The notes under the pieces were generated by a model, which saw only the letters and a list, made by a program, of their open reading frames with translations, was not told where the DNA came from and did not search any database. Shown here piece after piece: positions 1 to 64,000 of a stretch of DNA of 64,000 nt. Position numbers and translations under genes: made by a program. The stretch spans positions 2,976,001 through 3,040,000 of the forward strand of contig NZ_CP026309.1 of NCBI RefSeq assembly GCF_002906575.1, written 5' to 3'. How positions within the stretch are numbered: the first letter of the stretch is position 1; the number at the start of each line of letters is the position of its first letter. The DNA is from Salinigranum rubrum. Its GTDB lineage: Archaea > Halobacteriota > Halobacteria > Halobacteriales > Haloferacaceae.

Positions 1-1267
1 AGGTGGGGGTGGTATCGCTCGCCGTGGCGGTAGTCGTGTCCGTGCCGTTCTCGCTCTGCGGCGTCTCGTCTGCCGGCGCTTCGGCCGCGAAGCCACCGGC
101 GACTTCACCCTCTGGAATCGGGTCGGCCTCGTACGGGATGAGGGGCGTGGCGTAGCTCCACACGACATCGCCCGCGGGCGTCACCTCGAACACGCGGCGG
201 TTCAGCGAGTCGGTGACGAGCGTGTTCCCGTTGGGGAGGCGGTCGGCGTCACGCGGCCACTGGAGGACGAGCCCGCCGGCCTCTTCGAGCGTCCACGCCT
301 CCTCCCACTCGCCCGACTCCGACCGGTGGAGTTCGACGATGCGGTCGTTCTCGCTGTCGGCGACTAACACGCGTCCGTCGCCGAGCCACTGCGGGTTGTG
401 CTGGTGGTTCATCACGCTGGGGTCCCCGCAGCGGACGTCGCCGTCGTCGTCGAAGTCGGCGAGTTGCCCGCCTTTGGTACAGGAACTGTCACTCCCGCCG
501 GGGTCCTCGTTGATCACCTCGACGACGCCCTCGCCGCGCTCGATGACGAGCAACTGGTTCGCGTTGCGGACCGAGACGAGGAAGCGCTCGTCGCCGATGT
601 AGTCGACGTCGTTGATGTGGAGCCAGTCGCGTCGGGTCACGTCGGGAGGGGCGTCGTAGAATCCCGAGTCGGAGGCGTTCCACTGCCACTCGATGGTGCC
701 ATCGGAGACGATGGCGATGCGTTCGTACTCCATGTCGGCGAAGACGAACCGTCCGTCACCCATCGGCTCGACGTCGTGCATCTCGCTGTGGGTCGGGCCG
801 CGGATGGGGAACATGTACTCGGAGACGACCTCCGGCGTCGAGCCCGCGGAGGGGTCCAGAACGCGGTAGCCCGTCTTCGTGCAGGGCGGCTCGTACGGCT
901 CACAGCCCGTCCGGTAGCCGTTGTGCATGAAGCCCGCGACGACGTTGCCGTTCTCCATCATGGTCGCGTCGAAGTAGCTGTCGCGGTCGTTGATCTTCCA
1001 GACCACCTCCTGGTCGTTGAGACGGTAGACGCTGCCTTGCTTCTGCCAGTTCGTTCCGCCGCCCTGCGAGCCGACGAGGACGTGCGGGCCGCCGCTGGGT
1101 GCGGCCGTCGCCGCGTCGGCCGACGACTGCTGTGTGGAGGTGCCGGTCACGCCCGATTCGGCCGCGGTCACGCTGCGTGTGGGTGCCGTCGCGGCACTGA
1201 CGGCGAGCGTCGAGGAGAGGACGACGAGGCCGACGAGGGCGAGGGCGACGCCACGGGAGAGTCTCAT
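1..1267 (-). CDS. Arylsulfotransferase-like secreted protein, 3' end cut by window edge
   Basis: The frame is open from ATG at 1267 to the left edge with no stop, so the C-terminus lies outside. The protein starts with a Sec-type signal (MRLSRGVALALVGLVVLSS, then an Ala-rich cleavage region). The body has beta-propeller-like repeats, including GPTHSEMHDVEPM, NHQHNPQWL and WPRDADRLPNGNTLVTDS. The spaced histidines and 'D-LPNGN-LV-D' phrases are typical of the ASST / Arylsulfotran_2 family that many haloarchaea secrete. A low-complexity Thr/Ser/Asp stretch begins near the edge and suggests a stalk or anchor. In bacteria the family transfers sulfate between phenols; here the substrate is unknown and a purely structural propeller role is possible. 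The next gene upstream on this strand ends 86 nt away. Confidence 0.8.
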   Translation of the reverse strand, partial: MRLSRGVALALVGLVVLSSTLAVSAATAPTRSVTAAESGVTGTSTQQSSADAATAAPSGGPHVLVGSQGGGTNWQKQGSVYRLNDQEVVWKINDRDSYFDATMMENGNVVAGFMHNGYRTGCEPYEPPCTKTGYRVLDPSAGSTPEVVSEYMFPIRGPTHSEMHDVEPMGDGRFVFADMEYERIAIVSDGTIEWQWNASDSGFYDAPPDVTRRDWLHINDVDYIGDERFLVSVRNANQLLVIERGEGVVEVINEDPGGSDSSCTKGGQLADFDDDGDVRCGDPSVMNHQHNPQWLGDGRVLVADSENDRIVELHRSESGEWEEAWTLEEAGGLVLQWPRDADRLPNGNTLVTDSLNRRVFEVTPAGDVVWSYATPLIPYEADPIPEGEVAGGFAAEAPADETPQSENGTDTTTATASDTTPT

Positions 1268-1353
1268 CGCGCAAGGGTTCGCATCCGGTCCGATGAAACT
1301 CTTCTGATGCGCCGTGGCGGACCGCGTAGCTCCGCATGGGGCCTGTACGGGCG

Positions 1354-2271
1354 TTACACCGACTCACGCGCCGGTGAGAGGCGTTCGACCATCCCCGCGG
1401 GCGGGCGGTCGAACCGGTCGGGGTGGAGGGTCCAGGCGAACGCTTCGAGCGTGTCGACGAGGCGCGGACCGGGGCGGTTGACGTAGTGATTCCCGTCGAC
1501 GACGTACACCCTCCCCTCGCGGACGGCCCGCAGGTCGTCCCACCCCGGACGCGCCGTGAGGTCAGAGAGCGTCTCCCGCGTGCGGTCGACGCCGAACCCA
1601 CACGGCGCGACGACGAGCACTTCGGGGTCCGTCTCCCGAACGCGTTCCCACTCGACGGGACCCGACTCCGCGCCCGCGGTCCCGAGTTCGAACCGCCCGC
1701 CGGCGCATTCGACGAGTTCGGGCACCCAGTGGCCGCTCACCATCACGGGGTCGAGCCAGTCGAGCACCGTCGCGGTCGGCCGGTCGTCGTCGGAGGGGAC
1801 GCGCGCACGGACGGCGTCGACCCGTTCGCGGAGGTCAGCGAGGAGGTCCGACGCCGCGTCCGCCCGACCGAGGACGCCGCCGAGCCTCTCGATGTCGTCG
1901 AAGACGTCGGCGAGCGAGTGGGGGTGCGTCGCGACGAGGTCGGCGTCGAGAGCGAGGTCCGCGAGCGTCCCCCGGACGACGCTCTCGTCGACGGCGCAGA
2001 CGTCACACAGCCCCTGCGTGACGACTACGTCGGGGGCGAGGTCCCGGAGTCGGTCGGCGTCGAGGTCGTAGACGCCGCCCTCGGAGAGGGAGGCCTGGAC
2101 CTCGTCGTCGATGGCGTGGCTCGACCCGTCCGTGTCGATGCGCGAGCGAACGACCGTCGGAGCCTCGCGGACGCGAGGCGGATAGTCGCACTCGTGGGTG
2201 ACGCCGACGGGGTCGACGCCCAGCGCACAGCATATCTCGGTCGCAGAGGGGAGCAGCGAGACGACGCGCAT
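1354..2271 (-). CDS. Cobalamin-binding (BtuF-like) periplasmic-binding-fold protein
   Basis: The 305-residue protein begins MRVVSLLPSATEICCALG, the characteristic opening of BtuF-like cobalamin/corrinoid-binding proteins. A long helix in the middle and 'EVLVVAPCGFG' followed by 'GRVYVVDGNHYVNRPGPRL' near the C-terminus match the TroA-like fold. There is no signal peptide or lipobox, so it is probably cytoplasmic, as for many archaeal relatives that take part in cobamide salvage rather than uptake. The ATG at 2271 is chosen because family homology starts exactly there; the frame stays open further upstream. No ABC-transporter partner lies in the window. It is divergent from the epimerase gene at 2408. 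Confidence 0.85.
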   Translation of the reverse strand: MRVVSLLPSATEICCALGVDPVGVTHECDYPPRVREAPTVVRSRIDTDGSSHAIDDEVQASLSEGGVYDLDADRLRDLAPDVVVTQGLCDVCAVDESVVRGTLADLALDADLVATHPHSLADVFDDIERLGGVLGRADAASDLLADLRERVDAVRARVPSDDDRPTATVLDWLDPVMVSGHWVPELVECAGGRFELGTAGAESGPVEWERVRETDPEVLVVAPCGFGVDRTRETLSDLTARPGWDDLRAVREGRVYVVDGNHYVNRPGPRLVDTLEAFAWTLHPDRFDRPPAGMVERLSPARESV

Positions 2272-2407
2272 GCGAGAAGCGAGGGGGTACGGAGTCAAAA
2301 GCCCACGGGCGCGGTCGCGGCTGCAGGCGCCGTCGGTGCGCGGTGCGGGTCGGCGCGCAGTGTCGTAATGACAACCCATAAACCCCGCTGCGGGACACAG
2401 TACGCGT

Positions 2408-3325
2408 ATGCAGGACGACCTCGGCCCGCGGGGGGACCGCATACTCATCACGGGCGGGGCGGGCTTCATCGGGAGCCACCTCGCCGACGCGCTCGTCGCG
2501 GACAACGACGTGCGCGTCCTCGACGACTTCTCGGGCGGCTTCCGCGACCAGGTGCCCGACGAGGCGACGGTCGTCGAGGGCGACGTCCGCGACCCGGCGG
2601 TGCTCGACCGGGCGATGGAGGGCGTCGACGTCGTCTTCCACGAGGCCGCGGTCGTGAGCGTCCCGAAGACGGTCGACGACCCGTTCACCTCGAACGACGT
2701 GAACGTCACGGCGACCGTTCGGATCTTGGAGCGGGCACGCGAGGAGTCCGCACGCGTCGTCTGCGCGTCGAGCGCCGCCATCTACGGCAATCCGGACGGC
2801 GTCCCGATCACCGAGACGGCCCCGCTGGAACCGACCTCCCCCTACGGGATTCAGAAGCTGACGCTCGACCACTACACCCGCCTCTACCACGACCTGTACG
2901 ACCTCGACACCGTGGTGCTCCGGTACTTCAACGTCTACGGACCGCGCGCGGAGGCCGGCGAGTACGGCGACGTCGTCTCGGTGTTCCTGCGGCAGGGGCG
3001 GGCGGGAGGCCCCATCACCGTCGAGGGGGACGGCGAGCAGACGCGCGATTTCGTCCACGTCGACGACGTCGTGCAGGCGAACCTCCGGGCGGCGACCACC
3101 GACGCCGTCGGCGAGGCGTACAACGTCGGTTGCGGGACCGAAATCACCATCTCGGCGCTCGCGCGGAAGATACGGGACCTGACGGGCGGCGACACGTCCA
3201 TCGAACACGTCGACCCCCGCCCCGGCGACATCGACGAGAGCCTGGCCGACATCTCGAAGGCGCGGGAGCGACTGGGGTACGAGCCGACAATCGGGCTGGA
3301 CGAAGGGCTCGAATCGGTCGTCTGA
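2408..3325 (+). CDS. NAD-dependent epimerase/dehydratase (UDP-glucose 4-epimerase type, SDR)
   Basis: This extended-SDR enzyme (305 aa) probably interconverts or modifies UDP-hexoses for glycan assembly. The Rossmann motif GGAGFIGSH lies at residues 16-24. The catalytic YGIQK (Y-x3-K) is near residue 140, preceded by the SSAAIYG segment with the active-site Ser. 'RYFNVYGPRAEAGEYG' and 'DFVHVDDVVQANL' are typical of GalE/RmlB-like sugar-nucleotide enzymes. Length is normal for a haloarchaeal UDP-glucose 4-epimerase. A CATAAACCCC box at 2377-2386 lies about 29 nt upstream of the ATG, as expected for a leaderless transcript. It opens the left side of the glycan island. The precise sugar cannot be told from sequence. 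Confidence 0.85.
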   Translation: MQDDLGPRGDRILITGGAGFIGSHLADALVADNDVRVLDDFSGGFRDQVPDEATVVEGDVRDPAVLDRAMEGVDVVFHEAAVVSVPKTVDDPFTSNDVNVTATVRILERAREESARVVCASSAAIYGNPDGVPITETAPLEPTSPYGIQKLTLDHYTRLYHDLYDLDTVVLRYFNVYGPRAEAGEYGDVVSVFLRQGRAGGPITVEGDGEQTRDFVHVDDVVQANLRAATTDAVGEAYNVGCGTEITISALARKIRDLTGGDTSIEHVDPRPGDIDESLADISKARERLGYEPTIGLDEGLESVV

Positions 3326-3422
3326 GGCGGCGTCCGGTCGGCGAACGGGGCGAGCGCGAACAGGGAGAAGCGGTTCGAGGTGATTCTGCGTGCGGGCGTC
3401 GACGAACGGAAAGTGCGCGTCG

Positions 3423-4577
3423 CTACTCCGCGCCGACGGCGACGAGTCCCTCTTCGACCATGGACTCCAGCGGGTTGTCGTCGACCGTGAGCGGGAGGTC
3501 GACGCGGCCGCGACGCCGAACCGACTCGTACGCGGCGAAGATGAGTTCGGTGCCCTTGAGCGCGACCGACGCGTCCAGCACCGAGTCGCTCTCCGTCCGG
3601 TGCGCGCGGATCACCTCCGCGATGGCCCGGTCGATGTGTGAGGGGTAGTCGACGCCGAAGAGGTCGTCCGGCACCCCCGGGACGCGCTGTGCGGCGAGGT
3701 CGAGCCCCGCGCGGAACTTCGAGGGCAGTGGGTCGCCCCAGACGTTCTCGTCGGTGTCGACCGCCTTCCAGCCCGACGTGTCGGACGACCGATAGCGGAG
3801 CGGCGCGCCGTCGCTCGCCCCCAGTTCGATGCGACCGTCCGTGCCCGACAGCGCGAGGTACGGGTCGATCAGGTCGCTCCCTCGACCCGTGGCAGCCAGC
3901 CCGTAGACGCCGTTCTCGTACTTCCACTGGGCGATGGCCTGGTTCTCGTTGTGCGTCCCGAACCAGCGGTTCTCCTCGCGGTAGTCGAGACCGGCGAGGA
4001 CCCACTCGACGGCCGTCTCGTCGGTGTAGAACATCGAGAGGTCGAAGAGGTGTGTCCCGGCGTCGAAGAGGTTCTTCGTCGACCACTCGATGCGTCGAAG
4101 GTCGCCGATGGCGCCCTCGTCGAGGAGCGACTTCGCCTCGCGGAAGATGGGGCCGGTCCGTCGCTGGTGGTTGATCGTGAGCCGAATCCCGGCGTCGTCA
4201 CAGGCGTCGGCCATCCGCCGGCAGTCCGCCCACGACGTCGCCATCGGCTTCTCGCAGTGGATGGCGTCGGGGATTTCCGTCTCCGCACAGCCGACGACGA
4301 TGTCGGCGTGAATGGCCGGCGGGACGGTGACGCTCACGACATCCGGTTCGACTTCGGACAGCATGGTCTCGTAGTCCTCGTACACGCCTTTCGCGGAGAT
4401 GTCGTGGGCGTCGGCGAACGCCTCGGCGTTCTCCCTGACGATGTCGGCACACGCGACGAGTTCGCAGCCATCGATACGCTGATACCCCGCCGCGTGACGG
4501 TACGCCATCGCGAAGCCGTCGCTGTCGGGGTCATCGGGGTCCGCACCGGTCCCCACGAGCGCGATTCGGTCTGTCAT
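3423..4577 (-). CDS. Gfo/Idh/MocA family oxidoreductase
   Basis: The protein is an NAD(P)-dependent sugar oxidoreductase of about 384 aa. An N-terminal Rossmann domain begins RIALVGTGADPDD; 'HCEKPMATSW' carries the family's catalytic EKP lysine. The C-terminal beta-sheet domain contains 'GTHLFDLSMFYTDE', which holds the conserved HxxD-type dimer/substrate region. The stretch PDDPDSDGF after the nucleotide-binding glycine motif is a small insertion. ATG 4577 is preferred because the Rossmann strand follows it directly; an in-frame start at 4616 would add 13 unrelated residues. It lies between an epimerase and a glycosyltransferase, so it probably acts on a nucleotide-activated or free sugar for the surface glycan. 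A second member lies at 22793. Confidence 0.82.
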   Translation of the reverse strand: MTDRIALVGTGADPDDPDSDGFAMAYRHAAGYQRIDGCELVACADIVRENAEAFADAHDISAKGVYEDYETMLSEVEPDVVSVTVPPAIHADIVVGCAETEIPDAIHCEKPMATSWADCRRMADACDDAGIRLTINHQRRTGPIFREAKSLLDEGAIGDLRRIEWSTKNLFDAGTHLFDLSMFYTDETAVEWVLAGLDYREENRWFGTHNENQAIAQWKYENGVYGLAATGRGSDLIDPYLALSGTDGRIELGASDGAPLRYRSSDTSGWKAVDTDENVWGDPLPSKFRAGLDLAAQRVPGVPDDLFGVDYPSHIDRAIAEVIRAHRTESDSVLDASVALKGTELIFAAYESVRRRGRVDLPLTVDDNPLESMVEEGLVAVGAE

Positions 4578-4750
4578 CTCTGCGGTCGTTGTGCTCGCAG
4601 GGTAATTGCTAACCACCGGTTAGGGGGACTGTCGGTCGCCGTCGGTGCGTCCCTCCGCCGGAGTGGTCCGTGGAGCGACCCCGAATCGTTCGGACGGAGT
4701 GAACGCCGAGACGGACGGGCGTTCCGACGTCGACGCTCGTTACAACCACG

Positions 4751-4760
4751 TTAACTAACC
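4751..4760 (+). promoter_or_regulatory. TATA-type promoter element, leaderless
   Basis: TTAACTAACC; the TAACTAA core begins at 4752, 32 nt before the ATG at 4784. This matches the spacing seen at many island genes and supports that start. Confidence 0.6.
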
Positions 4761-4783
4761 GAGGGCTCCGCCGTCGTACGACT

Positions 4784-6010
4784 ATGTTCGCAGGCGAAGC
4801 CACGTCGTCGGAGGAGCCGACGGTGCTGGCGATGCCGGACTACCGCGAGTCGAACCCGTATCAAGCGGCGTTAGCAACGGCACTGGAAGGCGAGGGCGTC
4901 GACATCCGGACGGTCGACGGCCGCGGCCTCGTCGCGCCGGTCACCCGGGCCGTCCTCGCTGCCGGCCGCCCGTCCGTCCTCCACATCCACTTCCTCGCGC
5001 CGTACATGGTCGTCGAGAACGAACGAGCCGAATCGCTCGGTCTCGCCGAACTCCTGTCGGTCCTCTTAGGCGTCCGACTCCTCGTCGACCTCGCGGTGGC
5101 GTCGGTTCTCACCGAGCGCCTCGTCTGGACGGCCCACGACCTTCGGAACCACAAGGGCCGGGCGCTCGGGACGGAGCGCGCGCTCAAACACCTCTTCGTC
5201 CGCCTGCTCTGTGACGCCGTCGTCGTCCACTGCGACCGGGCGAAGGACGTGCTCGTCGAGACGTTTTCGCTCCCCGCAGGGACGAAGCGGAAGATGTGGA
5301 CGGTCCCTCACGGCTCCTTCCTCGACGACTATCCGGACGAGACGACGCGTTCGGCCGCCCGCGAGGCGCTCGACCTGCCGGCCGACGCCACGGTACTTCT
5401 CTTCTTCGGGTGGATCCGAGCGTACAAGAACGTCCCCGAACTCATCGAGACGTTCGCCGAACTCGACCACGAGGACGCTCGGCTCGTCGTCGCGGGGAAC
5501 CCGCGGACCGACGATATCGCGAGGCAGGTCCGCGACGCCGCAGCCGACGACGACCGGGTCGATCTCACGCTCGAGTTCGTTCCCGACGACGAGGTCCAGA
5601 CGTACATGCGCGCGGCCGACGTGGTGACGCTCCCGTTCGAGACCGAAGAGCAGAGCCTGCTCACCTCGGGGAGCGTCCTCCTCGCGATGGGGTTCGAACG
5701 CGCGGTCGTCGCGCCGCGACTCGGCTGTGTCGGCGAACTGCTCGCCGCCGAACGGCCGCCGCTCGAACCTCATCGCGACGCGTTCGAAGCCCGGACGACC
5801 GATCGGGTGCTCACCGACGGCGGCGCGACCGGCGTCAGGCGCGTCGCTGGCGGTGTGGTCTACGAGAGAACGTCCGAACTGGGTGAGGCGCTCCGGACGG
5901 CACTGGACGCCGATCTCGGCTCGATGGGTGCGCGGAACCGCAGCTACGCCGAGGCGCTCCGGTGGGACGCAATCGCGGCGCGGACGCGTGCGGTGTATCT
6001 GGACGAGTGA
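4784..6010 (+). CDS. Family 4-type glycosyltransferase (GT-B fold)
   Basis: This 408-aa GT-B enzyme probably adds a sugar to the lipid-linked glycan at the cytoplasmic membrane face. The N-terminal domain contains 'SVLHIHFLAPYMV', a hydrophobic stretch near residues 85-110, and 'LVWTAHDLRNHKG'. The C-terminal donor domain has 'LFFGWIRAYKNVPELIETF', 'LVVAGNPRTDD', 'EFVPDDEVQTYMRAADVVTLPFE' and 'QSLLTSGSVLLAMGF', the usual GT4 sequence of strands with an E-x7-type donor site. It is clearly paralogous to the gene at 37281 near the other end of the island (shared 'DANPYQ'/'ESNPYQ', 'VWTAHD', 'VPHG-FL-DYPDE-TR'). The start is supported by the TTAACTAA box 32 nt upstream. Confidence 0.85.
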   Translation: MFAGEATSSEEPTVLAMPDYRESNPYQAALATALEGEGVDIRTVDGRGLVAPVTRAVLAAGRPSVLHIHFLAPYMVVENERAESLGLAELLSVLLGVRLLVDLAVASVLTERLVWTAHDLRNHKGRALGTERALKHLFVRLLCDAVVVHCDRAKDVLVETFSLPAGTKRKMWTVPHGSFLDDYPDETTRSAAREALDLPADATVLLFFGWIRAYKNVPELIETFAELDHEDARLVVAGNPRTDDIARQVRDAAADDDRVDLTLEFVPDDEVQTYMRAADVVTLPFETEEQSLLTSGSVLLAMGFERAVVAPRLGCVGELLAAERPPLEPHRDAFEARTTDRVLTDGGATGVRRVAGGVVYERTSELGEALRTALDADLGSMGARNRSYAEALRWDAIAARTRAVYLDE

Positions 6011-6088
6011 CGCTGGCGGCCCGGCGACTCGTCGACCGACGGATGGAGAGACGAGCGTCTCGAAGCCCGGTCGTTCGTCGGTTCGGGG

Positions 6089-7153
6089 TCAGAACGCGCC
6101 GGTCGGACTGGGGTCGGACTCGTCGGCGTCCGTCGGCCCCTTCCGAACTACGCAGCCGTGGTCGGCACTGGAATCGGCGAGCACGCCAACGATCAGCGAC
6201 AGGCACCCGACCAGAAGGAGGCGGACGGACTGAGACACTCCGGGGCTCTCCTGTCGGGTACGCGTCCCACCGTCGGTTTCGAGACTGTCAGACGTCCCGT
6301 TCGTCACGCACTGGAGCAGATAGCCGACACCGACGGAGACCGCAAGGAGACTGCCGAGGAACGAGCCGAGCGCGATGGCACCGACGGTGCGATTCGTCTG
6401 GTGTCGGAGTCGCCACCGCCACCGTGAGAAGAGGAGGCCCGAGAGCCGTGGGATGAACGACGAGTACTGGATGGTGCTCTCCTCGTCCCCGTAGACGGCG
6501 GGGTGGGCGACGTCGGCGACGTCGTACCCGTCGGCGTTCAGATGGATGAGCACGTCGTTACAGAACCCGTAGTGGTCGAACAGGTCGTCGAACGAGAGCG
6601 AGTCCAGCGCTTCGTGAGTGATGGCCGTGTATCCGTTCTGGGGGTCTCTGAGCCGCCAGTAGCCGCTCGAAACACGGGTGAGCGCGGTGAGAAGCACGTT
6701 GCCGAACAGCCGCCACCAAGACATCTGCGAGACGTAGTCGAGTCCGGCGAGTCGGTCGCCCTTCGCGTAGGACACCTCCCCGTCGACCAACGGGTCGAGC
6801 AGGTGTGAGAGCATCGCGGGGTCCATCTGACCGTCGCCGTCCATCCGTGCGACGAGGTCGACGTCGTCGTCGAGCGCACGTCGGTACCCCGTCAGCGTCG
6901 CGGCGCCGGCACCCCGGTTCCGGTCGTGCTGGACCGGGACGACCACCTCCCCAGAGTGGACGGTCGGCGTTCGGCGCTCGTTCTCCCGCTCGGCGACGGC
7001 TGTTATCTCGTCCCAGGTGTCGTCGGTCGAGCAGTCGTCGACCGGGTAGATACGATCGACGTACGTCGGGATGCTTTCGACGACCTCGCCGATGAACTCT
7101 TCCTCGTTGTACGCGGGGATGACCACGCCGACCGTGTGGTCGCGGTAAGTCAT
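6089..7153 (-). CDS. Family 2 glycosyltransferase, polyprenyl-phosphate-sugar synthase type, with C-terminal membrane segments
   Basis: The enzyme probably transfers a sugar from its nucleotide to dolichol phosphate. The GT-A domain begins VGVVIPAYNEEEFIGEV; 'YPVDDCSTDDTWDEI' and the metal-binding 'ARMDGDGQMDPAM' (DxD) are intact. 'RDPQNGYTAITHEAL' is a signature of the DPM1/AglJ-like subgroup. Two hydrophobic segments follow near residues 255-280 and 305-325, consistent with membrane anchoring as in AglD-like enzymes, and the charged tail holds no further domain. The ATG overlaps the TGA of a 40-residue ORF (ATGA), which is itself preceded by another short ORF; the likely promoter lies 250 nt upstream. 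Confidence 0.85.
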   Translation of the reverse strand: MTYRDHTVGVVIPAYNEEEFIGEVVESIPTYVDRIYPVDDCSTDDTWDEITAVAERENERRTPTVHSGEVVVPVQHDRNRGAGAATLTGYRRALDDDVDLVARMDGDGQMDPAMLSHLLDPLVDGEVSYAKGDRLAGLDYVSQMSWWRLFGNVLLTALTRVSSGYWRLRDPQNGYTAITHEALDSLSFDDLFDHYGFCNDVLIHLNADGYDVADVAHPAVYGDEESTIQYSSFIPRLSGLLFSRWRWRLRHQTNRTVGAIALGSFLGSLLAVSVGVGYLLQCVTNGTSDSLETDGGTRTRQESPGVSQSVRLLLVGCLSLIVGVLADSSADHGCVVRKGPTDADESDPSPTGAF

Positions 7154-7272
7154 TGTCTCGGCCCACGTCCGGTTCGGGGTGAAGTACTTCGACGCACGGC
7201 GGCGGCTTCCGTGTCAGGTCCGGGAACCGACGGCGCCGCCCCGCTACGAACGCGACCGGGGTCGGTGATCAT
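7150..7272 (-). CDS. Short leader ORF coupled to the GT2 gene (40 aa, hypothetical)
   Basis: An uninterrupted ORF begins MITDPGRVRSGAAP and is rich in Arg, Pro, Ser and Gly. Its ATG overlaps the stop of the preceding short ORF (ATGA) and its own TGA overlaps the ATG of the glycosyltransferase at 7153 (ATGA). No domain is recognisable. It may be a coupling device rather than a functional peptide, or simply open GC-rich spacer. Confidence 0.35.
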   Translation of the reverse strand: MITDPGRVRSGAAPSVPGPDTEAAAVRRSTSPRTGRGPRQ

Positions 7273-7370
7273 ATCGAACCGATCACCCGCGGACTGTCTC
7301 GCTGACAGTCGAGGGAAAGCGGAGGTGTACAGGGCTGATAGCATCTGTGTTTGTGTTCGCCGCCGTCCAT
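7269..7370 (-). CDS. Short leader ORF after the TAACGAAG promoter (33 aa, hypothetical)
   Basis: The ORF begins MDGGEHKHRCYQPC and includes three cysteines and two histidines. A TAACGAAG box begins 38 nt upstream of its ATG, slightly longer than the usual 32-34 nt. Its TGA overlaps the next short ORF by ATGA. Not recognised; the evidence for translation is positional only. Confidence 0.3.
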   Translation of the reverse strand: MDGGEHKHRCYQPCTPPLSLDCQRDSPRVIGSI

Positions 7371-7400
7371 GGCGGCGAGAGAATACACGAACCACGCAGG

Positions 7401-7410
7401 CTTCGTTATG
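7401..7410 (-). promoter_or_regulatory. Probable TATA-type promoter of the leader ORF-GT2 transcript
   Basis: On the minus strand this reads CATAACGAAG. The same TAACGAA core occurs at 10525, 14173, 17075 and 30490. It is the best promoter candidate for the glycosyltransferase, whose start lies about 255 nt downstream. Confidence 0.45.
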
Positions 7411-7566
7411 AAAGTGATTAACGCGCGCGCCGGCTCACTATGGTGTGGTTTCACGTGTGACGACAGCGACGAAGCCGCCGAGAACGGTCGGCTCCGGCCG
7501 ACGAACGCTCGCTCGCGTCGCGGAGGGAGCCAGGCCGTCGGGGAGCGGGAGGACCCGGAACTGTCA

Positions 7567-7588
7567 CGGAATAAGTTCAACTTATCCG
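7567..7588. repeat. Inverted repeat, AATAAGTT-C-AACTTAT core
   Basis: The arms CGGA(A)TAAGTT and AACTTATCCG are complementary over 10 bases with one extra A in the left arm and a one-base centre. It is AT-rich in GC-rich surroundings. It could be a regulator site or a short hairpin; no gene start is close enough to decide. Confidence 0.5.
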
Positions 7589-7702
7589 ATATGAATCGGG
7601 CCGTCGACGGCAGTGACCGGTTCGCAACGCCGCCGCTGTCGCACGAGTCAGGACGTAGAGTCCGAGAAAACCCGTCCGCGAGTCGCTCGGTTCGGCGGAC
7701 GC

Positions 7703-8851
7703 TCAGTTCGGCGGCTGTTCGACCGAGCGACGGGCCGCGTCCCGGTCGTCCTCCCCGGCGGTGCGAAGGAGTTCGACGATGCGCTCGCCCGCTCGTCCGT
7801 CGCCGAACAGGTCGGTCGCGCCGACCATCTCGTCGCGTTCGTCGCGGTAGACGGCCCGGAGCCGGTCACCGACGGTTTCGGGCGTGACGAGTTCGTTCAC
7901 CCCGGCGTCGACGGTTTCGGGGCGCTCCGTGTTCGGTCGGACCGTGAGACACGGGACCTCCAGAATCGACGCCTCCTCTTGAACCCCGCCCGAGTCCGTC
8001 ACGACGACGCGGGCGCTCGAGAGGAGTTCGAGGAAGTCGAGGTAGTCGAGCGGGTCGATCAGTGCGAGCGACCCGGAAGCGTCGAACCCGATACGGTCGA
8101 CTGCGGCCTGGGTCCGCGGGTGCGCCGGCAGGACGACCGGGAACGACACGTCGTCGAGTGCGGTGAGAACCGTCCGGAGTCGGTCGTCGTCGTCGGTGTT
8201 ACGAGCGCGGTGGACCGTCGCGGCGACGTACTCGCCGGGGGTGAGGTCGAGGCGGTCGAGGACGTCCGACTGCTCGTGGGCGACCTTGCTGTGTTCGCGG
8301 CACGCGTCGACGACGGTGTTCCCCGTCACGTGGACGTTCTCGGTGATTCCCTCCTCGGTGAGGTTCTGTGCGGCTTCCATCGTCGGTGCGAACAGGAAGT
8401 CGGCGACCCGGTCGGCGACGACCCGGTTCACTTCCTCGGGCATCTCGTCGTCGAAGCTCCGGATGCCCGCCTCGACGTGGCCGAAGTCGGCGTCGAGCTT
8501 GGACACGGCGAGCGCGGCGGAGAGGACCGCGTTCGTGTCCCCCTGGGCGAGCACGACGTCCGGCGACGTCGCTTCGACGTCGGCTTCGAGCGCGACGAGG
8601 GCCTCACCGGTCTGTTCGGCCTGGCTCCCGCTTCCGACGCCGAGCCGGACGTCGGGCTCCGGCAGGCCCAGCGTCCGGATGAAGCTCCCGCTCAACTCGG
8701 TGTCGTAGTGCTGGCCGGTGTGGACGAACCGCAGTTCCATCGAGTCCGTCTCGCGAATCGCCTTGATGACCGGTGCCATCTTGATCAGCTCCGGTCTCGT
8801 GCCGATTACGACTGTCACCAGCGACGACGCTGTGGAGGACGTAGCTCCCAT
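7703..8851 (-). CDS. wecB: UDP-N-acetylglucosamine 2-epimerase (non-hydrolysing)
   Basis: The enzyme converts UDP-GlcNAc to UDP-ManNAc. Family motifs appear in order: 'IGTRPELIKMAPVI' at the start, 'HTGQHYD', 'LAQGDTNAVLSAALA', 'HVEAGIRSFDDEMPEEVNR', 'VTGNTVVDA', 'AATVHRARN' and 'VVTDSGGVQEEA'. The last segment carries the conserved Asp-Ser-Gly-Gly of the UDP site. Length (382 aa) is normal. ATG 8851 is preferred over GTG 8854 because the TAACTAA box on the minus strand begins exactly 33 nt upstream. It is divergent from the wecC-like gene at 8959, whose enzyme would use its product, so the pair should supply UDP-ManNAcA. Confidence 0.93.
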   Translation of the reverse strand: MGATSSTASSLVTVVIGTRPELIKMAPVIKAIRETDSMELRFVHTGQHYDTELSGSFIRTLGLPEPDVRLGVGSGSQAEQTGEALVALEADVEATSPDVVLAQGDTNAVLSAALAVSKLDADFGHVEAGIRSFDDEMPEEVNRVVADRVADFLFAPTMEAAQNLTEEGITENVHVTGNTVVDACREHSKVAHEQSDVLDRLDLTPGEYVAATVHRARNTDDDDRLRTVLTALDDVSFPVVLPAHPRTQAAVDRIGFDASGSLALIDPLDYLDFLELLSSARVVVTDSGGVQEEASILEVPCLTVRPNTERPETVDAGVNELVTPETVGDRLRAVYRDERDEMVGATDLFGDGRAGERIVELLRTAGEDDRDAARRSVEQPPN

Positions 8852-8876
8852 CACCGCTTCAATGATGGGTAACGCT

Positions 8877-8890
8877 CTTAGTTAATGTTC
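8877..8890 (-). promoter_or_regulatory. Promoter of wecB
   Basis: On the minus strand this reads GAACATTAACTAAG; the TAACTAA core begins at 8884, 33 nt upstream of ATG 8851. A near-identical 13-mer, AACATTAACTAAG, occurs at 23925-23940 before the Gfo/Idh operon. Confidence 0.6.
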
Positions 8891-8958
8891 CCGTATGCGT
8901 CGTCTTCAGCGGGTTATTTACGTGCTAGATAAGTCCCTGTAGCCGTGAGCCAGAACCA

Positions 8959-10202
8959 ATGAGTAGCGTGTGCGTCCACGGCCTCGGCTACATCGGCCTC
9001 CCGACGGCAGCGATGTTGTCGAACTACGACTTCGACGTGATCGGATACGACGCCTCTTCGGAGGTCGTCGAACGACTGGACCAGGGACAGGTCGACTTCG
9101 AGGAGCCGGAGCTCCGGGCGTTCGTCGAGCGGTCGCTCGCGTCCGGTGACCTGACGGTGAGCGCCGAGGCGGTCCCCGCGGACTACCACATCATCTGCGT
9201 TCCCACGCCGTTGACCGACGAGCGGTCCGCCGACCTGGAGTACGTCCGCGCCGCGGGCCGGAACGTGGCCGAAGAGCTCCGACGGGGCGACACGGTCATC
9301 CTCGAATCGACCGTCCCCCGGGGACGACGGTCGACGTCCTCAGGCCGGTTCTGGAGGAGAGCGGGCTGACCGTCGGCGAAGGGTTTTCGCTCGCGCACTG
9401 CCCGGAGACCGTCCTCCCGGGGAACATCGTGCAGGAACTGAAGACGAACGACCGCGTCATCGGCAGCGCGAACGGCGGCGAACCCACGTCGGCGGTGCGG
9501 CTGTACGAGTCGTTCGTCGAGGGGGAGATACACACGACGGACGCGACGACGGCGGAGTTCGTCAAACTGATGCAGAACACGTTCCGGGACGTGAACATCG
9601 CGTTCGCGAACGAGGTCGCCCGGCGGTGTTACGAGGTCGGCATCGACTCCCGGGAGACGATCGAACTCGCCAACACCCACCCGCGGGTCGACGTCCTCCA
9701 GCCCGGTCCGGGAGTGGGCGGCCACTGCCTGCCCATCGACCCGTACTTCCTCGCCGACAGCTCCGAGGTCGACACGGACAGTCTCGTCCTCTTAGCGCGT
9801 GAGGTGAACGACTCGATGCGGACGCACGTCACCGACCTGCTCGAAGACGCGCTCGGCGACGTCGACGGGCGGTCCGTCGCCGTCCTCGGCGTCGCGTACA
9901 AGGGCAACGTCGGGGATATCCGCGAGAGTCCCGGCCTCGCGCTCGCCGACCATCTGACGTCGAACGGCGTCGACGTCACGCTGACCGACGCGCACGTGGA
10001 CGACGAACACCTCCGGCTCGAACCGTTCGAGGAGGCGGTGGCCGGCGCGGACGCGGCGGTCATCGTGACCGACCACGACGAGTACGTCGAACTGACCCCC
10101 TCGGACCTCGACTCGCTCGCCACCCCGGTCGTCGTCGACACCAAGGGCGTCCTCGACCGGGAGCGGTTCAGACGGGCCGGCTTCGAGGTCTACCGAGTCT
10201 GA
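8959..10202 (+). pseudogene. wecC: UDP-N-acetyl-D-mannosamine dehydrogenase, one frameshift (probably intact in reality)
   Basis: The enzyme oxidises UDP-ManNAc to UDP-ManNAcA in two NAD-dependent steps. The first frame covers the Rossmann domain (CVHGLGYIGLPTAAM) to 'TVILESTVP'. The second continues from the segment encoding 'ETVLPGNIVQELK' through 'GPGVGGHCLPIDPYFL', which has the catalytic Cys, and 'GVAYKGNVGDIRESP' to the normal C-terminus. The frames join if one C is added to the C5 run at 9315-9319, which restores VPPGTTVDVL, a standard family phrase. All catalytic parts are present. The frame break therefore looks like a consensus error or a very recent mutation. ATG 8959 is used because the earlier GTG at 8945 meets a stop. 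Confidence 0.85.
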
Positions 10203-10520
10203 CGCGCCCCACGACGTCAGCCGCGGACGGTCGCGGCCGCGTGTGTTCTCCTCTGCTCTCCGCACCGAGGGGACGCCCCTCGCTCCACTCTCCGTTCGTT
10301 CTCCCTCGCCGACCCGCTCACCCGCCGGTCGCTCGTCGCAGCGGGGGTCCGAACCCGACCGTACTGAGTCACGCCGCTGTCACGCCGCTAGTCGGGGTCG
10401 GCCGCCGCTCGACTCGCCGTTCTCCCGCCCCACCGCGCGCCGCGTCCGCTCGACAGCGGCGCGTCAGTCGCGGCCGACCGACGATGTGGACGCGTCCGAC
10501 CGGCACCGGTCGATAACTTC
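10203..10520. other. Non-coding stretch downstream of wecC
   Basis: Pyrimidine-rich in parts, particularly 10235-10330. No supported gene, RNA or repeat is seen; it leads into the promoter at 10518. Confidence 0.6.
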
Positions 10521-10534
10521 CGTATAACGAAACC
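10518..10534 (+). promoter_or_regulatory. TATA-type promoter of the leader ORF-DUF354 transcript
   Basis: TTCCGTATAACGAAACC. The TAACGAA core begins at 10525, 34 nt upstream of ATG 10559. The same sequence class is found at 17075 and, on the minus strand, at 25353. Confidence 0.6.
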
Positions 10535-10558
10535 GCCACACCGAAAGTATCCGACACG

Positions 10559-10744
10559 ATGGAACGCCTGTTACGTGCGCAGCCACCGGGGAGACCGCTG
10601 CCGAGCAGGTCCACGGTGGCACCGCACGCGGATGCGCCCGCGACCGACGGCGGACGAGCGTGGGCCGACGACGGACGCCCGAGCGGAACGAGTCCGCGGT
10701 CCGGGGTCGACCCGGGACCGAGGCGGAGGCACGAATACGAATGA
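10559..10744 (+). CDS. Leader ORF upstream of DUF354 gene (61 aa, hypothetical)
   Basis: The ORF begins MERLLRAQPPGRPLPSR, is rich in Pro, Arg, Gly and Asp, and matches no family I know. Its ATG lies at leaderless spacing from a good TATA box, and its TGA overlaps the ATG of the DUF354 gene (ATGA). The promoter position argues that ribosomes start here. Whether the peptide itself matters is unknown. Confidence 0.4.
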   Translation: MERLLRAQPPGRPLPSRSTVAPHADAPATDGGRAWADDGRPSGTSPRSGVDPGPRRRHEYE

Positions 10745-11802
10745 CAGGTGCCTCACCGGGCGTGTGGGTCGATCTGGCGAGCCCCTCGCACCCGTTCTTC
10801 TTCGCGAGCATCGTCGACGGACTCGACGGGCATCCGGTCACCACCACGGTCCGTGACAAGACCGAGACGGTGTCGCTGACCGAAGAGGTCGGGCTGGACT
10901 ACACGGTCGTCGGCAAGGACTTCGATACGGCGGCGTTGCGTCCGCTGGGGCTGCCGCTGCGGACGGTCAAACTGGCGACGCAGGCACCCGACTGCGCCGT
11001 CTCGCTCTCGGCGCGGAACGGGATGTGTACGGTCGCCTCGAAACTGCACGGTATTCGCTCGATCCACTTCACCGACAACGACATCACGACCCACCGGGAC
11101 ACGCCGGTCACCGAGGACGTGTTCAACTGGCTGCGGGCGCGCTCGGACCACCACGTCGTTCCCGCCGCGTTCGAGACGAGCGAACTGACCGACTGGGGCG
11201 CGACTCCGGAGACGATACACACGTACGACGGGTACATGGAGGACGTGTACGTCGCGGAGTTCACGCCCGACCCGACGTTCGTCGACCAACTCCCGTTCGA
11301 CGCCGACGAGTATCTCGTCGTTCGACCGGAGGCGATGACGGCCGCCTACGTCGACATCGAGCAGTCGCTCGTGCCGGCGCTGCTCGAACGCGCCCGGAAA
11401 CACGACATCGGCGTCGTCTACCTCCCGCGCAACCGGGCGAACGACGCGTCGTTCGCGAACCCGTACGACTCGGCGGAGGTGTACGTGCCCGACGAACCGC
11501 TCGACGGGCTCCAACTCGCGTGGCACGCCCGGTGTGTCATGACCGGTTCCGGAACGATGGCCCGGGAGGCGGCGGCCATGCGGAAACCCGCCGTCTCGTT
11601 CTTCCCCCACACGATGCTCTCGGTCGATCAGGAACTGGTCGAGGCGGGTCGCGTCTTCCACTCGCGCGACCCCGACGAGATTTTCGACTACGTGACCGGT
11701 CTCGACGGCGACGCGGTCGAACCCGGACTCGGGTCGGCGATGGACGTCAGAGACGAAGTCGTCGGCGTCGTCGAGGGACTCATCCCGGACGAGGGGCCGT
11801 GA
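10741..11802 (+). CDS. DUF354 family protein (GT-B-like, polysaccharide locus)
   Basis: The 353-aa protein opens 'VWVDLASPSHPFFFASIVDGL', matching the DUF354 start pattern (W-D--N-PH--FF). Later features are 'LARKHDIGVVYLPRN'-like Rossmann strands and 'RCVMTGSGTMAREAAAMRKPAVSFFPH', a GT-B style nucleotide-sugar loop resembling WecB or MurG. DUF354 proteins sit in archaeal and bacterial polysaccharide clusters and are thought to be glycosyltransferase- or epimerase-like; the reaction is not established. ATG 10741 fits the family N-terminus and the ATGA overlap with the leader ORF. The stop overlaps a GTG that opens a 31-codon ORF leading to the toroid gene. Confidence 0.8.
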   Translation: MTGASPGVWVDLASPSHPFFFASIVDGLDGHPVTTTVRDKTETVSLTEEVGLDYTVVGKDFDTAALRPLGLPLRTVKLATQAPDCAVSLSARNGMCTVASKLHGIRSIHFTDNDITTHRDTPVTEDVFNWLRARSDHHVVPAAFETSELTDWGATPETIHTYDGYMEDVYVAEFTPDPTFVDQLPFDADEYLVVRPEAMTAAYVDIEQSLVPALLERARKHDIGVVYLPRNRANDASFANPYDSAEVYVPDEPLDGLQLAWHARCVMTGSGTMAREAAAMRKPAVSFFPHTMLSVDQELVEAGRVFHSRDPDEIFDYVTGLDGDAVEPGLGSAMDVRDEVVGVVEGLIPDEGP

Positions 11803-11894
11803 CCACGACCCGTCGACCGCGGAGGGGGCGAGCCGAGAGCGGGGGGGACCCGGAGGCGAACCGTCCGCCGACCGACCACGACGACACACGATGA
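11799..11894 (+). CDS. Short bridging ORF between DUF354 and toroid genes (31 aa, hypothetical)
   Basis: GTG 11799 overlaps the TGA of the DUF354 gene (GTGA), and its own TGA overlaps ATG 11891 (ATGA). The peptide (VTTTRRPRRGRAESGG...) is basic then acidic, with no recognisable domain. This double overlap could keep ribosomes moving along the operon; chance in GC-rich spacer cannot be excluded. Confidence 0.3.
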   Translation: MTTTRRPRRGRAESGGDPEANRPPTDHDDTR

Positions 11895-13114
11895 CGAACC
11901 GAGACCGACCACCGCGGACACGAGGACACGGGACGTCGAGCGATGGCCCGACCGACGAGTTCCTGCTCGGACTGCTCGAATCGACGCTCGCGTACGCGCG
12001 GGAGCGCGACTACACGGGGTACGACTACTTCGACGGGATGAGCAGTCGGCTCCTCCGCTGGGCCCCGGTGGACAACAAGTGGGTGAACATCGCCGTCCAA
12101 GAGAGCATCAAGCGGGCGCCCGTCAACGTCCGGCCGCTGTTTCTCGTCGAGCAGCGGCAGAACTTCAAAGGGAGCGCGCTGTTCGCGATGGCGAACGCGA
12201 CCGCACACGACCTGACGGGGAACCCGCGCTACCGGGAGGAGGCGACGGCCCTGGCGGACTGGTTGCTCGAACACAGCAACGACGACTACGCCGGCTTCTG
12301 CGGGGGACACACACACGAGATGCAACTCCTCGACGAGCGCCGTCCCGCGAACACGCCGAACGTCATCCCGACGTCGTACGCCGTGAAGGCGCTTCTCAGA
12401 CTCGGCGCGGACCGGTACGTCGACGCCGCTCGGACCGCGGCGGCCTTCCTCGAAGAGGACCTCGACTACACCGAACTGGAGACGGGGGCCCGAATCAAGT
12501 ACCAGCCCCAGTACAGCGGCGAGTTCTACACGCTCAACGGGGGCGCAATCGGGGCGCGGATGCTCCTCGACCTCTACGACCGGACGGGCGAGGAACGGCT
12601 CCACGAGCAGGCGACGGCGCTGTTCGACCACCTGACGACGAAGCAACACGCCATCGGCGGGTGGACGTATCGAGACCCGCCGTCGGCGTCGCATCTCTCG
12701 ATGGACAACCACCACAACGGGTTCATCGTCGAGTCGTTCCTCCACTACCGGGAGGTCACCGGCTCGGACCGGTACGAGGAGACGCTCGACGACGCGCTCG
12801 CGTTCTACCGCGAGCGACTGTTCGACCCCAACGGGGCACCGAACTGGGACGAGGAGAGCAGCTATCCGAAGGACATCCACGCGGCGACCCAGGGGATACT
12901 CGTGTTTACGAAGGCGGGCGACCGCGAGTTCGCCCGGGAGATCATCGACTGGGTCCTCGGCGCGCTGTACGCGGGCGACGGACGGTTCTACTACCAGCGA
13001 CGTCGGTTCTACACGAAGCGGTTCACGCTGATGCGCTGGTGTCAGGCCTGGATGGCGTACGCCCTCGCCGAGCATCTTTCGACGTCCGCGGAAATTTCAG
13101 TGGCAAATAATTAA
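11891..13114 (+). CDS. Six-hairpin (alpha/alpha toroid) glycosidase-like protein, copy 1
   Basis: The 407-aa cytoplasmic protein is built of repeated helical hairpins with aromatic, acidic loops. Examples are 'YARERDYTGYDYFDGMSSRLL', 'GFCGGHTHEM', 'NVIPTSYAVKALLRL', 'MDNHHNGFIVESFLHY' and 'TLMRWCQAWMAYALAEHL'. This pattern resembles (alpha/alpha)6 toroid enzymes such as glucuronyl hydrolases, epimerases and terpenoid-cyclase-like folds. No signal peptide is present, so an internal sugar or lipid-linked intermediate may be the substrate. It shares the ARERDY-G-D--DG---SPL signature, the 'NFKGSALFA/NPKGVALFA' segment and the C-terminal R-QAWM motif with the gene at 14205. Function is not established. 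It follows DUF354 and precedes a phosphatase-fold gene. Confidence 0.7.
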   Translation: MTNRDRPPRTRGHGTSSDGPTDEFLLGLLESTLAYARERDYTGYDYFDGMSSRLLRWAPVDNKWVNIAVQESIKRAPVNVRPLFLVEQRQNFKGSALFAMANATAHDLTGNPRYREEATALADWLLEHSNDDYAGFCGGHTHEMQLLDERRPANTPNVIPTSYAVKALLRLGADRYVDAARTAAAFLEEDLDYTELETGARIKYQPQYSGEFYTLNGGAIGARMLLDLYDRTGEERLHEQATALFDHLTTKQHAIGGWTYRDPPSASHLSMDNHHNGFIVESFLHYREVTGSDRYEETLDDALAFYRERLFDPNGAPNWDEESSYPKDIHAATQGILVFTKAGDREFAREIIDWVLGALYAGDGRFYYQRRRFYTKRFTLMRWCQAWMAYALAEHLSTSAEISVANN

Positions 13115-13149
13115 TTGGGTTGAGTATACTCCCTCTAGCCGGGGGGAGT

Positions 13150-14124
13150 ATGCCGGACCTCAATGTCATACTCAACGTCATAAGGCGAGAGTGGAACGAC
13201 CCGACGTGGTGGCGACGGGTGACCGTACCGTTCGTCCTCAGACAGCTCCTCGTTCGCCCGTACTTTCGGTACGTGTACGACGACGGCGAGGGGGTCGATA
13301 TCGCGGCCGAGGACTGGGATAACCTCCTCATCCTCGACGCGTGTCGGTACGACATGTTCTCGGAGCTCAACACCGTGTCCGGGCGGCTGGAGGAACGGCG
13401 GTCGCGGGGCTCGAACACCGCGGAGTTCCTCCGCCGGAACTTCGCGGGGGAGACGTTCGGGGACATCGTGTACGTGACTGCCAACCCGCAGGTCGACATC
13501 AGGCTCGACGACCCGTTCCACGCGACCGTCTCGGTCTGGGAGACGGCCTGGGACGAGGACCTCGACACGGTTCGACCGGAGGCCGTCGTCGACGCGGCCA
13601 GGGGCACCCAGGAGCGCTACCCGAACAAGCGACTCGTCGTTCACTTCGTCCAGCCCCACTACCCGTTCATCGAGGCGGCGAGCGAGAACCGGATCGGGGC
13701 GCAGGCGGGGATGCAGCTCTCGCGCCGAATGGCGAACGACGAGACCGCCATCGCGGACCACGACCACGTGTGGGACCGACTCAAGAAGGGGGAGGTGACC
13801 CTCGACGCGGTGCGCGAGGCGTACTGGGACAACCTGGCGGTCACGCTCCCACACGTCGAGAGACTGCTCGACGACCTCGTCGGTCGGACGGTCGTGACGT
13901 CGGACCACGGGAACCTCCTCGGCGAGCGACCGAGTCCGTGCCCGCTCCCGGTGCGACTGTACGGCCACCCCGGGGGCGTGTACGCGGACGCTCTGGTCCG
14001 CGTCCCGTGGCTTGTCGTCGACGGGAACGGGCGAAAGAAGGTCACGACGGGGAGGACTACAGCCACAGACGGGACCGTCTCCTCCGACGCCGACTCCCGG
14101 CTGCGAGCGCTCGGCTACGGTTGA
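13150..14124 (+). CDS. Alkaline-phosphatase-superfamily (sulfatase-like) protein
   Basis: This 324-aa protein has the metal-binding elements of the superfamily: 'DNLLILDACRYDMF' near residue 60, 'VVHFVQPHYPFI' near 175 and 'VVTSDHGNLLGERPSP' near 255. The 'GSNTAEFLRRNF' segment probably carries a Thr or Ser nucleophile rather than the Cys of formylglycine sulfatases, so phosphate-ester or phospho-sugar chemistry is as likely as sulfate hydrolysis. The protein ends SRLRALGYG, a tail seen in three other island proteins. It is paralogous to 35154-36068. ATG 13150 follows a GGGGGAG stretch and an AT-rich TAATTAATTGG box that overlaps the end of the toroid gene. Confidence 0.78.
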   Translation: MPDLNVILNVIRREWNDPTWWRRVTVPFVLRQLLVRPYFRYVYDDGEGVDIAAEDWDNLLILDACRYDMFSELNTVSGRLEERRSRGSNTAEFLRRNFAGETFGDIVYVTANPQVDIRLDDPFHATVSVWETAWDEDLDTVRPEAVVDAARGTQERYPNKRLVVHFVQPHYPFIEAASENRIGAQAGMQLSRRMANDETAIADHDHVWDRLKKGEVTLDAVREAYWDNLAVTLPHVERLLDDLVGRTVVTSDHGNLLGERPSPCPLPVRLYGHPGGVYADALVRVPWLVVDGNGRKKVTTGRTTATDGTVSSDADSRLRALGYG

Positions 14125-14160
14125 TTCGAATCGGAGGCCGAGACGGTCTCGACGAGCGGC

Positions 14161-14181
14161 TTATACGGGCGTTAACGAAAA
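14161..14181 (+). promoter_or_regulatory. Promoter of toroid copy 2, CGGG plus TAACGAA type
   Basis: TTATACGGGCGTTAACGAAA. The TAACGAA core begins at 14173, 32 nt before GTG 14205. The box is nearly superimposable on the one at 17063. Confidence 0.6.
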
Positions 14182-14204
14182 CGCTCGGGCCGGTCGACAC
14201 GAAC

Positions 14205-15446
14205 GTGCCACCGAGCGACATCGCTCTCCAGGACGGGCAGGTCCGGCGGACCCTCGACGACGCGCTTTCGTGGGCCAGAGAACGCGACTACGCCGGCTGG
14301 GATCCGTACGACGGACTCAACAGCCCGCTGTTCTCCCCGGTCGCGCGGAACTGGTTCCTCAGACTCGTCTGCATGCACGGGGTCAACAAGTTCCCGGTCA
14401 ACCTCCGCCCGCTTCTCGGCGTTCCGAAGCAGCGCAACCCGAAGGGCGTCGCACTGTTCGCCGCGGCGTATCTCGACCGGTACGCCGTCGACGGCGACGA
14501 ATCCGACCGCGAGAACGCCGAGCGTCTGCTGGAGTGGCTCGAGCGCAATCAGTCGTCGGCGTTCGACGCTCCCTGCTGGGGGTACAACTTCGACTGGCAG
14601 AACGCCGAGAAGTTCTTCTTACCCGCGTACAAGCCCTCCATCGTCGTCACGGTGTTCGTCGGGGAGTCGTTCCTCAAGCATTACCGACTCACCGGCGACG
14701 AGGAGTCGCTGGCGACCGCACGCGACGTCTGCTCGTTCATCACGTCGGAGATCAACGAGGTCCCCGTCGACGGACACACGGCGTACGCGTACACGCCGTA
14801 CGACGACTACGTGGTGGTGAACGCCAACGCGCTCGCCGCGGGACTCCTCGCCGCCGTCGGGGCGGAGACGGGCGACGACGCGTTCGTCACGCGGGCGGAC
14901 GAACTCGTCGACCTCGTCGTCGACGTCCAAGACGAGAAGGGCGCGTGGTACTACTCGGTCCCGGGCGACGACTCGCCGCTCTCGCACGACAACTTCCACA
15001 CCGGGTTCGTCCTCGAATCGCTCTCGGAGTATCTGACCGTCCGCGACAGCGACCCCGCGGAGCGAGCGTATCAGCGCGGGCTGGATTTTTTCCGGGACAA
15101 CCTCTTCGACGCCGACGGTGCGCCCCGCTTCGAACACGACACCGCGCTCCCGCGGGACATCCACGGCGCGGCCCAGGCGATTCGAACGCTCGCGCTGGAC
15201 GGCGACCCGAAGAGCACGCGGCTCGGCCGCCGCGTCCTCTCGTGGACGCTCGAGAACATGCTCGACGACGAGGGCTACTTCTACCGCCGTCGCGGTCGGT
15301 TCTGGGACGACACGACGCCGTACATGCGGTGGAACCAGGCGTGGATGTGCTACGGGCTCGGGGCGTATCTACGGCACGTCGTCGCGGGTGAGGCGGTCTC
15401 GGAGCGGTCCGACGGGGTTCGGAGCCAGACCGCACCGCGTGGGTGA
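14205..15446 (+). CDS. Six-hairpin (alpha/alpha toroid) glycosidase-like protein, copy 2
   Basis: The 413-aa paralogue of the 11891 gene shares 'WARERDYAGWDPYDGLNSPLF', 'NPKGVALFAAAYL', 'WGYNFDWQNAEKFF', 'HDNFHTGFVLESLSEYL' and 'YMRWNQAWMCYGLGAYL'. No ATG lies in the homologous N-terminal region. GTG 14205 is chosen because a TATA box lies 32 nt upstream and homology begins soon after. Two toroid proteins flanking a phosphatase-fold protein suggest that the three act together. Substrate and reaction are unknown. A Ser/Arg-rich tail follows the conserved domain. Confidence 0.7.
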   Translation: MPPSDIALQDGQVRRTLDDALSWARERDYAGWDPYDGLNSPLFSPVARNWFLRLVCMHGVNKFPVNLRPLLGVPKQRNPKGVALFAAAYLDRYAVDGDESDRENAERLLEWLERNQSSAFDAPCWGYNFDWQNAEKFFLPAYKPSIVVTVFVGESFLKHYRLTGDEESLATARDVCSFITSEINEVPVDGHTAYAYTPYDDYVVVNANALAAGLLAAVGAETGDDAFVTRADELVDLVVDVQDEKGAWYYSVPGDDSPLSHDNFHTGFVLESLSEYLTVRDSDPAERAYQRGLDFFRDNLFDADGAPRFEHDTALPRDIHGAAQAIRTLALDGDPKSTRLGRRVLSWTLENMLDDEGYFYRRRGRFWDDTTPYMRWNQAWMCYGLGAYLRHVVAGEAVSERSDGVRSQTAPRG

Positions 15447-15477
15447 GCGAGGAGTACCGGACACTCGATTCGAGTCG

Positions 15478-15549
15478 ACGCGGGTCGGTCCTGAGAGACG
15501 GACGCGGGTCGGTCCTGAGAGACGGACGCGGGTCGGTCCTGAGAGACGG
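15478..15549. repeat. 24-bp tandem repeat, three perfect copies
   Basis: Three head-to-tail copies of a 24-base unit beginning ACGCGGGTCGGTCCTGAGAG start at 15478, 15502 and 15526. They lie between the convergent ends of the toroid and sulfatase-like genes, outside both coding regions. Confidence 0.9.
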
Positions 15550-15607
15550 ACGCGGTCCGTCGGCGGAGGCGGGAACAGCGAACGCCCGAACGAGTCGCCG
15601 CGAACCG

Positions 15608-16838
15608 CTACAACCGCTCGCTCTCGACGAGGTCGGCCGCGGCCGCCATGACCTCTCGACGGTGTTCGGTCGAGCGGTCCCACGCGTCGGCGAGCGCCGA
15701 GCAGGTCGCCCGCAGGTCGGCGAGGTCCGCCTCGACCTGCGTTCCCCCCGAACGCGGTACGTCTGCTCGCCGTCGGCCCGGCGAACGTACTTCCAGTCGG
15801 GGCCGCGAACGACCCGCTCGGGGCCGGCGAGTCGCGCCGTGACGTACGGTTCGGTGTGGTCGCGCGGGTCGAACTCCGCCGAAGTCGCCGCGTCGACCAG
15901 CAGGTCCGGCAGCGAACAGAGCGAGAAGGGCTCGGAGACCCTGTCGCGCCCGGCGTTTGCGAGGACCAGCGGGACGCGGAGCGTCTTCTCGTGGGCGTTC
16001 CCGTGACCGTACATGCCGCCCTCGCCGAACACCTCCCCGTGGTCGGCGTGGAACCCGAACACGGTGTCCTCGGTGAGTCGGTCCGAGAGGTGACCGACGA
16101 ACTCGTCGGTGTAGCGAACGGTGCTGCGATACGCTTCGGCGAGCACGTCGCTGAAGAACGAGTCGAAGGGGCCGGGACGGTCGGCGTACAGCCAGGCGTT
16201 CGCGGCGTAGACAAGCAGTTGCGACTGCGTGCGGTGGGCCGCGGGGGGAGGTACGGCATGTGCGGGTCGACGACGAACACCCAGCAGAAGTACGGCTCCG
16301 ACGCGTCCGCGAGCCACGTCTCGATGCGGTCGCTCATCGCCTCCCAGGTCATGAACATGTCCTGGCCCTGCCACCAGTTCACCATCCGATTCAGCGTGCC
16401 GCCGCGCTCGACCGTCGTTCCGACGTCCCCCGACGTCTCACTGGGGGTGTCGCCGTCCCCGTCGATGAAGTCGACGAAGTGGTCGAAGAGGTCCTCGTCG
16501 AGGAAGTACCGCGACGTCCACGGGTTCGCGGTGAACACCGCCGTCTCGTACCCTCGGCGGGACAGCCGTTCGGGAAGGGTGTCCTCGGCGGCGAAGTGCT
16601 GACCGACGAGGTCCCGTACCGAGGACGCGGTGGGGCGTGCGTGGGGGTACCGCCCCGTGAGAAACGAGGACATCGACGCGCGGGTCGCCCCGGCGTTCGC
16701 CATCGCGGTCTCGAAGGCGACACCGTCGGCTGCGAGACGGTCGAGGTTCGGTGTCAGGTTCTCGCCGTCGAGGTGCCCGCAGTGGTCTGCCCGCAGGCTG
16801 TCGGCGGTCACGAGGACGATGTTTCGTCGGTCGTCCAT
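15608..16838 (-). pseudogene. Sulfatase-like alkaline-phosphatase-superfamily protein, two frameshifts
   Basis: From ATG 16838 the frame encodes 'NIVLVTADSLRADHCG', a typical sulfatase N-terminus with metal-binding Asp, then 'GATRASMSSFLTGRYPHA' and 'VVDPHMPYLPP'. It then breaks. The next frame carries 'FGFHADHGEVFGEGGMYGHG' and 'VPLVLANAG', and the third runs to TAG at 15608. Adding one base to the G6 run at 16243-16248 and one to the C6 run at 15744-15749 gives a single protein of about 410 aa. Thr takes the place of the Cys/Ser of the sulfatase CxPxR motif, so a phosphoryl-transfer role is possible. The next gene is divergent and encodes the small RHH-like protein. Confidence 0.78.
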
Positions 16839-17062
16839 TCGTCTCGAACCGAGGGGACTACGGGATTTGGTTAGTCGGCAGTTAGACCGACGTCGTCGTT
16901 CGACTGTGCCGACGTCATCCGCTGCTGTCGCCTCGTGAGGAACCGCCTCGAATCCGTGCGACGGAGTCGGAGTGTTCGGACGCCCCACGTGCATCGGGCG
17001 GACCCCACAGCGCGAGCGGGGCGTGCAGCGCGTTGCCGCCCCGTCGCGGGTCACGCCCGGGC

Positions 17063-17084
17063 TTACACGGGGCATAACGAAACC
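17063..17084 (+). promoter_or_regulatory. Promoter of the RHH-like gene, CGGG plus TAACGAA type
   Basis: TTACACGGGGCATAACGAAA; the TAACGAA core begins at 17075, 33 nt before GTG 17108. The homology with 14161 continues into the following bases (ACCGCTC). Confidence 0.6.
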
Positions 17085-17107
17085 GCTCCGGACGGAACGA
17101 CGCGGAC

Positions 17108-17344
17108 GTGACACGAACGGACGCGACAGCACCGTCCGAGACGGACGTCGTTCGAATTCCCCGACACCTCCTCGAACAGGTCGACGGGCGACTCCCGCAC
17201 TCGGAGTTCGAGACGCGAGACGAGTACGTCGCGTTCGTCCTCCGTGAGGTGCTCGCTCGCGTCGAGCCCACCGACGACGGGGAGACGGTCGACGAGTCGG
17301 AGGTCAGATCACGGCTCGAATCGCTCGGCTATCTCGACTCCTGA
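17108..17344 (+). CDS. Small ribbon-helix-helix-like protein with sulfatase-type C-terminal tail
   Basis: The 78-aa acidic protein has a beta-strand (VVRIPRHLLEQVDGRL) and a helix (FETRDEYVAFVLREVLARV) resembling CopG/RHH DNA-binding proteins. A C-terminal 'SRLESLGYLDS' matches the endings of the phosphatase-superfamily proteins at 13150, 25467 and 35154. It is divergent from the sulfatase-like gene at 15608. It may regulate that gene or bind the enzyme; neither is shown. GTG 17108 is supported by the promoter 33 nt upstream. Confidence 0.65.
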   Translation: MTRTDATAPSETDVVRIPRHLLEQVDGRLPHSEFETRDEYVAFVLREVLARVEPTDDGETVDESEVRSRLESLGYLDS

Positions 17345-17359
17345 GGTGGTCGACACTGT

Positions 17360-17378
17360 TATCCGGTCTATAATGAAG
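17360..17378 (+). promoter_or_regulatory. Candidate promoter of the DUF1616 transcript
   Basis: TTATCCGGTCTATAATGAAG resembles the CGGG-TAACGAA boxes. The TAATGAA core begins at 17371, 38 nt before the ATG of the short ORF at 17409. Confidence 0.4.
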
Positions 17379-17408
17379 CGGAACGGTTCTCAACTGGTCG
17401 AACAACGC

Positions 17409-17474
17409 ATGAGCGCTCGGAGACGCGAGACTGTCGTCAACGGACCACAGGCCGTGTTGGGCGGGGATGGATGA
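17409..17474 (+). CDS. Short leader ORF upstream of DUF1616 gene (21 aa, hypothetical)
   Basis: The peptide reads MSARRRETVVNGP and on to GGDG; its TGA overlaps ATG 17471 (ATGA). It is very short, and only its position between promoter and main gene supports it. Confidence 0.25.
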   Translation: MSARRRETVVNGPQAVLGGDG

Positions 17475-18457
17475 CCGGGACGTCCAGAGAGAGCGAGTCG
17501 GACACGTCCCTCGCTGGAGACGTCGTCGTCTCGCTCCTCACCCTCGGGGTGCTCGACGCCGTCGTGCTCTTCACCGACGGGGGACCGGCGCGCATCGTCG
17601 CGGCGATGCTTTTAGTGTTCGTCGCACCGGGATACGCGCTCACGACACTGCTGTACGCCACGCGCGAGCAGGTCCCGACCGACCGGACACCGGGCACCGA
17701 GAGCGACCGCTCGTCCGTCGGCGCGCGACTCTCCGGGAGTGGACGCGTGGTCCTCTCGCTCGCGCTGAGCGTCGCGCTGGTTGCGCTCGCGGGACTCGTG
17801 ATGTCCGCGCTCGAACTGCCGTACGAGGTTCGGCCGCTCCTCGGAGCCGTCAACGCCGTCGTCGTTCTCCTGTTCGCGGCCGGTGCCCTCAGACGGTGGC
17901 GTGCCCCGCCGAGTACGCGGTACACACTCCCGGTGGGGAAACTGAACCCCGGCCGGCTCGCCGGGTCGTCGTCGACCGAAACGGTGTTGAACGTCGGGTT
18001 GGCTGTGGCGGTCATCCTCGGCGTGGGAAGCGTCGGATACGCTATCGCTGCTCCGGTCGACGGAACGACGTACACCGGGGCTCGACTGTTGACCGAGGCG
18101 GACAACGGCGAACTCCAGGCCGGCGGCTACAAGACACAGTTCGCTCAGGGCGAGTCAGCCCAGTACGTCCTCGAACTCGAAAACCGAGAGGAGGTCACGG
18201 CCGACTACAGCGTCGTCGTCGAACTTCAACAGTTCGACGAGGACCAAGAGACGGTGAACGTGAAGAGCGAGGTGACGCGTCTGAACCGAACGGTCGAAGC
18301 GGGTGAGACCGTCCGCATCCGACACAGCATCGAACCGAACATGGTGGGTTCGAACCTCCGGCTGACGTATCTCGTGTACAGAGGCTCGCCGCCGGAGAAC
18401 CCGACCGTCGAGAACGCCTACCGACATCTGACCCTCTGGGTCGACGTGTCGGCGTAG
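17471..18457 (+). CDS. DUF1616 family membrane protein
   Basis: The 328-aa protein has four or so N-terminal membrane helices: 'VVSLLTLGVLDAVVLF', 'RIVAAMLLVFVAPGYALTTLL', 'VVLSLALSVALVALAGLVM' and 'NAVVVLLFAAGAL'. A fifth precedes a soluble C-terminal domain of about 130 aa (residues 195-328) with a beta-sandwich look ('QYVLELENREEVTADYSVVVEL', 'GSNLRLTYLVYRG'). This is the DUF1616 layout common in archaeal glycan and S-layer loci. The soluble domain should face outside. Role unknown; association with glycan transfer or assembly is inferred from context. Start ATG 17471 follows a short ORF with ATGA overlap. Confidence 0.8.
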   Translation: MTGTSRESESDTSLAGDVVVSLLTLGVLDAVVLFTDGGPARIVAAMLLVFVAPGYALTTLLYATREQVPTDRTPGTESDRSSVGARLSGSGRVVLSLALSVALVALAGLVMSALELPYEVRPLLGAVNAVVVLLFAAGALRRWRAPPSTRYTLPVGKLNPGRLAGSSSTETVLNVGLAVAVILGVGSVGYAIAAPVDGTTYTGARLLTEADNGELQAGGYKTQFAQGESAQYVLELENREEVTADYSVVVELQQFDEDQETVNVKSEVTRLNRTVEAGETVRIRHSIEPNMVGSNLRLTYLVYRGSPPENPTVENAYRHLTLWVDVSA

Positions 18458-18800
18458 CGGCGAGAGCGCTCGAAGGAGCGAGGAACAAACCGCATTCGAG
18501 GTTCGATATTCGGTCACGTGCAGGGCGAGCGGTGGACGTCTCGTCTTCCGCTGAAGTGGACCGGACCGAGCGTCCCCCACGGCTTCGTCAGTACCACAGC
18601 GACGACGACGGACGAGACGAGCGGAGCACACGACGGGACGGCGCGTCGCTCCGGACATCGACGACGAGACACGAACGCGTGTGGCGACCGTGGACGACGG
18701 CGGTGGAGCACCGCTCGGTCGACACCGCGAGGTCGTCTCGGCTGTCGTTCCCGTGTGGTCGTATTTCGGTCGCTCGATGGGGTAAGAACCCGTTAATCCG
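18458..18800. other. Intergenic region before the polytopic membrane gene
   Basis: No convincing gene is seen; the open frames lack recognisable domains. The last part carries the promoter for the gene at 18841. Confidence 0.55.
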
Positions 18801-18802
18801 CG

Positions 18803-18813
18803 AATAATAATGG
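18803..18813 (+). promoter_or_regulatory. TATA-type promoter of the membrane gene at 18841
   Basis: AATAATAATGGG-type AT-rich box; TAATGGG begins at 18808, 33 nt before GTG 18841. A TTAATCCGCG element lies just upstream. Confidence 0.5.
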
Positions 18814-18840
18814 GCCACGAGCGAGTGGTGAGAGACAGTT

Positions 18841-20826
18841 GTGTGGCCGACTAGGCACTCTATCGACCTCCCGGGGATGCGGTCCGAGCGAGTGGACGAG
18901 ACGACCACGCTCACGGCCGGTGCAGAGCGACGGGTCAAACTCGCGCTGACGCTCGGCTTCGTGTCGCTCCTCGGACTCGTTCTCACGCTGCGGGCGGCAC
19001 CGGCGAACGGATTCGAGGTGTCGATATACGGTTCGACGCCGCTCGTCTTCTGGATTCTCTGGTTCGGCGTGATGGCGCTGTCGTTCACGCTGTTGCTGTA
19101 CGTCCCCACCGAGAGCACGCTCTGGAGTTACGCACTGCTCCTGGCAGGGGTGACCGCTTTCACGATTCCGGCGCTCCCGTTGCTCCGCGGCTACGAGTTC
19201 TACGGCCTCGCCGACGCGCTCGTCCATCTCGGGTACACGCGGTCTATCGCCGCCGGTGAGTTCTCCCCGGACGCGCTCGTCTACCCGGCGAGTCACCTCG
19301 TCGCCGTCTTCGCGAGTAAACTCGGCGCGGCAGGGGTCCCGCATTCGATGATGCGGACCGAACTGCTGTTCGTCGTCATCTACTTCCTCGGCATCCCGTT
19401 GCTCATCAGGAAGCTGGTGAACGACCGGCGTGCCGTCGCGCTGGCGGCGTTCGCGGCGTTCTTGCTCATGCCGGTCAACCTGGTCAGTACGTACCTCTCG
19501 TTTCATCCGTTCACGATGGCGACCCTCTACTTCCCGGTCGTGCTCTACGCGGTCTTCGCGCACATGAAGACCGAGCCCCAGACGGGAGTCGGCCGGTTCC
19601 TCTCGATGACGAGTCTCACACTGGTTCTCACCGGACTCTGTCTCATTTCTCTCCACCCGCAGGCGGCGCTGAACGCACTCATCCTCTTCACGGTGATGGC
19701 CGGACTACAGTTCTGGGCCCGTCTCCGGGACTGGAACCACCCGCTGACCGAGGCTCGAACGGTCTACAGCGAGGTGATCCTCCTGAACGCCGGATTCCTC
19801 GCGTGGAACCTCAACCACTGGCGGCTGTTCGTCGCCGCGAACAACACCGTCGAAGCTATCGTCAACACGCAACAGGGCGAGGCACAGACCGGAGAGGTCG
19901 TCGCCAATCAGACGGCTTCGCTGGGCGACATCGGAGTCAGTCCCGCCGAGATATTCCTGAAGATGTTCTCCGTCGAGGCGATGTTCATCGGGCTGGCGAG
20001 CCTGCTCGTTCTCCGATACCTCCTGCGGTACCGCAGTGGTTCCGAGACGGAGCTCCCGACCACGGAACTCGCGATTACGACGCTCACTGTCGGCGGAATC
20101 ACCCTGATCCCGTTCTTCGTCCTGCAGTTCCTCGGCGCGGTCTCGGCGTACTTCTTCAGACACATCGGCTTCGGAATGGTGCTCATCACGCTGTTCGGCG
20201 CGCTCGCGCTCTACTCGCTCATCTCCGTCGCCCAGGAGAACGGCATCGGCAGATACGTCCGTCCGGTAGCAGTCGTCGCCGCGGTGCTCGTGCTCGGCCT
20301 GTCCGTCGTCACCCTGTTCGGCTCGCCGTTCATCTACAAGTACACCATGCACGGGGACCAACAGCAGATGGAGGGGTGGACGACTTCGTTCGAGAAACAG
20401 GTGCCGGACGGTCCGGACGGGGGCCTGAGCGGTGAGGTGTGGTACGGCTCGACCCGGACAGCGACGATCAGGTACAAGCAGGCGGATCAGTCGAAACCCG
20501 GGACGAGCTGGTATCCGGGGGTGGTCCGACCGTTCCCGATTCCCACGGGGACGGTCGAGTCCGAGGAGATGGACGATTTGGTTCAACACTACCAGACGGC
20601 CGACGAACAGGTGGTCCGTCGTGATCACTACTTCCCCGTCTCCACCATGACCCGCGAACGTGCGGTGATATCGTACCGGGAGTTGCGGTACAGCGAGGCG
20701 AGTTTCGAGTCGCTCCACCACCAGCCCCGCGTCCACCGCATCCAGTCGAACGGCGGGTTCACCGTCTACTACGTCGACCTCCCCGACTCCGAGCCGACCG
20801 AGAGCGAGCCCGTTATCGGGTCGTGA
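18841..20826 (+). CDS. Large polytopic membrane protein, GT-C or polymerase-like
   Basis: The protein (661 aa) has about a dozen hydrophobic helices between residues 35 and 500, then a soluble C-terminal domain of about 150 aa ('YGSTRTATIRYKQ', 'FHHQPRVHRIQSNGGFTVYYVDLP'-like). The first large loop contains 'FYGLADALVHLGYTRSI', with an acidic-His arrangement like the first loop of GT-C glycosyltransferases and polymerases. With the flippase at 32383 and DUF1616 next door, a role in glycan polymerisation or transfer on the outer membrane face is reasonable but unproven. GTG 18841 fits the promoter 33 nt upstream; ATG 18877 is the alternative. Confidence 0.65.
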   Translation: MWPTRHSIDLPGMRSERVDETTTLTAGAERRVKLALTLGFVSLLGLVLTLRAAPANGFEVSIYGSTPLVFWILWFGVMALSFTLLLYVPTESTLWSYALLLAGVTAFTIPALPLLRGYEFYGLADALVHLGYTRSIAAGEFSPDALVYPASHLVAVFASKLGAAGVPHSMMRTELLFVVIYFLGIPLLIRKLVNDRRAVALAAFAAFLLMPVNLVSTYLSFHPFTMATLYFPVVLYAVFAHMKTEPQTGVGRFLSMTSLTLVLTGLCLISLHPQAALNALILFTVMAGLQFWARLRDWNHPLTEARTVYSEVILLNAGFLAWNLNHWRLFVAANNTVEAIVNTQQGEAQTGEVVANQTASLGDIGVSPAEIFLKMFSVEAMFIGLASLLVLRYLLRYRSGSETELPTTELAITTLTVGGITLIPFFVLQFLGAVSAYFFRHIGFGMVLITLFGALALYSLISVAQENGIGRYVRPVAVVAAVLVLGLSVVTLFGSPFIYKYTMHGDQQQMEGWTTSFEKQVPDGPDGGLSGEVWYGSTRTATIRYKQADQSKPGTSWYPGVVRPFPIPTGTVESEEMDDLVQHYQTADEQVVRRDHYFPVSTMTRERAVISYRELRYSEASFESLHHQPRVHRIQSNGGFTVYYVDLPDSEPTESEPVIGS

Positions 20827-20949
20827 CTGGGTGCGGAGGTCCGGAGAGAGCCCGTGCCGTATTCGCTGGCACTCGCGCGTCTACGGGCGAGCGCGAGCAG
20901 CGTCGTCAGACGGCGGTGGAACGGAGACGGGGCCGAGACGGAAAGGCGA

Positions 20950-21912
20950 TTACTGGGACTCGTGCCACCGCACCGCGCGCGCGGCGTGTTCCGAGAGCGG
21001 CGCGAACGAGTAGTCGAGTTCGCGCCGGGCCTTCTCGGAGCTGTAGAACATGTGTTGGGTCGCGAGCCGTGCCATGTCGGCGTTGACCGGGAACATCCGG
21101 GTGCCGAGCGCGTCGTTGATCCGCTCGACGACCGGACCGGCGGCGCGGACGACCTGAGGCGGGATGCGAACGGCCGGTTCGTGGCCGTCGGCGACGTTCG
21201 CGACGACGCCGACCGCCTCCTCGAACGTGAGGTTCTCCCCGCCGAGGATGTAATGCTCACCGGCGCGTCCCCTCCGTCGGGCCGCGATGATGCCTCCGAC
21301 GACGTCCCTGACGTCGACCACGCTGACGCCCCCGGGAAGGCAGACGAAGAGCTTGGGGTCGCGGGCGAGCGCGACGAGTTTCGCCGTGAACGTCCAGTCC
21401 CCGGGGCCGAACACCGACGTGGGGTGGACGACGACCGCGTCGCCACCGTCCTCGACGTACGAGGCGACGCGCGCTTCGGCCTCGGCCTTCGACTGCTGGT
21501 ACGCCCCGACCGGGGTCGAGACGTCGGACTCGGTCGCCAGTTCGGAACCGGGTCGACCCCTCGTGCCGGCGGTGCTCGTGAACACCACGCGGTCGACGCC
21601 GGCGTCCCGGGCGGCTTTCAGGGTGGCCTCGGTCCCCTCGACGTTCACCGAGCGGACGGTCTCGGGGGCGGCGCTCTGGAGGCCGACGCCGGCGAGGTGA
21701 AACACGGTGTCGTACGACCCGAACGCCTCGCGGAGCGTCGACCGGTCGCGGACGTCGCCGGTATGCCAGTCGACGTCGAGACCGGCCAGCGGCGCGACGT
21801 CGGACGACTCGCGGCGGAGCCCACCGACCCGCCAGCCGTCCGCGACCAGTCGACGGCACAGATGCGTCCCGAGGAACCCGGTCGCGCCGGTCACGAACGC
21901 CGTCTCGCTCAC
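20950..21912 (-). CDS. NAD-dependent epimerase/dehydratase, last gene of a three-gene operon
   Basis: This 320-aa SDR enzyme begins 'ETAFVTGATGFLGTHLCRRL', an extended-SDR nucleotide motif. It has 'VVFTSTAGTRG' (active Ser/Thr) and a catalytic Tyr-Lys in 'YQQSKAEAEARV'. 'VHPTSVFGPGDW', 'VSVVDVRDVVGG' and 'GEHYILGGENLTFEEA' place it with dihydroflavonol-reductase or NAD-epimerase-like sugar-nucleotide and terpenoid enzymes. The GTG start overlaps the TGA of the DUF362 gene (GTGA), which indicates translational coupling. It is convergent with the membrane gene ending at 20826. The exact substrate cannot be assigned. Confidence 0.82.
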   Translation of the reverse strand: MSETAFVTGATGFLGTHLCRRLVADGWRVGGLRRESSDVAPLAGLDVDWHTGDVRDRSTLREAFGSYDTVFHLAGVGLQSAAPETVRSVNVEGTEATLKAARDAGVDRVVFTSTAGTRGRPGSELATESDVSTPVGAYQQSKAEAEARVASYVEDGGDAVVVHPTSVFGPGDWTFTAKLVALARDPKLFVCLPGGVSVVDVRDVVGGIIAARRRGRAGEHYILGGENLTFEEAVGVVANVADGHEPAVRIPPQVVRAAGPVVERINDALGTRMFPVNADMARLATQHMFYSSEKARRELDYSFAPLSEHAARAVRWHESQ

Positions 21913-22796
21913 GCGTCGTCCTCCAACATCTGCGGCGGGAGGAGGTCGCCGCTGAGTCGAGCGTACAGTCGGTAGCCCGCCTGCATCACGTCCCCCGGCT
22001 CCGAGTCGCCATCGCGACGGCTCGGTGCGCCACCGAGCGACTCGGTGATTTCGTCGAGAGCGATCCCTCCGAGCGTCAGTCGGTCGGCGGTGTCGACTCC
22101 CTCCGAATCGAGGTACGGGAGGTCCTCCACGCTGTCGACCGCCTCGCGGAGCACCAGGTCGACCGCGCGGTGGTCGCCCGCGAGCAGGAACTGCGACGCG
22201 CGCGTGCCGCCGACGTGCGTGTACGTCCCGTCGACCAGCGTAACCACCGGGTCGACAGCGGCAGGGACGGCCCGCATCCCCGAGCGGGGGTTCGTCTCGT
22301 TCCCCGCGAGCGCGAGGTTCGCGCTCGCGGCGACGAGCGACAGCTCCGGGTCGGAGCGGACCGTCGGCACGTTGACGACGGCCCGGTCGGCGAGGGGCGC
22401 CGGGAGGTCGACTCTGACCGGTTCGTGCGCCGCGGGAGCGACCTGTGTGGTCGCGCTCTCGTCGTGGAGGTCGACCACGTCGACGTCGTGTCGCTCGACG
22501 ACGCTGGAGTATCCGATCCACTCCGCGGTCTGCCGACCGGTGTCGTCCGTACTCGTGACGCCGAGCGCGACCGGGGCGTCGGTCCGGTCGCGGAGTTCGG
22601 CGACGACAGCGTCGACGACGTCGGGGTTCGTCACGAGTCCAGTGCTCGGGTGGAACGGGTAGTGGACGTCGGGGACGACGAGCACTCCGTCGGGGGACCA
22701 CCCGGTGTCGAGTTGTCGGTCGAAGAGCGTCGAAACGGTGGGACGAATCGTCTCGCGGTCCAGTTCTGGGAGGACCCGGCCGCGGACGTCCGTCAC
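21909..22796 (-). CDS. DUF362 family protein in a sugar-oxidoreductase operon
   Basis: The protein of about 295 aa has DUF362-like features: 'DAPVALGVTSTDDTGRQTAEWIGYSSV', 'VNVPTVRSDPELSLVAASANLALAG', 'VDPVVTLVDGTYTHVGGTRAS' and 'AVDLVLREAVDSVEDLPYLD'. I see no Cys-rich ferredoxin segment, which some DUF362 proteins carry. GTG 22796 overlaps the TGA of the Gfo/Idh gene (GTGA). Placement between an oxidoreductase and an SDR enzyme suggests a role in the same sugar conversion; the family has no settled reaction. Confidence 0.7.
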   Translation of the reverse strand: MTDVRGRVLPELDRETIRPTVSTLFDRQLDTGWSPDGVLVVPDVHYPFHPSTGLVTNPDVVDAVVAELRDRTDAPVALGVTSTDDTGRQTAEWIGYSSVVERHDVDVVDLHDESATTQVAPAAHEPVRVDLPAPLADRAVVNVPTVRSDPELSLVAASANLALAGNETNPRSGMRAVPAAVDPVVTLVDGTYTHVGGTRASQFLLAGDHRAVDLVLREAVDSVEDLPYLDSEGVDTADRLTLGGIALDEITESLGGAPSRRDGDSEPGDVMQAGYRLYARLSGDLLPPQMLEDDA

Positions 22797-23887
22797 CGGG
22801 GACCACTCCTGAGGGGTCGAGTCGCGTCGTCCACGTCGTCGAACCAGTCGGCGTCGTCGGCCATCTCGTACGCGCTCCGGACGAGTTCGACCGCCCGGAG
22901 GCCGTCCGTCCCGTCGACCGGGGGGTCCTCGCCGCGTCTCACAGCCTGACAGAACGCCGTCAGCGCGTCGTGGTGCGCGCGGTAGTAGTACGACGGGCCG
23001 AAGTACTCGGGGTCGGCACCGACAGAGCGCTTGACGACGTTCTCCGCGGCAGTGCGGGCGGCGTACGTCATGAAGCGGTCGGGGACGAACGAATCGCTGT
23101 GAAGCGTGTCGGTGATGCCGTCGAGTCGGAAGTCCATGTTCACGTCGGGCGGTCGCTCCCACTGGAAGAAGCCGCAGTTCAGCACCGCCGTCGTTCCGTC
23201 GCCGTTCGTGGCGACGACCGTCGCGGTGTCCTCGTACGGCAGGTCCAGTTGGCGGTCGAGTTCCGCGTGTTCGACGGTCAGGTCGCCGAAGAACCACCGA
23301 AGGGTGTCGAAGAGGTGGACGCCGAGGTCCATCAGCGCGCCGCCGCCGGTCGCGGTCGGGTTGACGTGCCACCCCGAGGCGATCTCGGCGTCGCCGGCAG
23401 GCGGCGAGTCGAACGGTCCGTCGTTGATACGCCTGATGGTCGCCAGCGGGACGTGTCCGAGTTCCCCGGCGTCGTACTTCGTCTTCAGCTCCCGTATCTC
23501 GGGGTGATACCGAACCGTGTGGTCGACGCCGAGGGAGACGCCCGCGCGGTCGGCGCGCTCGACGATGGCCTCCGCCTCGGCGGTCGTTCTCCCGAGCGGC
23601 TTCTCGACGAACAGGTGGCACCCGGCCTCGACCGCGGCCGTCGCGGCGTCGAGGTGGAGGAACGGGGGGACGGCTATCACGGCGATATCGACGTTTTCGA
23701 CCGCGAAGAGGCGCTCGTACTCCTCGTAAGTGCGACAGCCGGTCAGTCGCTCGGCCCGGTCTCGGTTCGCGTCTTTCGGGTCCGCGACCCCGGTGACTGT
23801 GACACCGTCCATCGCGTGGGCGGACTGAAGGTGAACCGTCCCGATGTGGCCGGCACCGACGACTGCCAGTTCCATCGCATCAGTCAT
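22793..23887 (-). CDS. Gfo/Idh/MocA family oxidoreductase, first gene of operon
   Basis: The 364-aa NAD(P)-dependent enzyme has a Rossmann motif (LAVVGAGHIGTVHLQSA), the catalytic EKP in 'GCHLFVEKPLGRT' and 'GGGALMDLGVHLFDTLRWFFG' with the conserved Asp/His pair. Length is normal. ATG 23887 is used; ATG 23875 (MELAVVG) is a close alternative. Its TGA overlaps the GTG of the DUF362 gene, so three minus-strand genes form one coupled operon (oxidoreductase, DUF362, SDR). The promoter contains the same AACATTAACTAAG sequence as wecB, which hints at common control. Confidence 0.83.
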   Translation of the reverse strand: MTDAMELAVVGAGHIGTVHLQSAHAMDGVTVTGVADPKDANRDRAERLTGCRTYEEYERLFAVENVDIAVIAVPPFLHLDAATAAVEAGCHLFVEKPLGRTTAEAEAIVERADRAGVSLGVDHTVRYHPEIRELKTKYDAGELGHVPLATIRRINDGPFDSPPAGDAEIASGWHVNPTATGGGALMDLGVHLFDTLRWFFGDLTVEHAELDRQLDLPYEDTATVVATNGDGTTAVLNCGFFQWERPPDVNMDFRLDGITDTLHSDSFVPDRFMTYAARTAAENVVKRSVGADPEYFGPSYYYRAHHDALTAFCQAVRRGEDPPVDGTDGLRAVELVRSAYEMADDADWFDDVDDATRPLRSGPR

Positions 23888-23924
23888 CTACAAATCACTC
23901 TTGTCTCACACGGGCGGCGCACCG

Positions 23925-23940
23925 TCCTTAGTTAATGTTC
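23925..23940 (-). promoter_or_regulatory. Promoter element of the Gfo/Idh-DUF362-SDR operon
   Basis: On the minus strand this reads GAACATTAACTAAGGA. It shares AACATTAACTAAG with the wecB promoter. The core is 47 nt upstream of ATG 23887, so this transcript may have a short leader. Confidence 0.5.
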
Positions 23941-24161
23941 TATAAAACGACAAGTTAACTGTATTTTATCGTATCGAACCGGACTCGGGCGTCGCTCACG
24001 CGTCGTGAGAGTCGGCGACGTCCCACGCCCGGGGCTGGAAGCCAGTCCCGCCACTGGCGTGTGCGTCACGGAGGGCAGACGCCGCGTGCTCAGATGTCAC
24101 ATCTCGTATGGGTCGGGAGAGAGACGGCCGCAGCGAACGTGACGTGCGGCGTCTGGCCGCT
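23941..24161. other. Intergenic region between the Gfo/Idh promoter and the GT4 gene end
   Basis: AT-rich at 23938-23975, then GC-rich. No gene or repeat is supported. Confidence 0.5.
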
Positions 24162-25321
24162 TCAGGCGGATTCGTACGCCTCGACGAGTTGCGTGACGAC
24201 CCGTTCCCAAGAGTAGCGCGTCTCGATGAGCGAGCGGTTTCGACGGGCCATCTCCTGTACCGTCGTCGGCGAGGCGACGAGCGATTCGAGGGCCGCCGCG
24301 AGCGCGTCGTCGTCACCGGGTTCGACCAACCGGCCCGACCGGTCGTCGACGACCTCGGGGATCGAACCGACGGTCGTCGCCACCGCCGCGTTGCCGCCGG
24401 CCATCCCCTCCAAGAGCGCAATCGGGAGGCCCTCGGCGTACGACGGGAGAACGTAGACGGAGCCGCGTTCGAGAAGCGCCCGCTTTCGCTCCTCGGAGAC
24501 GTATCCGTGGTAGGTCACGCGCTGATGTTCCTCAGCCAGCGACTCGACCAGGTCGGAGAGCGGCCCGTCGCCGGCGATGTCGACCCGGAGCGAACCCCGG
24601 TCGTCGGCGAGGACGGAACCGAGCGCGGTGACGAGTTCGCGGACGCCCTTCCGTTCGATGAGGTTCGAGACGAACACCACCCGCGGCGTCGAGGGGTACT
24701 GGGGTCGTACTCGGCCGGGTCGACCGCGTTCGGAACCACGCGGATCTTCGTCGGGTCGGCGCGTCTGGACACGACGCGCTTCCAGTAGGTCGAGAGGACG
24801 ATGACCTCGGTCGCCGCGTCGAACACCGCCGACTGAACCCGTCCGACGAGCGGTGACGCGTCGGCGACGAACTCGTCGAAACTCGACCCGTGGACGTGGA
24901 CGAAGACGGGCCGTCGCCAGACGTACGTCCCGAAGAGGACGTAGAAACTCCCACGGTAGAAGGCGAAGCGGTAGGAGGTGTGGACGTGAACGACGTCCGG
25001 TCGACGGCGAAGGGTGAACCGGAGCGCCGACAGGAGCGTCCAGAGCAGCGTCTCCACGTAGAGGAGCGCTCCGGTCGACCGCCGTTCGGGAACCGTCGTG
25101 TGTGTCCGGGTTCGGTAGTCGTCGGGGAGCCGGGTTACCTGGTCGTCGATGTACTGTGCGATACCACCGACGCCGCTCGGACCCACGACGAGGACCGCTT
25201 TCTCCGTCGGCTCGGGCGAGTGCGAACGCTCGTCGGACGCCTCGCCGACCGGTGACGCACCCGCGTCCGCCGGGGCCGAGTCGCCGTCCACGAGCGTCGA
25301 CCTCGAATCGCTGCCCTGCAC
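24162..25321 (-). pseudogene. Family 4 glycosyltransferase, one frameshift (probably intact in reality)
   Basis: The first frame (GTG 25321) gives a 45-residue acidic extension, then 'VLVVGPSGVGGIAQYIDDQV', 'PDVVHVHTSYRFAFYRGSFY', 'PVFVHVHGSSFDEFV' and 'IRVVPNAVDPAEYDP'. The second gives 'VFVSNLIERKGVRELVTAL', 'VDIAGDGPLSDLVESL', 'YVLPSYAEGLPIALLEGMAGG' with the E-x7-E donor motif, and a normal C-terminus. One extra C in either G4 run (plus strand) within 24693-24704 joins them; placing it at 24701-24704 gives YDPQYPSTPRVVFVSNL. GTG 25321 is supported by a TATA box 32 nt upstream. It should be a cytoplasmic GT-B enzyme of glycan assembly. Confidence 0.82.
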
Positions 25322-25346
25322 GGACGGGAGTAGTCGTGACCGAGGG

Positions 25347-25366
25347 TTTGTTATACGGGAATTAGC
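25347..25366 (-). promoter_or_regulatory. Promoter of the GT4 gene, TATAACAAA type
   Basis: On the minus strand this reads TAATTCCCGTATAACAAA. The TAACAAA core begins at 25353, 32 nt before GTG 25321. It closely resembles the boxes at 10518 and 32213. Read on the plus strand it is TTATACGGGAATTAG, also similar to 14161. Confidence 0.55.
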
Positions 25367-25466
25367 GCGCAGAACGAGCCACTCGGGAGCCTCCCGGACC
25401 CGACTCGGGGAGTAACACGTCGGTAACAAAGCCGTTCGTCCACCTGCTGTGAGACGAGTACCTGAT

Positions 25467-27068
25467 ATGACCGGAACCACAGCCGAGGGCGCGTTCGTTC
25501 TCGGCCTCGACGGCGTTCCGTGGGAGCCGCTCACCCGGTGGGTAGACGCGGGGCTGCTCCCGAACGTCGAGCGGCTGTTCACCGACGGGGCCGCCGGCCC
25601 GCTCGAGAGCACGGTGCCGGCGAACACACCCATCGCGTGGCCCTCCATCGCGACGGGCGCCCGGCCGGACACACACGGCATCTACGAGTTCATGCGGCTC
25701 GACGAGGAGTACGGCCAGCAGCCCTACACCAGCGACGACCGACGGCAACCGCCCCTGTGGGATATCGTCACGCCGGCGGCGGTCGGAAACGTCCCGATGA
25801 CCTACCCGGCCTCCGAGATCGACGGACAGATGGTCACGGGGATGATGACGCCCGAGTCGGCTAGCGGGCAACGCTTCGCCCGCCCGTCAGCCCTTGCGAC
25901 GGCCATCGAGCGGCGACTGCCGGAGTACCAGGTCGGCCTCGACTGGAAGGAGTACCACGGCCGCGAGGAGGAGTTCGTGTCGGCACTCCGGTCGCTCGTC
26001 GAGTCGCGGCGCGACCTCCTCGACCTCATGCTGGAGCGGGACGACCCGGAACTGGTGTTCTTCGTCTTCACCGGCCCGGACCGACTCCAGCACCTCGTCT
26101 GGGACGAGGCCGTCCTCAAGGAGCAGTACCAGTACTTCGACGGTATCGTCGGCGACGCGATAGACTACTGCGAGGCGAACGATTACGCACTGTTCGTCGT
26201 CTCCGACCACGGGTTCGGCGAGATCGACTACCACGTCAACGTCAATCGGTATCTCCTCGAACGGGGCTTTTTCGCCGAGGAGGGAGACGCGGGCGTCCGC
26301 GGGCTGTTCTCCCGTGCTGGCGTCTCGAAGGATCGGGTGACGGACGCGCTCGAACGGATCGGAGTGACCGAGGACCTGTTGGTCGACGTCCTCCCGCAGT
26401 CGGTCCTCCAGGCGGCGGCGACGAGGGTTCCGGGTGATCACTCGCTCTACGACATGGACCCGACCGGGACCCAGGCGTTCCTCCACGGGCTGGGAAGCGT
26501 GTACGTCAACGACACCGAGCGGTTCGCGTCGGGAACCGTCGACCCGGCGGACGTCCCCGCGGTGAAGACCCGACTCGTCGAGGCGCTCCGCGGACTCGAA
26601 GACCCCACGACGGGTCGACCCGTGCTCGACGTCCACGACGGCGTCGACCTCTACTCGGGCGACGAGTTCGCGCCCGACGTCGTGATCGACGGGCGCGAAC
26701 GGTACCGCGTCACGCCGGACCTCGCAGAGGAGACGTTCAAAGAACCGACGGTGAAGGTCGCCGACCACCGTCCGGACGGGGTGTTCCTTGCGAAAGGACC
26801 CGGAATCGAGCCTGGAAGCCGCCCCGAGGACGCCACAGTCGCCGACGTCGCCCCGACCGTGTTGCACCTGATGGGCGAGGCGGTACCCGCCGGTGCTGAC
26901 GGGCGGGTCCTCTCGGAACTGTTCGAGGCGGGGTCGGACCCGGCGGAGAGAGCCGTCGAGCAGACGACCTACGACCGGGAGGGTGGCGACGCGGGCGAAC
27001 GCGCTCGCGACCACGAGGACTTCTCCGAGGTCGAAGGGCGGCTCCGTGGACTCGGCTACATGGAGTGA
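25467..27068 (+). CDS. Alkaline-phosphatase-superfamily phosphodiesterase (type I nucleotide pyrophosphatase-like)
   Basis: The protein of about 533 aa begins 'GAFVLGLDGVPWEPLTRWVD' with the first metal Asp. It carries 'VPANTPIAWPSIATGARPDTHGIYEF', where the Thr in N-T-P is the expected nucleophile. Later motifs are 'ELVFFVFTGPDRLQHLVWDE' and 'FVVSDHGFGEIDYHVNVNRYL', metal-site residues of the PF01663 group. The C-terminal part has 'KVADHRPDGVFLAKGPGIEPG' and ends EGRLRGLGYME, the tail shared with other island members. Natural substrates could be nucleotide sugars, polyprenyl phosphates or glycan phosphates. ATG 25467 is chosen; GTG 25449 would add six residues. It is divergent from the GT4 gene. 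Confidence 0.8.
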   Translation: MTGTTAEGAFVLGLDGVPWEPLTRWVDAGLLPNVERLFTDGAAGPLESTVPANTPIAWPSIATGARPDTHGIYEFMRLDEEYGQQPYTSDDRRQPPLWDIVTPAAVGNVPMTYPASEIDGQMVTGMMTPESASGQRFARPSALATAIERRLPEYQVGLDWKEYHGREEEFVSALRSLVESRRDLLDLMLERDDPELVFFVFTGPDRLQHLVWDEAVLKEQYQYFDGIVGDAIDYCEANDYALFVVSDHGFGEIDYHVNVNRYLLERGFFAEEGDAGVRGLFSRAGVSKDRVTDALERIGVTEDLLVDVLPQSVLQAAATRVPGDHSLYDMDPTGTQAFLHGLGSVYVNDTERFASGTVDPADVPAVKTRLVEALRGLEDPTTGRPVLDVHDGVDLYSGDEFAPDVVIDGRERYRVTPDLAEETFKEPTVKVADHRPDGVFLAKGPGIEPGSRPEDATVADVAPTVLHLMGEAVPAGADGRVLSELFEAGSDPAERAVEQTTYDREGGDAGERARDHEDFSEVEGRLRGLGYME

Positions 27069-27398
27069 GCACCTCGACTCTCGGGAGCGCCTCGGAAACC
27101 AATTCTGAGATTCCGGTAGGCCCGAACACATCGGCCGTCCCCGAACTCGTGGACTGTGGACTCCGATCGGGAGAAACCAGCGCGGCGGTGTGTTTCACAC
27201 GTGCTTCGGAGGCCGGTTCCGGGAAATGACGGTGTTTTACACCGTCAGCGTTCTGCTGAGATCTCGTTAATTGTTTATTTATATCCCTGAACTAAACATA
27301 CCTGTGTCGCCAACTTTCTCTGTTTTCATACCCAGGTTATCAGACGAAATGTTTTGGGGGTCACCCTTAAATCCGACATCCGGGTCAAGAAAGGTGCA
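27069..27398. other. AT-rich intergenic region before the beta-helix gene
   Basis: About 330 nt. The segment 27259-27370 is much richer in A and T than its surroundings (for example TTAATTGTTTATTTATAT). It probably holds promoter and regulatory signals. A CTTAAATCC box at 27366-27374 lies 31-32 nt before ATG 27399. No gene is supported. Confidence 0.55.
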
Positions 27399-30300
27399 AT
27401 GGCACGCGACCCAGCGGGCAACCGCTCTGCGGAGCGGCGGCTCCACGATGACGGACTGATCGGCCGACGGACGTACCTCAAAGCAGGTGCGGCAGCGGTC
27501 TCACTGACACTCGGCTCGGCGGCGGTCGCCGGGGCCGCGATCGAACGGCACGGTATCAGTTTCGACCGGACGGTCGACCTGGTAGCGGACTTCGGTGCTG
27601 ACCCGACCGGAGGCGTCTCGATCGACAGCGCGCTTCGGAAGGCGGTGCAGACCGGGACGCTCGTCGTGCTGCCGGAGGGCACCTACAAGCTGACGAGCAC
27701 GTTTACCACGAGCGCGGAGCGGTTCGGTATCGTCGGAGACGGCGACGTGACGCTCGTGCCGACGGGCTTCCGCGGGAAGTTCATCGACCTCTGGCAGTCG
27801 GACGAGTTCCTCTTCGAGGGAATCGACGTCGACGTCAGGAACAACCGGAACACGGGGCTGAAAGTCTACTGTCGGACGAAGTTCCACGTCGAGAACGTCG
27901 AGTACCTCGGTCGGGGCGGTCGGTCGGGACAGGCGTTCAACCTCGGCCTCCACGACGAGCGCGGCGTCGGTGTGCTCCGGAACGCACGGGTGAAAAACGG
28001 CGGTTACATGGACCTGTACGACGGCGGTGACGGTCGGATCGGTATCTGGTCCGGCTGGGCGAACAAGGGCACGCTCCGCGTGCTCGACTGCGACTTCCGC
28101 GAGTTCGGGAACAACGGCCTCTACACCGGCCGAACCCCCGGAAACATCCAGGTGGAAGGCTGCTACTTCGAGAACAACAACGTCTCCTCGGTCCGTATCT
28201 CGGGGCGGGGAGCTGGGTGAAGGACTCGACGTTCGTCATCGACCACGCGCGGTACGACGGGAAGTGGATCGCGACCGACAAGGCGTTCAACACCCGCGCG
28301 ATCCGCATCGACCAGGCGAAGAACGGGGAGACCATCGGCTCGTATCCGCCGAAGACGGAGCCGACGGACCCCTCTCGGCCGGCGGAGGAGCGTGGCGCGC
28401 TCATCGAGCGGTGTGACATCCGGGTGCTGAACACGCTGTACGACCGGAACATCCGGGGCGCGATCTGCATGAACGCGGCCTCACAGAGCGCGACGATCCG
28501 CGACACGTACATCCAGATGGACGCGGGGCAGGCACCCGCGGTGTACCGCGTCAAGCCCGGCTGGAACTTCCGCGACGACCAGGACACCCCGCCGAAGCCA
28601 CACTGGGTCCGGCTCGAGAACGTCACGATCAACGGCTCGACCGACAACGGGGCGGCGGTCCGTGTCGAGTCGGGCGACGACACGGTCATCACGAACTGCT
28701 GTATCCACCAGACCGGGTCGAACCGCAACGGAATCGTCATGAACGACACGGCCAACGCGCGCGTCGAAGACAGCAACATCCGCGTCAGCGGCGAGGCCGT
28801 CGTCAGCCGGTCGTCGGACGTCTCGACGCAGAACCTCACGTCGAGCGACGCGTGTCCGATTCCGGACGTCGGCCGCGGCTCCAGCGGGTCGCCCTCGGAC
28901 GGCACTGGTTCGCCCGGAGACGGATCGGAGACCGGTACGGAACACGAACTGCTCGTCCGCGCCGACGCCGGCGCCGACGTGTTCAGCTACACCGTTCGCG
29001 TGAGCGGCGCCGCCGAACCCGTACTCGACGGCACCTACCGCGCCAACGGCAACGAGGAACTGGTCACGAACGACGACGGCTCGACGACCATCACCGGCAC
29101 TGTCGGCCTCGGCGGCGGCGACACCTTCCGGTTCGACGGGACGGTCGTCTCCGCGGAGCTCAGCGGGCCCGGTGCCGTCTTCGTCGACGACACCGAACTC
29201 GACCTCTCGACCCTCGACGGAAAGGACGAGAACACCGACGGCTCGACCGGCGGCGACTCGGGTGGCTCGGACGCGAACACCGAACACGAACTGCTCGTCC
29301 GCGCCGACGCCGGCGCCGACGTGTTCAGCTACACCGTCAACGTGAGCGGCTCCGCCGAACCCGTGCTCGACGGCACCTACCGCGCCAACGGCAACGAGGA
29401 ACTGGTCACGAACGACGACGGCTCGACGACCATCACCGGTACCGTCGGCCTCGGCGGCGGCGACACCTTCCGGTTCTTCGGCGACGTCAGCTCCGCGGAA
29501 CTCAGCGGGCCCGGTGCCGTCTTCGTCGACGACACCGAACTCGACCTCTCGACCCTCGACGGGAAGGAAGAAGACGAGAACACCGACGGCTCGACCGGCG
29601 GGGGCTCGGGTGGCTCGGACGAACCGGCGTACGACCACGAACTGCTCGTCCGCGCCGACACCGGTGCCGACGTGTTCAGTTACACCGTTCGCGTGAGCGG
29701 CGCCGCCGAACCCGTGCTCGACGGCACCTACCGCGCCAACGACAACGAGGAGCTGACGGTGCACGCCGACGGCTCGACGACCATCACCGGCACCGTCGGC
29801 CTCGGCGGCGGCGACAGCTTCCGGTTCGACGGGACGGTCGTCTTCGCTGACCTCGGCGGCCCCGGCTCCCTCGCCGTGGACGGGTCCGACGTCTCGCTCG
29901 CCGAGGTCGGCCCGGACCACCGTCTCGAAATCGTCGGCGTCCCCGACTGGCCGGCGACGTACGAGTTCACGGTCGACGGCGAACTGTTCGCGGACCTCTC
30001 CGCGTCGGGCGCCGAGGAGAACGTCTCCGGGTCGAGCGCCGAGGGTTCCGTCGGCGAGGACCCCGACGCGTACCTCTTCAACGGCTCGATCACCGACTTC
30101 AGGGTGGAGGGAGACGCGGGCGTCTACCTCGACGGGGAGCAGGTCGACCCCGACGCGCTCGACGCCGGCACCGACCCCTCGCTTCCGAACCGCCTCGTCA
30201 TCGAGAGCGCCGGCGGCACCTCCTCGTACGAGTTCGAGGTGAGCGGCAACGCGGAGAAGCGGTACCGGAGCGCGACGGTCGAGACGGCCGACCTGACCAG

Positions 30301-30424
30301 CGGTGGCTACATCAGCGGGTCGGTCGACGGCGACGACGTCGACGCGTACGCCTTCTCCGGTGACATCGTCACGATGAACGTGACGGGGTCGGGATCGCTC
30401 ACGTTCGAGGACCTCGACGGATAA
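27399..30424 (+). pseudogene. Tat-exported right-handed beta-helix protein with C-terminal tandem repeats, one frameshift
   Basis: A Tat signal (GRRTYLKAGAAAVSL) leads to a parallel beta-helix domain at residues 45-450: 'FDRTVDLVADFGADPTGG', 'LPEGTYKL', 'FREFGNNGLYTGR', 'FENNNVSSVRISG', 'ENVTINGSTDNGAAVRV'. Three near-identical repeats of about 115 aa follow (HELLVRADAGADVFSYTV ... ELDLSTLDGK), then two diverged ones (HRLEIVGVPDWPATYEF..., NRLVIESAGGTSSYEFEV...). Acidic Gly/Ser linkers separate the close copies. The frame breaks at the G4 run 28207-28210; one added G restores SGRGSWVKDSTF, matching SGKGSYAQGCTV of the paralogue at 30523. About 1,008 aa when repaired. It may bind or cleave surface polysaccharide. 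Confidence 0.82.
28940..29900 (+). repeat. Three direct repeats of about 345 bp within the beta-helix gene
   Basis: Copies begin at 28940, 29282 and 29633, each starting GA(A/C)CACGAACTGCTCGTCCG; the spacings are 342 and 351 bp, in frame. Long stretches are identical at DNA level, which implies recent duplication or gene conversion. Such repeats can also cause assembly collapse. Confidence 0.9.
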
Positions 30425-30483
30425 CACGAGACATCAGGAGGAGCGGCCCGTCTCCGGCGAGACGTAAATCGCCTGCGGAAACG

Positions 30484-30499
30484 ACGGAATAACGAAGCC
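30484..30499 (+). promoter_or_regulatory. Promoter of the beta-helix lipoprotein gene
   Basis: ACGGAATAACGAAGCC; the TAACGAA core begins at 30490, 33 nt before ATG 30523, which favours that start over GTG 30514. Confidence 0.55.
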
Positions 30500-30522
30500 T
30501 GACCACGAAGCTAGTGGTCGTA

Positions 30523-32169
30523 ATGACAGCCCCCGGCGACTCCCCGCTTTCCCGCCGACGCCTCCTCCAGGCGCTCAGTGTCGGCGGCATCGCGAGCCTC
30601 GCAGGCTGCGGTCTCTTTACAGAGTCGGAACCACCTAGCGACTCGTCACCCGCGCCGACTCCGACCGCCGCCCCGTCGGCGGCGACCAGCGGTGGACCGG
30701 CTGACATCCCGTTCGACCGGACCGTGAACCTCGTCGACGACCTCGGCGCGAGCACCGACGGGTCGGAACCGATTAACAGCGTATTAAGCGACGCGCTCGA
30801 ACGGGGTACGCGAATCGTCGTTCCGGGTGGGACGTACGCGCTGGACGGACCCATCGACGTGTCGAACAGACGGGTCGGGTTCGTCGGCGACGGTGATGCC
30901 GTTTTTCGGCTTCCGGAGGGCTTCACCGGGAAGTTCCTCCGCGTGAACGACGTCGACGCCTTCCTGTTCCGCGGTATCGACGTCGACATGCGTGGCGACT
31001 GCCGGGGCGGAATGCAGGTCCGGTGTCCGACGAAGTTCCACATCGAGGACGTGGAGTACGTCGGCCGCGGGGGACTCACGGGGCAGGCGTTCAATCTCGG
31101 CGTCACCCAGCCGCGGGGGACGGGACGTCTCGTGAACGTGAGAGTCCCACACGGCGGGCATCCCGACCGCTACGACAGCCCGAACGGGACGCCGGGAAAC
31201 GGTCGGATCGGCGTCTGGGCCGGCCTCGAACACGAGGGCACGCTCCGGGTCGAACAGTGCGAGTTCAGCGAGTTCGGCAACAACGGCATGTACACCAGCC
31301 GGAACCTCGGCAAGGTCCAGGTCCTCGACTCGCACTTCGAGAACAACAACGTCAGCAGCATCCGTCTCAGCGGGAAGGGGAGCTACGCCCAGGGGTGTAC
31401 GGTCACCATCGACTTCCGCCGCTACAACGGTCCCGCGCTGACCGACACGGAGCAGGGGTTCAACCCGCGGGCGATCATGATCGACGGCGCGAACGCGACC
31501 GAGGGCGTCCCTCGCCAGAAACCGGGCGCGGAGATCCGAAACTGCGCGATCAGGCTCAAACACATCCCACAGGGGTCGGTCGTCCAGTCGGCCATCGAAC
31601 AGAACCCGGCGGCGCGGAGCCTGCGCGTCCGTGACACGCTGATCGAGATCGATCTCGAGCGGACGCCGGCGGTCAGACGTGCGCGGCCGGGGTCCGGTCC
31701 GATCGCGTGGCGGCCGCGCCGCGACGTCCCTCCCAAGCCCCACTGGACCCGGCTCGAAAACGTCACCGTCACCGGGACGGCGAGCAAGGGCTCGGCGATC
31801 GAACTCAACGGGGCTGACGGCTCGGAACTCGTCGCCTGCCAGGTGAAACAGCCCGCGGGGGCTCGGAACGGTGTCTCCCTCAGCGGGTGTGAGAACGTCG
31901 CCGTGGACAAGGGAAACTACGTCACCGGCGGGTACCCGTTCGTCATCGAATCGCTGCCCGAGGGCGGCTGTTCGCTCCAGATACGGAACCCACCGCAACT
32001 CACCCCGAAGGGGTCGGAATCGGAGTCGGGGAGCGTCCACCAACTCGGTCCGGTCGAGTCGGGGGACACCTGTGCGGTGACACGGGAGTTGCTGGAGGGA
32101 ACCGGCTCGTCGACCGTCCGCATCACCGGGATCAGGGACGGGAACGTCTTCGGGACGACGGGGAACTGA
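30523..32169 (+). CDS. Tat-exported beta-helix lipoprotein
   Basis: The protein (548 aa) has a Tat signal (SRRRLLQALSVGGIASLAGC) with a lipobox LAGC, so it should be a lipid-anchored surface protein; a Ser/Pro/Thr linker follows. The rest is a right-handed beta-helix aligned with the first half of the preceding gene: 'PFDRTVNLVDDLGAS', 'VVPGGTYAL', 'CPTKFHIEDVEYVGRGGLTGQAFNLG' (split here as a family phrase), 'FSEFGNNGMYTSR', 'FENNNVSSIRLSGKG', 'PPKPHWTRLENVTV'. It lacks the C-terminal repeats. Pectate-lyase-like folds bind or cleave polysaccharides; no catalytic set can be assigned with confidence. Tandem duplication with divergence is the likely origin. Confidence 0.85.
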   Translation: MTAPGDSPLSRRRLLQALSVGGIASLAGCGLFTESEPPSDSSPAPTPTAAPSAATSGGPADIPFDRTVNLVDDLGASTDGSEPINSVLSDALERGTRIVVPGGTYALDGPIDVSNRRVGFVGDGDAVFRLPEGFTGKFLRVNDVDAFLFRGIDVDMRGDCRGGMQVRCPTKFHIEDVEYVGRGGLTGQAFNLGVTQPRGTGRLVNVRVPHGGHPDRYDSPNGTPGNGRIGVWAGLEHEGTLRVEQCEFSEFGNNGMYTSRNLGKVQVLDSHFENNNVSSIRLSGKGSYAQGCTVTIDFRRYNGPALTDTEQGFNPRAIMIDGANATEGVPRQKPGAEIRNCAIRLKHIPQGSVVQSAIEQNPAARSLRVRDTLIEIDLERTPAVRRARPGSGPIAWRPRRDVPPKPHWTRLENVTVTGTASKGSAIELNGADGSELVACQVKQPAGARNGVSLSGCENVAVDKGNYVTGGYPFVIESLPEGGCSLQIRNPPQLTPKGSESESGSVHQLGPVESGDTCAVTRELLEGTGSSTVRITGIRDGNVFGTTGN

Positions 32170-32212
32170 CAGTCGGACGAACCGGCGACCACGCGTCGCG
32201 TCGACCACGGCT

Positions 32213-32230
32213 CTAATCCGGGTATAACAA
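32213..32230 (+). promoter_or_regulatory. Promoter of the leader ORF-flippase transcript
   Basis: CTAATCCGGGTATAACAA; the TAACAA core begins at 32225, 33 nt before ATG 32258. Confidence 0.55.
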
Positions 32231-32257
32231 TGGGCGTTTAGCCAGCATCCGTGAGCA

Positions 32258-32398
32258 ATGGGTTCGCCGTACCATCCGGACGTGTCGAGGACGTCACCCG
32301 CGGCCGGTGTCGACTCCGTCCGCGGGACCAGTCCACCCCCCGTGGAACCACCAACCGAGCGCGAGTCCCGAGGTGACAAGCCGTGTTGGACCGTCTGA
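32258..32398 (+). CDS. Leader ORF upstream of flippase gene (46 aa, hypothetical)
   Basis: The ORF begins MGSPYHPDVSRTSPAAG and is Pro/Ser/Arg-rich with no domain. Its ATG is at exact leaderless spacing (33 nt) from the TATA box, whereas the flippase start is about 125 nt further on. Its end overlaps the flippase GTG by 16 nt. This suggests translation of the short ORF delivers ribosomes to the main gene. Confidence 0.4.
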   Translation: MGSPYHPDVSRTSPAAGVDSVRGTSPPPVEPPTERESRGDKPCWTV

Positions 32399-33888
32399 AA
32401 CAGCTGTTCGCGGACGCCTCCCCGTCCGGCGGAGTCGCAGAGCAGGCGATCAAGAGCGGGATGTGGGTCATGTCGATGAACGTCTCCGACAGGCTCCTCC
32501 AGCTCCTCCTGACGGTCATCCTGGCGTCGCTCTTGACGCCCGCCGACTTCGGGTTGATGGGAATCGCCCTCCTCGGACTCAGTTCGCTGCGTCGCGTCTC
32601 GAAACTCGGACTGGACGAGTCGCTCATCCACCAGCACGAGGAGAACGTCGACAGGTACCTCGACACCGCCCTGACGCTGAAGACGATTCGGGGCCTCCTC
32701 ATCGTGGTCTTCCTCTACGTCGCAGCGCCGTTCATCGCGGGCTTTCTCAACGAACCGCGTGCCACCGACGTCGTTCGAGTCGTGGGGGTCTCCCCGCTGC
32801 TCATCAGTCTCCACAACCCCGCCGTCGTCTACTTCAAGAAGAACCTGGACTTCAACTTCCAGTTCCTCTACAACGTCAGCGGGTCGCTCGCACGTTTCGC
32901 CGTCGGACTTGGCTGGGCGCTCGTCTTCCAGAACGTCTGGGCGCTGGTGTTCGGCTTCCTGGCTGCCGACGTCGCCCGTTTAATCGTCTCGTACGCCGCC
33001 CACGACTACCGACCGTGGCCCCGGTTCAACCGCGGCCGCGCGAAGGAGATGATCGGCTACGGCAAGTGGATCACGGGCTCCTCGCTCGTGTACTTCCTCT
33101 ACAGCGAGGGCGACGACATCATCGTCGCCGTGTTGCTCAGTTCGACGGCGCTCGGCTTTTACCGTCTCGCGTACCAGCTATCGAACGCGCCCGGAACGGA
33201 GGTGTCCGAAGTCATCCGTGACGTCACGTTCCCCGCGTTCTCACAGGTCCAAGACGACATCGAGGCGCTCAGACGGGGCTTCTTCCAGTCGTTGCGGCTC
33301 ACGACGCTCGTCTCGTTCCCGATGGCGTTCGGCATCGCGGCCGTCACGCCCGTGTTCGTCCGCGCGTTCCTCGGGACGAAGTGGGTCCCGATGATCACGA
33401 CGATGCAGATACTCGCCGGTTACGGCCTCCTCCTCTCCGTCACGTCGTCGTACGGCTCCGTGTTCAGAGCCGTGGGGCGGCCCGACTACGGGACGAAACT
33501 CGGGGCGACCCGCGTCGTCCTGATGGCGATACTCATCGTCCCGGTGACGATGCGGTTCGGCATCGAGGGGACGGCGGCGCTCGTCGTCGGCCTGTTCGCC
33601 TTCCCCATGTTCCAACTGGACACCTATCTGCTCTTGAAGTGTCTCGACACCACGTGGACTCGGGTCCTGCGTGAACTGATCTACCCGTTCGTCGCGGCCG
33701 CAATCATGGCCGGAGCCGTCGTCTACACCGACCGGATGCTGACGCTGGACCCCCTCGCACTGGAGTTCGGCGTCCTCATCCTCGTCGGCGTCGTCGTGTA
33801 CACCGTCGTCGTCTCGGCCCTCGAGTTCCAGTTCGACTGGGGGATCGAACGGCAACTGCGGACGATGGTCGACACCGTGTTGAACTGA
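32383..33888 (+). CDS. Wzx-like oligosaccharide flippase (polysaccharide transporter family)
   Basis: The 501-aa polytopic protein has about 12-14 helices. The start 'GVAEQAIKSGMWVMSMNVSDRLLQLLLTVILASLLTP' is split here as a family phrase: an amphipathic start, then TM1. 'ADFGLMGIALLGLSSLRRVSKLGLDESLIHQ' follows. 'NPAVVYFKKNLDFNFQF' is typical of MOP-superfamily lipid-linked oligosaccharide exporters. A role in moving the lipid-linked glycan across the membrane is likely. GTG 32383 (MLDRLKQLFAD) is the natural start. It follows the two beta-helix genes and precedes the FG-GAP gene. Confidence 0.85.
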   Translation: MLDRLKQLFADASPSGGVAEQAIKSGMWVMSMNVSDRLLQLLLTVILASLLTPADFGLMGIALLGLSSLRRVSKLGLDESLIHQHEENVDRYLDTALTLKTIRGLLIVVFLYVAAPFIAGFLNEPRATDVVRVVGVSPLLISLHNPAVVYFKKNLDFNFQFLYNVSGSLARFAVGLGWALVFQNVWALVFGFLAADVARLIVSYAAHDYRPWPRFNRGRAKEMIGYGKWITGSSLVYFLYSEGDDIIVAVLLSSTALGFYRLAYQLSNAPGTEVSEVIRDVTFPAFSQVQDDIEALRRGFFQSLRLTTLVSFPMAFGIAAVTPVFVRAFLGTKWVPMITTMQILAGYGLLLSVTSSYGSVFRAVGRPDYGTKLGATRVVLMAILIVPVTMRFGIEGTAALVVGLFAFPMFQLDTYLLLKCLDTTWTRVLRELIYPFVAAAIMAGAVVYTDRMLTLDPLALEFGVLILVGVVVYTVVVSALEFQFDWGIERQLRTMVDTVLN

Positions 33889-33937
33889 CCCGTTTAAGCG
33901 ACCTATTACAAACCCCCGAAGGCGTCCATCACCGGAT

Positions 33938-35077
33938 ATGCGGTTTCGACACGAGCGAATCGACGCATCACCGCCGACACAACGACTCACCTTCTGTGAG
34001 ACGACGGATCTGACCGGCAACGGACGGCCGGACGTCATCGTCGGCGGGAAGGGGGTCGAGAGCAACCTCTGGCTCCTCGGGAGCAGAACGTCGTATCCGA
34101 ACCCGCGACGACTGCTCCGCGAGAAGACCGGCATCCGCGCGGCGAACGTCTTCTGGTACGAGAACCCCGGGTGGGAGCGCCACGCCATCACCGACACCGG
34201 CCGGTTCGAGGTCGGTGCCGCCGTCGGTGACATCACCGGCGACGGACGGGACGAACTGGTCGCCGGGCGGACGATTCACCACCCCGAGGTCTACTGGTAC
34301 CAACAGCCCGACGACCCGCGCGACCGGTGGCACGAACGGCTCCTCACCGACCGCTTCGAGATGTACCACGACGTCCGAATCGCGGACATCGACGACGACG
34401 GCGAACCGGAGGTCGTCGGCCTCTCGCAGGCGGCCGAGACGGTGTTCTACTACGACGTCCCCGACGACCCGACGCAGGAGCCGTGGCCGGACGCGTGCTG
34501 TCACGTCCTCGCGGACGACCTCTCGGTGGAGGGAGCCGAGGTCGTCGACATCGACGGCGACGGCCGGACGGAGCTCATCGCCGGGACGAACCTGTTCAGC
34601 CGACGGGACGACGGCACCTGGGAGCGCGAGTCCCTCGCCGAAGGATGGGACGATGTCCGCGTCGCCACGGCCGACCTCGACGGCGACGGTCGCCGCGAGG
34701 TCGTCTTCGCGGAGGGCGACTCCCCGGCCCACGGGACCCACCCCGGACGGCTCGCGGTGTTCGACACGACCGACTGGGAGCCGACGTTCCTCCACGAGGA
34801 GCTCTTCTGTCCGCACAGCCTCCAGATCGCCGATATCACGGGGAACGGACGCCCCGACGTCTACGTCAGTGAGATGGGGCTCGGCGAGAACGACGACCCG
34901 ATGCACCTGCTCTACGCCAACACGGGCGACGGGACGCTCGAACAGCACGTCATCGCGCGAGGGACGCCGAGCCACGAGGCGAAGGTCGTCGACATGACCG
35001 GGAACGGCCGGCCCGACGTCGTCGGCAAGTCGTTCACCCCGACCCACCACGTCGACGTGTGGTACAACGAGGAGTGA
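33938..35077 (+). CDS. FG-GAP/VCBS-repeat protein
   Basis: The 379-aa protein has about seven Asp/Gly-rich repeats: DLTGNGRPDVIVGG, DITGDGRDELVAG, DIDDDGEPEVVG, DIDGDGRTELIAG, DLDGDGRREVVF, DITGNGRPDVYV and DMTGNGRPDVVG. These form Ca-binding loops of an integrin-like beta-propeller. There is no signal peptide, so it is cytoplasmic or uses another export route. A TTACAAACC box begins about 31 nt before ATG 33938. Carbohydrate binding is plausible from family and context, but not shown. Confidence 0.82.
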   Translation: MRFRHERIDASPPTQRLTFCETTDLTGNGRPDVIVGGKGVESNLWLLGSRTSYPNPRRLLREKTGIRAANVFWYENPGWERHAITDTGRFEVGAAVGDITGDGRDELVAGRTIHHPEVYWYQQPDDPRDRWHERLLTDRFEMYHDVRIADIDDDGEPEVVGLSQAAETVFYYDVPDDPTQEPWPDACCHVLADDLSVEGAEVVDIDGDGRTELIAGTNLFSRRDDGTWERESLAEGWDDVRVATADLDGDGRREVVFAEGDSPAHGTHPGRLAVFDTTDWEPTFLHEELFCPHSLQIADITGNGRPDVYVSEMGLGENDDPMHLLYANTGDGTLEQHVIARGTPSHEAKVVDMTGNGRPDVVGKSFTPTHHVDVWYNEE

Positions 35078-35153
35078 CGACTCGCGGGATGCGAGCGCTC
35101 ACAGGAGAGACGCCGTCAGCCGCCTCGGCCGTCGGCGGGGACGGTCGAGCGCC

Positions 35154-36068
35154 TCACTCGACGTAGCCGAGTTGTCGCAGGTGCTCGCTGACGGCGTCGT
35201 CGTCGGGTGACTCGTCCGTGCTCGTCTCGGGACGCTCCGCGGTCACTCGCTTGCGCGAGTCGCCCTCGACGACGAGCCACGGGACCTCGACGAGATTCGG
35301 CACCCACGTCGAGTACGGGTGCCCCCACTCGGTGATGGGGATCGGATACACGCGTTCGCCGAGCAGGTTGCCGTGGTCGGACGTCACGACCGTCCGTCCG
35401 TCGAGTTCGTCGACGAGTTCCTGGACGTGCGGCAACGCCCGAAGGAGGTTGTCACGGTAGGCTTCCCACAGCGTCTCGCGGGGAATCGACAGTTCGTCGC
35501 GGAAGATCCGGTTCCAGAAGTCCGGCGTGTCCGGGTCGAACGCGTCGTCGATGCTGATCGGCGAGTCGATGAACGGGTAGTGCGGCTGGATGTAGTGGAC
35601 GACGAGCCGCTTGTTCGGGTGTTGCTCGGCGGCCGCGGTGGCGTACGCCGTCGTCGTCTCCGGGAGGACCGTGTGGTTCTCGTCGTCCCACGCCTCGTCT
35701 TCGGTCCAGATGTCCCACGTCCGGTGGAACTCGACGTCGAACTCGTCGCGGTGGTTGGCGAGTTGGCCGTTCGCCGTGACGTAGACGGTGTCGTGGATAC
35801 GCCGGGAGTGGAAGTTCCCGCGGATGAACTCCGTCGTCGTCGACCCCTTCGACGTGACCTTCTCGAGGTCGCCCGAGACGGTGTTGTGCTCTTCGAACAG
35901 GTCGTACCGGCAGCCGTCGAGGATGACGAGGTTGTCCCAGTCACGGTCGAAAACGTCGATGCCCTCTTGATAGGTGTCGTGTGTGTCGAACCACGTGAAG
36001 TAGCGCCGGTTCGCGTCGCGGAGGTACGGTTTGATCGTCCGCTTGGCGTCGGCGACCGAACTGAGCAT
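35154..36068 (-). CDS. Alkaline-phosphatase-superfamily protein, paralogue of the 13150 gene
   Basis: The 304-aa protein has 'DWDNLVILDGCRYDLFEEHNTVSG', 'KGSTTTEFIRGNF' with candidate Thr/Ser nucleophile, 'LVVHYIQPHYPFID' and 'VVTSDHGNLLGERVYPIP'. The DHG---GE metal motif is intact. It ends EHLRQLGYVE, the tail noted at other island proteins. It shares long blocks with 13150-14124 (YPNKRLVVHF-QPHYPFI versus HPNKRLVVHYIQPHYPFI). No signal peptide is present. A minus-strand TTACGTTTA box begins about 31 nt before ATG 36068. Confidence 0.8.
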   Translation of the reverse strand: MLSSVADAKRTIKPYLRDANRRYFTWFDTHDTYQEGIDVFDRDWDNLVILDGCRYDLFEEHNTVSGDLEKVTSKGSTTTEFIRGNFHSRRIHDTVYVTANGQLANHRDEFDVEFHRTWDIWTEDEAWDDENHTVLPETTTAYATAAAEQHPNKRLVVHYIQPHYPFIDSPISIDDAFDPDTPDFWNRIFRDELSIPRETLWEAYRDNLLRALPHVQELVDELDGRTVVTSDHGNLLGERVYPIPITEWGHPYSTWVPNLVEVPWLVVEGDSRKRVTAERPETSTDESPDDDAVSEHLRQLGYVE

Positions 36069-36236
36069 ACCGGATACACCACGGAGAAACTAAACGTAAT
36101 AGTCCGGCTAACGGGCATCTCGACGGGCTACGCTCGACGTGAGCGGTGAGGCGGTTCCGCGTCGTGACGGTCGTGCGGGGCGGCGGTCACCGGGCGACGT
36201 TCACTCCGTGTCGACCGGCGGTTGGTGTCGCTTCAC

Positions 36237-37193
36237 TCAGGCGACGTTCAACGACGCGAACCGCCGACGGAGCGCCCGCGCGAGGCGCAGGCCGAACGGC
36301 CCGCTCCGGGCGACGCCGTAGAGCAGATAGCCCGCGGGAGCCCGAGGATTCGCCCGGATTGAACGCCGCGCGAACGCCACCGCGTCGTCGAATCGCTCGG
36401 CTCCCAGCCCGGCGGTCGCAACCTCGCGTGCGAGCGAGGCGACGAACTCGCGCTCGACCCGCTCGCCGAGCGACGCCGCCAGCGGTCGGTGCTTCCGGAC
36501 GAACAGGGGGTACGCGACGTCACGGAGGGAGTCGAACGTGTCCGTCAGTTGTTCGTGGTCGCCCATGCGACGCCTGACGAGCGGCCGGTCGACCGTCGCC
36601 ACCGCTCCGGCGCGCGACAGCCGAACGTACCATTCGAGGTCCTCCCAGACGGGGAACCGCTCGTCGATGGGGCCGGCGGCGTCGACGGCCTCCGCGCGCA
36701 CCATCGCCGAGGAGAACGGACAGAGGCGCGACCCGGTGAGCAGCGCCTCCGTTACGTCCCCCGAGACGTCGGGAAGCCGACTACCGGTGGGCGTTCCGTT
36801 TCGGACGTACTGCTGTCCGGTGACGACCAGCGACGCCTCCGGCGCGGCTTCGAGCCTGGTGCACTGACGACTGAGCTTCGTGTCGTGCCACTCGTCGTCG
36901 TCGTCGAGGAACGCGACGAGCGACCCGTCGGCCGCGCGGATACCGGTGTTCCGCGCCGCGCCGGCGCCGTCGTGGTCCCGGTCGTCGATGACGCGCAGCG
37001 TCGCCATCTCGGAGGCGAACGGCTCACAGACGGCCGTCGCGCTCGCCTCGGGCGAGTCGTCGACGACGATCAGTTCGACCGGGTCGTACGTCTGTGCGGC
37101 GACGCTCTCGACCGCGGCACGAAGGAAATCCGGGCGTCGACCGTACGTCGGAACGACGACGCTCACCAGTCCGTCGGCACTCGCCCGGTCCAT
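36237..37193 (-). CDS. Family 2 glycosyltransferase (GT-A)
   Basis: The protein of about 318 aa begins 'LVSVVVPTYGRRPDFLRAAV'; 'VELIVVDDSPE', 'GAGAARNTGIRAADG', the metal-binding 'AFLDDDDEWH' and 'FPVWEDLEWYVRLSRAG' (ED acceptor motif) are all intact. The C-terminal 70 residues are basic and helical without a clear membrane span. ATG 37193 is favoured over GTG 37217 because the TTACCC box is 32 nt upstream of it. It probably adds a glycan sugar in the cytoplasm. Confidence 0.83.
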   Translation of the reverse strand: MDRASADGLVSVVVPTYGRRPDFLRAAVESVAAQTYDPVELIVVDDSPEASATAVCEPFASEMATLRVIDDRDHDGAGAARNTGIRAADGSLVAFLDDDDEWHDTKLSRQCTRLEAAPEASLVVTGQQYVRNGTPTGSRLPDVSGDVTEALLTGSRLCPFSSAMVRAEAVDAAGPIDERFPVWEDLEWYVRLSRAGAVATVDRPLVRRRMGDHEQLTDTFDSLRDVAYPLFVRKHRPLAASLGERVEREFVASLAREVATAGLGAERFDDAVAFARRSIRANPRAPAGYLLYGVARSGPFGLRLARALRRRFASLNVA

Positions 37194-37280
37194 AGCACAG
37201 CCTGGCAGTCCTCCCACTTGGGTAATCGCCAGCTAAACCCACATCGAAGACGGCCCCGAAGGGAAGGGCAAACGGCGGCG

Positions 37281-38431
37281 TCAGACCCGCTCGGCGTAGA
37301 CGTCGGCCGTCAGCGTGGCCGCTCGGTCCCAGGTACGACGACCGACGACGGCACGGCTCTGTCGACCACGGGCGACGATATCGTCGGCGTTGGCCGCCCG
37401 TCGCATGGCAAGATCGAGCCCCGCGTCGGCGTCGGGCGGGTAGGTGAACCCCTCACCCTCGTCGACGACGGCCCCGACGCACCCGACGTCGGGGGCGATG
37501 ACGGGCCGACCGAACCCCATCGCGAGAACCGCACTCCCGGACGTGAGCATGCTCCGCTCCTCGGTTCGGAACGGGAGGACGACCACGTCGGCGGCTCGGA
37601 GGTACAGTTGCACCTCGTCGTCGGGGACGTACTCGAAGACGGTTCGGATGCGGTCGTCGGCGGCGGCGGCGTCTTCGACCGCCCGTTCGAGTGCTCGCGT
37701 TCGCGGGTTCCCGGCGACGAGGAGTCGGTGGTCGTCGTCGGCCACGCGGCCGAACGTTTCGACGAGCCGTGGCACGTCCTTGTACGCGCGGATCGTCCCG
37801 AAGAAGCCGAAGACGAACGCGTCCGCGGGGAGGTCGAGTCGCTCGCGGGCGTCGGCCCGCGTGACCTCGTCGGGGTAGTCACCGAGGAAGTTGCCGTGTG
37901 GGACGACGACCGTCTTCTCGAGCGTGGCCCGAGGCAGGCGGTACGCCTCCCGAATAACGTCTCTCGCGCGCGAGCAGTGGACGATGATGCGTGAGAAGAG
38001 GAATCGAAGGAAGACGTGTTTGAACGCCCGCTCGACGCGTGGCGCTCGGCGTTCGTGTTCGACGATGTCGTGGGCGGTCCAGACGAGCGACACGCCCAGC
38101 GCCCGCAGGACGAGGAACTGGAACAGTGTCCTGATGCCCAGCAGGACAGAAAGCGTCCGCGTCAGTCGGTCCCCGGCGAGACGACGAACTGGTGGAGGAA
38201 GTGGACGTGGACGACGTCGGGGACGTCGTCCCCGAGGACGGCTGCGAGTACCGGGAGGGGGCCGCCGCCGCCCCCGCTGGTCTTGACGTGTAGCCCCTGG
38301 TCGGTCAGTGCCTCCGCCAGTCGGGCCTGGTAGGGGTTGGCATCGGTGTAATCGGGAAGAAAGTGGACCGAACGTTCGTCTTCGGCGTGCTCAACCGCCC
38401 GCGCACCGCTACGCTGTCCGGCGCTCGTCAC
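37281..38431 (-). pseudogene. Family 4 glycosyltransferase, one frameshift, paralogue of the 4784 gene
   Basis: The first frame (GTG 38431) carries 'FLPDYTDANPYQARLAEAL' and 'PDVVHVHFLHQFVVSPG', then ends. The second carries 'SLVWTAHDIVEHERRAPRVE', 'VVPHGNFLGDYPDEVTRADA', 'FGFFGTIRAYKDVPRLVETF', 'YVPDDEVQLYLRAADVVVLPF' and 'MLTSGSAVLAMGFGRPVIAPD'. One added C in the C4 run 38171-38174 (plus strand) restores SPGDRLTRTLSVLLGIRTL, giving about 380 aa. Gene order and sequence pair it with 4784-6010. Its GTG overlaps the TGA of a short upstream ORF (GTGA), and an in-frame stop lies just upstream of the GTG. Confidence 0.82.
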
Positions 38432-38541
38432 GGTCCGTCACCTCGACGAACGGACGGTCCACCGGGCGGCTGTTCGCCGCGCGTCGCGGTCGGCCGGGCG
38501 GTGTCGGACTTCACGGATTGCTCTACTGTGGGCCCCCACAT
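38428..38541 (-). CDS. Short leader ORF coupled to the GT4 gene (37 aa, hypothetical)
   Basis: The ORF begins MWGPTVEQSVKSDTARP and is Pro/Arg/Gly-rich. Its TGA overlaps the GTG at 38431 (GTGA). A GGTTAACTGA box lies only about 16-17 nt upstream of its ATG, too close for the usual spacing, so the transcript start is uncertain. Confidence 0.3.
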   Translation of the reverse strand: MWGPTVEQSVKSDTARPTATRGEQPPGGPSVRRGDGP

Positions 38542-38591
38542 TGTTGTCCGTCAGTTAACCGCCGAGTCGGAGCCAACGGACCCACCAATCG

Positions 38592-39122
38592 TTACTGGTC
38601 GGTGTCGCTTTCGACGTCCCCGTTCCCGTTTCCGTCCCCGTCTCCCTGGGCGACGGCGTGATAGCTGTCGTGGAGTTCGTGGAGGGCCGCGTCGTCCATC
38701 GACATCGTCACCGTCGCGGTCCCGTCGTCGAATTTGAACGTCGCCTCGGTCACGTCGATCCGTTCGAGGACGAGCGAGATCGCGGCCCGGAGCCCGGACT
38801 CCGCCTGCACCACGTCGAACCCGTCGGACGAGAGCGCGAGAACGAGCGTCCGAACGTCGGTTCGGTAGCCGGCCTCGGACGACGAGACCTGCCGGATGTC
38901 GGTGACCTCGCTGATGAACCCGAGGTCACAGAGTCCGTTGAGCCGGCGGTAGACGGTCGCCGGCGCGACGTCGAACTGCTTGGCGAGCGAACTCGCGGTG
39001 ACCGTCTCCGAGACCGCCTCCACGAGGATACGCCGGGAGAGTTCGTCTCCAAGCGTATCGAAGACCTCGCTTGACTCCTCCATGTCTGCGGTTTCCCGCA
39101 CCTCTCCATTCTTGGAGGACAT
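38592..39122 (-). CDS. Winged-helix transcriptional regulator (ArsR/TrmB-like)
   Basis: The protein of about 176 aa has an N-terminal winged helix: 'VFDTLGDELSRRILVEAVSETVTASSLAKQF' (split as a family phrase) and the recognition helix 'APATVYRRLNGLCDLGFI'. A C-terminal sensor-like domain of about 90 aa follows ('FDVVQAESGLRAAISLVLERIDVTEATFKF'-like), then a Gly/Asp/Asn tail. ATG 39122 is chosen because a TTTTTTATC box starts about 33 nt upstream; GTG 39137 is possible. It is the first regulator at the island's right edge and transcribes toward it. Confidence 0.8.
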   Translation of the reverse strand: MSSKNGEVRETADMEESSEVFDTLGDELSRRILVEAVSETVTASSLAKQFDVAPATVYRRLNGLCDLGFISEVTDIRQVSSSEAGYRTDVRTLVLALSSDGFDVVQAESGLRAAISLVLERIDVTEATFKFDDGTATVTMSMDDAALHELHDSYHAVAQGDGDGNGNGDVESDTDQ

Positions 39123-39239
39123 ACGGTTCACAGCCACTCGTCGTGCGATAAAAAAGGCTCCGATGGGTGATGGAATTCCACACGAACAATCGAGATTGCT
39201 ACCGCGTGACTCCGATGGGCGGCCGAGCGCGTGACGGCC

Positions 39240-39895
39240 TCAGCCGTGGATGCGCGACAGCCCGTGGTGCCACAGCGACGGCAGCGCGTCGACGGTCTCG
39301 ACGGTCGCGAACGTCGCGGCGATGAGCCCCCGAGGAGGCCGACCGGTGGCAGCAGCGAGAACCCGGCGGTCGACAGGAGCGCGAGCAGACAGAGCGACCA
39401 GCAGAGGCCGAGTCTGAGCTTCCGGTCGACTGTCAGCTCCGGCGGGGACGCGGAGTCGCTCTCCGTGGCCCCGTCGTCTTCGCCTCCCCCGGCGGAAGCG
39501 TCGACTCCGTCGATGTAGGCGAACAACTGATCGGCTTCCGGTCGGAGCGTCACCCCACCGCTTCGTTTATCGAAGTCTATCACTCGCGCGTCGTCCATCT
39601 TCGGGAGGTGGCACTGATAGAGGCCGATGTAGACGCGTTTTCGCTCGTCCGACGAGAGCAGTCGGCGTTCGACACCGTTCTCCTTCGCCGCGATGAACTC
39701 GGCGAGATCGCTCAGGGTCGACTCGTCGTCGTTCTCGCGCAGGTAACACAGGATATCGCGGCGACGTCGGTTCTTCAACATCCCGAACTGGGTGTCTTTC
39801 GAGATGGGCTCTCCGGTGGAGGTGTCTGTCGTATCGCCTTCGTCGTTCGTTGTGTCCTCCACGGACGACAACGCGGATTGATTTGTCTCACTCAT
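39240..39895 (-). pseudogene. DUF7344-type winged-helix membrane protein, one frameshift
   Basis: From ATG 39895 the frame encodes an acidic N-terminus, a winged helix ('FGMLKNRRRRDILCYLREN', 'STLSDLAEFIAAKENGV', 'RVYIGLYQCHLPKMDDARVI'), a linker and the first of two membrane segments ('WSLCLLALLSTAGFSLLPPVGLLGG' region). The frame then runs into unrelated sequence. Adding one C to the C5 run at 39327-39331 (plus strand) gives LGGLIAATFATVETVDALP and a natural TGA at 39240, about 218 aa. The winged helix with 'IGLYQCHLPKM' and C-terminal TM pair matches the haloarchaeal DUF7344 pattern and the neighbour at 40181. Confidence 0.78.
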
Positions 39896-40180
39896 TGGTT
39901 GAGGACTCGTTGCGGGCAACTGATCCAGATGCGGCACATCATTACTCCTCTCCGTCTACCGGAAAGAGAGACACTATCAAATAATTCCTCTTTATTTGTC
40001 TGGGATGAAAATAAGTACGCTCGTGTTTTAACTTGCGTGTAAAATAAGTTCAAAATTAAATATATTATGTTTTTACATACTTTCTTCGAAAGGTGTTTTC
40101 TGTGACCGGTTCGAGAGATCGACAGCCGTCACGTGGTTTCGTGGCCGGCGAGCGACGGAAACTACGCACGAAGCGAGGAG

Positions 40181-40741
40181 TCAGGTGAGGTCGTCGAGCG
40201 AGAGGTACGAACCGTCGTCCTCGAAGCTCCTCACCGACTGGGTGTGAGCGAACACGACGCCGAAGAGGCCGGTGAGGACGAATATCGAGACCAGCCGCCA
40301 CGTGGCGGCACCGTTCAACAGCCAGGCCGACCCTCCCGCGAGGACCCCTCCGACGAGGAGGACTGCGTAGTACCGGTTCCACCTCGGGGACCGGAGCTGT
40401 TCCGAGGAGACGACAGCCTCGCGCGCACGCGACGTCAGCGAGATGATTCGCTCGTCGTCGTCGTACTCGACGAGGCCGAACTCGGTGAGCTTCGGGAGGT
40501 GTGTCTGGTACAGCGAGATGTACATGCTCTGGGTCACCTCGTCGTCGAGTTCGTCGGGCGGGCGCCCCGTCTCGCAGGAGGCGACTTCCGAGACGAGGTC
40601 GGAGAAGTCGAAGTCGCCGTCGGACCGATACAGGACGTAGAGAACGGAGCGGCGCCGGCTGTTGCTCAGGAGCGTGAACACCTCGTCACGCACACTCCCG
40701 TTACACAGCGCCTCGATATCGAGATAGCGTGTGTCCGACAT
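40181..40741 (-). CDS. DUF7344-type winged-helix protein with C-terminal membrane segments
   Basis: The 186-aa protein has an N-terminal winged helix ('DEVFTLLSNSRRRSVLYVLYR', 'FDFSDLVSEVASCETG', 'QSMYISLYQTHLPKLTEFGLVEYD') and two TM helices ('YYAVLLVGGVLAGGSAWLLN', 'WRLVSIFVLTGLFGVVFA'). The cytoplasmic DNA-binding domain would be tethered to the membrane. ATG 40741 or the adjacent ATG 40744 is the likely start. It resembles the frameshifted gene at 39240, and the two probably arose by duplication. Confidence 0.8.
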   Translation of the reverse strand: MSDTRYLDIEALCNGSVRDEVFTLLSNSRRRSVLYVLYRSDGDFDFSDLVSEVASCETGRPPDELDDEVTQSMYISLYQTHLPKLTEFGLVEYDDDERIISLTSRAREAVVSSEQLRSPRWNRYYAVLLVGGVLAGGSAWLLNGAATWRLVSIFVLTGLFGVVFAHTQSVRSFEDDGSYLSLDDLT

Positions 40742-40744
40742 CAT

Positions 40745-41058
40745 CGGTCTCTCGTGGATGCGATACCCGTGTCCACACGTCCGGTCCACTTTGTTACGGA
40801 TGTATTAGCCCGGTTCGTCCGGGTTATATATACATTTTCGACACACAATCAAGGTTAACTGACCTTTTCGGAGGTGGGAACGCGGGACGGCGAGCGGCGG
40901 CTGTTGCGCCACACAGTCGTTCTGTAGTGGACTCGACCACACCCGACCACGGCTCGGATACGGAGCAAAACACGCCCACGATTTCCGGTACTAAATATCA
41001 ATTATCTTCGTAGTTCGGAAGTTAACAAAGAGGGTCCCCCTGTTAGGTAAGCCAGCGG
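40745..41058. other. Divergent regulatory region between DUF7344 and PadR genes
   Basis: About 310 nt with AT-rich segments (40822-40860 and 40990-41030). GTTAACAAAG at 41021-41030 is about 36 nt before the PadR ATG. TTTGTTA at 40790-40796 is a minus-strand TAACAAA box. No gene is seen. Confidence 0.55.
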
Positions 41059-41337
41059 ATGTTCGAGCTTACTGGATTCCAACGCGACCTGCTGTACGTC
41101 ATCGCCTCACTCGACCGACCGTCCGGCCAAGCCGTCAAAGAGCTCTTCGAGGAGGACGTCGGCGAGGTCAACCACGGCCGACTCTATCCGAACCTCGACA
41201 CACTCGTAAACCGTTCGCTCGTCTCGAAGGGGCAACTCGACAGACGGACGAACTACTACGAGATCACAGAGGAAGGGCTAGAGCTACTGCGCGAGCGACG
41301 CGCGTGGGAGAACCGCATGGTCGAATTCCTCGATTGA
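41059..41337 (+). CDS. PadR family transcriptional regulator
   Basis: The 92-aa protein is a single winged helix: 'LTGFQRDLLYVIASLDRPSG', 'AVKELFEEDVGEVNHGRLYPNLDTLVNRSLVSKG' and 'RTNYYEITEEGLELL'. 'HGRLYPNLDTL' is the PadR recognition helix and 'NYYEIT' the wing. The length is typical of the short haloarchaeal PadR type without a long C-terminal dimer helix. It is encoded alone and divergent from the DUF7344 gene. Confidence 0.9.
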   Translation: MFELTGFQRDLLYVIASLDRPSGQAVKELFEEDVGEVNHGRLYPNLDTLVNRSLVSKGQLDRRTNYYEITEEGLELLRERRAWENRMVEFLD

Positions 41338-41458
41338 CGTCGGCCGGCGAGTGAGCAGCCGACCGCCGCGGCGACCGACGAAACGGCGGTCGGGCATCCG
41401 TTTCTCACGGCACTGCCCCGATTTCTTTTCGGGCCTCTCCCCCTCCGAACACGCCTCG

Positions 41459-41794
41459 TCAGCGGCGGCGACGAATCGCGAGTTCGGTGCTGGCGACGAC
41501 GGCGAGGAACAGCCCCCACATGGCCAGCGAGTAGACGACCCTGTCGCCGGGGTCCGCGCGGTCGATGACGCGGTGCAGCCAGAACAGGTTCGCGAGCGCG
41601 GAGTCGTGGAGCGCCCGCCAGTCCGTCTGGAGCGCCGGGAACCACACGAGCGCGTGGTGGAAGTCGGGGAGGACCGCCCAGAGGCTGCTCGCCGCGACGA
41701 CGACCCCACGATACCTGTGGCCGGGTGCGAGGGCGAACAGGACCAGTACCGTCACGATACCCGCGACGCCGACGTGGACACCCCACAGGGACAC
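41459..41794 (-). CDS. Small membrane protein, hypothetical
   Basis: The 111-aa protein has three hydrophobic segments: 'VHVGVAGIVTVLVLFALAP', 'GVVVAASSLWAVLPDFHHAL' and 'LAMWGLFLAVVASTELAI'. A 'PDFHH' motif near residue 43 suggests metal binding, as in some membrane-bound hydrolase-like proteins. GTG 41794 is used; a minus-strand TTATCCG box begins about 29 nt upstream. Function not recognised. Confidence 0.6.
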   Translation of the reverse strand: MSLWGVHVGVAGIVTVLVLFALAPGHRYRGVVVAASSLWAVLPDFHHALVWFPALQTDWRALHDSALANLFWLHRVIDRADPGDRVVYSLAMWGLFLAVVASTELAIRRRR

Positions 41795-41839
41795 GGCGAC
41801 GGATTGGCGGCGGAGACGGATAAGCCGTCAGAAAGCGAC

Positions 41840-43279
41840 TCAGTCCTGTCCGATCGATTCGCCCCGGTCGGGCCGGTACTCGCGGCTCACCGCCTTCCAC
41901 GTGCCCGCGTGGAACCGGCCGTAGTTCACGACCATCGGAACGAGCGTCTCGGCGACGAGCGCGGCCATGAGGCCGAACACGCCCCACGCGGTCACAGTGC
42001 CGAGCCACGCGAGGGGAAGCGCGACGAGATAGAGTCCGACGAGCGTCGCGACGAACGGGACGCGCGTGTCGCCGGCACCCCGCAGCGTGCCGGTGACGGA
42101 GCCGTCGATGCCGAGCGCGACGACGCTCACGGCGGCGACGCGGACGAACCGCGCTGTCGTCGCCAACCCCTCGCCGTCGACGAACACCCGGGCGATGGGT
42201 TCGGCGAAGACGAGCACGCAGAGGGCGACCGAGACGTAGACGAGCGCGGAGAGCTTCGTGATCTCCCAGCCGTACGCCGCCGCGGTGGCCTCGTCGCCGC
42301 GACCGAGCGACTGGCCGACGAGGGTCGAACTCGCGATGGAGAAGCCCCACCCGAAGCTGTCCAAGAGCGCGCGGACCTGTCGGGAGACGCCGATGGCGGC
42401 GACGACGAGCGGGCCGAATGCGGCCGCGAGCGCCAAGAGTGGGAAGACGACGGCGGCCTGCGCGATGCGGCGCGCGACGAGCGGTGTCGAGATGGAGACG
42501 AGCTGTGCGAGGAGATCGCGGTCGGGGAGCGCGTCGAACCGCACCGGAATCGGGCTGGCACCGCCCGACTCGCCACGCCGCCAGTACGTGCGGCCGGTCA
42601 TCCCCCACGAGAAGGCGACGGCGACGACGACGGTCGAGAGCGTCGTTCCGATGGCGGCCCCCGCGACGCCGTAGCCGAGGCCGAGGACGAGCCCCGCGCT
42701 GAGGACGATGTTGAGCACGGCGCCCGTCGCCCGCAGCACCATCGGCGTCAGGGTGTCGCCGACGCCAGCGTACGTCCGCGACGCGACGAGGTTGACCGCC
42801 TCGAACAGGAGGCCGGGCGCGATGATCGCGAGGTACGTCGCGCCGTAGGTGAGCGTCCGCGCGTCGTTCCCGAGCAGTTCGACGAGCGGGCGCGCGCCGA
42901 ACACGTAGAGCGCGACGAGCGGCACCGAGGCGGCACCGGCGACGAGGAGGCTGGCCTCGACGGCCCGGGCGGCCCGGGGGGAGTCGCCGCCGCCGTAGTT
43001 CTGTGAGACGAGCGCGATGGTGCCGCCGGCCAGCCCGATGAAGGCGAACTTGCCGGCGGTCCAGTAGGCGTTCGCGACCGTGAGTCCCGCGACGGCGGTC
43101 GGACCGAGGGCGAGGCCGACGACCGCCAGGTCGACCGTCCGTTTCGACATGATGGCGAAGCCCGTGAGGATGCGCGGCCACGCGAGGTCGGTCGTCTCGC
43201 GGAGCCGCGACTCCTCGATGACGCCGAGGCGGGCGAGAACGCCGGCGACGAGGGCCGCGAATCGGTGGAGGGCACTCAC
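41840..43279 (-). CDS. MATE family efflux transporter
   Basis: The 479-aa protein has about 12 helices in two related halves; each starts with the MATE pattern ('ILTGFAIMSKRTVDLAVVGLALGPTAVAGL' split as family phrase; 'LVSISTPLVARRIAQAAV'). 'DTLTPMVLRATGAVLNIVLS' and 'GWGFSIASSTLVGQSLGRGD' are typical. It should exchange Na+ or H+ for cationic drugs or metabolites at the cytoplasmic membrane. GTG 43279 is used; a GGTTTAGTTCC box on the minus strand lies about 27 nt upstream. A second MATE gene is at 58843. Confidence 0.9.
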   Translation of the reverse strand: MSALHRFAALVAGVLARLGVIEESRLRETTDLAWPRILTGFAIMSKRTVDLAVVGLALGPTAVAGLTVANAYWTAGKFAFIGLAGGTIALVSQNYGGGDSPRAARAVEASLLVAGAASVPLVALYVFGARPLVELLGNDARTLTYGATYLAIIAPGLLFEAVNLVASRTYAGVGDTLTPMVLRATGAVLNIVLSAGLVLGLGYGVAGAAIGTTLSTVVVAVAFSWGMTGRTYWRRGESGGASPIPVRFDALPDRDLLAQLVSISTPLVARRIAQAAVVFPLLALAAAFGPLVVAAIGVSRQVRALLDSFGWGFSIASSTLVGQSLGRGDEATAAAYGWEITKLSALVYVSVALCVLVFAEPIARVFVDGEGLATTARFVRVAAVSVVALGIDGSVTGTLRGAGDTRVPFVATLVGLYLVALPLAWLGTVTAWGVFGLMAALVAETLVPMVVNYGRFHAGTWKAVSREYRPDRGESIGQD

Positions 43280-43423
43280 GACAGGCTGTTAGCGAGGGGA
43301 ACTAAACCGGTTGTCATCCGTGAGTCGGCCGTCGGATCGGCCGCTGGGAGACACAGTACGGACCCGAACGTCAGCCCAACGCCCTGTCGACGAGGCGGGG
43401 GACGCAGTCGTCGCGACGGGGAG

Positions 43424-43845
43424 CTACGCCGATTCCGACTCCATCTCCGAATCGTCGTCGGAGACGACTCGTTCGGCGCGCGTGTACGCGTCGTAGATGG
43501 AGTAGACCCAGACGGCCGGGTAGAGGACGAAGCCGACGAGCGCGAGCGCCGACAGCAGCGCGAGCATGCTCCCGACGATGAACGCGAGGCCGCGTTCGAG
43601 TTCGCGGTTGTACAGTTGGCCGAGGCCCGGGAACAGCGCCGAGAGGAGCGCCGCGACGAACGGATTGCCGCCCTCGAAGAGGTCGTCGAGCGCCGATTCG
43701 ACCGACGACTTCGGGGGTCGCGCTGGCGCACACCGCAGTGTGGGCAGATTTCGGCGGCCTCAGCGATGACCGCGCCACAGTCTCGACAGAACCGTTCGTC
43801 GGGGCCACGCTCCCGGCTTGGCGACTCGCTGGAGGGCGAAGACAT
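43424..43845 (-). pseudogene. Zinc-ribbon membrane protein, one frameshift
   Basis: From ATG 43845 the frame encodes a Ser-rich start and a zinc ribbon ('RFCRDCGAVIAEAAEICPHCGVRQRDP', C-x2-C ... C-x2-C). The next frame gives a hydrophobic region with 'FVAALLSALFPGLGQLYNREL' and two more TM stretches, ending in an acidic tail and TAG. One added C in the G5 run 43713-43717 (plus strand) joins them at RQRDPPKSSVESAL, about 140 aa. 'PGLGQLYN' is the TM2-type signature common to small membrane proteins with zinc ribbons. Confidence 0.75.
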
Positions 43846-43921
43846 ATCTGGGGGTCCTCGCCGGACCGACATAGCTGTTCGGGAGGACGGGGTACCACGA
43901 CGCGGGTCCGGCCACCGTGCC

Positions 43922-45103
43922 CTACCGCGCGAGGAACGCCGCGGCGAGCAGGTACGCGTAACAGAGCGCGCCACAGAGCGCCAGCCACTCACCGAGCGTC
44001 GTCGCGGTCGGCACCCGGAGCGTGAGTCCACCGACCTGCGCGAGGAGGCCGCCCGAGAGCGCGAGCACCGAGACGCGGGCAGTGGAGTCGGAGGAGCCGG
44101 GCAGGTCGCCCACGGCGGGCGGATAGAACTGGTACGCGAGGCCGACGACGGTCAGTCCCAGAAAGCCGAGGAGGTTCACCCGGAGGTGTGCGCGGACGAG
44201 CGCGGCCGAGGGCGCCTCGAAGGCGAACCACAGCCCGAACGCGACGCCGAGAACGCCGAACCCCGCGGCGACGAGGACGGTCGAGAGTCCGACGCGCCGG
44301 CGGGACGAGCGGCGAGCGAGCAGCGCGACGGCGAGCGCGAACCCACAGACTGCACCGGCTTCGAGGAGGGCACCGGCTCGGAACCAGCGACCGGCATCGA
44401 GGAGTCGCGTGGCGAGGAGTCCCGGCGCGAGCGCACCGGGGAGAAGCGTCGCGACGGCGAGCGAGCGCGGGAGGGGCGCGCCGAAGAAGCGCGGCAGGAG
44501 GCGAAAACCGAGGGCGAACACGAGCAGGCCCGCCGCACCCGCGGCCAGGAGATGTGTCACGCGCGGCGGGTAGCCGTCGAGGAGGGGTGGCAAGCCGGTG
44601 TGGAGTCCGAGCGTCGCGGACGTCCCGACGAGGAGGTACGCGAACGCGACGGGGACGAAGGCGTTCGCCACGCGGTCGACCGGGCGACGGTCGGCGTTGT
44701 GCTCGCCGGTCGCGGTGGCGCGACCGGTCGGGTCGTGCCGGACGGTCCAGCCGAGCGTCCCGAGGAAGACCGCGACACCGACCGCCCACGCGAGCGCGCC
44801 GGTCGATGCGAGCCACGAGGGGGTTCCCGAAAGCGTCCCCGCGGCGAGACCGCCCGCGCCGACGACGACGAACGGGAGTCCGACCGCTGGCGCGCGCGGG
44901 AACGCCAGCGTGCGGTCGAAGTACGTCGGCACCAGCGAGTACGCCTTGCCGAACACCATCGGGAAGACGAAGCCGTAGACGGCCAGCGTCACCTCGGTAC
45001 GGCGAGGGACGCCGAGCACGGAGGCGAGTTGCCAGAGGAGGAGGAACGAGACGCTGACGAGCGCGTACCGTCGTGCCCATCGGGAGATGGTTTCGGGAGC
45101 CAT
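43922..45103 (-). CDS. Polytopic membrane protein, possibly heme-copper-oxidase-like/NnrS-like
   Basis: The 393-aa protein has about 11-12 hydrophobic helices. Histidines lie in or near helices: 'PPRVTHLLAAGAAGLL' (near 185) and 'VRAHLRVNLLGFLGLTVVGLAYQFYPP' (near 300-330), reminiscent of NnrS or oxidase subunit I families in which such His bind heme or metal. 'YGFVFPMVFGKAYSLVPTYFDR' near the start also resembles these proteins. No partner subunits are encoded nearby, so the assignment is tentative. Start is ATG 45103. Confidence 0.55.
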   Translation of the reverse strand: MAPETISRWARRYALVSVSFLLLWQLASVLGVPRRTEVTLAVYGFVFPMVFGKAYSLVPTYFDRTLAFPRAPAVGLPFVVVGAGGLAAGTLSGTPSWLASTGALAWAVGVAVFLGTLGWTVRHDPTGRATATGEHNADRRPVDRVANAFVPVAFAYLLVGTSATLGLHTGLPPLLDGYPPRVTHLLAAGAAGLLVFALGFRLLPRFFGAPLPRSLAVATLLPGALAPGLLATRLLDAGRWFRAGALLEAGAVCGFALAVALLARRSSRRRVGLSTVLVAAGFGVLGVAFGLWFAFEAPSAALVRAHLRVNLLGFLGLTVVGLAYQFYPPAVGDLPGSSDSTARVSVLALSGGLLAQVGGLTLRVPTATTLGEWLALCGALCYAYLLAAAFLAR

Positions 45104-45221
45104 GTCGTCAACACCCCCGTCCGTCGCTCGGACGCGCGGGGCGTGCGTCGTTCGAACGCACGAGCCTCACTCGAACGTTGTGCCCGGCCGGTGGTCAGTC
45201 CGCCCCCGAACGGGTTCGGGG

Positions 45222-45455
45222 TTACTGGACGCCCGTCCGAGCCCGGACGATGTCGGCACGAACCCGGTCCGGTTCCTCCCCGACCCGGTCCAGCGCGTCG
45301 TCGAGCGTGAGACCGTCCGCCAGGCTCACCAGTTCCGCGGCGAGGTCGACGTCGTCGACGTCGGAGAGGGCGCTCGCGAGGTCCGCGTCCTCGCTGGCGA
45401 ACAGGTCGTCACGGATGGGCGGGTCGACGTGGTCGGGCCCCTCGTCGGTCGGCAT
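45222..45455 (-). CDS. Small acidic protein, hypothetical
   Basis: The 77-aa highly acidic protein, beginning MPTDEGPDHVDPPIRDD, is helical with repeated 'DVDDVDLAAELVSLADGLTLDDALDRV'-type segments and no Cys. ATG 45455 is chosen because a TTTTGC-type box begins about 32 nt upstream on the minus strand. Not recognised; a small helix-turn-helix-like or adaptor protein is possible. Confidence 0.6.
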   Translation of the reverse strand: MPTDEGPDHVDPPIRDDLFASEDADLASALSDVDDVDLAAELVSLADGLTLDDALDRVGEEPDRVRADIVRARTGVQ

Positions 45456-45755
45456 CGTCACCGTCGTCTTCGGGTGGCCACGCAAAACCCTTGTCCACGC
45501 ACCGTCGGGAGGTGGCCCGTTCGGCGAGTATTGAGCGTGTGTAGTCCGGTTCGACTGGAGAGGTACTGACATCCTGTCGTCGGGTCCGCAGTCGAGACGA
45601 GCGGGTTCTCTGCGGTGCGCTCCACGCGTGCGCGGGAACACGAATAGAGCGCTCTTGAGCACTCCGGACCCGTCGTGAGGTGAGTGGGAGGCCGCCCGCG
45701 CGGTGTCGTCAATCAATCATGAGATTGATAGGGTGTGGGCGGGATACGATAGCCG
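45456..45755. other. Intergenic region before the AglF-like gene
   Basis: Exactly 300 nt without a supported gene. It includes the minus-strand promoter of the small acidic protein and the inverted repeat at 45712-45729. Confidence 0.5.
45712..45729. promoter_or_regulatory. Candidate operator, ATCAATC-ATGA-GATTGAT
   Basis: Perfect 7-bp inverted arms around a 4-nt centre, ending 26 nt before the AglF-like ATG at 45756. It covers the expected TATA/BRE position, so binding there would affect transcription. Confidence 0.45.
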
Positions 45756-46487
45756 ATGAAAGCCGTCGTACTCGCTGCGGGAAAGGGGACTCGTCTGCGA
45801 CCACTCACCGACGACAAGCCGAAGGGGATGGTCGAAGTCGACGGGGAGCCGATCCTCACCCACTGTCTGAACAAGCTCATCGACCTCGGTGCGGAGGAGT
45901 TCGTCATCGTGGTCGGCTACATGAAAGAGAAGATCATCCAGTACTACGGTGACGAGTACGAGGGGATCCCGATCACGTACGCCCACCAGCGCGAGCAGAA
46001 GGGGTTGGCCCACGCGCTGTTGACCGTCGAGGAGTACATCGACGACGACTTCATGCTCATCCTCGGCGACAACGTCTTCAGCGCGAACCTCAAGGACGTC
46101 GTCCGGCGCCAGCAGGAAGACCGCGCCGACGCGGCGTTCCTCGTCGAGGAGGTGCCGTGGGAGGAAGCGTCCCGATACGGCGTCTGTGACACCAACAAGT
46201 ACGGCGAGATAGTCGAGGTCATCGAGAAGCCCGAGGACCCGCCGTCGAACCTGGTGATGACCGGCTTCTACACGTTCACGCCCGCCATCTTCCACGCCTG
46301 TCACCTCGTCCAGCCGTCGAACCGCGGCGAGTACGAGATCAGCGAGGCCATCGACCTGCTGATTCGGTCGGGCCGGACCATCGACGCCATCAAACTGGAG
46401 GGGTGGCGGATGGACATCGGCTACCCCGAGGACCGCGACGAGGCCGAAAAGCGGCTGAAAGAGGCGCGCGAGGAAGAGGCGGAGTAG
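45756..46487 (+). CDS. aglF: Glucose-1-phosphate uridylyltransferase-like nucleotidyltransferase
   Basis: The enzyme joins a nucleoside triphosphate and a sugar-1-phosphate. 'VVLAAGKGTRLRPLTDDKPKGM' contains the signature GKGTRLRPLT and the substrate Lys; 'ILGDNVFSANL' has the metal Asp; 'VIEKPEDPPSNLVMTGFYTF' and 'GWRMDIGYPED' complete the family pattern. The length of 243 aa and sequence style match Haloferax AglF, which makes UDP-glucose for N-glycosylation, so the gene symbol is used for that likely function. It lies outside the main glycan island but would feed it. The start is clear. Confidence 0.85.
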   Translation: MKAVVLAAGKGTRLRPLTDDKPKGMVEVDGEPILTHCLNKLIDLGAEEFVIVVGYMKEKIIQYYGDEYEGIPITYAHQREQKGLAHALLTVEEYIDDDFMLILGDNVFSANLKDVVRRQQEDRADAAFLVEEVPWEEASRYGVCDTNKYGEIVEVIEKPEDPPSNLVMTGFYTFTPAIFHACHLVQPSNRGEYEISEAIDLLIRSGRTIDAIKLEGWRMDIGYPEDRDEAEKRLKEAREEEAE

Positions 46488-46741
46488 GTTCACGCAGCGG
46501 CGACGGACGGGCGAGACCGACCGAGTCCGTCGCTCGCGCCCATCACCAGACCTGATAGCCGAGGGCGAACGTTTACCACTCCCGTCCTCGACGTCTCGGA
46601 CGAGGACGGTCACCGGGTGCGCGCGAAACGGCTCCGTTTCGACGACGACCATGCATCGTTCGGCACCACGCGCCGTCCTCGCTCGGCATCACCCTGCCGA
46701 CTCACTTCTCCTCTCGACTCGCCCCGGGAGGCGAGCCTCGT

Positions 46742-47734
46742 TCAGTCCTTCCCCGGCGCGGGCCACCGCGGCGTCTTCGGGGCCTCGATTCGGTCGAGTT
46801 GCTCGTCGGTGAGGTCCAATTCCACGGCCTGGAGGTTTTCCCGGAGGTGCCGTTCGGTGCGGGGTCCGACGATGGGAGCGTCGACGACTTCCTTGTGGAG
46901 GAGCCACGCGAGCGACACCTGCGCGGGCGTGGCGTCGACCTCCGCGGCTACCTCGCGGACGGCGTCGAGGACGTCCCAGTTCTCGTCGGTGAAGCGGTTC
47001 TCGGTGTAGTCGTCGGTCTCGGCTCGGCTTCCTTCCGGGACCTCGGCGTCGCGGTCGTACTTCCCCGCGAGGAACCCACCGGCGAGCGGCGACCACGGAA
47101 TGACGCCGACGCCCTCGCCCGCACACACCGGCAGGAGGTTCGCCTCCTCGTGTCGGTCGACCGCGTTGTACTCGGGTTGCATGCAGGCGAAGCGCTCGTA
47201 CCCCTCGACGTCCGCGGTGTACAGCGCCCTCGTGAACTGGTACGCCGACATGGTCGACGCGCCGAGGTAGCGGACCTTCCCGGACTCGACGAGAGAGTCG
47301 AGCGCGGAGAGCGTCTCCTCGATTTCGACGTCCGGGTCCCACCGGTGGATCTGGTAGAGGTCGATGTAGTCGGTCCCGAGGCGGTCGAGGGAGTTCTCCA
47401 CCTGGTCGAGGATGTGTTTCCGTGAGAGCCCGGACTTGTTCGGTCCCTCCCCCATCGGGAAGTACACCTTCGTCGCGAGGACGAGTTCCTCGCGGTCGTA
47501 GCTCTCGATGGCCTCGCCCACTATCTCTTCCGACTCCCCGCGGGAGTAGGCGTTGGCCGTATCGAGGAAATTCACGCCCGAATCGAGCGCTTCACGGACG
47601 AGGTCGATCGACCGGTCACGGTCGTCGAGCATCCACTCCCGGGCGGAGCCGAAGTTCATACAGCCGAGACAGAGCCGCGAGACTTCGAGACCGGTTCGTC
47701 CGAGCCGGGTGTACGCCATGTCGACGTCGGTCAT
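46742..47734 (-). CDS. Aldo/keto reductase
   Basis: The 330-aa NADPH-dependent TIM-barrel reductase has 'GRTGLEVSRLCLGCMNFGS', 'NFLDTANAYSRGESEEIVG' (active Asp and Tyr), 'ELVLATKV' (active Lys), 'IDLYQIHRWDP' (active His) and 'QPEYNAVDRHEEANLLPVC'. All four catalytic residues are present. ATG 47734 is used and MAYTRLG at 47719 is the alternative; a CTTTTGAG box lies about 30 nt upstream of 47734. Substrate unknown. Confidence 0.88.
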   Translation of the reverse strand: MTDVDMAYTRLGRTGLEVSRLCLGCMNFGSAREWMLDDRDRSIDLVREALDSGVNFLDTANAYSRGESEEIVGEAIESYDREELVLATKVYFPMGEGPNKSGLSRKHILDQVENSLDRLGTDYIDLYQIHRWDPDVEIEETLSALDSLVESGKVRYLGASTMSAYQFTRALYTADVEGYERFACMQPEYNAVDRHEEANLLPVCAGEGVGVIPWSPLAGGFLAGKYDRDAEVPEGSRAETDDYTENRFTDENWDVLDAVREVAAEVDATPAQVSLAWLLHKEVVDAPIVGPRTERHLRENLQAVELDLTDEQLDRIEAPKTPRWPAPGKD

Positions 47735-47828
47735 ACGAGAGTCGACGGGGGCGCGGCTCAAAAGGGTGCGCGCTCGGGCTGGCTGACCCGACCACGACAG
47801 CAAAGAGCCCAGAGCGGGTAGCGAGCGT

Positions 47829-48221
47829 ATGACCCGTCGCCGCCCCGACGACGACCGGTTGCGTGCCGTCGGGGTCACCCTCGTCCTCCTCGTCGCGTCG
47901 CTCGTCCCCTCGCCGCTCGAACGTCATCCCGGCTGGGAGTGGGTGGGACCGGACAAACTCCTCCACCTGCTCGGGCACGCGGGCTACGTGGTGGTCCTCG
48001 CCGACGCGTTCGACGGAAGTCGACGCTCTCGCGGCGAAAGCGCGGTGCTCGCGGTGTGCGTCTCGACGGCGCACAGCCTCCTCACGGCACGGCTCCAGAC
48101 GTACGTCCCCGGCCGGATGGGTGAAACCGGCGACGTCGTCGCGGGGTTCGTCGGAGCGGTGGTCGCCGCGTCGGTGTGGTACCGGCGCGTCAGTCCGACT
48201 CGCTCGGTCCCCGAACGGTGA
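47829..48221 (+). CDS. VanZ family membrane protein
   Basis: The 130-aa protein has four hydrophobic segments: 'GVTLVLLVASLVPSP', 'DKLLHLLGHAGYVVVLADAF', 'AVLAVCVSTAHSLLTARL' and 'GDVVAGFVGAVVAASVW'. 'DKLLHLLGH' and 'GRMGETGDVVAGFVG' match the VanZ pattern (DK--H---Y, then D---N--G). It was named for teicoplanin resistance in bacteria, but in archaea the role is unknown. Its 3' end overlaps that of the convergent UspA gene by 32 nt. Confidence 0.8.
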   Translation: MTRRRPDDDRLRAVGVTLVLLVASLVPSPLERHPGWEWVGPDKLLHLLGHAGYVVVLADAFDGSRRSRGESAVLAVCVSTAHSLLTARLQTYVPGRMGETGDVVAGFVGAVVAASVWYRRVSPTRSVPER

Positions 48222-48627
48222 GAACGGGTACCGGCGAGGCTCTGAGGACCCGTTCGGTCACGCTCCCGAGGAGGTAGCGCTCGACGCCCGTCCGGGCGTG
48301 TGTCCCCATGACGACGAGGTCCACGTCGTGGTCGGCGGCGTAGTCGAGGACGACTTCGGACGGTGACCCTTCGCGGACCTCGCCGGTCACGCGTTCGACC
48401 CCGCGTCGTTCCGCCCGGTCGACCATGTCGGCGACGGTGCCTCTCGCCGCCTGGTCGGCAGCGTCGAAGAGCGCTCGGCTGTGTGCGTCGAGCGGGAGCG
48501 CGCCGGTGTCGACCACGTACAGGACGTCGAGGGCGGCATCGAACCGCCCTGTGAGGTCGAGCGCGTGGTCGAGCGCGGCGAGCGATGCCTCGCTACCGTC
48601 GGTGGGGAGGAGGATGCGATGGTACAT
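48190..48627 (-). CDS. Universal stress protein (UspA family)
   Basis: The 145-aa protein has the start 'YHRILLPTDGSEASLAAL' and the ATP-binding pattern 'GTHARTGVERYLLGSVTERVLRASPVPVLTV', with G-2x-G-9x-G-S. A normal single-domain UspA that probably binds ATP. ATG 48627 is chosen from the family start. It is divergent from the malic enzyme gene. Confidence 0.93.
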   Translation of the reverse strand: MYHRILLPTDGSEASLAALDHALDLTGRFDAALDVLYVVDTGALPLDAHSRALFDAADQAARGTVADMVDRAERRGVERVTGEVREGSPSEVVLDYAADHDVDLVVMGTHARTGVERYLLGSVTERVLRASPVPVLTVRGPSESD

Positions 48628-48727
48628 GGCGACGCGCTCCTCAACGGAGAGGGCGACGCCCAATCAGTGTTGGTCCGTTCTGCGGGGAACGAAGGGGCTA
48701 CCTGCCCGCACGACGAGGCCCCGACCG

Positions 48728-50983
48728 ATGACGCTCGAAGACGACGCACGGGAGTATCACCGTCGCGACCCGCCGGGCAAGGTGGAGATAGCGACGACCA
48801 AGCCGACGAACACCCAGCGCGACCTCTCGCTGGCGTACTCGCCCGGCGTGGCCGCGCCGTGTCGTGACATCGCCGAGTCCGAGGCGCTCGCGTACGACTA
48901 CACCGCGAAGGGGAACCTCGTCGGCGTCGTCTCGAACGGTTCGGCCGTGCTGGGGCTGGGCGACATCGGCGCGCAGGCGTCGAAACCGGTGATGGAGGGG
49001 AAGGGCGTACTGTTCAAACGCTTCGCCGACATCGACGTGTTCGACGTCGAACTCGACATCGACGACCCGGAGGCGTTCGTCCGCACCGTCGCGGCGATGG
49101 AACCGACGTTCGGCGGCATCAATCTCGAAGACATCGCGGCCCCGGACTGTTTCGAGGTCGAATCGGCGCTCCGCGACGAACTCTCGATTCCGGTGTTCCA
49201 CGACGACCAGCACGGCACGGCCATCATCTCCGGGGCCGCCCTGCTGAACGCCGTCGACATCGTCGGCAAGGACCTCTCGGAACTCACGGTCACGTTCGCG
49301 GGGGCGGGCGCCGCCGCGACGGCGACCGCACGGTTCTACGTCTCGCTCGGTATCCCCCGCGAGAACATCACGATGTGCGACGTCGACGGGATTCTCTCGG
49401 CGTCCCGCGCCGACGCCGGGGAACTGAGCGAGTACGCCGAGCCGTTCGCCCGCGGCGTCGACGACGGTGACCTCGCCGACGCCATCGAGGGCGCGGACGT
49501 GTTCGTCGGCCTCTCGGTGGGCGGTATCGTCTCCCAGGAGATGGTCCGCTCGATGGCCGACGACCCCGTCGTCTTCGCGATGGCCAACCCGGAGCCCGAA
49601 ATCGCGTACGAGGACGCCAAAGACGCGCGCGACGACACCGTCGTCGTGGCCACCGGTCGCTCGGACGACCCGAACCAGGTGAACAACGTGCTGGGCTTCC
49701 CCTTTATCTTCCGCGGCGCGCTCGACGCCCGGGCGACCGAGATAAACGAGGAGATGAAACGCGCCGCCGCGGAGGCGCTGGCCGAACTCGCGCGGCAGGA
49801 CGTCCCCGACGCCGTCGTGAAGGCGTACGGCGACCAGCCCCTGCGGTTCGGTCCCGACTACCTCATCCCGAAGCCGCTGGACCAGCGGGTCCTCTACGAG
49901 GTGACGCCCGCCGTCGCGCGGGCGGCGATGGACAGCGGCGCGGCCAGGAGAGAACTCGACCTCGACGCGTACCGGGAGGAACTCGAAGCCCGACTCGGCA
50001 CGTCACGGGAGATGATGCGGGTCGTCCTCAACAAGGCGAAGTCCGACCCGAAGCGCGTCGCGCTCGCCGAGGGCGAGGACGAGAAGATGATCCGGGCGGC
50101 GAACCGGATGGTCGAGGAGGGCATCGCCGAACCGGTGCTCGTCGGGCGCGAGGAGGTCATCCGTCGGACGGTCGCCGAACTCGGACTGGAGTTCGAGCCG
50201 ACGGTCACCGACCCCGAGGAGAGCGAGTGGGAGCGCTACGCCGACCACCTGTACGAACTCCGCCAGCGCAAGGGGCTCACCCGGACCGAAGCGAGCGAAC
50301 TCGTCCACGGGGACTCGAACTACTTCGCGAGCGTGATGGTCGCGCTGGACGACGCCGACGCGATGCTCACCGGGCGCACCAACCACTACCCGTCGGCGCT
50401 TCGGCCCCCGCTGCAGGTCATCGGGACCGCCGAGGACGCCGACTACGCCGCCGGTGTCTACGCGCTGACGTTCAAGAACCGGGTCGTCTTCTGCGCGGAC
50501 GCGACGGTGAACCTCGACCCGAACGAGGAGGTGCTCGCCGAGGTGACGAGACACACCGCCGAGTTGGCCCGGAGCTTCAACGTCGAACCCCGCGCGGCCC
50601 TCCTGTCGTACTCGGATTTCGGCAGCGTCGACAACCAGGGCGTCCGCAAGCCGCGCGAGGCGGTGCGGATGCTCCACGACGACCCGTCGGTGGGGTTCCC
50701 GGTGGACGGCGAGATGCAGGCCGACACCGCACTCGTCGAGGAGATGCTCACCGGCACCTACGAGTTCGCCGAACTCGACGGCCCCGCCAACGTCCTCGTC
50801 TTTCCGAACCTGGAGGCGGGGAACATCGGCTACAAACTGCTCCAGCGCCTCGGCGGCGCGGAGGCCATCGGCCCGATGCTCGTCGGGATGGACAAACCCG
50901 TCCACGTCATGCAGCGCGGCGACGAGGTGAAGGACATCGTCAACCTCGCCGGGGTTGCGGTGGTCGACGCGCAGGGCGAGTAG
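48728..50983 (+). CDS. maeB: NADP-dependent malic enzyme fused to a phosphotransacetylase-like domain
   Basis: The 751-aa protein joins an N-terminal malic enzyme (residues 1-430) to a phosphate-acetyltransferase-like domain (residues 435-751), the usual MaeB layout. The first half has '[18 protein letters not shown]', '[25 protein letters not shown]', '[21 protein letters not shown]' and the Rossmann '[17 protein letters not shown]'. The second has '[22 protein letters not shown]' and '[22 protein letters not shown]'. It decarboxylates malate to pyruvate; in known MaeB proteins the C-terminal half is regulatory (acetyl-CoA sensing) rather than a true transferase. Confidence 0.95.
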
Positions 50984-51048
50984 GGTCGTTTGGGTTCAGG
51001 TTTTGCGGGAGCGAGCGCCGCGAGCGACCGGAAAAGCTGGTCGTGGAG

Positions 51049-52062
51049 TCAGCCCTCTGGCTCCGGTTCTCGGAGCGCGCGCCGCCGCTCGGGAATCGCG
51101 TCGAACGTCTCGTTCGTGTCGCCGAGGACGAGGAGGGCGTAGTAGCGGAGGAACGTCTGGACGGGCACGGCGACGAGCAGCGCGAGGACGAACATCGCGA
51201 CGACGAACGCGGCGACGGCGACGCCGATGACGGTCCACCCCGCGAGGTGAGACACCGACAGGAGTGCGCCGCCGCCGAGGCCGAGGAGGGCGAGGGGAAT
51301 GCCGACGACCAGGGCGGCGACCAGCAACACTAAGCCGGTGAGGATGCCGCCCGCGAGGTTCAACACGATGGACATGAACAGGTACGCCAGATACTGCTTC
51401 CACTGCCCTCTCAGCGTGGACCAGAAGCGCCGCCACGAGGCGATGACGCCGCGCTCTTCGAGGAGCATCACCGGGACGACGAACATCGTGGTGAAGCCGT
51501 TCAGGAGACCGCCGACGAGCGCGACGAGGATCAGAACGGGGATGGCGACGACGAGCAGGCCGAGCGCGGCGACGTTCCCGCCCAGGACGAGCGGAGCGAA
51601 GACGGCGGCGAGGACGCCGACGACGAGACCGAGGGTGAGGAGCGTGAGGACGAGTCGGAAGCCGAACAGGCGAGCGCCCTGTCGCCAGTGGTCGCGCCAG
51701 TACCCCCTGAGAGTGACCTCCTCTTCGCGGAGCGACCGGACGAAGACGAACTCCATGACCGACCCCACGAAGAGAAAGCCCAGGAAGAGCAAGAGGAGGA
51801 CGACGGCGATAGTCGCGATGATGGCTATCTCGGGGCCGCCCAGCGAGGGGAGGTCGGGAGCGGTCGACGGCGGAGACGTCGGGCCGTCGGACGTGCTGGG
51901 GGTGCCGCTCCCCGTGAACTGGAACGGATTGAAGCCGCCGGCACCGCCGGCGAAGAAGACGACGACGGCGAGTCGGAGCCACCGACCCCGCTGGAACGGC
52001 CAGAGGAACGCTCTCGTCGCGTCGATGGCGTCCTCGATGTCGTCGAGGGCGTAGAGCGTCAC
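51049..52062 (-). CDS. DUF7544-type membrane protein, hypothetical
   Basis: The 337-aa protein begins 'ALDDIEDAIDATRAFLWPFQRGRWLRLAVVVFF', the characteristic haloarchaeal start, and has six to seven TM segments with a Gly/Ser/Pro loop after the first. 'FTTMFVVPVMLLEERGVIASWRRFWSTL' is a conserved cytoplasmic helix. GTG 52062 is used because homology begins at TLYALDDIE. It is near-divergent from the lipoprotein at 52263. Role unknown. Confidence 0.7.
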   Translation of the reverse strand: MTLYALDDIEDAIDATRAFLWPFQRGRWLRLAVVVFFAGGAGGFNPFQFTGSGTPSTSDGPTSPPSTAPDLPSLGGPEIAIIATIAVVLLLLFLGFLFVGSVMEFVFVRSLREEEVTLRGYWRDHWRQGARLFGFRLVLTLLTLGLVVGVLAAVFAPLVLGGNVAALGLLVVAIPVLILVALVGGLLNGFTTMFVVPVMLLEERGVIASWRRFWSTLRGQWKQYLAYLFMSIVLNLAGGILTGLVLLVAALVVGIPLALLGLGGGALLSVSHLAGWTVIGVAVAAFVVAMFVLALLVAVPVQTFLRYYALLVLGDTNETFDAIPERRRALREPEPEG

Positions 52063-52262
52063 GGCGACACCCCCTGGTGTCGCCGGAACTGTTCGCTCGG
52101 GTGGAGGGGACCTCTGTCGGGCATACGCACCGAAGACGTCACAACAATGTAACAAAACTGCTTCGCCTGGTCGCCGGTGTCACAGCGCGCTGTCACGGTA
52201 CCGACTGAGCGGTGCTCGGTGTTTCGGTGTCGTTTTCCGCCGTCGTCCGCAGGGTCTAGGGG

Positions 52263-52850
52263 ATGGACTTCGACACAGGCCGCCGTCGGTTCCTCGAACT
52301 CGCCGGGACCGGCACCGCGTTCTCGCTCGCAGGCTGTAGCGCCCTCCAGGACGACGCCGCGCCGCAGGCACAGACGACGGAGTCTGAAACCGGGGACGCC
52401 CCCTCGTCGGGAGCGAGTCGGCAAGCGACCGTCGCGCTCCGGGCCGACCAGCAGGCGCTCCAGCAGCGCCAGCAGGAGATTTCCTCGGAACTCCGTTCGG
52501 GGAACATCTCCCGGTCCGAGGCCCAACAGCAGTACCAGACGGCACAGCAGGAACTCCTCTCGGACGCCGTGACGTCGTTCAGAGAACGTGCGGAGTCGAC
52601 GGAGTCGCTCAGTATCGTCGACAGCGTCGAGCAGTTCGGCGTCTTCCTCGTCGAGGGACCCGCGGCGACGATTCTCGACACCCTGTCGTTCGACGCCGTG
52701 AACGCCCTCCTCTCCGCGGCGACGTTCGAGCAGGCGAGACAGCAAGCACAGCAGTCCCAGCAGGGACAGCAGACGGAGGCCGCGACTGGCGGGGGAGACG
52801 GGACGAACACGACGTCGACTGCGACGACGACTTCGCCGACGTCGAACTGA
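52263..52850 (+). CDS. Tat-exported lipoprotein, Gln-rich, hypothetical
   Basis: The 195-aa protein has a Tat signal and lipobox (GRRRFLELAGTGTAFSLAGC), then a Thr/Ser/Pro linker and a helical middle (residues 60-160) of Gln-rich coiled-coil character: 'RADQQALQQRQQEISSELR' and 'SEAQQQYQTAQQELLSDAV'. A low-complexity Gln/Gly/Thr tail follows. It should be anchored to the outer membrane surface by a lipid. The function is not recognised. Confidence 0.8.
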   Translation: MDFDTGRRRFLELAGTGTAFSLAGCSALQDDAAPQAQTTESETGDAPSSGASRQATVALRADQQALQQRQQEISSELRSGNISRSEAQQQYQTAQQELLSDAVTSFRERAESTESLSIVDSVEQFGVFLVEGPAATILDTLSFDAVNALLSAATFEQARQQAQQSQQGQQTEAATGGGDGTNTTSTATTTSPTSN

Positions 52851-52927
52851 CTCCGGTCGCCGAGCGGTGAGCGACGAACGTCGCGCCTGAAGCACGGCGT
52901 GTCGAGCGACGAACGTCGGACTCGAAC

Positions 52928-53425
52928 TCAGAGGTGCCGCTCGTACAGTCGGTAGGGGACCGTCGTCTCCCAGTCGGTGTGAGGGTCCCGTTCGTCGGTC
53001 GCCGCGAACCCGAACTCGCGATACAGGTGGACGGCGGCTTCGAGTTCGTCGACCGTCCAGAGGAACACCCGGTCGTACCCCTGTCGTCGACAGAAGGCCA
53101 TCGCGGCGTCGAGGAGGTCACGGCCGAGTCCGCGACCGTGAAGCGACGGGGCGAGGATGAAGTACCGCACCTGCGCGCCCTCCGCGCCGACGGCCCGGCC
53201 GTCGACGACGATGCCGCCCAGCACGCGGTCGTCGCCGTCGACGACCGTCCACAGTCCGTCGCGCGCTGGGTCGTACCGGGCGACGAACTCGGCGATGCCG
53301 TCGGCAATGTCCGCCTCGAACTGCGGGCCGAGTTCCCAGAGGTCGCCGTAGTACCGCGCGTGGAGGTCGGTCAGCCGACCGATCACCCCGGGAACGTATC
53401 CTCGTTGCAGTTCGTACGCGCTCAT
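52928..53425 (-). CDS. GNAT family N-acetyltransferase
   Basis: The 165-aa single-domain enzyme has 'VRYFILAPSLHGRGLGRDLLDAAMAFCRRQGYDRVFLWTVD'-type GNAT core; the acetyl-CoA loop is 'LHGRGLGRDLL' (R/Q-x2-G-x-G/A). The C-terminal 'HLYREFGFAATDE' is the usual beta6/beta7 region. Substrate unknown. The ATG start is clear. Confidence 0.9.
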   Translation of the reverse strand: MSAYELQRGYVPGVIGRLTDLHARYYGDLWELGPQFEADIADGIAEFVARYDPARDGLWTVVDGDDRVLGGIVVDGRAVGAEGAQVRYFILAPSLHGRGLGRDLLDAAMAFCRRQGYDRVFLWTVDELEAAVHLYREFGFAATDERDPHTDWETTVPYRLYERHL

Positions 53426-53958
53426 CCGGTAGAGAGCGGCATCGGGTCCACAAAACCCTTGAGGTGAGGCCCACGTCGCCCGCGCCGTCTCCGGACGCCA
53501 CTTCCGCTACCACTCGTCCGTGACTCGGCCTCGCCGCCATCGCCTACATCGCCGAGGTTTCGAGGAGCCTGAGACCCGTTACACCGCGGGCCTCCGAACG
53601 TCGTCACGCCCGCTCGGATGTGAAGCGTGGCGTCGGGCGGGCGGACTGTTCCGGTCGGTCGTCGCGGACGGACCTGGTGTGTCGGTCGACTATCAATAAG
53701 TAATGAAATTCGCTTTCCACAGGCAAACGGTCCGACGGGCCGTACTTTCCCATGCAACCGAGTAGTGTAAGTCGATTCGGACCGGCGTATAACCGCGAAC
53801 CATCCCGACCCCCGAGGTAAGGGTTATCAGTTACCCACTCGACGCTCGTACTGGGTTCGGTCGCGTGCGAGTGCGCCGCCGGAGGCCGAATTCAGCTCCG
53901 GGACGCGAGCGAACGTGACCGACCGCCGGAGACGATACACCCCGAAGACAGCGACACC
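53426..53958. other. Intergenic region before the aldehyde dehydrogenase gene
   Basis: About 530 nt without a supported gene. At 53695-53705 there is an AT-rich box (AATAAGTAATG) and at 53818-53832 another (AAGGGTTATCAGTTACC). A 20-codon ORF at 53703-53765 is too short to support. No RNA gene or repeat is seen. Confidence 0.55.
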
Positions 53959-55320
53959 ATGGACGCAATCAACCCCGCTACTGGTCGACGAATCGAGTCG
54001 TACGAAGACGCGACGGAATCCGACGTTCGAGACGCCCTCGACCGCGCTGAGACCGCGTACGAGTCGTGGCGACACCGGCCGCTACGCGAGCGCGAGACGC
54101 TCCTCGCCGACGCCGCGGACGTCCTGCGCGAGAACGAGGAGCGGTACGCCCGCCTGATGACCGAGGAGATGGGCAAGCCCATCTCGCAGGCGCGCTCGGA
54201 GGTACAGAAGTGCGCGTGGGTCTGTGACCACTACGCCGAACACGCCTCGGCGTATCTGGGTGACGACCACCATCCCAGCCCGCCGGGGACGACCGTCAAG
54301 ACCAGCTACGAGCCCCTGGGGACGGTGCTGGCGGTGATGCCGTGGAACTTTCCCTTCTGGCAGGTGTTCCGGTTCGCGGCGCCGTATCTCACCGCCGGCA
54401 ACGTCGGGGTCCTCAAGCACGCCTCGAACGTCCCGGGCTGTGCGGAGGCCATCGAGGAGGTGTTCCGCGAGGCCGGCTACCCCGACGGCGTCTTCCAGTC
54501 GCTGCTCGCGCCGTCGGACCTGATCGACGACATCCTCCGGGACGACCGCGTGAAGGCGGCGACGCTCACCGGGAGCGGGCCCGCCGGCCGCGCCGTCGCC
54601 TCGACGGCAGGAGAGGAACTGAAGAAGACCGTCCTCGAACTCGGCGGGTCGGACCCCTTCGTCGTCCTCGACGACGCGGACCTCGACGCGGCCGTCGAGG
54701 TGGGCGCGCAGGCGCGAAACCAGAACGGCGGGCAGTCCTGCATCGCGGCCAAGCGGTTCATCGTCCACGACGACGTGTACGACGACTTTCTCGACCGGTT
54801 CGTCGACGAGATGGAGTCGTTCGTCGTCGGCGACCCGACCGACGAGGAGACGGACATGGGGCCACAGGCCCGAGAAGAACTGATGGAAGAGCTCCACGGG
54901 CAGGTGACCGCGAGCGTCGAGGCGGGCGCGACGCTCGTCACGGGCGGGGAGCCGCTGAACCGGGAGGGCGCGTTCTACCCGCCGACGGTACTGACCGATA
55001 TCCCCGAGGGCTGCCCGGCCGACGACGAGGAACTGTTCGGGCCGGTCGCCGCGGTGTTCCGCGCCGAGGACGAGGAGGCGGCCATCGAGACGGCCAACGA
55101 CACCGAGTTCGGTCTCGGCGCGAGCGTCTGGACCGAGGACCGCGAGCGCGGCGAACGGGTCGCTCACCGGATCGAAGCCGGCTGTACCTACGTCAACCAG
55201 CTGACGAAGTCCGACCCGCGGGTCCCCTTCGGCGGCATCGGCGACTCCGGCTACGGCCGGGAACTCTCGGAGGTCGGTATCACCGAGTTCGTGAACAAGA
55301 AGACCATCTGGGTCGAGTGA
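53959..55320 (+). CDS. Aldehyde dehydrogenase, succinate-semialdehyde dehydrogenase type
   Basis: The 453-aa NAD(P)-dependent enzyme oxidises an aldehyde to an acid. It has 'GTVLAVMPWNFPFWQVFR', 'TLTGSGPAGRAVASTAGEELKKTVLELGGSDPFVVL' (split here as a family phrase) with the catalytic Glu, 'NGGQSCIAAKRFIV' with the catalytic Cys, and 'DEELFGPVAAVFRAEDEEAAIE' near the C-terminus. Length and 'VNQLTKSDPRVPFGGIGDSGYGRELSEVGI' match succinate-semialdehyde dehydrogenase-like proteins, though the true aldehyde is unknown. A 46-bp tandem duplication begins at its stop codon. Confidence 0.92.
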   Translation: MDAINPATGRRIESYEDATESDVRDALDRAETAYESWRHRPLRERETLLADAADVLRENEERYARLMTEEMGKPISQARSEVQKCAWVCDHYAEHASAYLGDDHHPSPPGTTVKTSYEPLGTVLAVMPWNFPFWQVFRFAAPYLTAGNVGVLKHASNVPGCAEAIEEVFREAGYPDGVFQSLLAPSDLIDDILRDDRVKAATLTGSGPAGRAVASTAGEELKKTVLELGGSDPFVVLDDADLDAAVEVGAQARNQNGGQSCIAAKRFIVHDDVYDDFLDRFVDEMESFVVGDPTDEETDMGPQAREELMEELHGQVTASVEAGATLVTGGEPLNREGAFYPPTVLTDIPEGCPADDEELFGPVAAVFRAEDEEAAIETANDTEFGLGASVWTEDRERGERVAHRIEAGCTYVNQLTKSDPRVPFGGIGDSGYGRELSEVGITEFVNKKTIWVE

Positions 55321-55410
55321 CCGGCTGAGGACCCACAACGGGCCGGTTCACGACGGCCGCGAGAGACCGGCTGAGGACCCACAACGGGCCGGTTCACGAC
55401 GGCCGCGAGA
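55319..55410. repeat. 46-bp tandem duplication at the aldehyde dehydrogenase stop
   Basis: Two perfect 46-base copies, beginning GACCGGCTGAGGACCC, occupy 55319-55364 and 55365-55410; eight more bases repeat after. The unit contains GGCCGGTTCACGACGGCC, which may fold weakly, so transcript termination is one possibility. Confidence 0.9.
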
Positions 55411-55631
55411 GACCGGCTCGCTGGCCGTCCACTCCGGTACCGCCCCGAGCACTTTCCGCGACGGTTTTCACCGAAAGCTGTCGACAGAGGAGCTAAAACC
55501 GGTGAAAATATCACGCACAGCCACAGAGGTGTCGGCTCCGTCGAGAGGCCACCTCAGTGCCGTAACCGCACGCCGCGGCGAGGGAGGAGGGCGGCGTTTT
55601 TCCGTCTCAAACCCCTAGCCGAGGCCCAGCC
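55411..55631. other. Intergenic region before the small zinc-finger gene
   Basis: It contains the inverted repeat at 55465-55508 and no supported gene. Confidence 0.5.
55465..55508. repeat. Inverted repeat TTTTCACCG / CGGTGAAAA
   Basis: Perfect 9-bp arms at 55465-55473 and 55500-55508, separated by 26 nt. It lies 124-167 nt upstream of the small zinc-finger gene. It could be a paired regulator site or a weak terminator hairpin. Confidence 0.5.
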
Positions 55632-55802
55632 ATGACTGACGACCCACCTCGCGAATGTCCGTTCTGTGACTTCGAACCGGACGTCTCGAAGGAGGACGTC
55701 AAGACCGCTCCCGAGATGGAGGTGCACCAGGTGTACCGCCACGTCGAGACGGAGCACCCGGAGAGGGTCGACGAACTACCGCAGGGCGCCGACGCCGACT
55801 AA
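55632..55802 (+). CDS. Small zinc-finger-like protein (56 aa)
   Basis: The short ORF encodes MTDDPPRECPFCDFEPD, a middle segment with Lys/Glu, and 'MEVHQVYRHVETEHPERV' before an acidic end. The C-x2-C pair with two or three following His makes a C2H2-type zinc-binding site, as in many small haloarchaeal zinc-finger proteins. Codon use (GAC, GTC, GAG) is like its neighbours, which supports it as real. It could bind nucleic acid or a protein partner; function unknown. Confidence 0.75.
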   Translation: MTDDPPRECPFCDFEPDVSKEDVKTAPEMEVHQVYRHVETEHPERVDELPQGADAD

Positions 55803-56053
55803 CGCGCGTCAGTCCCCCGGTTCCCGTCGTTCGCTGCGTTCTTTCGTCGGTTACGGTTCGACCGTGTCGGGAACGCTCGCCCGCTCTCCCGCGGCGACAC
55901 GTTCGACCGCGAACGCGATGCGATGCGATGGACTCGGAGCGCCGACCTGCGTCGACCGCGACGCCTCGGCCCAGAACCGAGTGACGCACACGGACAACGG
56001 AGACTGCTCCTACCCACAGCTTCAACCCGGGGTCGCTGGTAACGAACACCCAC

Positions 56054-56890
56054 ATGACAGTAGGCACACACACGCTCCCGAGCGGCGACGACGTCCCCGA
56101 ACTGGGTCTCGGAACCTGGAAACTCGACGGCGACACGGTCAAAGAGAGCGTCCGCGCCGCGCTCGACGCCGGCTACACCCACATCGACACGGCGGAGGGC
56201 TACCGGAACGAGTCCGAAATCGGCGAGGTGCTCGGCGAGTACGACCGCGACGACCTCTTTCTCACCTCGAAGGTGCTCGCGAAGAACCTCAACTACGACT
56301 CGCTCGTCGAGTCGTGCGAGGCGTCGCTCTCTCGGCTCGGGACGGATTACCTCGACCTGTACCTCATCCACTGGCCCAATCCCGCCATCTCGCTCCGGGA
56401 GTCGCTGGACGCGATGGCGACGCTACACGACCGCGGGCTCGTCCGCAACGTGGGCGTGTCGAACTTCAGCGCCTACCAACTCAGCTGCGCCCACCACGTC
56501 AGCGACGTCCCCATCGCGGTGAACCAGATCGAGTACCACCCGTGGCTGCAGCGACCGAACCTCGTCGACTACTGTCGCGAGTCCGAGACGGTCATCGAGG
56601 CGGCCGCACCGCTGGCGCGGACCGAAATCTTCGAGGACGAGGTCGTACAGGAACTCGCGGACGAGTACGAGAAGTCCCCGGCGCAGGTCGTCCTCCGGTG
56701 GGCGCTCGACCACGACATCGTCGTCCTGCCGAAGTCCTCCTCGCCGGAGCACGTCCGGCAGAACCTGGACGTCGACTGGGAACTGGACGCGGCGGACCGC
56801 GAGCGTCTCGACGGGCGCGACCGGGACTACCCGGTGTACGACACGCCTGCGCGCGACTGGTCGGGCGACACGTACGGCATCCACCAGTGA
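56054..56890 (+). CDS. Aldo/keto reductase (2,5-diketo-gluconate reductase-like)
   Basis: The 278-aa TIM-barrel reductase has 'PELGLGTWKLDGDTVKESV', 'YTHIDTAEGYRNESEIGE' (Asp, Tyr), 'LFLTSKV' (Lys) and 'LDLYLIHWPNP' (His). 'NQIEYHPWLQRPNLVDYC' and 'PKSSSPEHVRQNLDV' are typical of the AKR5-like group. All catalytic residues are intact. It is convergent with the Gfo/Idh/MocA gene at 56894, only 3 nt apart. Substrate unknown, though sugar or keto-sugar reduction is likely. Confidence 0.88.
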   Translation: MTVGTHTLPSGDDVPELGLGTWKLDGDTVKESVRAALDAGYTHIDTAEGYRNESEIGEVLGEYDRDDLFLTSKVLAKNLNYDSLVESCEASLSRLGTDYLDLYLIHWPNPAISLRESLDAMATLHDRGLVRNVGVSNFSAYQLSCAHHVSDVPIAVNQIEYHPWLQRPNLVDYCRESETVIEAAAPLARTEIFEDEVVQELADEYEKSPAQVVLRWALDHDIVVLPKSSSPEHVRQNLDVDWELDAADRERLDGRDRDYPVYDTPARDWSGDTYGIHQ

Positions 56891-56893
56891 CGG

Positions 56894-57985
56894 TCACTCC
56901 GAGAGGGTGACCGGCATCCCCGTGTCGGCGGACTCGTAGACCGCGTCGAGCACGCGCATGTCGACGAGCGCGTGCTCGCCGTCGGGGGAAAAGGGCGTCC
57001 CCGTCAGGAGGTGGTGACCGAAGTACGCGAACTCCTCTTCGAGTTGGTGGACCGGGTCGAACTCGATATCGGCTTCCATCTCCCCGCGGACGACCGTGAC
57101 TTCCCGGGCCTCCCGCTCGTAGAAGGCCGGGTCGAGGATCAACTGGCCGTCCGTCCCCGTGAGTTCCAGCCGGCTGGCGTGCTGTGCGTTCTGACTCACG
57201 GTGCAGTGCGCCTGCACGCCGTCGGGGAACCCCAGGTCGAAGGAGGCGTGCTCGTCCACCTCGCTGAACGCCTCGTGGACCGAGCGGGTGTGTCCGCTCA
57301 CCCGCTCGGGGTCGGCGCCGAGGACGAACCGCGTCGTGTTGAGCGGGTAGACGCCGAGGTCCATGAGCGCACACCCGCCGCTGAGTTCCGAATCGAGCCG
57401 CCACTGGTCGGTCGACTCGCTCAACTCGCCGAGCATCACCTGCGACATGGCGGCGTGAACGTGGACGACGTCGCCGACGAACCCCTCCTCGAGCAGGTCC
57501 TTCACGCGACGGACCGCGGGGTCCGTCTGCATCCGGTAGCCGACCATGAGCGGGACGTCGTGTTCCGCACAGACCGCGACCAGCCGTTCGGCGCGGTCGA
57601 GCGACGCCGCCATCGGCTTCTCACAGAGGACCGCCTTCCCCTGGTCGGCCGCGGCCTCGACGTACTCCAGGTGGGTCGCGTTCGGCGTCGCGACGTACAC
57701 CGCGTCGTACTCGTCGGCGACAGTGCCCGCTTTGAACTCCTCCGGTGAGACGCCGGTGAGGTCGTGTTCGCTCGTGAAGGCGTCGACGGCGTCGGTGTCG
57801 ACGTCGGTCACGACCGTCGCCTCGGTGAACTCCGACCGCTGGATGCCGGGCAGTGCCCACTCGCGCGTGAACCAGCCGAGGCCGACCAGGGCGAGTCGGA
57901 CCGGTTCGGAGACGCTGTCGGGGTCTCGCGTCTGCCAGTCGCGGCGGGTGAAGTCGTCGAAGTACGTCCCGAGAGAGGGTTCCAT
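56894..57985 (-). CDS. Gfo/Idh/MocA oxidoreductase, D-xylose 1-dehydrogenase-like
   Basis: The 363-aa NAD(P) enzyme begins 'YFDDFTRRDWQTRDPDSVSEPVRLALVGLGWFTREWALPG' (split here as family phrase). The 'FTRRDWQ' and 'GLGWFTRE' elements resemble haloarchaeal D-xylose 1-dehydrogenase (Gfo6/XacA group). 'GKAVLCEKPMAASLDRAE' has the EKP motif and 'GGCALMDLGVYPLNTTRFVLG' the dimer/substrate region. ATG 57985 is chosen because a TTATTTCG box begins about 31 nt upstream. Xylose oxidation is a reasonable but unproved function. Confidence 0.82.
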   Translation of the reverse strand: MEPSLGTYFDDFTRRDWQTRDPDSVSEPVRLALVGLGWFTREWALPGIQRSEFTEATVVTDVDTDAVDAFTSEHDLTGVSPEEFKAGTVADEYDAVYVATPNATHLEYVEAAADQGKAVLCEKPMAASLDRAERLVAVCAEHDVPLMVGYRMQTDPAVRRVKDLLEEGFVGDVVHVHAAMSQVMLGELSESTDQWRLDSELSGGCALMDLGVYPLNTTRFVLGADPERVSGHTRSVHEAFSEVDEHASFDLGFPDGVQAHCTVSQNAQHASRLELTGTDGQLILDPAFYEREAREVTVVRGEMEADIEFDPVHQLEEEFAYFGHHLLTGTPFSPDGEHALVDMRVLDAVYESADTGMPVTLSE

Positions 57986-58200
57986 GACGTCCCCACGTAT
58001 CGGCGGAGCGAAATAACTGCTGGCGACTTCGGTCGGGAGGCACTCCGGCGAGGCTCGGAGAGGGAGCGGAGAGAGCGTCGTCGAAGTCGCCCGAAACCGA
58101 GAGACAGAGACCGCACGCCGTCGGGGAAAGCCCTGGGCCGGGCGGAGCACACCCTCGACGTCCCGACGCGCCCGAAGTGCGGCGGATCGGCCTCTCCCGG

Positions 58201-58220
58201 CTGACTGACCAGTCAGTCAG
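58201..58220. promoter_or_regulatory. TetR-type operator 1, CTGACTGAC-CA-GTCAGTCAG
   Basis: Perfect 9-bp inverted repeat with a 2-nt centre, upstream of the TetR start at 58259. It shares the centre CA and the arm pattern with operator 2, 27 bp away centre to centre. Confidence 0.75.
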
Positions 58221-58230
58221 AAGGTTCTTA

Positions 58231-58244
58231 ACTAACCAGTTAGT
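58231..58244. promoter_or_regulatory. TetR-type operator 2 overlapping the TATA box
   Basis: ACTAAC-CA-GTTAGT, perfect 6-bp arms. It overlaps the TTAACTAA box at 58228-58235, about 29 nt before ATG 58259, so binding would block transcription of the TetR-MATE operon. Confidence 0.7.
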
Positions 58245-58258
58245 AAGTCAGACAACTG

Positions 58259-58846
58259 ATGAACACGGAGACGACCGACGAGATCATCGCCGCGACGGGC
58301 CGTGCCCTCTGTGAGTGCGGGTACGCGGACCTCACGATGCAGCGGATAGCGAAGGAGTCGTCGCTGACGACGGCCGCGATTCACTACCACTTCGACACGA
58401 AATCAGAGTTGCTGAACGCGTTTCTCGACGACCTCATCGAGCGGTTTCAGGCCCGGTTGGCCTGCGAAGCGGAGGACCCGCGCGAACGACTGACGACGTT
58501 CGTCGACGCCGTCTTCACGCCGTCGGCGAGCGACGACGACTTCCCGGTCGCGTTGATGGAACTGAAAGCCCAGGCGCCCTACCACGACGGGTTCCGAGAG
58601 CGGTTCTGCGACCTCGACGACGTGATGCGGCGGGTGGTCGCAACGGCGGTTCGTGACGGCATCGACGCGGGCCACTTCGAGGAGGCCGACCCCGAAGCGG
58701 TCGCCCGTCTGGTCACCACGGCCATCAACGGGGCGCACGTCCGGCGGGTGGCTCTCGGAGAGGACGGCGCGGAGACGCGCGCGACCGTCGAACGGTACCT
58801 CGAACTGCAACTGGGGTGGACGCCGAACTCGGAGGTGACGGCGTGA
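58259..58846 (+). CDS. TetR family repressor
   Basis: The 195-aa protein has an N-terminal HTH ('GYADLTMQRIAKESSLTTAAIHYHFDTKSELLNAFL', split as a family phrase), with the recognition helix 'TTAAIHYHFDTKSEL'. The C-terminal ligand-binding region is helical. It is first in an operon with the MATE transporter; the stop overlaps the MATE GTG (GTGA). Two inverted repeats just upstream fit autorepression relieved by a transported compound. Confidence 0.92.
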   Translation: MNTETTDEIIAATGRALCECGYADLTMQRIAKESSLTTAAIHYHFDTKSELLNAFLDDLIERFQARLACEAEDPRERLTTFVDAVFTPSASDDDFPVALMELKAQAPYHDGFRERFCDLDDVMRRVVATAVRDGIDAGHFEEADPEAVARLVTTAINGAHVRRVALGEDGAETRATVERYLELQLGWTPNSEVTA

Positions 58847-60327
58847 GCCTGTTCAAAGGACAGGAAGAACTCGACCTCACCGACGGCGGCATCGTCAAGC
58901 CGCTCCTGTATCTCTCGCTCCCCATCGTCGTCACGAACCTGATGCAGACCGCCTACAACCTGGCGGACACCTTCTGGCTCGGCCAGTACTCGACGGAGGC
59001 GCTCGCGGCCATCTCCTTCGCGTTTCCGATGGTGTTCCTGCTCATCTCGCTCGGGATGGGGCTCTCCGTGGCCGGTAGCGTCCTCGTCGCCCAGCACACC
59101 GGGGCGGACGAGACACGGAAAGCCGAGTACGCCGCCTCCCAGACGGTCACGTTCGCGTTCCTCGGGTCGCTCCTCCTGGGACTCGTCGGCTACCCGTTCG
59201 TCAGGCCGTTCCTCGCCGCTCTGGGAGCCTCGCCGAGCGTCCTCCCCGGCGCGACGGCGTACATGCAGGTCGTGGCGCTCGGGCTCCCGTTCATGTTCGG
59301 CTTCTTCGTGTTCGTCTCGCTGATGCGCGGCGCCGGCGATACCGTCACGCCGATGCTCGTCATGTTCGGGACCGTCGTGCTGAACGTGGTGCTGGACCCG
59401 TTTCTCATCAACGGGTGGACGCTGGTGGCGAACGCCCCGCTCGTGGGGACCGTCGCGTTCCCCGAACTCGGCATTCAGGGCGCGGCCATCGCGACGGTGT
59501 TCTCTCGGAGCCTCGCGATGCTCGTCGGCGTCTACATCATGCTGTCGGGGACGCGCGGCATCCGGATCCGCATCTCGGACATGGTGCCCGACGTCGAGTA
59601 CCTCCGACGGATTCTCGCCATCGGCGTGCCGGCGTCCGTCGAGGGGACGGGGCGCGCGCTGTCGATCAACGCGCTCCTCGTCGTGGTCGGCCTGTTCTCG
59701 ACGCCGGTCGTCGCCGGGTTCGGCATCGGCACCCGCGTGTTCTCGGTCGTCTTCCTCCCCGCCATCGCGGTGGCACGCGGCGTCGAGACGATGGCCGGCC
59801 AGAACATCGGCGCCGGCAAGTACGACCGCGCGGAGGCGGCGAACTACGCCGCCGCGAAGGGGCTGTTCGTCGTGCTCGCGCTCGTCGGAGTCGGGGTCTT
59901 CCTCGTCCCCGGACCCATCGTGAGCGCGTTCACCGACGACCCGGCGGTGCTGGCGGTCGGCACGCAGTTCCTCCGGTACGTCTCGCTGTCCTTCGGCTTC
60001 ATCGGGGTCATGCGGGCGTTCACGGGCGGGTTCCGCGGCGCGGGCGAGACGCTGGTCGCCGCCGCCATCTCGGTCCTGACGCTGGCGGGGATTCGACTGC
60101 CTATCGCCTACGTCGCCTCACAGGGCGTGCTGCCAACCAGCCTGTGGTTCCTCGGCCGGCCCGACCCGCGCGGAATCTGGCTCGCCTTTTTCGTCTCGAA
60201 CGTGGTCGGGGCGGTCGTCGCGTGGCTGTGGTTCCGCCGCGGCACCTGGCGGCGTGGCGACGTGCGTGAGAGCACGATAGACCGCCTCGAACCGGACGAC
60301 GTTGACCCCGCACCCGTGGACGACTGA
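58843..60327 (+). CDS. MATE family efflux transporter, coupled to TetR
   Basis: The 494-aa protein has about 12 helices in two MATE repeats: 'PLLYLSLPIVVTNLMQTAYNLADTFWLG' (split as family phrase), 'LMRGAGDTVTPMLVMFGTVVLN', 'ILAIGVPASVEGTGRA' and 'VETMAGQNIGAGKYDRAEAA'. It should export cationic compounds in exchange for Na+ or H+. GTG 58843 is chosen for the GTGA overlap with tetR and the family N-terminus (SLFKGQEELDLT); an upstream in-frame start at 58816 is less likely. Confidence 0.9.
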   Translation: MSLFKGQEELDLTDGGIVKPLLYLSLPIVVTNLMQTAYNLADTFWLGQYSTEALAAISFAFPMVFLLISLGMGLSVAGSVLVAQHTGADETRKAEYAASQTVTFAFLGSLLLGLVGYPFVRPFLAALGASPSVLPGATAYMQVVALGLPFMFGFFVFVSLMRGAGDTVTPMLVMFGTVVLNVVLDPFLINGWTLVANAPLVGTVAFPELGIQGAAIATVFSRSLAMLVGVYIMLSGTRGIRIRISDMVPDVEYLRRILAIGVPASVEGTGRALSINALLVVVGLFSTPVVAGFGIGTRVFSVVFLPAIAVARGVETMAGQNIGAGKYDRAEAANYAAAKGLFVVLALVGVGVFLVPGPIVSAFTDDPAVLAVGTQFLRYVSLSFGFIGVMRAFTGGFRGAGETLVAAAISVLTLAGIRLPIAYVASQGVLPTSLWFLGRPDPRGIWLAFFVSNVVGAVVAWLWFRRGTWRRGDVRESTIDRLEPDDVDPAPVDD

Positions 60328-60410
60328 CCGACCATCGGACCGGCGCCCCGCGGGACGTCCACGAGACGCCCGCAACGCTTTGGTGACGCGGCAACGACAT
60401 CACACGAGCC

Positions 60411-61868
60411 GTGACTCCCTCCGTCTTCGACCCCGACCTCTCCTCGACCGCGGTCGCCGAAACCGGCCTCAGCGACATCGACAGCGAGACCGGCGAACTG
60501 CGGATTCAGGGGTACCCGGTCGAGGACCTCGCCGAGAACGCCTCCTACGAGGAGGCGGCGTGGCTGCTGTTCTACGGGCGCCTCCCGACCGACGAGGAAC
60601 TGACCGAGTTCACGGACGAACTCGCGGCCGCGCGCGGCCTCACCAGGGAGGTTCACCGGCTGATTCGAGCGGGTGCGGAGGCGGGGGCGTCGGCGATGGA
60701 CGTGCTGCGGATGGGTCTCGCCGCCGGGAGCCTCGATTCGGACGGCGAGGACCTCCCGCTGGCGACCCGGCGCGTCGTCGCGACTTGCCCGACAATCGTC
60801 GCGGCCTACTGGCGGCAGCGACAGGGGGAAACGCCCGTCCGGCCGCGAGAAGACCTCACGCACACGGCGAACTTCCTCTACATGCTCTCCGGGGAAGAGC
60901 CGGACGAATCGACCGTCGAGGGGCTGGAGACGTATCTGACGGCGATCATCGAACACGGGCTCAACCCCTCGTCGTTCGCCGCCCGCATCGTCGGGTCGAC
61001 CGGCTCGGACCCGTTCTCGGCGGCCACCGGAGCCGTGGGGACGCTCAAGGGCCCGCGACACGGTGGGGCGCTCGAACGGGTCTTCGAGACGCTCGCGGCA
61101 ATCGACGAGGAGAGCGACCGCTCGGCGTCCGTCGAGGAGCGATTCGAGGCCGAGGGATCGGTAGCCGGCTTCGGCCACAGCGTCTACGATACGCGGGACC
61201 CGCGAGCGGACCTCCTCGACCGGGTCGCAGAGCGCGTCTTCGAGGGGCGGGAGTCGATGGCGTTCCTGCGGGACGCGCGGCGACTCGACGACGCCGCCGA
61301 GGAGTACCTGGCCGACCACTATCCGGAACAGCAGATGCACGTGACCGTCGACTACTACGCGGCGGTTCTGCTCTCGGGCCTCGATATTCCCCCGGAGCTA
61401 TTCACCGCGACCTTCGCGGTCGGCCGCGCCGCCGGCTGGATGGCACATTACCGCGAACAGTTCGAGAGCGAGACGCTGCTTCGCCCTCGAACCCGATACA
61501 GCGGCCCCGAAGAGCGGTCGTGGGTGCCACGGTCGGACCGGTACGTCGCGGGCGACTCGAACGCGCCGTCGCCGGACGCGCTGGCGGGACTCTCCTCCGT
61601 TCTCGGAGCGCTCTCGGAACCCGCTCGGCTGGAACTGCTCGTGGTCCTGTACGAGTCCGGCGAACCGCTCTCGTACTCGACGCTTCGAGCGCGGAGTTCG
61701 ATCGACGACAAGGGGCGGTTCAACTACCACCTCCGCAAACTCCGCGGCGTCTTCGTCGCGAAGACGGAGTCGGGCTACGTGCTGACCGAGCCCGGACGAA
61801 CGGTCGTCGAGATGCTGCTCGACGACGAAGGACTGCTCGCAGACGTGTCCGGGGAACGGCGAGGATAG
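60411..61868 (+). CDS. Citrate-synthase-like protein fused to a C-terminal winged-helix domain
   Basis: The 485-aa protein has a citrate synthase fold (residues 1-375) and a C-terminal ArsR-like winged helix (about 395-480): 'LGALSEPARLELLVVLYES', 'YSTLRARSSIDDKGRFNYHLRKLRGVFV'. The CS part retains catalytic-type His217 ('LKGPRHGGAL'), His256 ('GFGHSVYDTRDPRA') and Asp314 ('VTVDYYAAVL'); the residue after His256 is Ser where Arg is usual. The fusion implies metabolite-linked gene control or a regulator derived from an enzyme. GTG start. It lies one gene before a second paralogue at 62102. Confidence 0.85.
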   Translation: MTPSVFDPDLSSTAVAETGLSDIDSETGELRIQGYPVEDLAENASYEEAAWLLFYGRLPTDEELTEFTDELAAARGLTREVHRLIRAGAEAGASAMDVLRMGLAAGSLDSDGEDLPLATRRVVATCPTIVAAYWRQRQGETPVRPREDLTHTANFLYMLSGEEPDESTVEGLETYLTAIIEHGLNPSSFAARIVGSTGSDPFSAATGAVGTLKGPRHGGALERVFETLAAIDEESDRSASVEERFEAEGSVAGFGHSVYDTRDPRADLLDRVAERVFEGRESMAFLRDARRLDDAAEEYLADHYPEQQMHVTVDYYAAVLLSGLDIPPELFTATFAVGRAAGWMAHYREQFESETLLRPRTRYSGPEERSWVPRSDRYVAGDSNAPSPDALAGLSSVLGALSEPARLELLVVLYESGEPLSYSTLRARSSIDDKGRFNYHLRKLRGVFVAKTESGYVLTEPGRTVVEMLLDDEGLLADVSGERRG

Positions 61869-62101
61869 CGCTGTGGAGAAGCGGATTTCCCCTCGCGTGA
61901 TGACACGAGCGCGTAGTCGAGGGGGCCCCGAGCGCGGCCGAGAGTCCCGTCACTGAGCCGTTTCACGGCGGGATGGGAAGGGGTGGCGCTCGTCTCCGGG
62001 GGAGAGATGGACCCGTGCTGACGAGCGAGTAGCGTCGACGGGGGGAAACCGCCTTCTCCAAAGCCCTATCCTCGGTCCGGCCGTGTGCTGCTTCAGACGA
62101 A

Positions 62102-63235
62102 ATGGCAGACAAGGAGCTTCACCGGGGATTGGACGGTATCGCCGTCGCGGAGACGCGACTCAGTGGCATCGACGGCGCGGCCGGCGAACTCGTCATCGGG
62201 GGGTTCCCCGTCGAGGAACTCGCCGGAAACGCCTCCTACGAGGAGAGCGTCTTCCTGCTGTTCGACGACCGGCTTCCGACCGAACCGGAACTCGAATCGT
62301 TCCGCGCGGAACTCGCCGGGTATCGCGAAATACCCGAGGAGGTCGAGCAGGTGCTTCGGCGGGCGGCGCGCGAGGACAGGGACGCGATGGACGCCCTCCG
62401 GATGGGCGTGGCCGCGGCGGACCTCGGCCTCGACGCGACCGATCCGACAGAGGTCGCGACGCGACTGGTGAGCGTCCTCCCGACCATCGTCGCGACGTAC
62501 TGGCGGTGCCGCTCCGGGAGGGAGCCGGTTCGTCCGCGCGCGGACCTCGGTCACGCGGCGAACTACCTCTGGATGCTGACCGGCGACGAACCCGACCCGG
62601 CGGCCGTGCGAGGGCTCGAAACCTACCTCAACACGGTCGTCGACCACGGGCTGAACGCGTCGACGTTCGTCGCCCGGTCGGTCGTCTCGACGGAGTCGGA
62701 CCTCGTCTCGGCGGTGACGGGCGCGGTGGGGTCGCTGAAGGGCCCGCTGCACGGCGGGGCGCCGGGACCGGTCCTGGAGATGCTCCTGGCGGTGCACGAG
62801 ACTGGCGACGCGGAGGGGTACGTCCGGGAGACGCTCGCGTCCGGCGAGCGGCTGATGGGCTTCGGCCATCGGGTGTATCGGACGCGCGACCCGCGTGCCG
62901 CGGTGCTCTCGCGTGCCGCCGAGCGGTTCTACGCCGACTCCGACGAGCGCGCGTTCTTCGAGACAGTCGAGGCGTTCGAGGAAGTCGCCGTGGCGCTGCT
63001 GTCCGAGCACAAGCCCGACCGCGCGCTCGAAACGAACGTCGAGTTCTACACGGCCGCGCTCCTGCACGGGGTCGGCATCCCGCGGGAGTTGTTCACGGCC
63101 ACCTTCGCCGTGTCGCGGGTCGGCGGCTGGACGGCGCACTGTCTCGAACAGCGAGCGGACAACAAACTGATTCGGCCGGTGTCGGTGTACGTCGGTGACC
63201 GTGACAGGTCGTGGAAACCGGCGAACGAACGCTGA
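62102..63235 (+). CDS. Citrate synthase family protein, Asp-to-Glu at the catalytic position
   Basis: The 377-aa citrate-synthase-like protein has His217 ('LKGPLHGGAP') and His256 ('GFGHRVYRTRDPRA') intact. The third catalytic position (residue 314), normally Asp in 'NVDFY', is Glu ('ETNVEFYTAAL'). It aligns throughout with the CS part of the 60411 gene ('YEESVFLLFDDRLPTEPEL', 'RELFTATFAVSRVGGWTAH') but lacks the winged helix. It could be a slower citrate or methylcitrate synthase, or have another acyl-CoA substrate. ATG 62102 fits the family N-terminus. Confidence 0.85.
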   Translation: MADKELHRGLDGIAVAETRLSGIDGAAGELVIGGFPVEELAGNASYEESVFLLFDDRLPTEPELESFRAELAGYREIPEEVEQVLRRAAREDRDAMDALRMGVAAADLGLDATDPTEVATRLVSVLPTIVATYWRCRSGREPVRPRADLGHAANYLWMLTGDEPDPAAVRGLETYLNTVVDHGLNASTFVARSVVSTESDLVSAVTGAVGSLKGPLHGGAPGPVLEMLLAVHETGDAEGYVRETLASGERLMGFGHRVYRTRDPRAAVLSRAAERFYADSDERAFFETVEAFEEVAVALLSEHKPDRALETNVEFYTAALLHGVGIPRELFTATFAVSRVGGWTAHCLEQRADNKLIRPVSVYVGDRDRSWKPANER

Positions 63236-63279
63236 CGAGGGGGATGCCCGAAGAGCGTCCGAGGGCGTCCGAGGGCGTC

Positions 63280-63933
63280 TCAGGGCTCGGTCGGCGCGAA
63301 CTGGTCGCTCGTCGACCGCCCGGCGCTATCGGTGAGCGCCGCCGACAGGAGCGTGCGCTCGGCCTTCCGCAGGTGTTCGTGCAGCGTCGCGCGGCTGATT
63401 CCCAGTTCCTCGGCGAGTCGCTCGTTCGTGATCTTCCGCGGCCAGTCGTAGTAGCCGCGCGCGAGCGCTTCGGTCGCGACCTCACGCTGTCGGTCGGTCA
63501 GAGGTGAATCGCTGTCGGCCCTGAACCGCTTGAGCTTGCCGAGCGTGACGGTCCCGAACTCCTCTAAGTCGTCGATGATGGCTCTGAGGTCCTCCCGACG
63601 GAAGACCAGGACGTTGTACTCGCGCTGGCGACCGGAGACGGTGTTTTCCCTCCGAAGCGTGCCGTGGTTCCGGTAGATGGCGGAGTACGCCCCGCACGAC
63701 GGTTTGGTCACGAGCAGGTTGTCGCTGTCGAGCCGCTGGACGTGTCTGACGTGGTCGGCGGCGTCGAGTTCCGCCTCGAACCGGTCTGCGTGGGGGCCGG
63801 CCCGGAGCACGAACGTCACGAAGCCGTCCTGTATCTCCTCGATTTCGATGGGGACCGGGGTGTCGATGTCCGCGGTCAGCTGACGGAGGATACACTCCCG
63901 CTGTTGGGTGAAGTGAACGGTCGCGAGAAACAT
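63280..63933 (-). CDS. Bacterio-opsin-activator-type HTH regulator
   Basis: The 217-aa protein has an N-terminal sensor-like domain (residues 1-140; 'LRQLTADIDTPVPIEIEEI', 'RRENTVSGRQREYNVLVF') and a C-terminal HTH_10 domain ('LTDRQREVATEALARGYYDWPRKITNERLAEELGISRATLHEHLRKAERTLL' as the family pattern, split here), with recognition helix 'GISRATLHEHLRKAE'. This is the bacterio-opsin-activator type, common in haloarchaea. ATG 63933 is chosen; the open frame further upstream has no family similarity. Confidence 0.88.
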   Translation of the reverse strand: MFLATVHFTQQRECILRQLTADIDTPVPIEIEEIQDGFVTFVLRAGPHADRFEAELDAADHVRHVQRLDSDNLLVTKPSCGAYSAIYRNHGTLRRENTVSGRQREYNVLVFRREDLRAIIDDLEEFGTVTLGKLKRFRADSDSPLTDRQREVATEALARGYYDWPRKITNERLAEELGISRATLHEHLRKAERTLLSAALTDSAGRSTSDQFAPTEP

Positions 63934-64000
63934 GCTGGCTACGCACGTCGACACGGCCCACGACGAAAAAACCGTACGGCCAGTCACGCCCGCACCGCCC

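Follow-up and report, generated by a model that had tools for sequence, protein, structure and literature searches.

Toroid-fold proteins encoded beside N-acetylmannosaminuronic acid genes in haloarchaea and vps-type operons: candidate hexosaminuronyl C5-epimerases of surface-glycan assembly

Introduction

L-Gulosaminuronic acid (L-GulNAcA) is the C5 epimer of D-ManNAcA. The VPS polymer of Vibrio cholerae contains L-GulNAcA, for which inversion of D-ManNAcA at C5 was proposed by the authors of that work (PMC3901696). The structure dates from 2014, and the accessible text of the open-access literature assigns no epimerase to this step: VpsB is the sole named guess in what is available of a 2015 review (PMC4432689), and no function is assigned to vpsJ in the accessible part of a later account (PMC5109742). 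The cell wall of Halococcus morrhuae is reported to contain gulosaminuronic acid (110 nmol/mg) and sulfate (1470 nmol/mg) (PMC4187196), and no genes are assigned to the Halococcus wall polymer in the accessible open-access text either. In Halobacterium salinarum, the alkaline phosphatase (AP)-superfamily proteins Agl30 and Agl31, which were also expressed in Haloferax volcanii, have been shown to be sulfotransferases (PMC11980604), and Agl32 is described as an all-helical C5-epimerase (PMC13308652).

Here we describe a locus in a 64,000-nucleotide stretch of the Salinigranum rubrum genome (the window). A first-pass annotation had marked out a module at 11891-17344 with no described pathway; this is only half true: parts of the module resemble Agl30/31/32, and a vps-type operon resembles it more closely.

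Results and Discussion

Toroid Proteins

The window encodes two paralogous toroids on the plus strand (32% identity over 377 residues, E 1e-59), which flank an AP-superfamily protein just as the first-pass annotation had read them (Table 1). AlphaFold2 models confirm the predicted folds (pTM 0.92), and both proteins are confident (alpha/alpha)6 toroids of the kind found in the AGE superfamily. Among the matches listed, cellobiose 2-epimerase/AGE proteins are the nearest fold neighbours (Z about 33 over about 340 residues), which lends support to the earlier proposal of an intracellular modification set for the surface glycan with an epimerase-like toroid; for the glycosidase step offered alongside it, there is no evidence. 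Further neighbours among the 50 listed are GH76, GH88/GH105-like and terpene-cyclase proteins and a few other toroids. The glucuronyl C5-epimerases GlcE and DSepi1 are not among these best 50, which excludes nothing. In sequence searches of Pfam, NCBIfam and PDB, no hit passed a curated cut-off and no PDB relative was informative, and the AGE-superfamily Pfam family gave no match at E up to 1.

Across 84 sequences of the toroid family, 21 alignment columns are invariant, the polar ones being D36, N66, N78, K80, Y196, N206, Q242, Y250, D262, H265, D318, and R375; these residues, together with R68, are common to both window toroids and the Vibrio and Pseudoalteromonas toroids. There is no N-terminal hydrophobic stretch in either window toroid or in the AP protein, for which the earlier reading of no obvious signal peptide stands, or in any of the 76 bacterial and 63 haloarchaeal family members.

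Table 1. Features of the window and their basis.
Feature	Coordinates	Strand	Remarks
WecB, UDP-GlcNAc 2-epimerase (makes UDP-ManNAc)	7703..8854	-	PF02350 E 1.1e-96; TIGR00236 over cut-off
WecC-type UDP-ManNAc dehydrogenase	8959..10202	+	two frames, split at about 9320
DUF354 protein, proposed ManNAc(A) transferase replacing WecG	10762..11802	+	PF04007 E 4.3e-27
Toroid 1	11891..13114	+	archaeal clade of toroid family; AlphaFold2 pLDDT 91.9
AP-superfamily protein, proposed sulfotransferase	13150..14124	+	ORF opens 13120, probable start ATG 13150; PF00884 E 2.9e-4, under that model's cut-off
Toroid 2	14205..15446 (about)	+	closest to vps-operon toroid; start codon uncertain; AlphaFold2 pLDDT 92.1
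Sulfatase-like AP-superfamily gene	15600 (about)..16838	-	PF00884 E 7.5e-21 for residues 5-196; two frame breaks
Small RHH-like protein	17108..17344	+	LxxLGY tail; not judged part of module
Large protein of same conserved island	18841..20826	+	cluster C8; relatives in 20/45 loci clustered (window included)
Second AP-superfamily protein	35154..36068	-	cluster C6, as 13150-14124; in same family alignment

AP-Superfamily, Sulfatase-Like, and RHH-Like Genes

In the AP protein between the toroids, D63, S85, D252, H253, and H273 are kept in 30/30 aligned relatives; the C/S-x-P-x-R motif of FGly sulfatases (S1) is not found in the family, in which S85 is followed by no P/R pattern. This protein belongs to the same family as AP proteins encoded in aglB islands (45%, 42%, and 38% identity to three proteins of locus L153 and 40% to one of L185, without regard to which is Agl30-like), and no relative was found in the viral contigs searched. 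The sulfo-group handling suggested by the first-pass annotation gains support by analogy with the AP-superfamily sulfotransferases Agl30 and Agl31, as far as these are described in the accessible text (PMC11980604). A sulfatase-like gene does come next, as had been noted, but on the minus strand and with frameshifts at about 16243 and 15745; it has GATRAS at the place of the CxPxR motif.

Sulfatase-fold genes and a GH-like toroid fold would also suit a catabolic set, in which sulfatases and toroid hydrolases degrade sulfated glycans. We regard this as very improbable, as the CxPxR formylglycine motif is absent from both AP genes, neither the toroids nor the AP protein have signal-like stretches, and the neighbours are biosynthetic throughout; a secreted catabolic version was rejected on the absent stretches and motif. 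The RHH-like ORF exists, but not as a member of the module: across 44 haloarchaeal loci, no toroid has a close relative of it nearby.

Conserved Neighborhood in Haloarchaea

The borders first drawn around the module missed WecB, WecC, and DUF354 upstream, which are genes of N-acetylmannosamine(uronic acid) metabolism. The conserved unit is WecB-WecC-DUF354-toroid(-AP), partly outside those borders, and the toroid-AP pair recurs in the closest relatives; of the conserved order once expected, these parts hold, whereas a fixed toroid-AP-toroid trio occurs in 0/44 haloarchaeal loci. At 7703-11802, WecB and the DUF354-type transferase adjoin the toroids, as expected of a VpsJ-type toroid family. 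DUF354 is out of view at 12/44 haloarchaeal loci, and 29/61 toroids lack an adjoining DUF354. The two WecC fragments of the window have 62% and 55% identity to one intact relative, and the Halococcus relative scores best on UDP-ManNAc dehydrogenase models among the named sugar-dehydrogenase models, below their cut-offs. The Halococcus relative of the large C8 protein has no Pfam name.

A toroid-family match was found in 114/392 haloarchaeal genomes. WecB is present in 112 of these 114 and in 127 of the 278 toroid-negative genomes, and within one haloarchaeal family in 26/26 toroid-positive vs. 20/68 toroid-negative genomes; as the toroid loci are phylogenetically related, P values overstate independence. 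WecC of the type encoded by H. thailandensis locus L003 is present in only 41/114 toroid-positive genomes: 18 of the 22 with toroid 2-type copies and 23 of the 92 others. The toroid is encoded in 10/10 genomes sampled from the genus to which Halococcus thailandensis belongs, the wall chemistry being that of H. morrhuae.

Bacterial Loci and vps-Type Operons

Among 76 bacterial toroid loci, WecG is present in 48 (as the next gene downstream in 41) and DUF354 in 19, and the two are together in none. DUF354 has a proposed function as a ManNAc(A) transferase in place of WecG, to which it is unrelated. WecC is over cut-off in 16 of the 50 bacterial genomes tested from the 76, and 14 of the 50 have no dehydrogenase of WecC type at E 1e-60; this sparseness implies that some toroids may act on ManNAc rather than on the uronate.

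The vps-type operons of Vibrio sp. THAF191d and Pseudoalteromonas sp. THAF3 encode WecB, WecC, VpsD, and VpsF (all over NCBIfam cut-offs), then a GT4 glycosyltransferase, a toroid, and WecG. These toroids match toroid 2 over its full length (32–33% identity, E below 1e-59) and toroid 1 at 30–32% (E below 1e-49). By gene order in these two V. cholerae relatives, the operon toroid apparently occupies the vpsJ position.

The many toroid genomes without a close WecC are the main point against reading the toroids as C5-epimerases; an Agl32 apparently of another family, the hydrolase fold neighbours (GH76, GH88, GH105), the haloarchaeal toroids that lack an adjoining DUF354, and the broken frame of the window WecC are further points. 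The tightest link of the toroids is with WecB and WecG/DUF354, not with WecC, and structurally close GH76, GH88, and GH105 families share their fold. Both would fit a toroid that acts on a lipid-linked ManNAc-type residue in another capacity, whether as a different isomerase, as a hydrolase or lyase with an editing function, or as a protein that partners the GT26/DUF354 transferase without catalysis of its own. We consider this broad alternative a serious one, with about one chance in three. A non-catalytic role accords poorly with the dense set of invariant polar residues, a cytoplasmic glycosidase has no clear use in a biosynthetic operon, and GulNAcA polymers occur in both lineages with the chemistry at hand.

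Relation to Agl32

For comparison with Agl32, an aglB-linked toroid family served as a stand-in; the published VNG1056C primer matched 0/392 haloarchaeal genomes, and a genus sample (n = 13) taken while seeking Halobacterium salinarum gave no toroid match. Cluster A48, considered as an Agl32 candidate, was rejected as not toroid-like by its sequence and by comparison. That the window toroids are themselves Agl32-like glucuronyl C5-epimerases, converting GlcA to IdoA in the N-glycan, would agree with their all-helical fold and their nearest PDB neighbours, both as given for Agl32 in the accessible text (PMC13308652), and with one island in which the aglB-linked toroid is flanked by AP proteins of the window AP family. 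This is nonetheless unlikely: the aglB-linked toroid is of a different family (sequence comparison E 0.26; best hhalign probability 25% against a window-family profile of 62 haloarchaeal sequences, window included), no window-family member lies in the aglB surroundings of 20 family f7 genomes, to a distance of about 20 kb (one flank, in L160, being only 3 kb), and the window neighbours lead to ManNAcA, not to GlcA.

Proposed Role of the Toroids

We infer that the toroids constitute a family of cytoplasmic hexosaminuronyl C5-epimerases in surface-glycan assembly, to which haloarchaea have added AP-fold sulfotransferases like Agl30/31 (probability roughly 0.45). WecB and WecC would generate UDP-D-ManNAcA, from which a transferase, DUF354 in the window or WecG-type in bacteria, would place D-ManNAc(A) onto the growing lipid-linked glycan on the cytoplasmic side. 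The toroid would then invert C5 of the transferred residue to give L-GulNAcA, and sulfation ahead of export would fall to the AP-superfamily protein or proteins, as Agl30/Agl31-like sulfotransferases. Of the two paralogues, toroid 2 belongs to the branch nearest the vps toroid, whereas toroid 1 is archaeal and may serve a second manno-uronate (ManNAc3NAcA, or ManNAcA at another position).

As a toroid is also encoded in a marine bacterial biofilm-sugar operon, the family may supply the enzyme still missing for a sugar of long-open origin. More tentatively still, the VpsJ-type toroid family of Bacteria and Archaea could be the missing D-ManNAcA to L-GulNAcA C5-epimerase, acting on the lipid-linked glycan immediately after WecG/DUF354 transfer, in which case one biosynthetic step would be common to the sulfated wall of Halococcus and the biofilm matrix of Vibrio. 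If so, uronate C5-epimerisation arose at least one further time in the toroid fold. A single gene family offers a direct and simple test for both the VPS and the Halococcus wall questions, and the proposal would account for the presence in glycan islands of proteins whose public names are "antibiotic ABC transporter permease" or "aspartate-semialdehyde dehydrogenase".

Comparison With Known Systems

The toroids share their fold with the AGE superfamily (cellobiose 2-epimerase, GlcNAc 2-epimerase), although identity is only about 10–15% in the top rows of the fold matches. With the Agl30/Agl31/Agl32 glycan island, the window has in common the combination of AP-superfamily proteins and an all-helical toroid; the AP proteins are of one family (38–45% identity to those of aglB islands), whereas the window toroids belong to another family by the stand-in test, lie outside aglB islands, and have ManNAcA-making neighbours. 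One island of H. thailandensis (L003), a candidate site of Halococcus wall heteropolysaccharide genes, encodes both toroids together with WecB, WecC, DUF354, and a sulfatase-like protein, and differs from the window in having no cluster C6 AP protein between the toroids. The vps operon of Vibrio (VpsA, VpsB, VpsJ, VpsK), which directs synthesis of an L-GulNAcA exopolysaccharide, shares with the archaeal locus, as judged from the two vps-type operons above, WecB, WecC, a transferase for ManNAc(A), and a same-family toroid. In the archaeal version, DUF354 stands in for WecG, the toroid is present as two paralogues, and AP-superfamily proteins are added, whereas VPS carries glycine and acetyl decoration, with no sulfate reported in the accessible text.

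Gene content of the toroid region

The two alpha/alpha-toroid proteins encoded in this 4.97-Mb haloarchaeal genome share 32% identity across 377 residues and, as described in the first-pass annotation, flank an alkaline-phosphatase-superfamily (AP) protein (see table). Neither toroid scored above the cut-off of any Pfam or NCBIfam model. The sulfatase-like gene assigned to the same module (11891-17344) is present, but on the minus strand and with two frame breaks, and the module borders were drawn too narrowly: genes for WecB, a WecC-type dehydrogenase, and a DUF354 protein lie just upstream. The suggested neighbourhood comparison identified these three genes, all beyond those borders, as the conserved partners of the toroids.

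Table. Genes of the toroid region (window positions)
Feature	Coordinates	Strand	Remark
WecB	7703-8854	-	
WecC-type dehydrogenase	8959-10202	+	frameshift-split
DUF354 protein	10762-11802	+	
Toroid 1	11891-13114	+	
AP-superfamily protein	13150-14124	+	
Toroid 2	14205-15446	+	
Sulfatase-like gene	16838 to about 15600	-	two frame breaks

Five frame breaks occur in the glycan island of the window (9320, 15745, 16243, 24680, and 28202), affecting the genes for WecC, the sulfatase-like protein (twice), a GT4 transferase, and a C7 protein; three of the five coincide with C or G homopolymers five or six residues long. These may reflect sequencing error, decay, or phase variation. Because WecC, the sulfatase-like gene, and the GT4 gene are all broken, the pathway may be off in this strain, or the assembly may be wrong.

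Fold, conserved residues, and phylogeny of the toroids

AlphaFold2 models of toroid 1 (pLDDT 91.9, pTM 0.92; 54 sequences) and toroid 2 (pLDDT 92.1, pTM 0.92; 84 sequences), a check proposed with the first-pass annotation, place both proteins nearest to toroid-fold sugar epimerases. For toroid 2, the top PDB match by Foldseek is a cellobiose 2-epimerase (E 7.7e-10), and VIA-align gives Z scores of 33.0 against 3wkf (rmsd 3.4 over 343), 32.6 against a GH76 mannanase, and about 28 against GH88 and GH105 enzymes; toroid 1 has similar fold neighbours (Z 33.0). Function is not deducible from this likeness in fold.

The alignment of 84 family members has 21 invariant columns, among them the polar residues D36, N66, N78, K80, Y196, N206, Q242, Y250, D262, H265, D318, and R375 (toroid 2 numbering). 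The clades can be told apart by one loop, which reads CWGYNFD in toroid 2; toroid 1 has CGG.. there, together with H and E. In a midpoint-rooted FastTree phylogeny of 141 members, haloarchaeal toroids form two clades of 49 and 14 sequences (support 1.0 each), and bacterial toroids, including those of vps-type operons, are separate from these, apart from one bacterial sequence among the archaeal ones. A simple hydropathy scan detected no N-terminal hydrophobic stretch in any member scanned (76 bacterial, 63 haloarchaeal), which agrees with the earlier remark that signal peptides were not obvious; the toroids therefore probably work in the cytoplasm.

Conserved neighbours of the toroid genes

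The family is widespread (396 relatives in named genomes), and neighbourhoods were compared for the best 80 of these, 76 of them bacterial. A WecG/TagA-type transferase (PF03808) is encoded within five genes of the toroid in 48 of the 76 bacterial loci, being the next gene downstream in 41 of the 48; WecB occurs within the same distance in 31 loci, and DUF354 in 19, including those of Bacteroidetes, Calditrichaceae, Zixibacteria, Lentisphaerae, and Deltaproteobacteria. WecG/TagA-type and DUF354 genes never occur together in the 76 loci (Fisher P 2e-11, a value that is too small because the loci come from related genomes), and of 59 loci in which the sequence extends far enough in both directions, 57 have one or the other. 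Members of the WecG/TagA family transfer ManNAcA (WecG) or ManNAc (TagA). Given this mutual exclusion, DUF354 seems to take the place of WecG, which suggests that DUF354 proteins are transferases.

The toroid is often adjoined by a gene for an oxidoreductase of two domains, zinc dehydrogenase and GFO/IDH/MocA (35/76 bacterial loci; for example, 7522-9774 in locus L046), also in 10 of 14 tested genomes that have no WecC match; the bacterial WecC test covered 50 of the 76 loci.

Among 392 sampled genomes of the haloarchaeal order, 114 have a toroid match (E 1e-10), and 44 loci, four of them from named genomes, were compared. Three of the closest loci (L112, L113, L117) carry the whole series WecC-type–DUF354–toroid–AP, in this orientation or inverted, and three more (L114, L115, L116) have DUF354–toroid–AP without the dehydrogenase. 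Halococcus thailandensis (locus L003) shows toroid 1–WecB–WecC–DUF354–toroid 2, with a sulfatase-like gene farther along on the opposite strand. DUF354 is present in 32 of the 44 loci and adjoins 32 of 61 toroids; DUF354 genes account for 43 of 734 called genes, and no WecG was found in these loci.

WecB is encoded in 112 of the 114 toroid-positive genomes (completeness is 81% and 86% for the other two) vs. 127 of 278 toroid-negative ones, and in 26/26 vs. 20/68 within the window's own family. The link to WecC of the L003 type is less tight (41/114 vs. 65/278). This WecC is present in 18 of 22 genomes with a toroid 2-type copy among the matches listed vs. 23 of 92 other toroid genomes, some of which may also have toroid 2. 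Genes of clusters C19 and C25 accompany the toroid in six of the 44 loci; in L119, the one compared with NCBIfam, they resemble a UDP-GlcNAc 3-dehydrogenase and sugar aminotransferases, reminiscent of the known route to ManNAc3NAcA, again a manno-uronate.

Predicted epimerase activity

In the reading that we favour, the toroids would be hexosaminuronyl C5-epimerases, a predicted activity that would convert D-ManNAcA to L-GulNAcA. Since many toroid genomes lack a close WecC, the family may include enzymes that modify ManNAc in addition to uronyl epimerases.

Plasmid records, searched at the protein level, contain family members from Vibrio sp. THAF191d and Pseudoalteromonas sp. THAF3, in operons that also encode WecB, WecC, VpsD-family, and VpsF-family proteins above NCBIfam cut-offs. 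In both, a GT4 transferase gene directly precedes the toroid and a WecG-type transferase gene follows, with one acyltransferase gene intervening in THAF3. The V. cholerae order is vpsI (transferase), vpsJ, vpsK; by gene order in these two relatives, the toroid is apparently at the vpsJ position. A 2016 paper gives vpsJ as of "unknown function" (PMC5109742). The V. cholerae VPS polymer contains L-GulNAcA, for which its authors propose inversion of D-ManNAcA at C5 (PMC3901696), and a review offers VpsB as the epimerase as a guess only (PMC4432689). The public names given to toroid genes in plasmid records H4-H16 and H24 look wrong: "antibiotic ABC transporter permease," "prenyltransferase/squalene oxidase repeat-containing protein," or "aspartate-semialdehyde dehydrogenase."

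The wall of Halococcus morrhuae contains gulosaminuronic acid at 110 nmol/mg, together with glycine (100) and abundant sulfate (1470) (PMC4187196). At genus level, all 10 sampled genomes of the H. thailandensis genus encode the toroid and WecB, and nine encode WecC; the sample includes a genome (G069) with a WecC identical to that of H. thailandensis.

AP-superfamily proteins

In the family of the window AP protein (30 sequences), D63, R66, D68, S85, D252, H253, and H273 are invariant and the C-x-P-x-R motif is absent, as it is from the minus-strand sulfatase-like gene. Relatives with 38-45% identity occur in aglB islands. In the aglB island of Halobacterium salinarum, the AP-superfamily proteins Agl30 and Agl31 are described as sulfotransferases on the basis of deletion and expression in Haloferax volcanii, and a third such protein, VNG1063H, as leaving sulfation unaffected (PMC11980604). 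We take the AP protein at 13150-14124 to be a probable sulfotransferase, although the case of VNG1063H implies that this role is not universal among such proteins.

At locus L153 (genome G240), aglB has a cluster of four AP-superfamily genes beside it, all from one family, which perhaps encode several sulfotransferases for one glycan. A C-terminal LxxLGY tail is present on 82 proteins from six AP-superfamily clusters and, in addition, on small RHH-like proteins (the window RHH and cluster A21), at 13150-14124, 17108-17344, and 35154-36068 in the window and in loci L112-L192, as if it were a shared docking piece.

Comparison with Agl32

The all-helical C5-epimerase Agl32 of Halobacterium salinarum is reported to have cellobiose 2-epimerase, mannose isomerase, and GlcNAc 2-epimerase among its fold neighbours (PMC13308652), and its nearest neighbours are common to the window toroids. 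As a stand-in for Agl32 we used the aglB-linked toroid at 14868-16001 (minus strand) of locus L177, which has relatives beside aglB in G235, G122, G226, G112, and other genomes. Likeness between this family and that of the window toroids is weak (probability 25%; best hmmsearch E 4e-7, for one member). Judged by this stand-in, the window toroids apparently belong to a different sequence family from Agl32, but their mode of work is perhaps alike.
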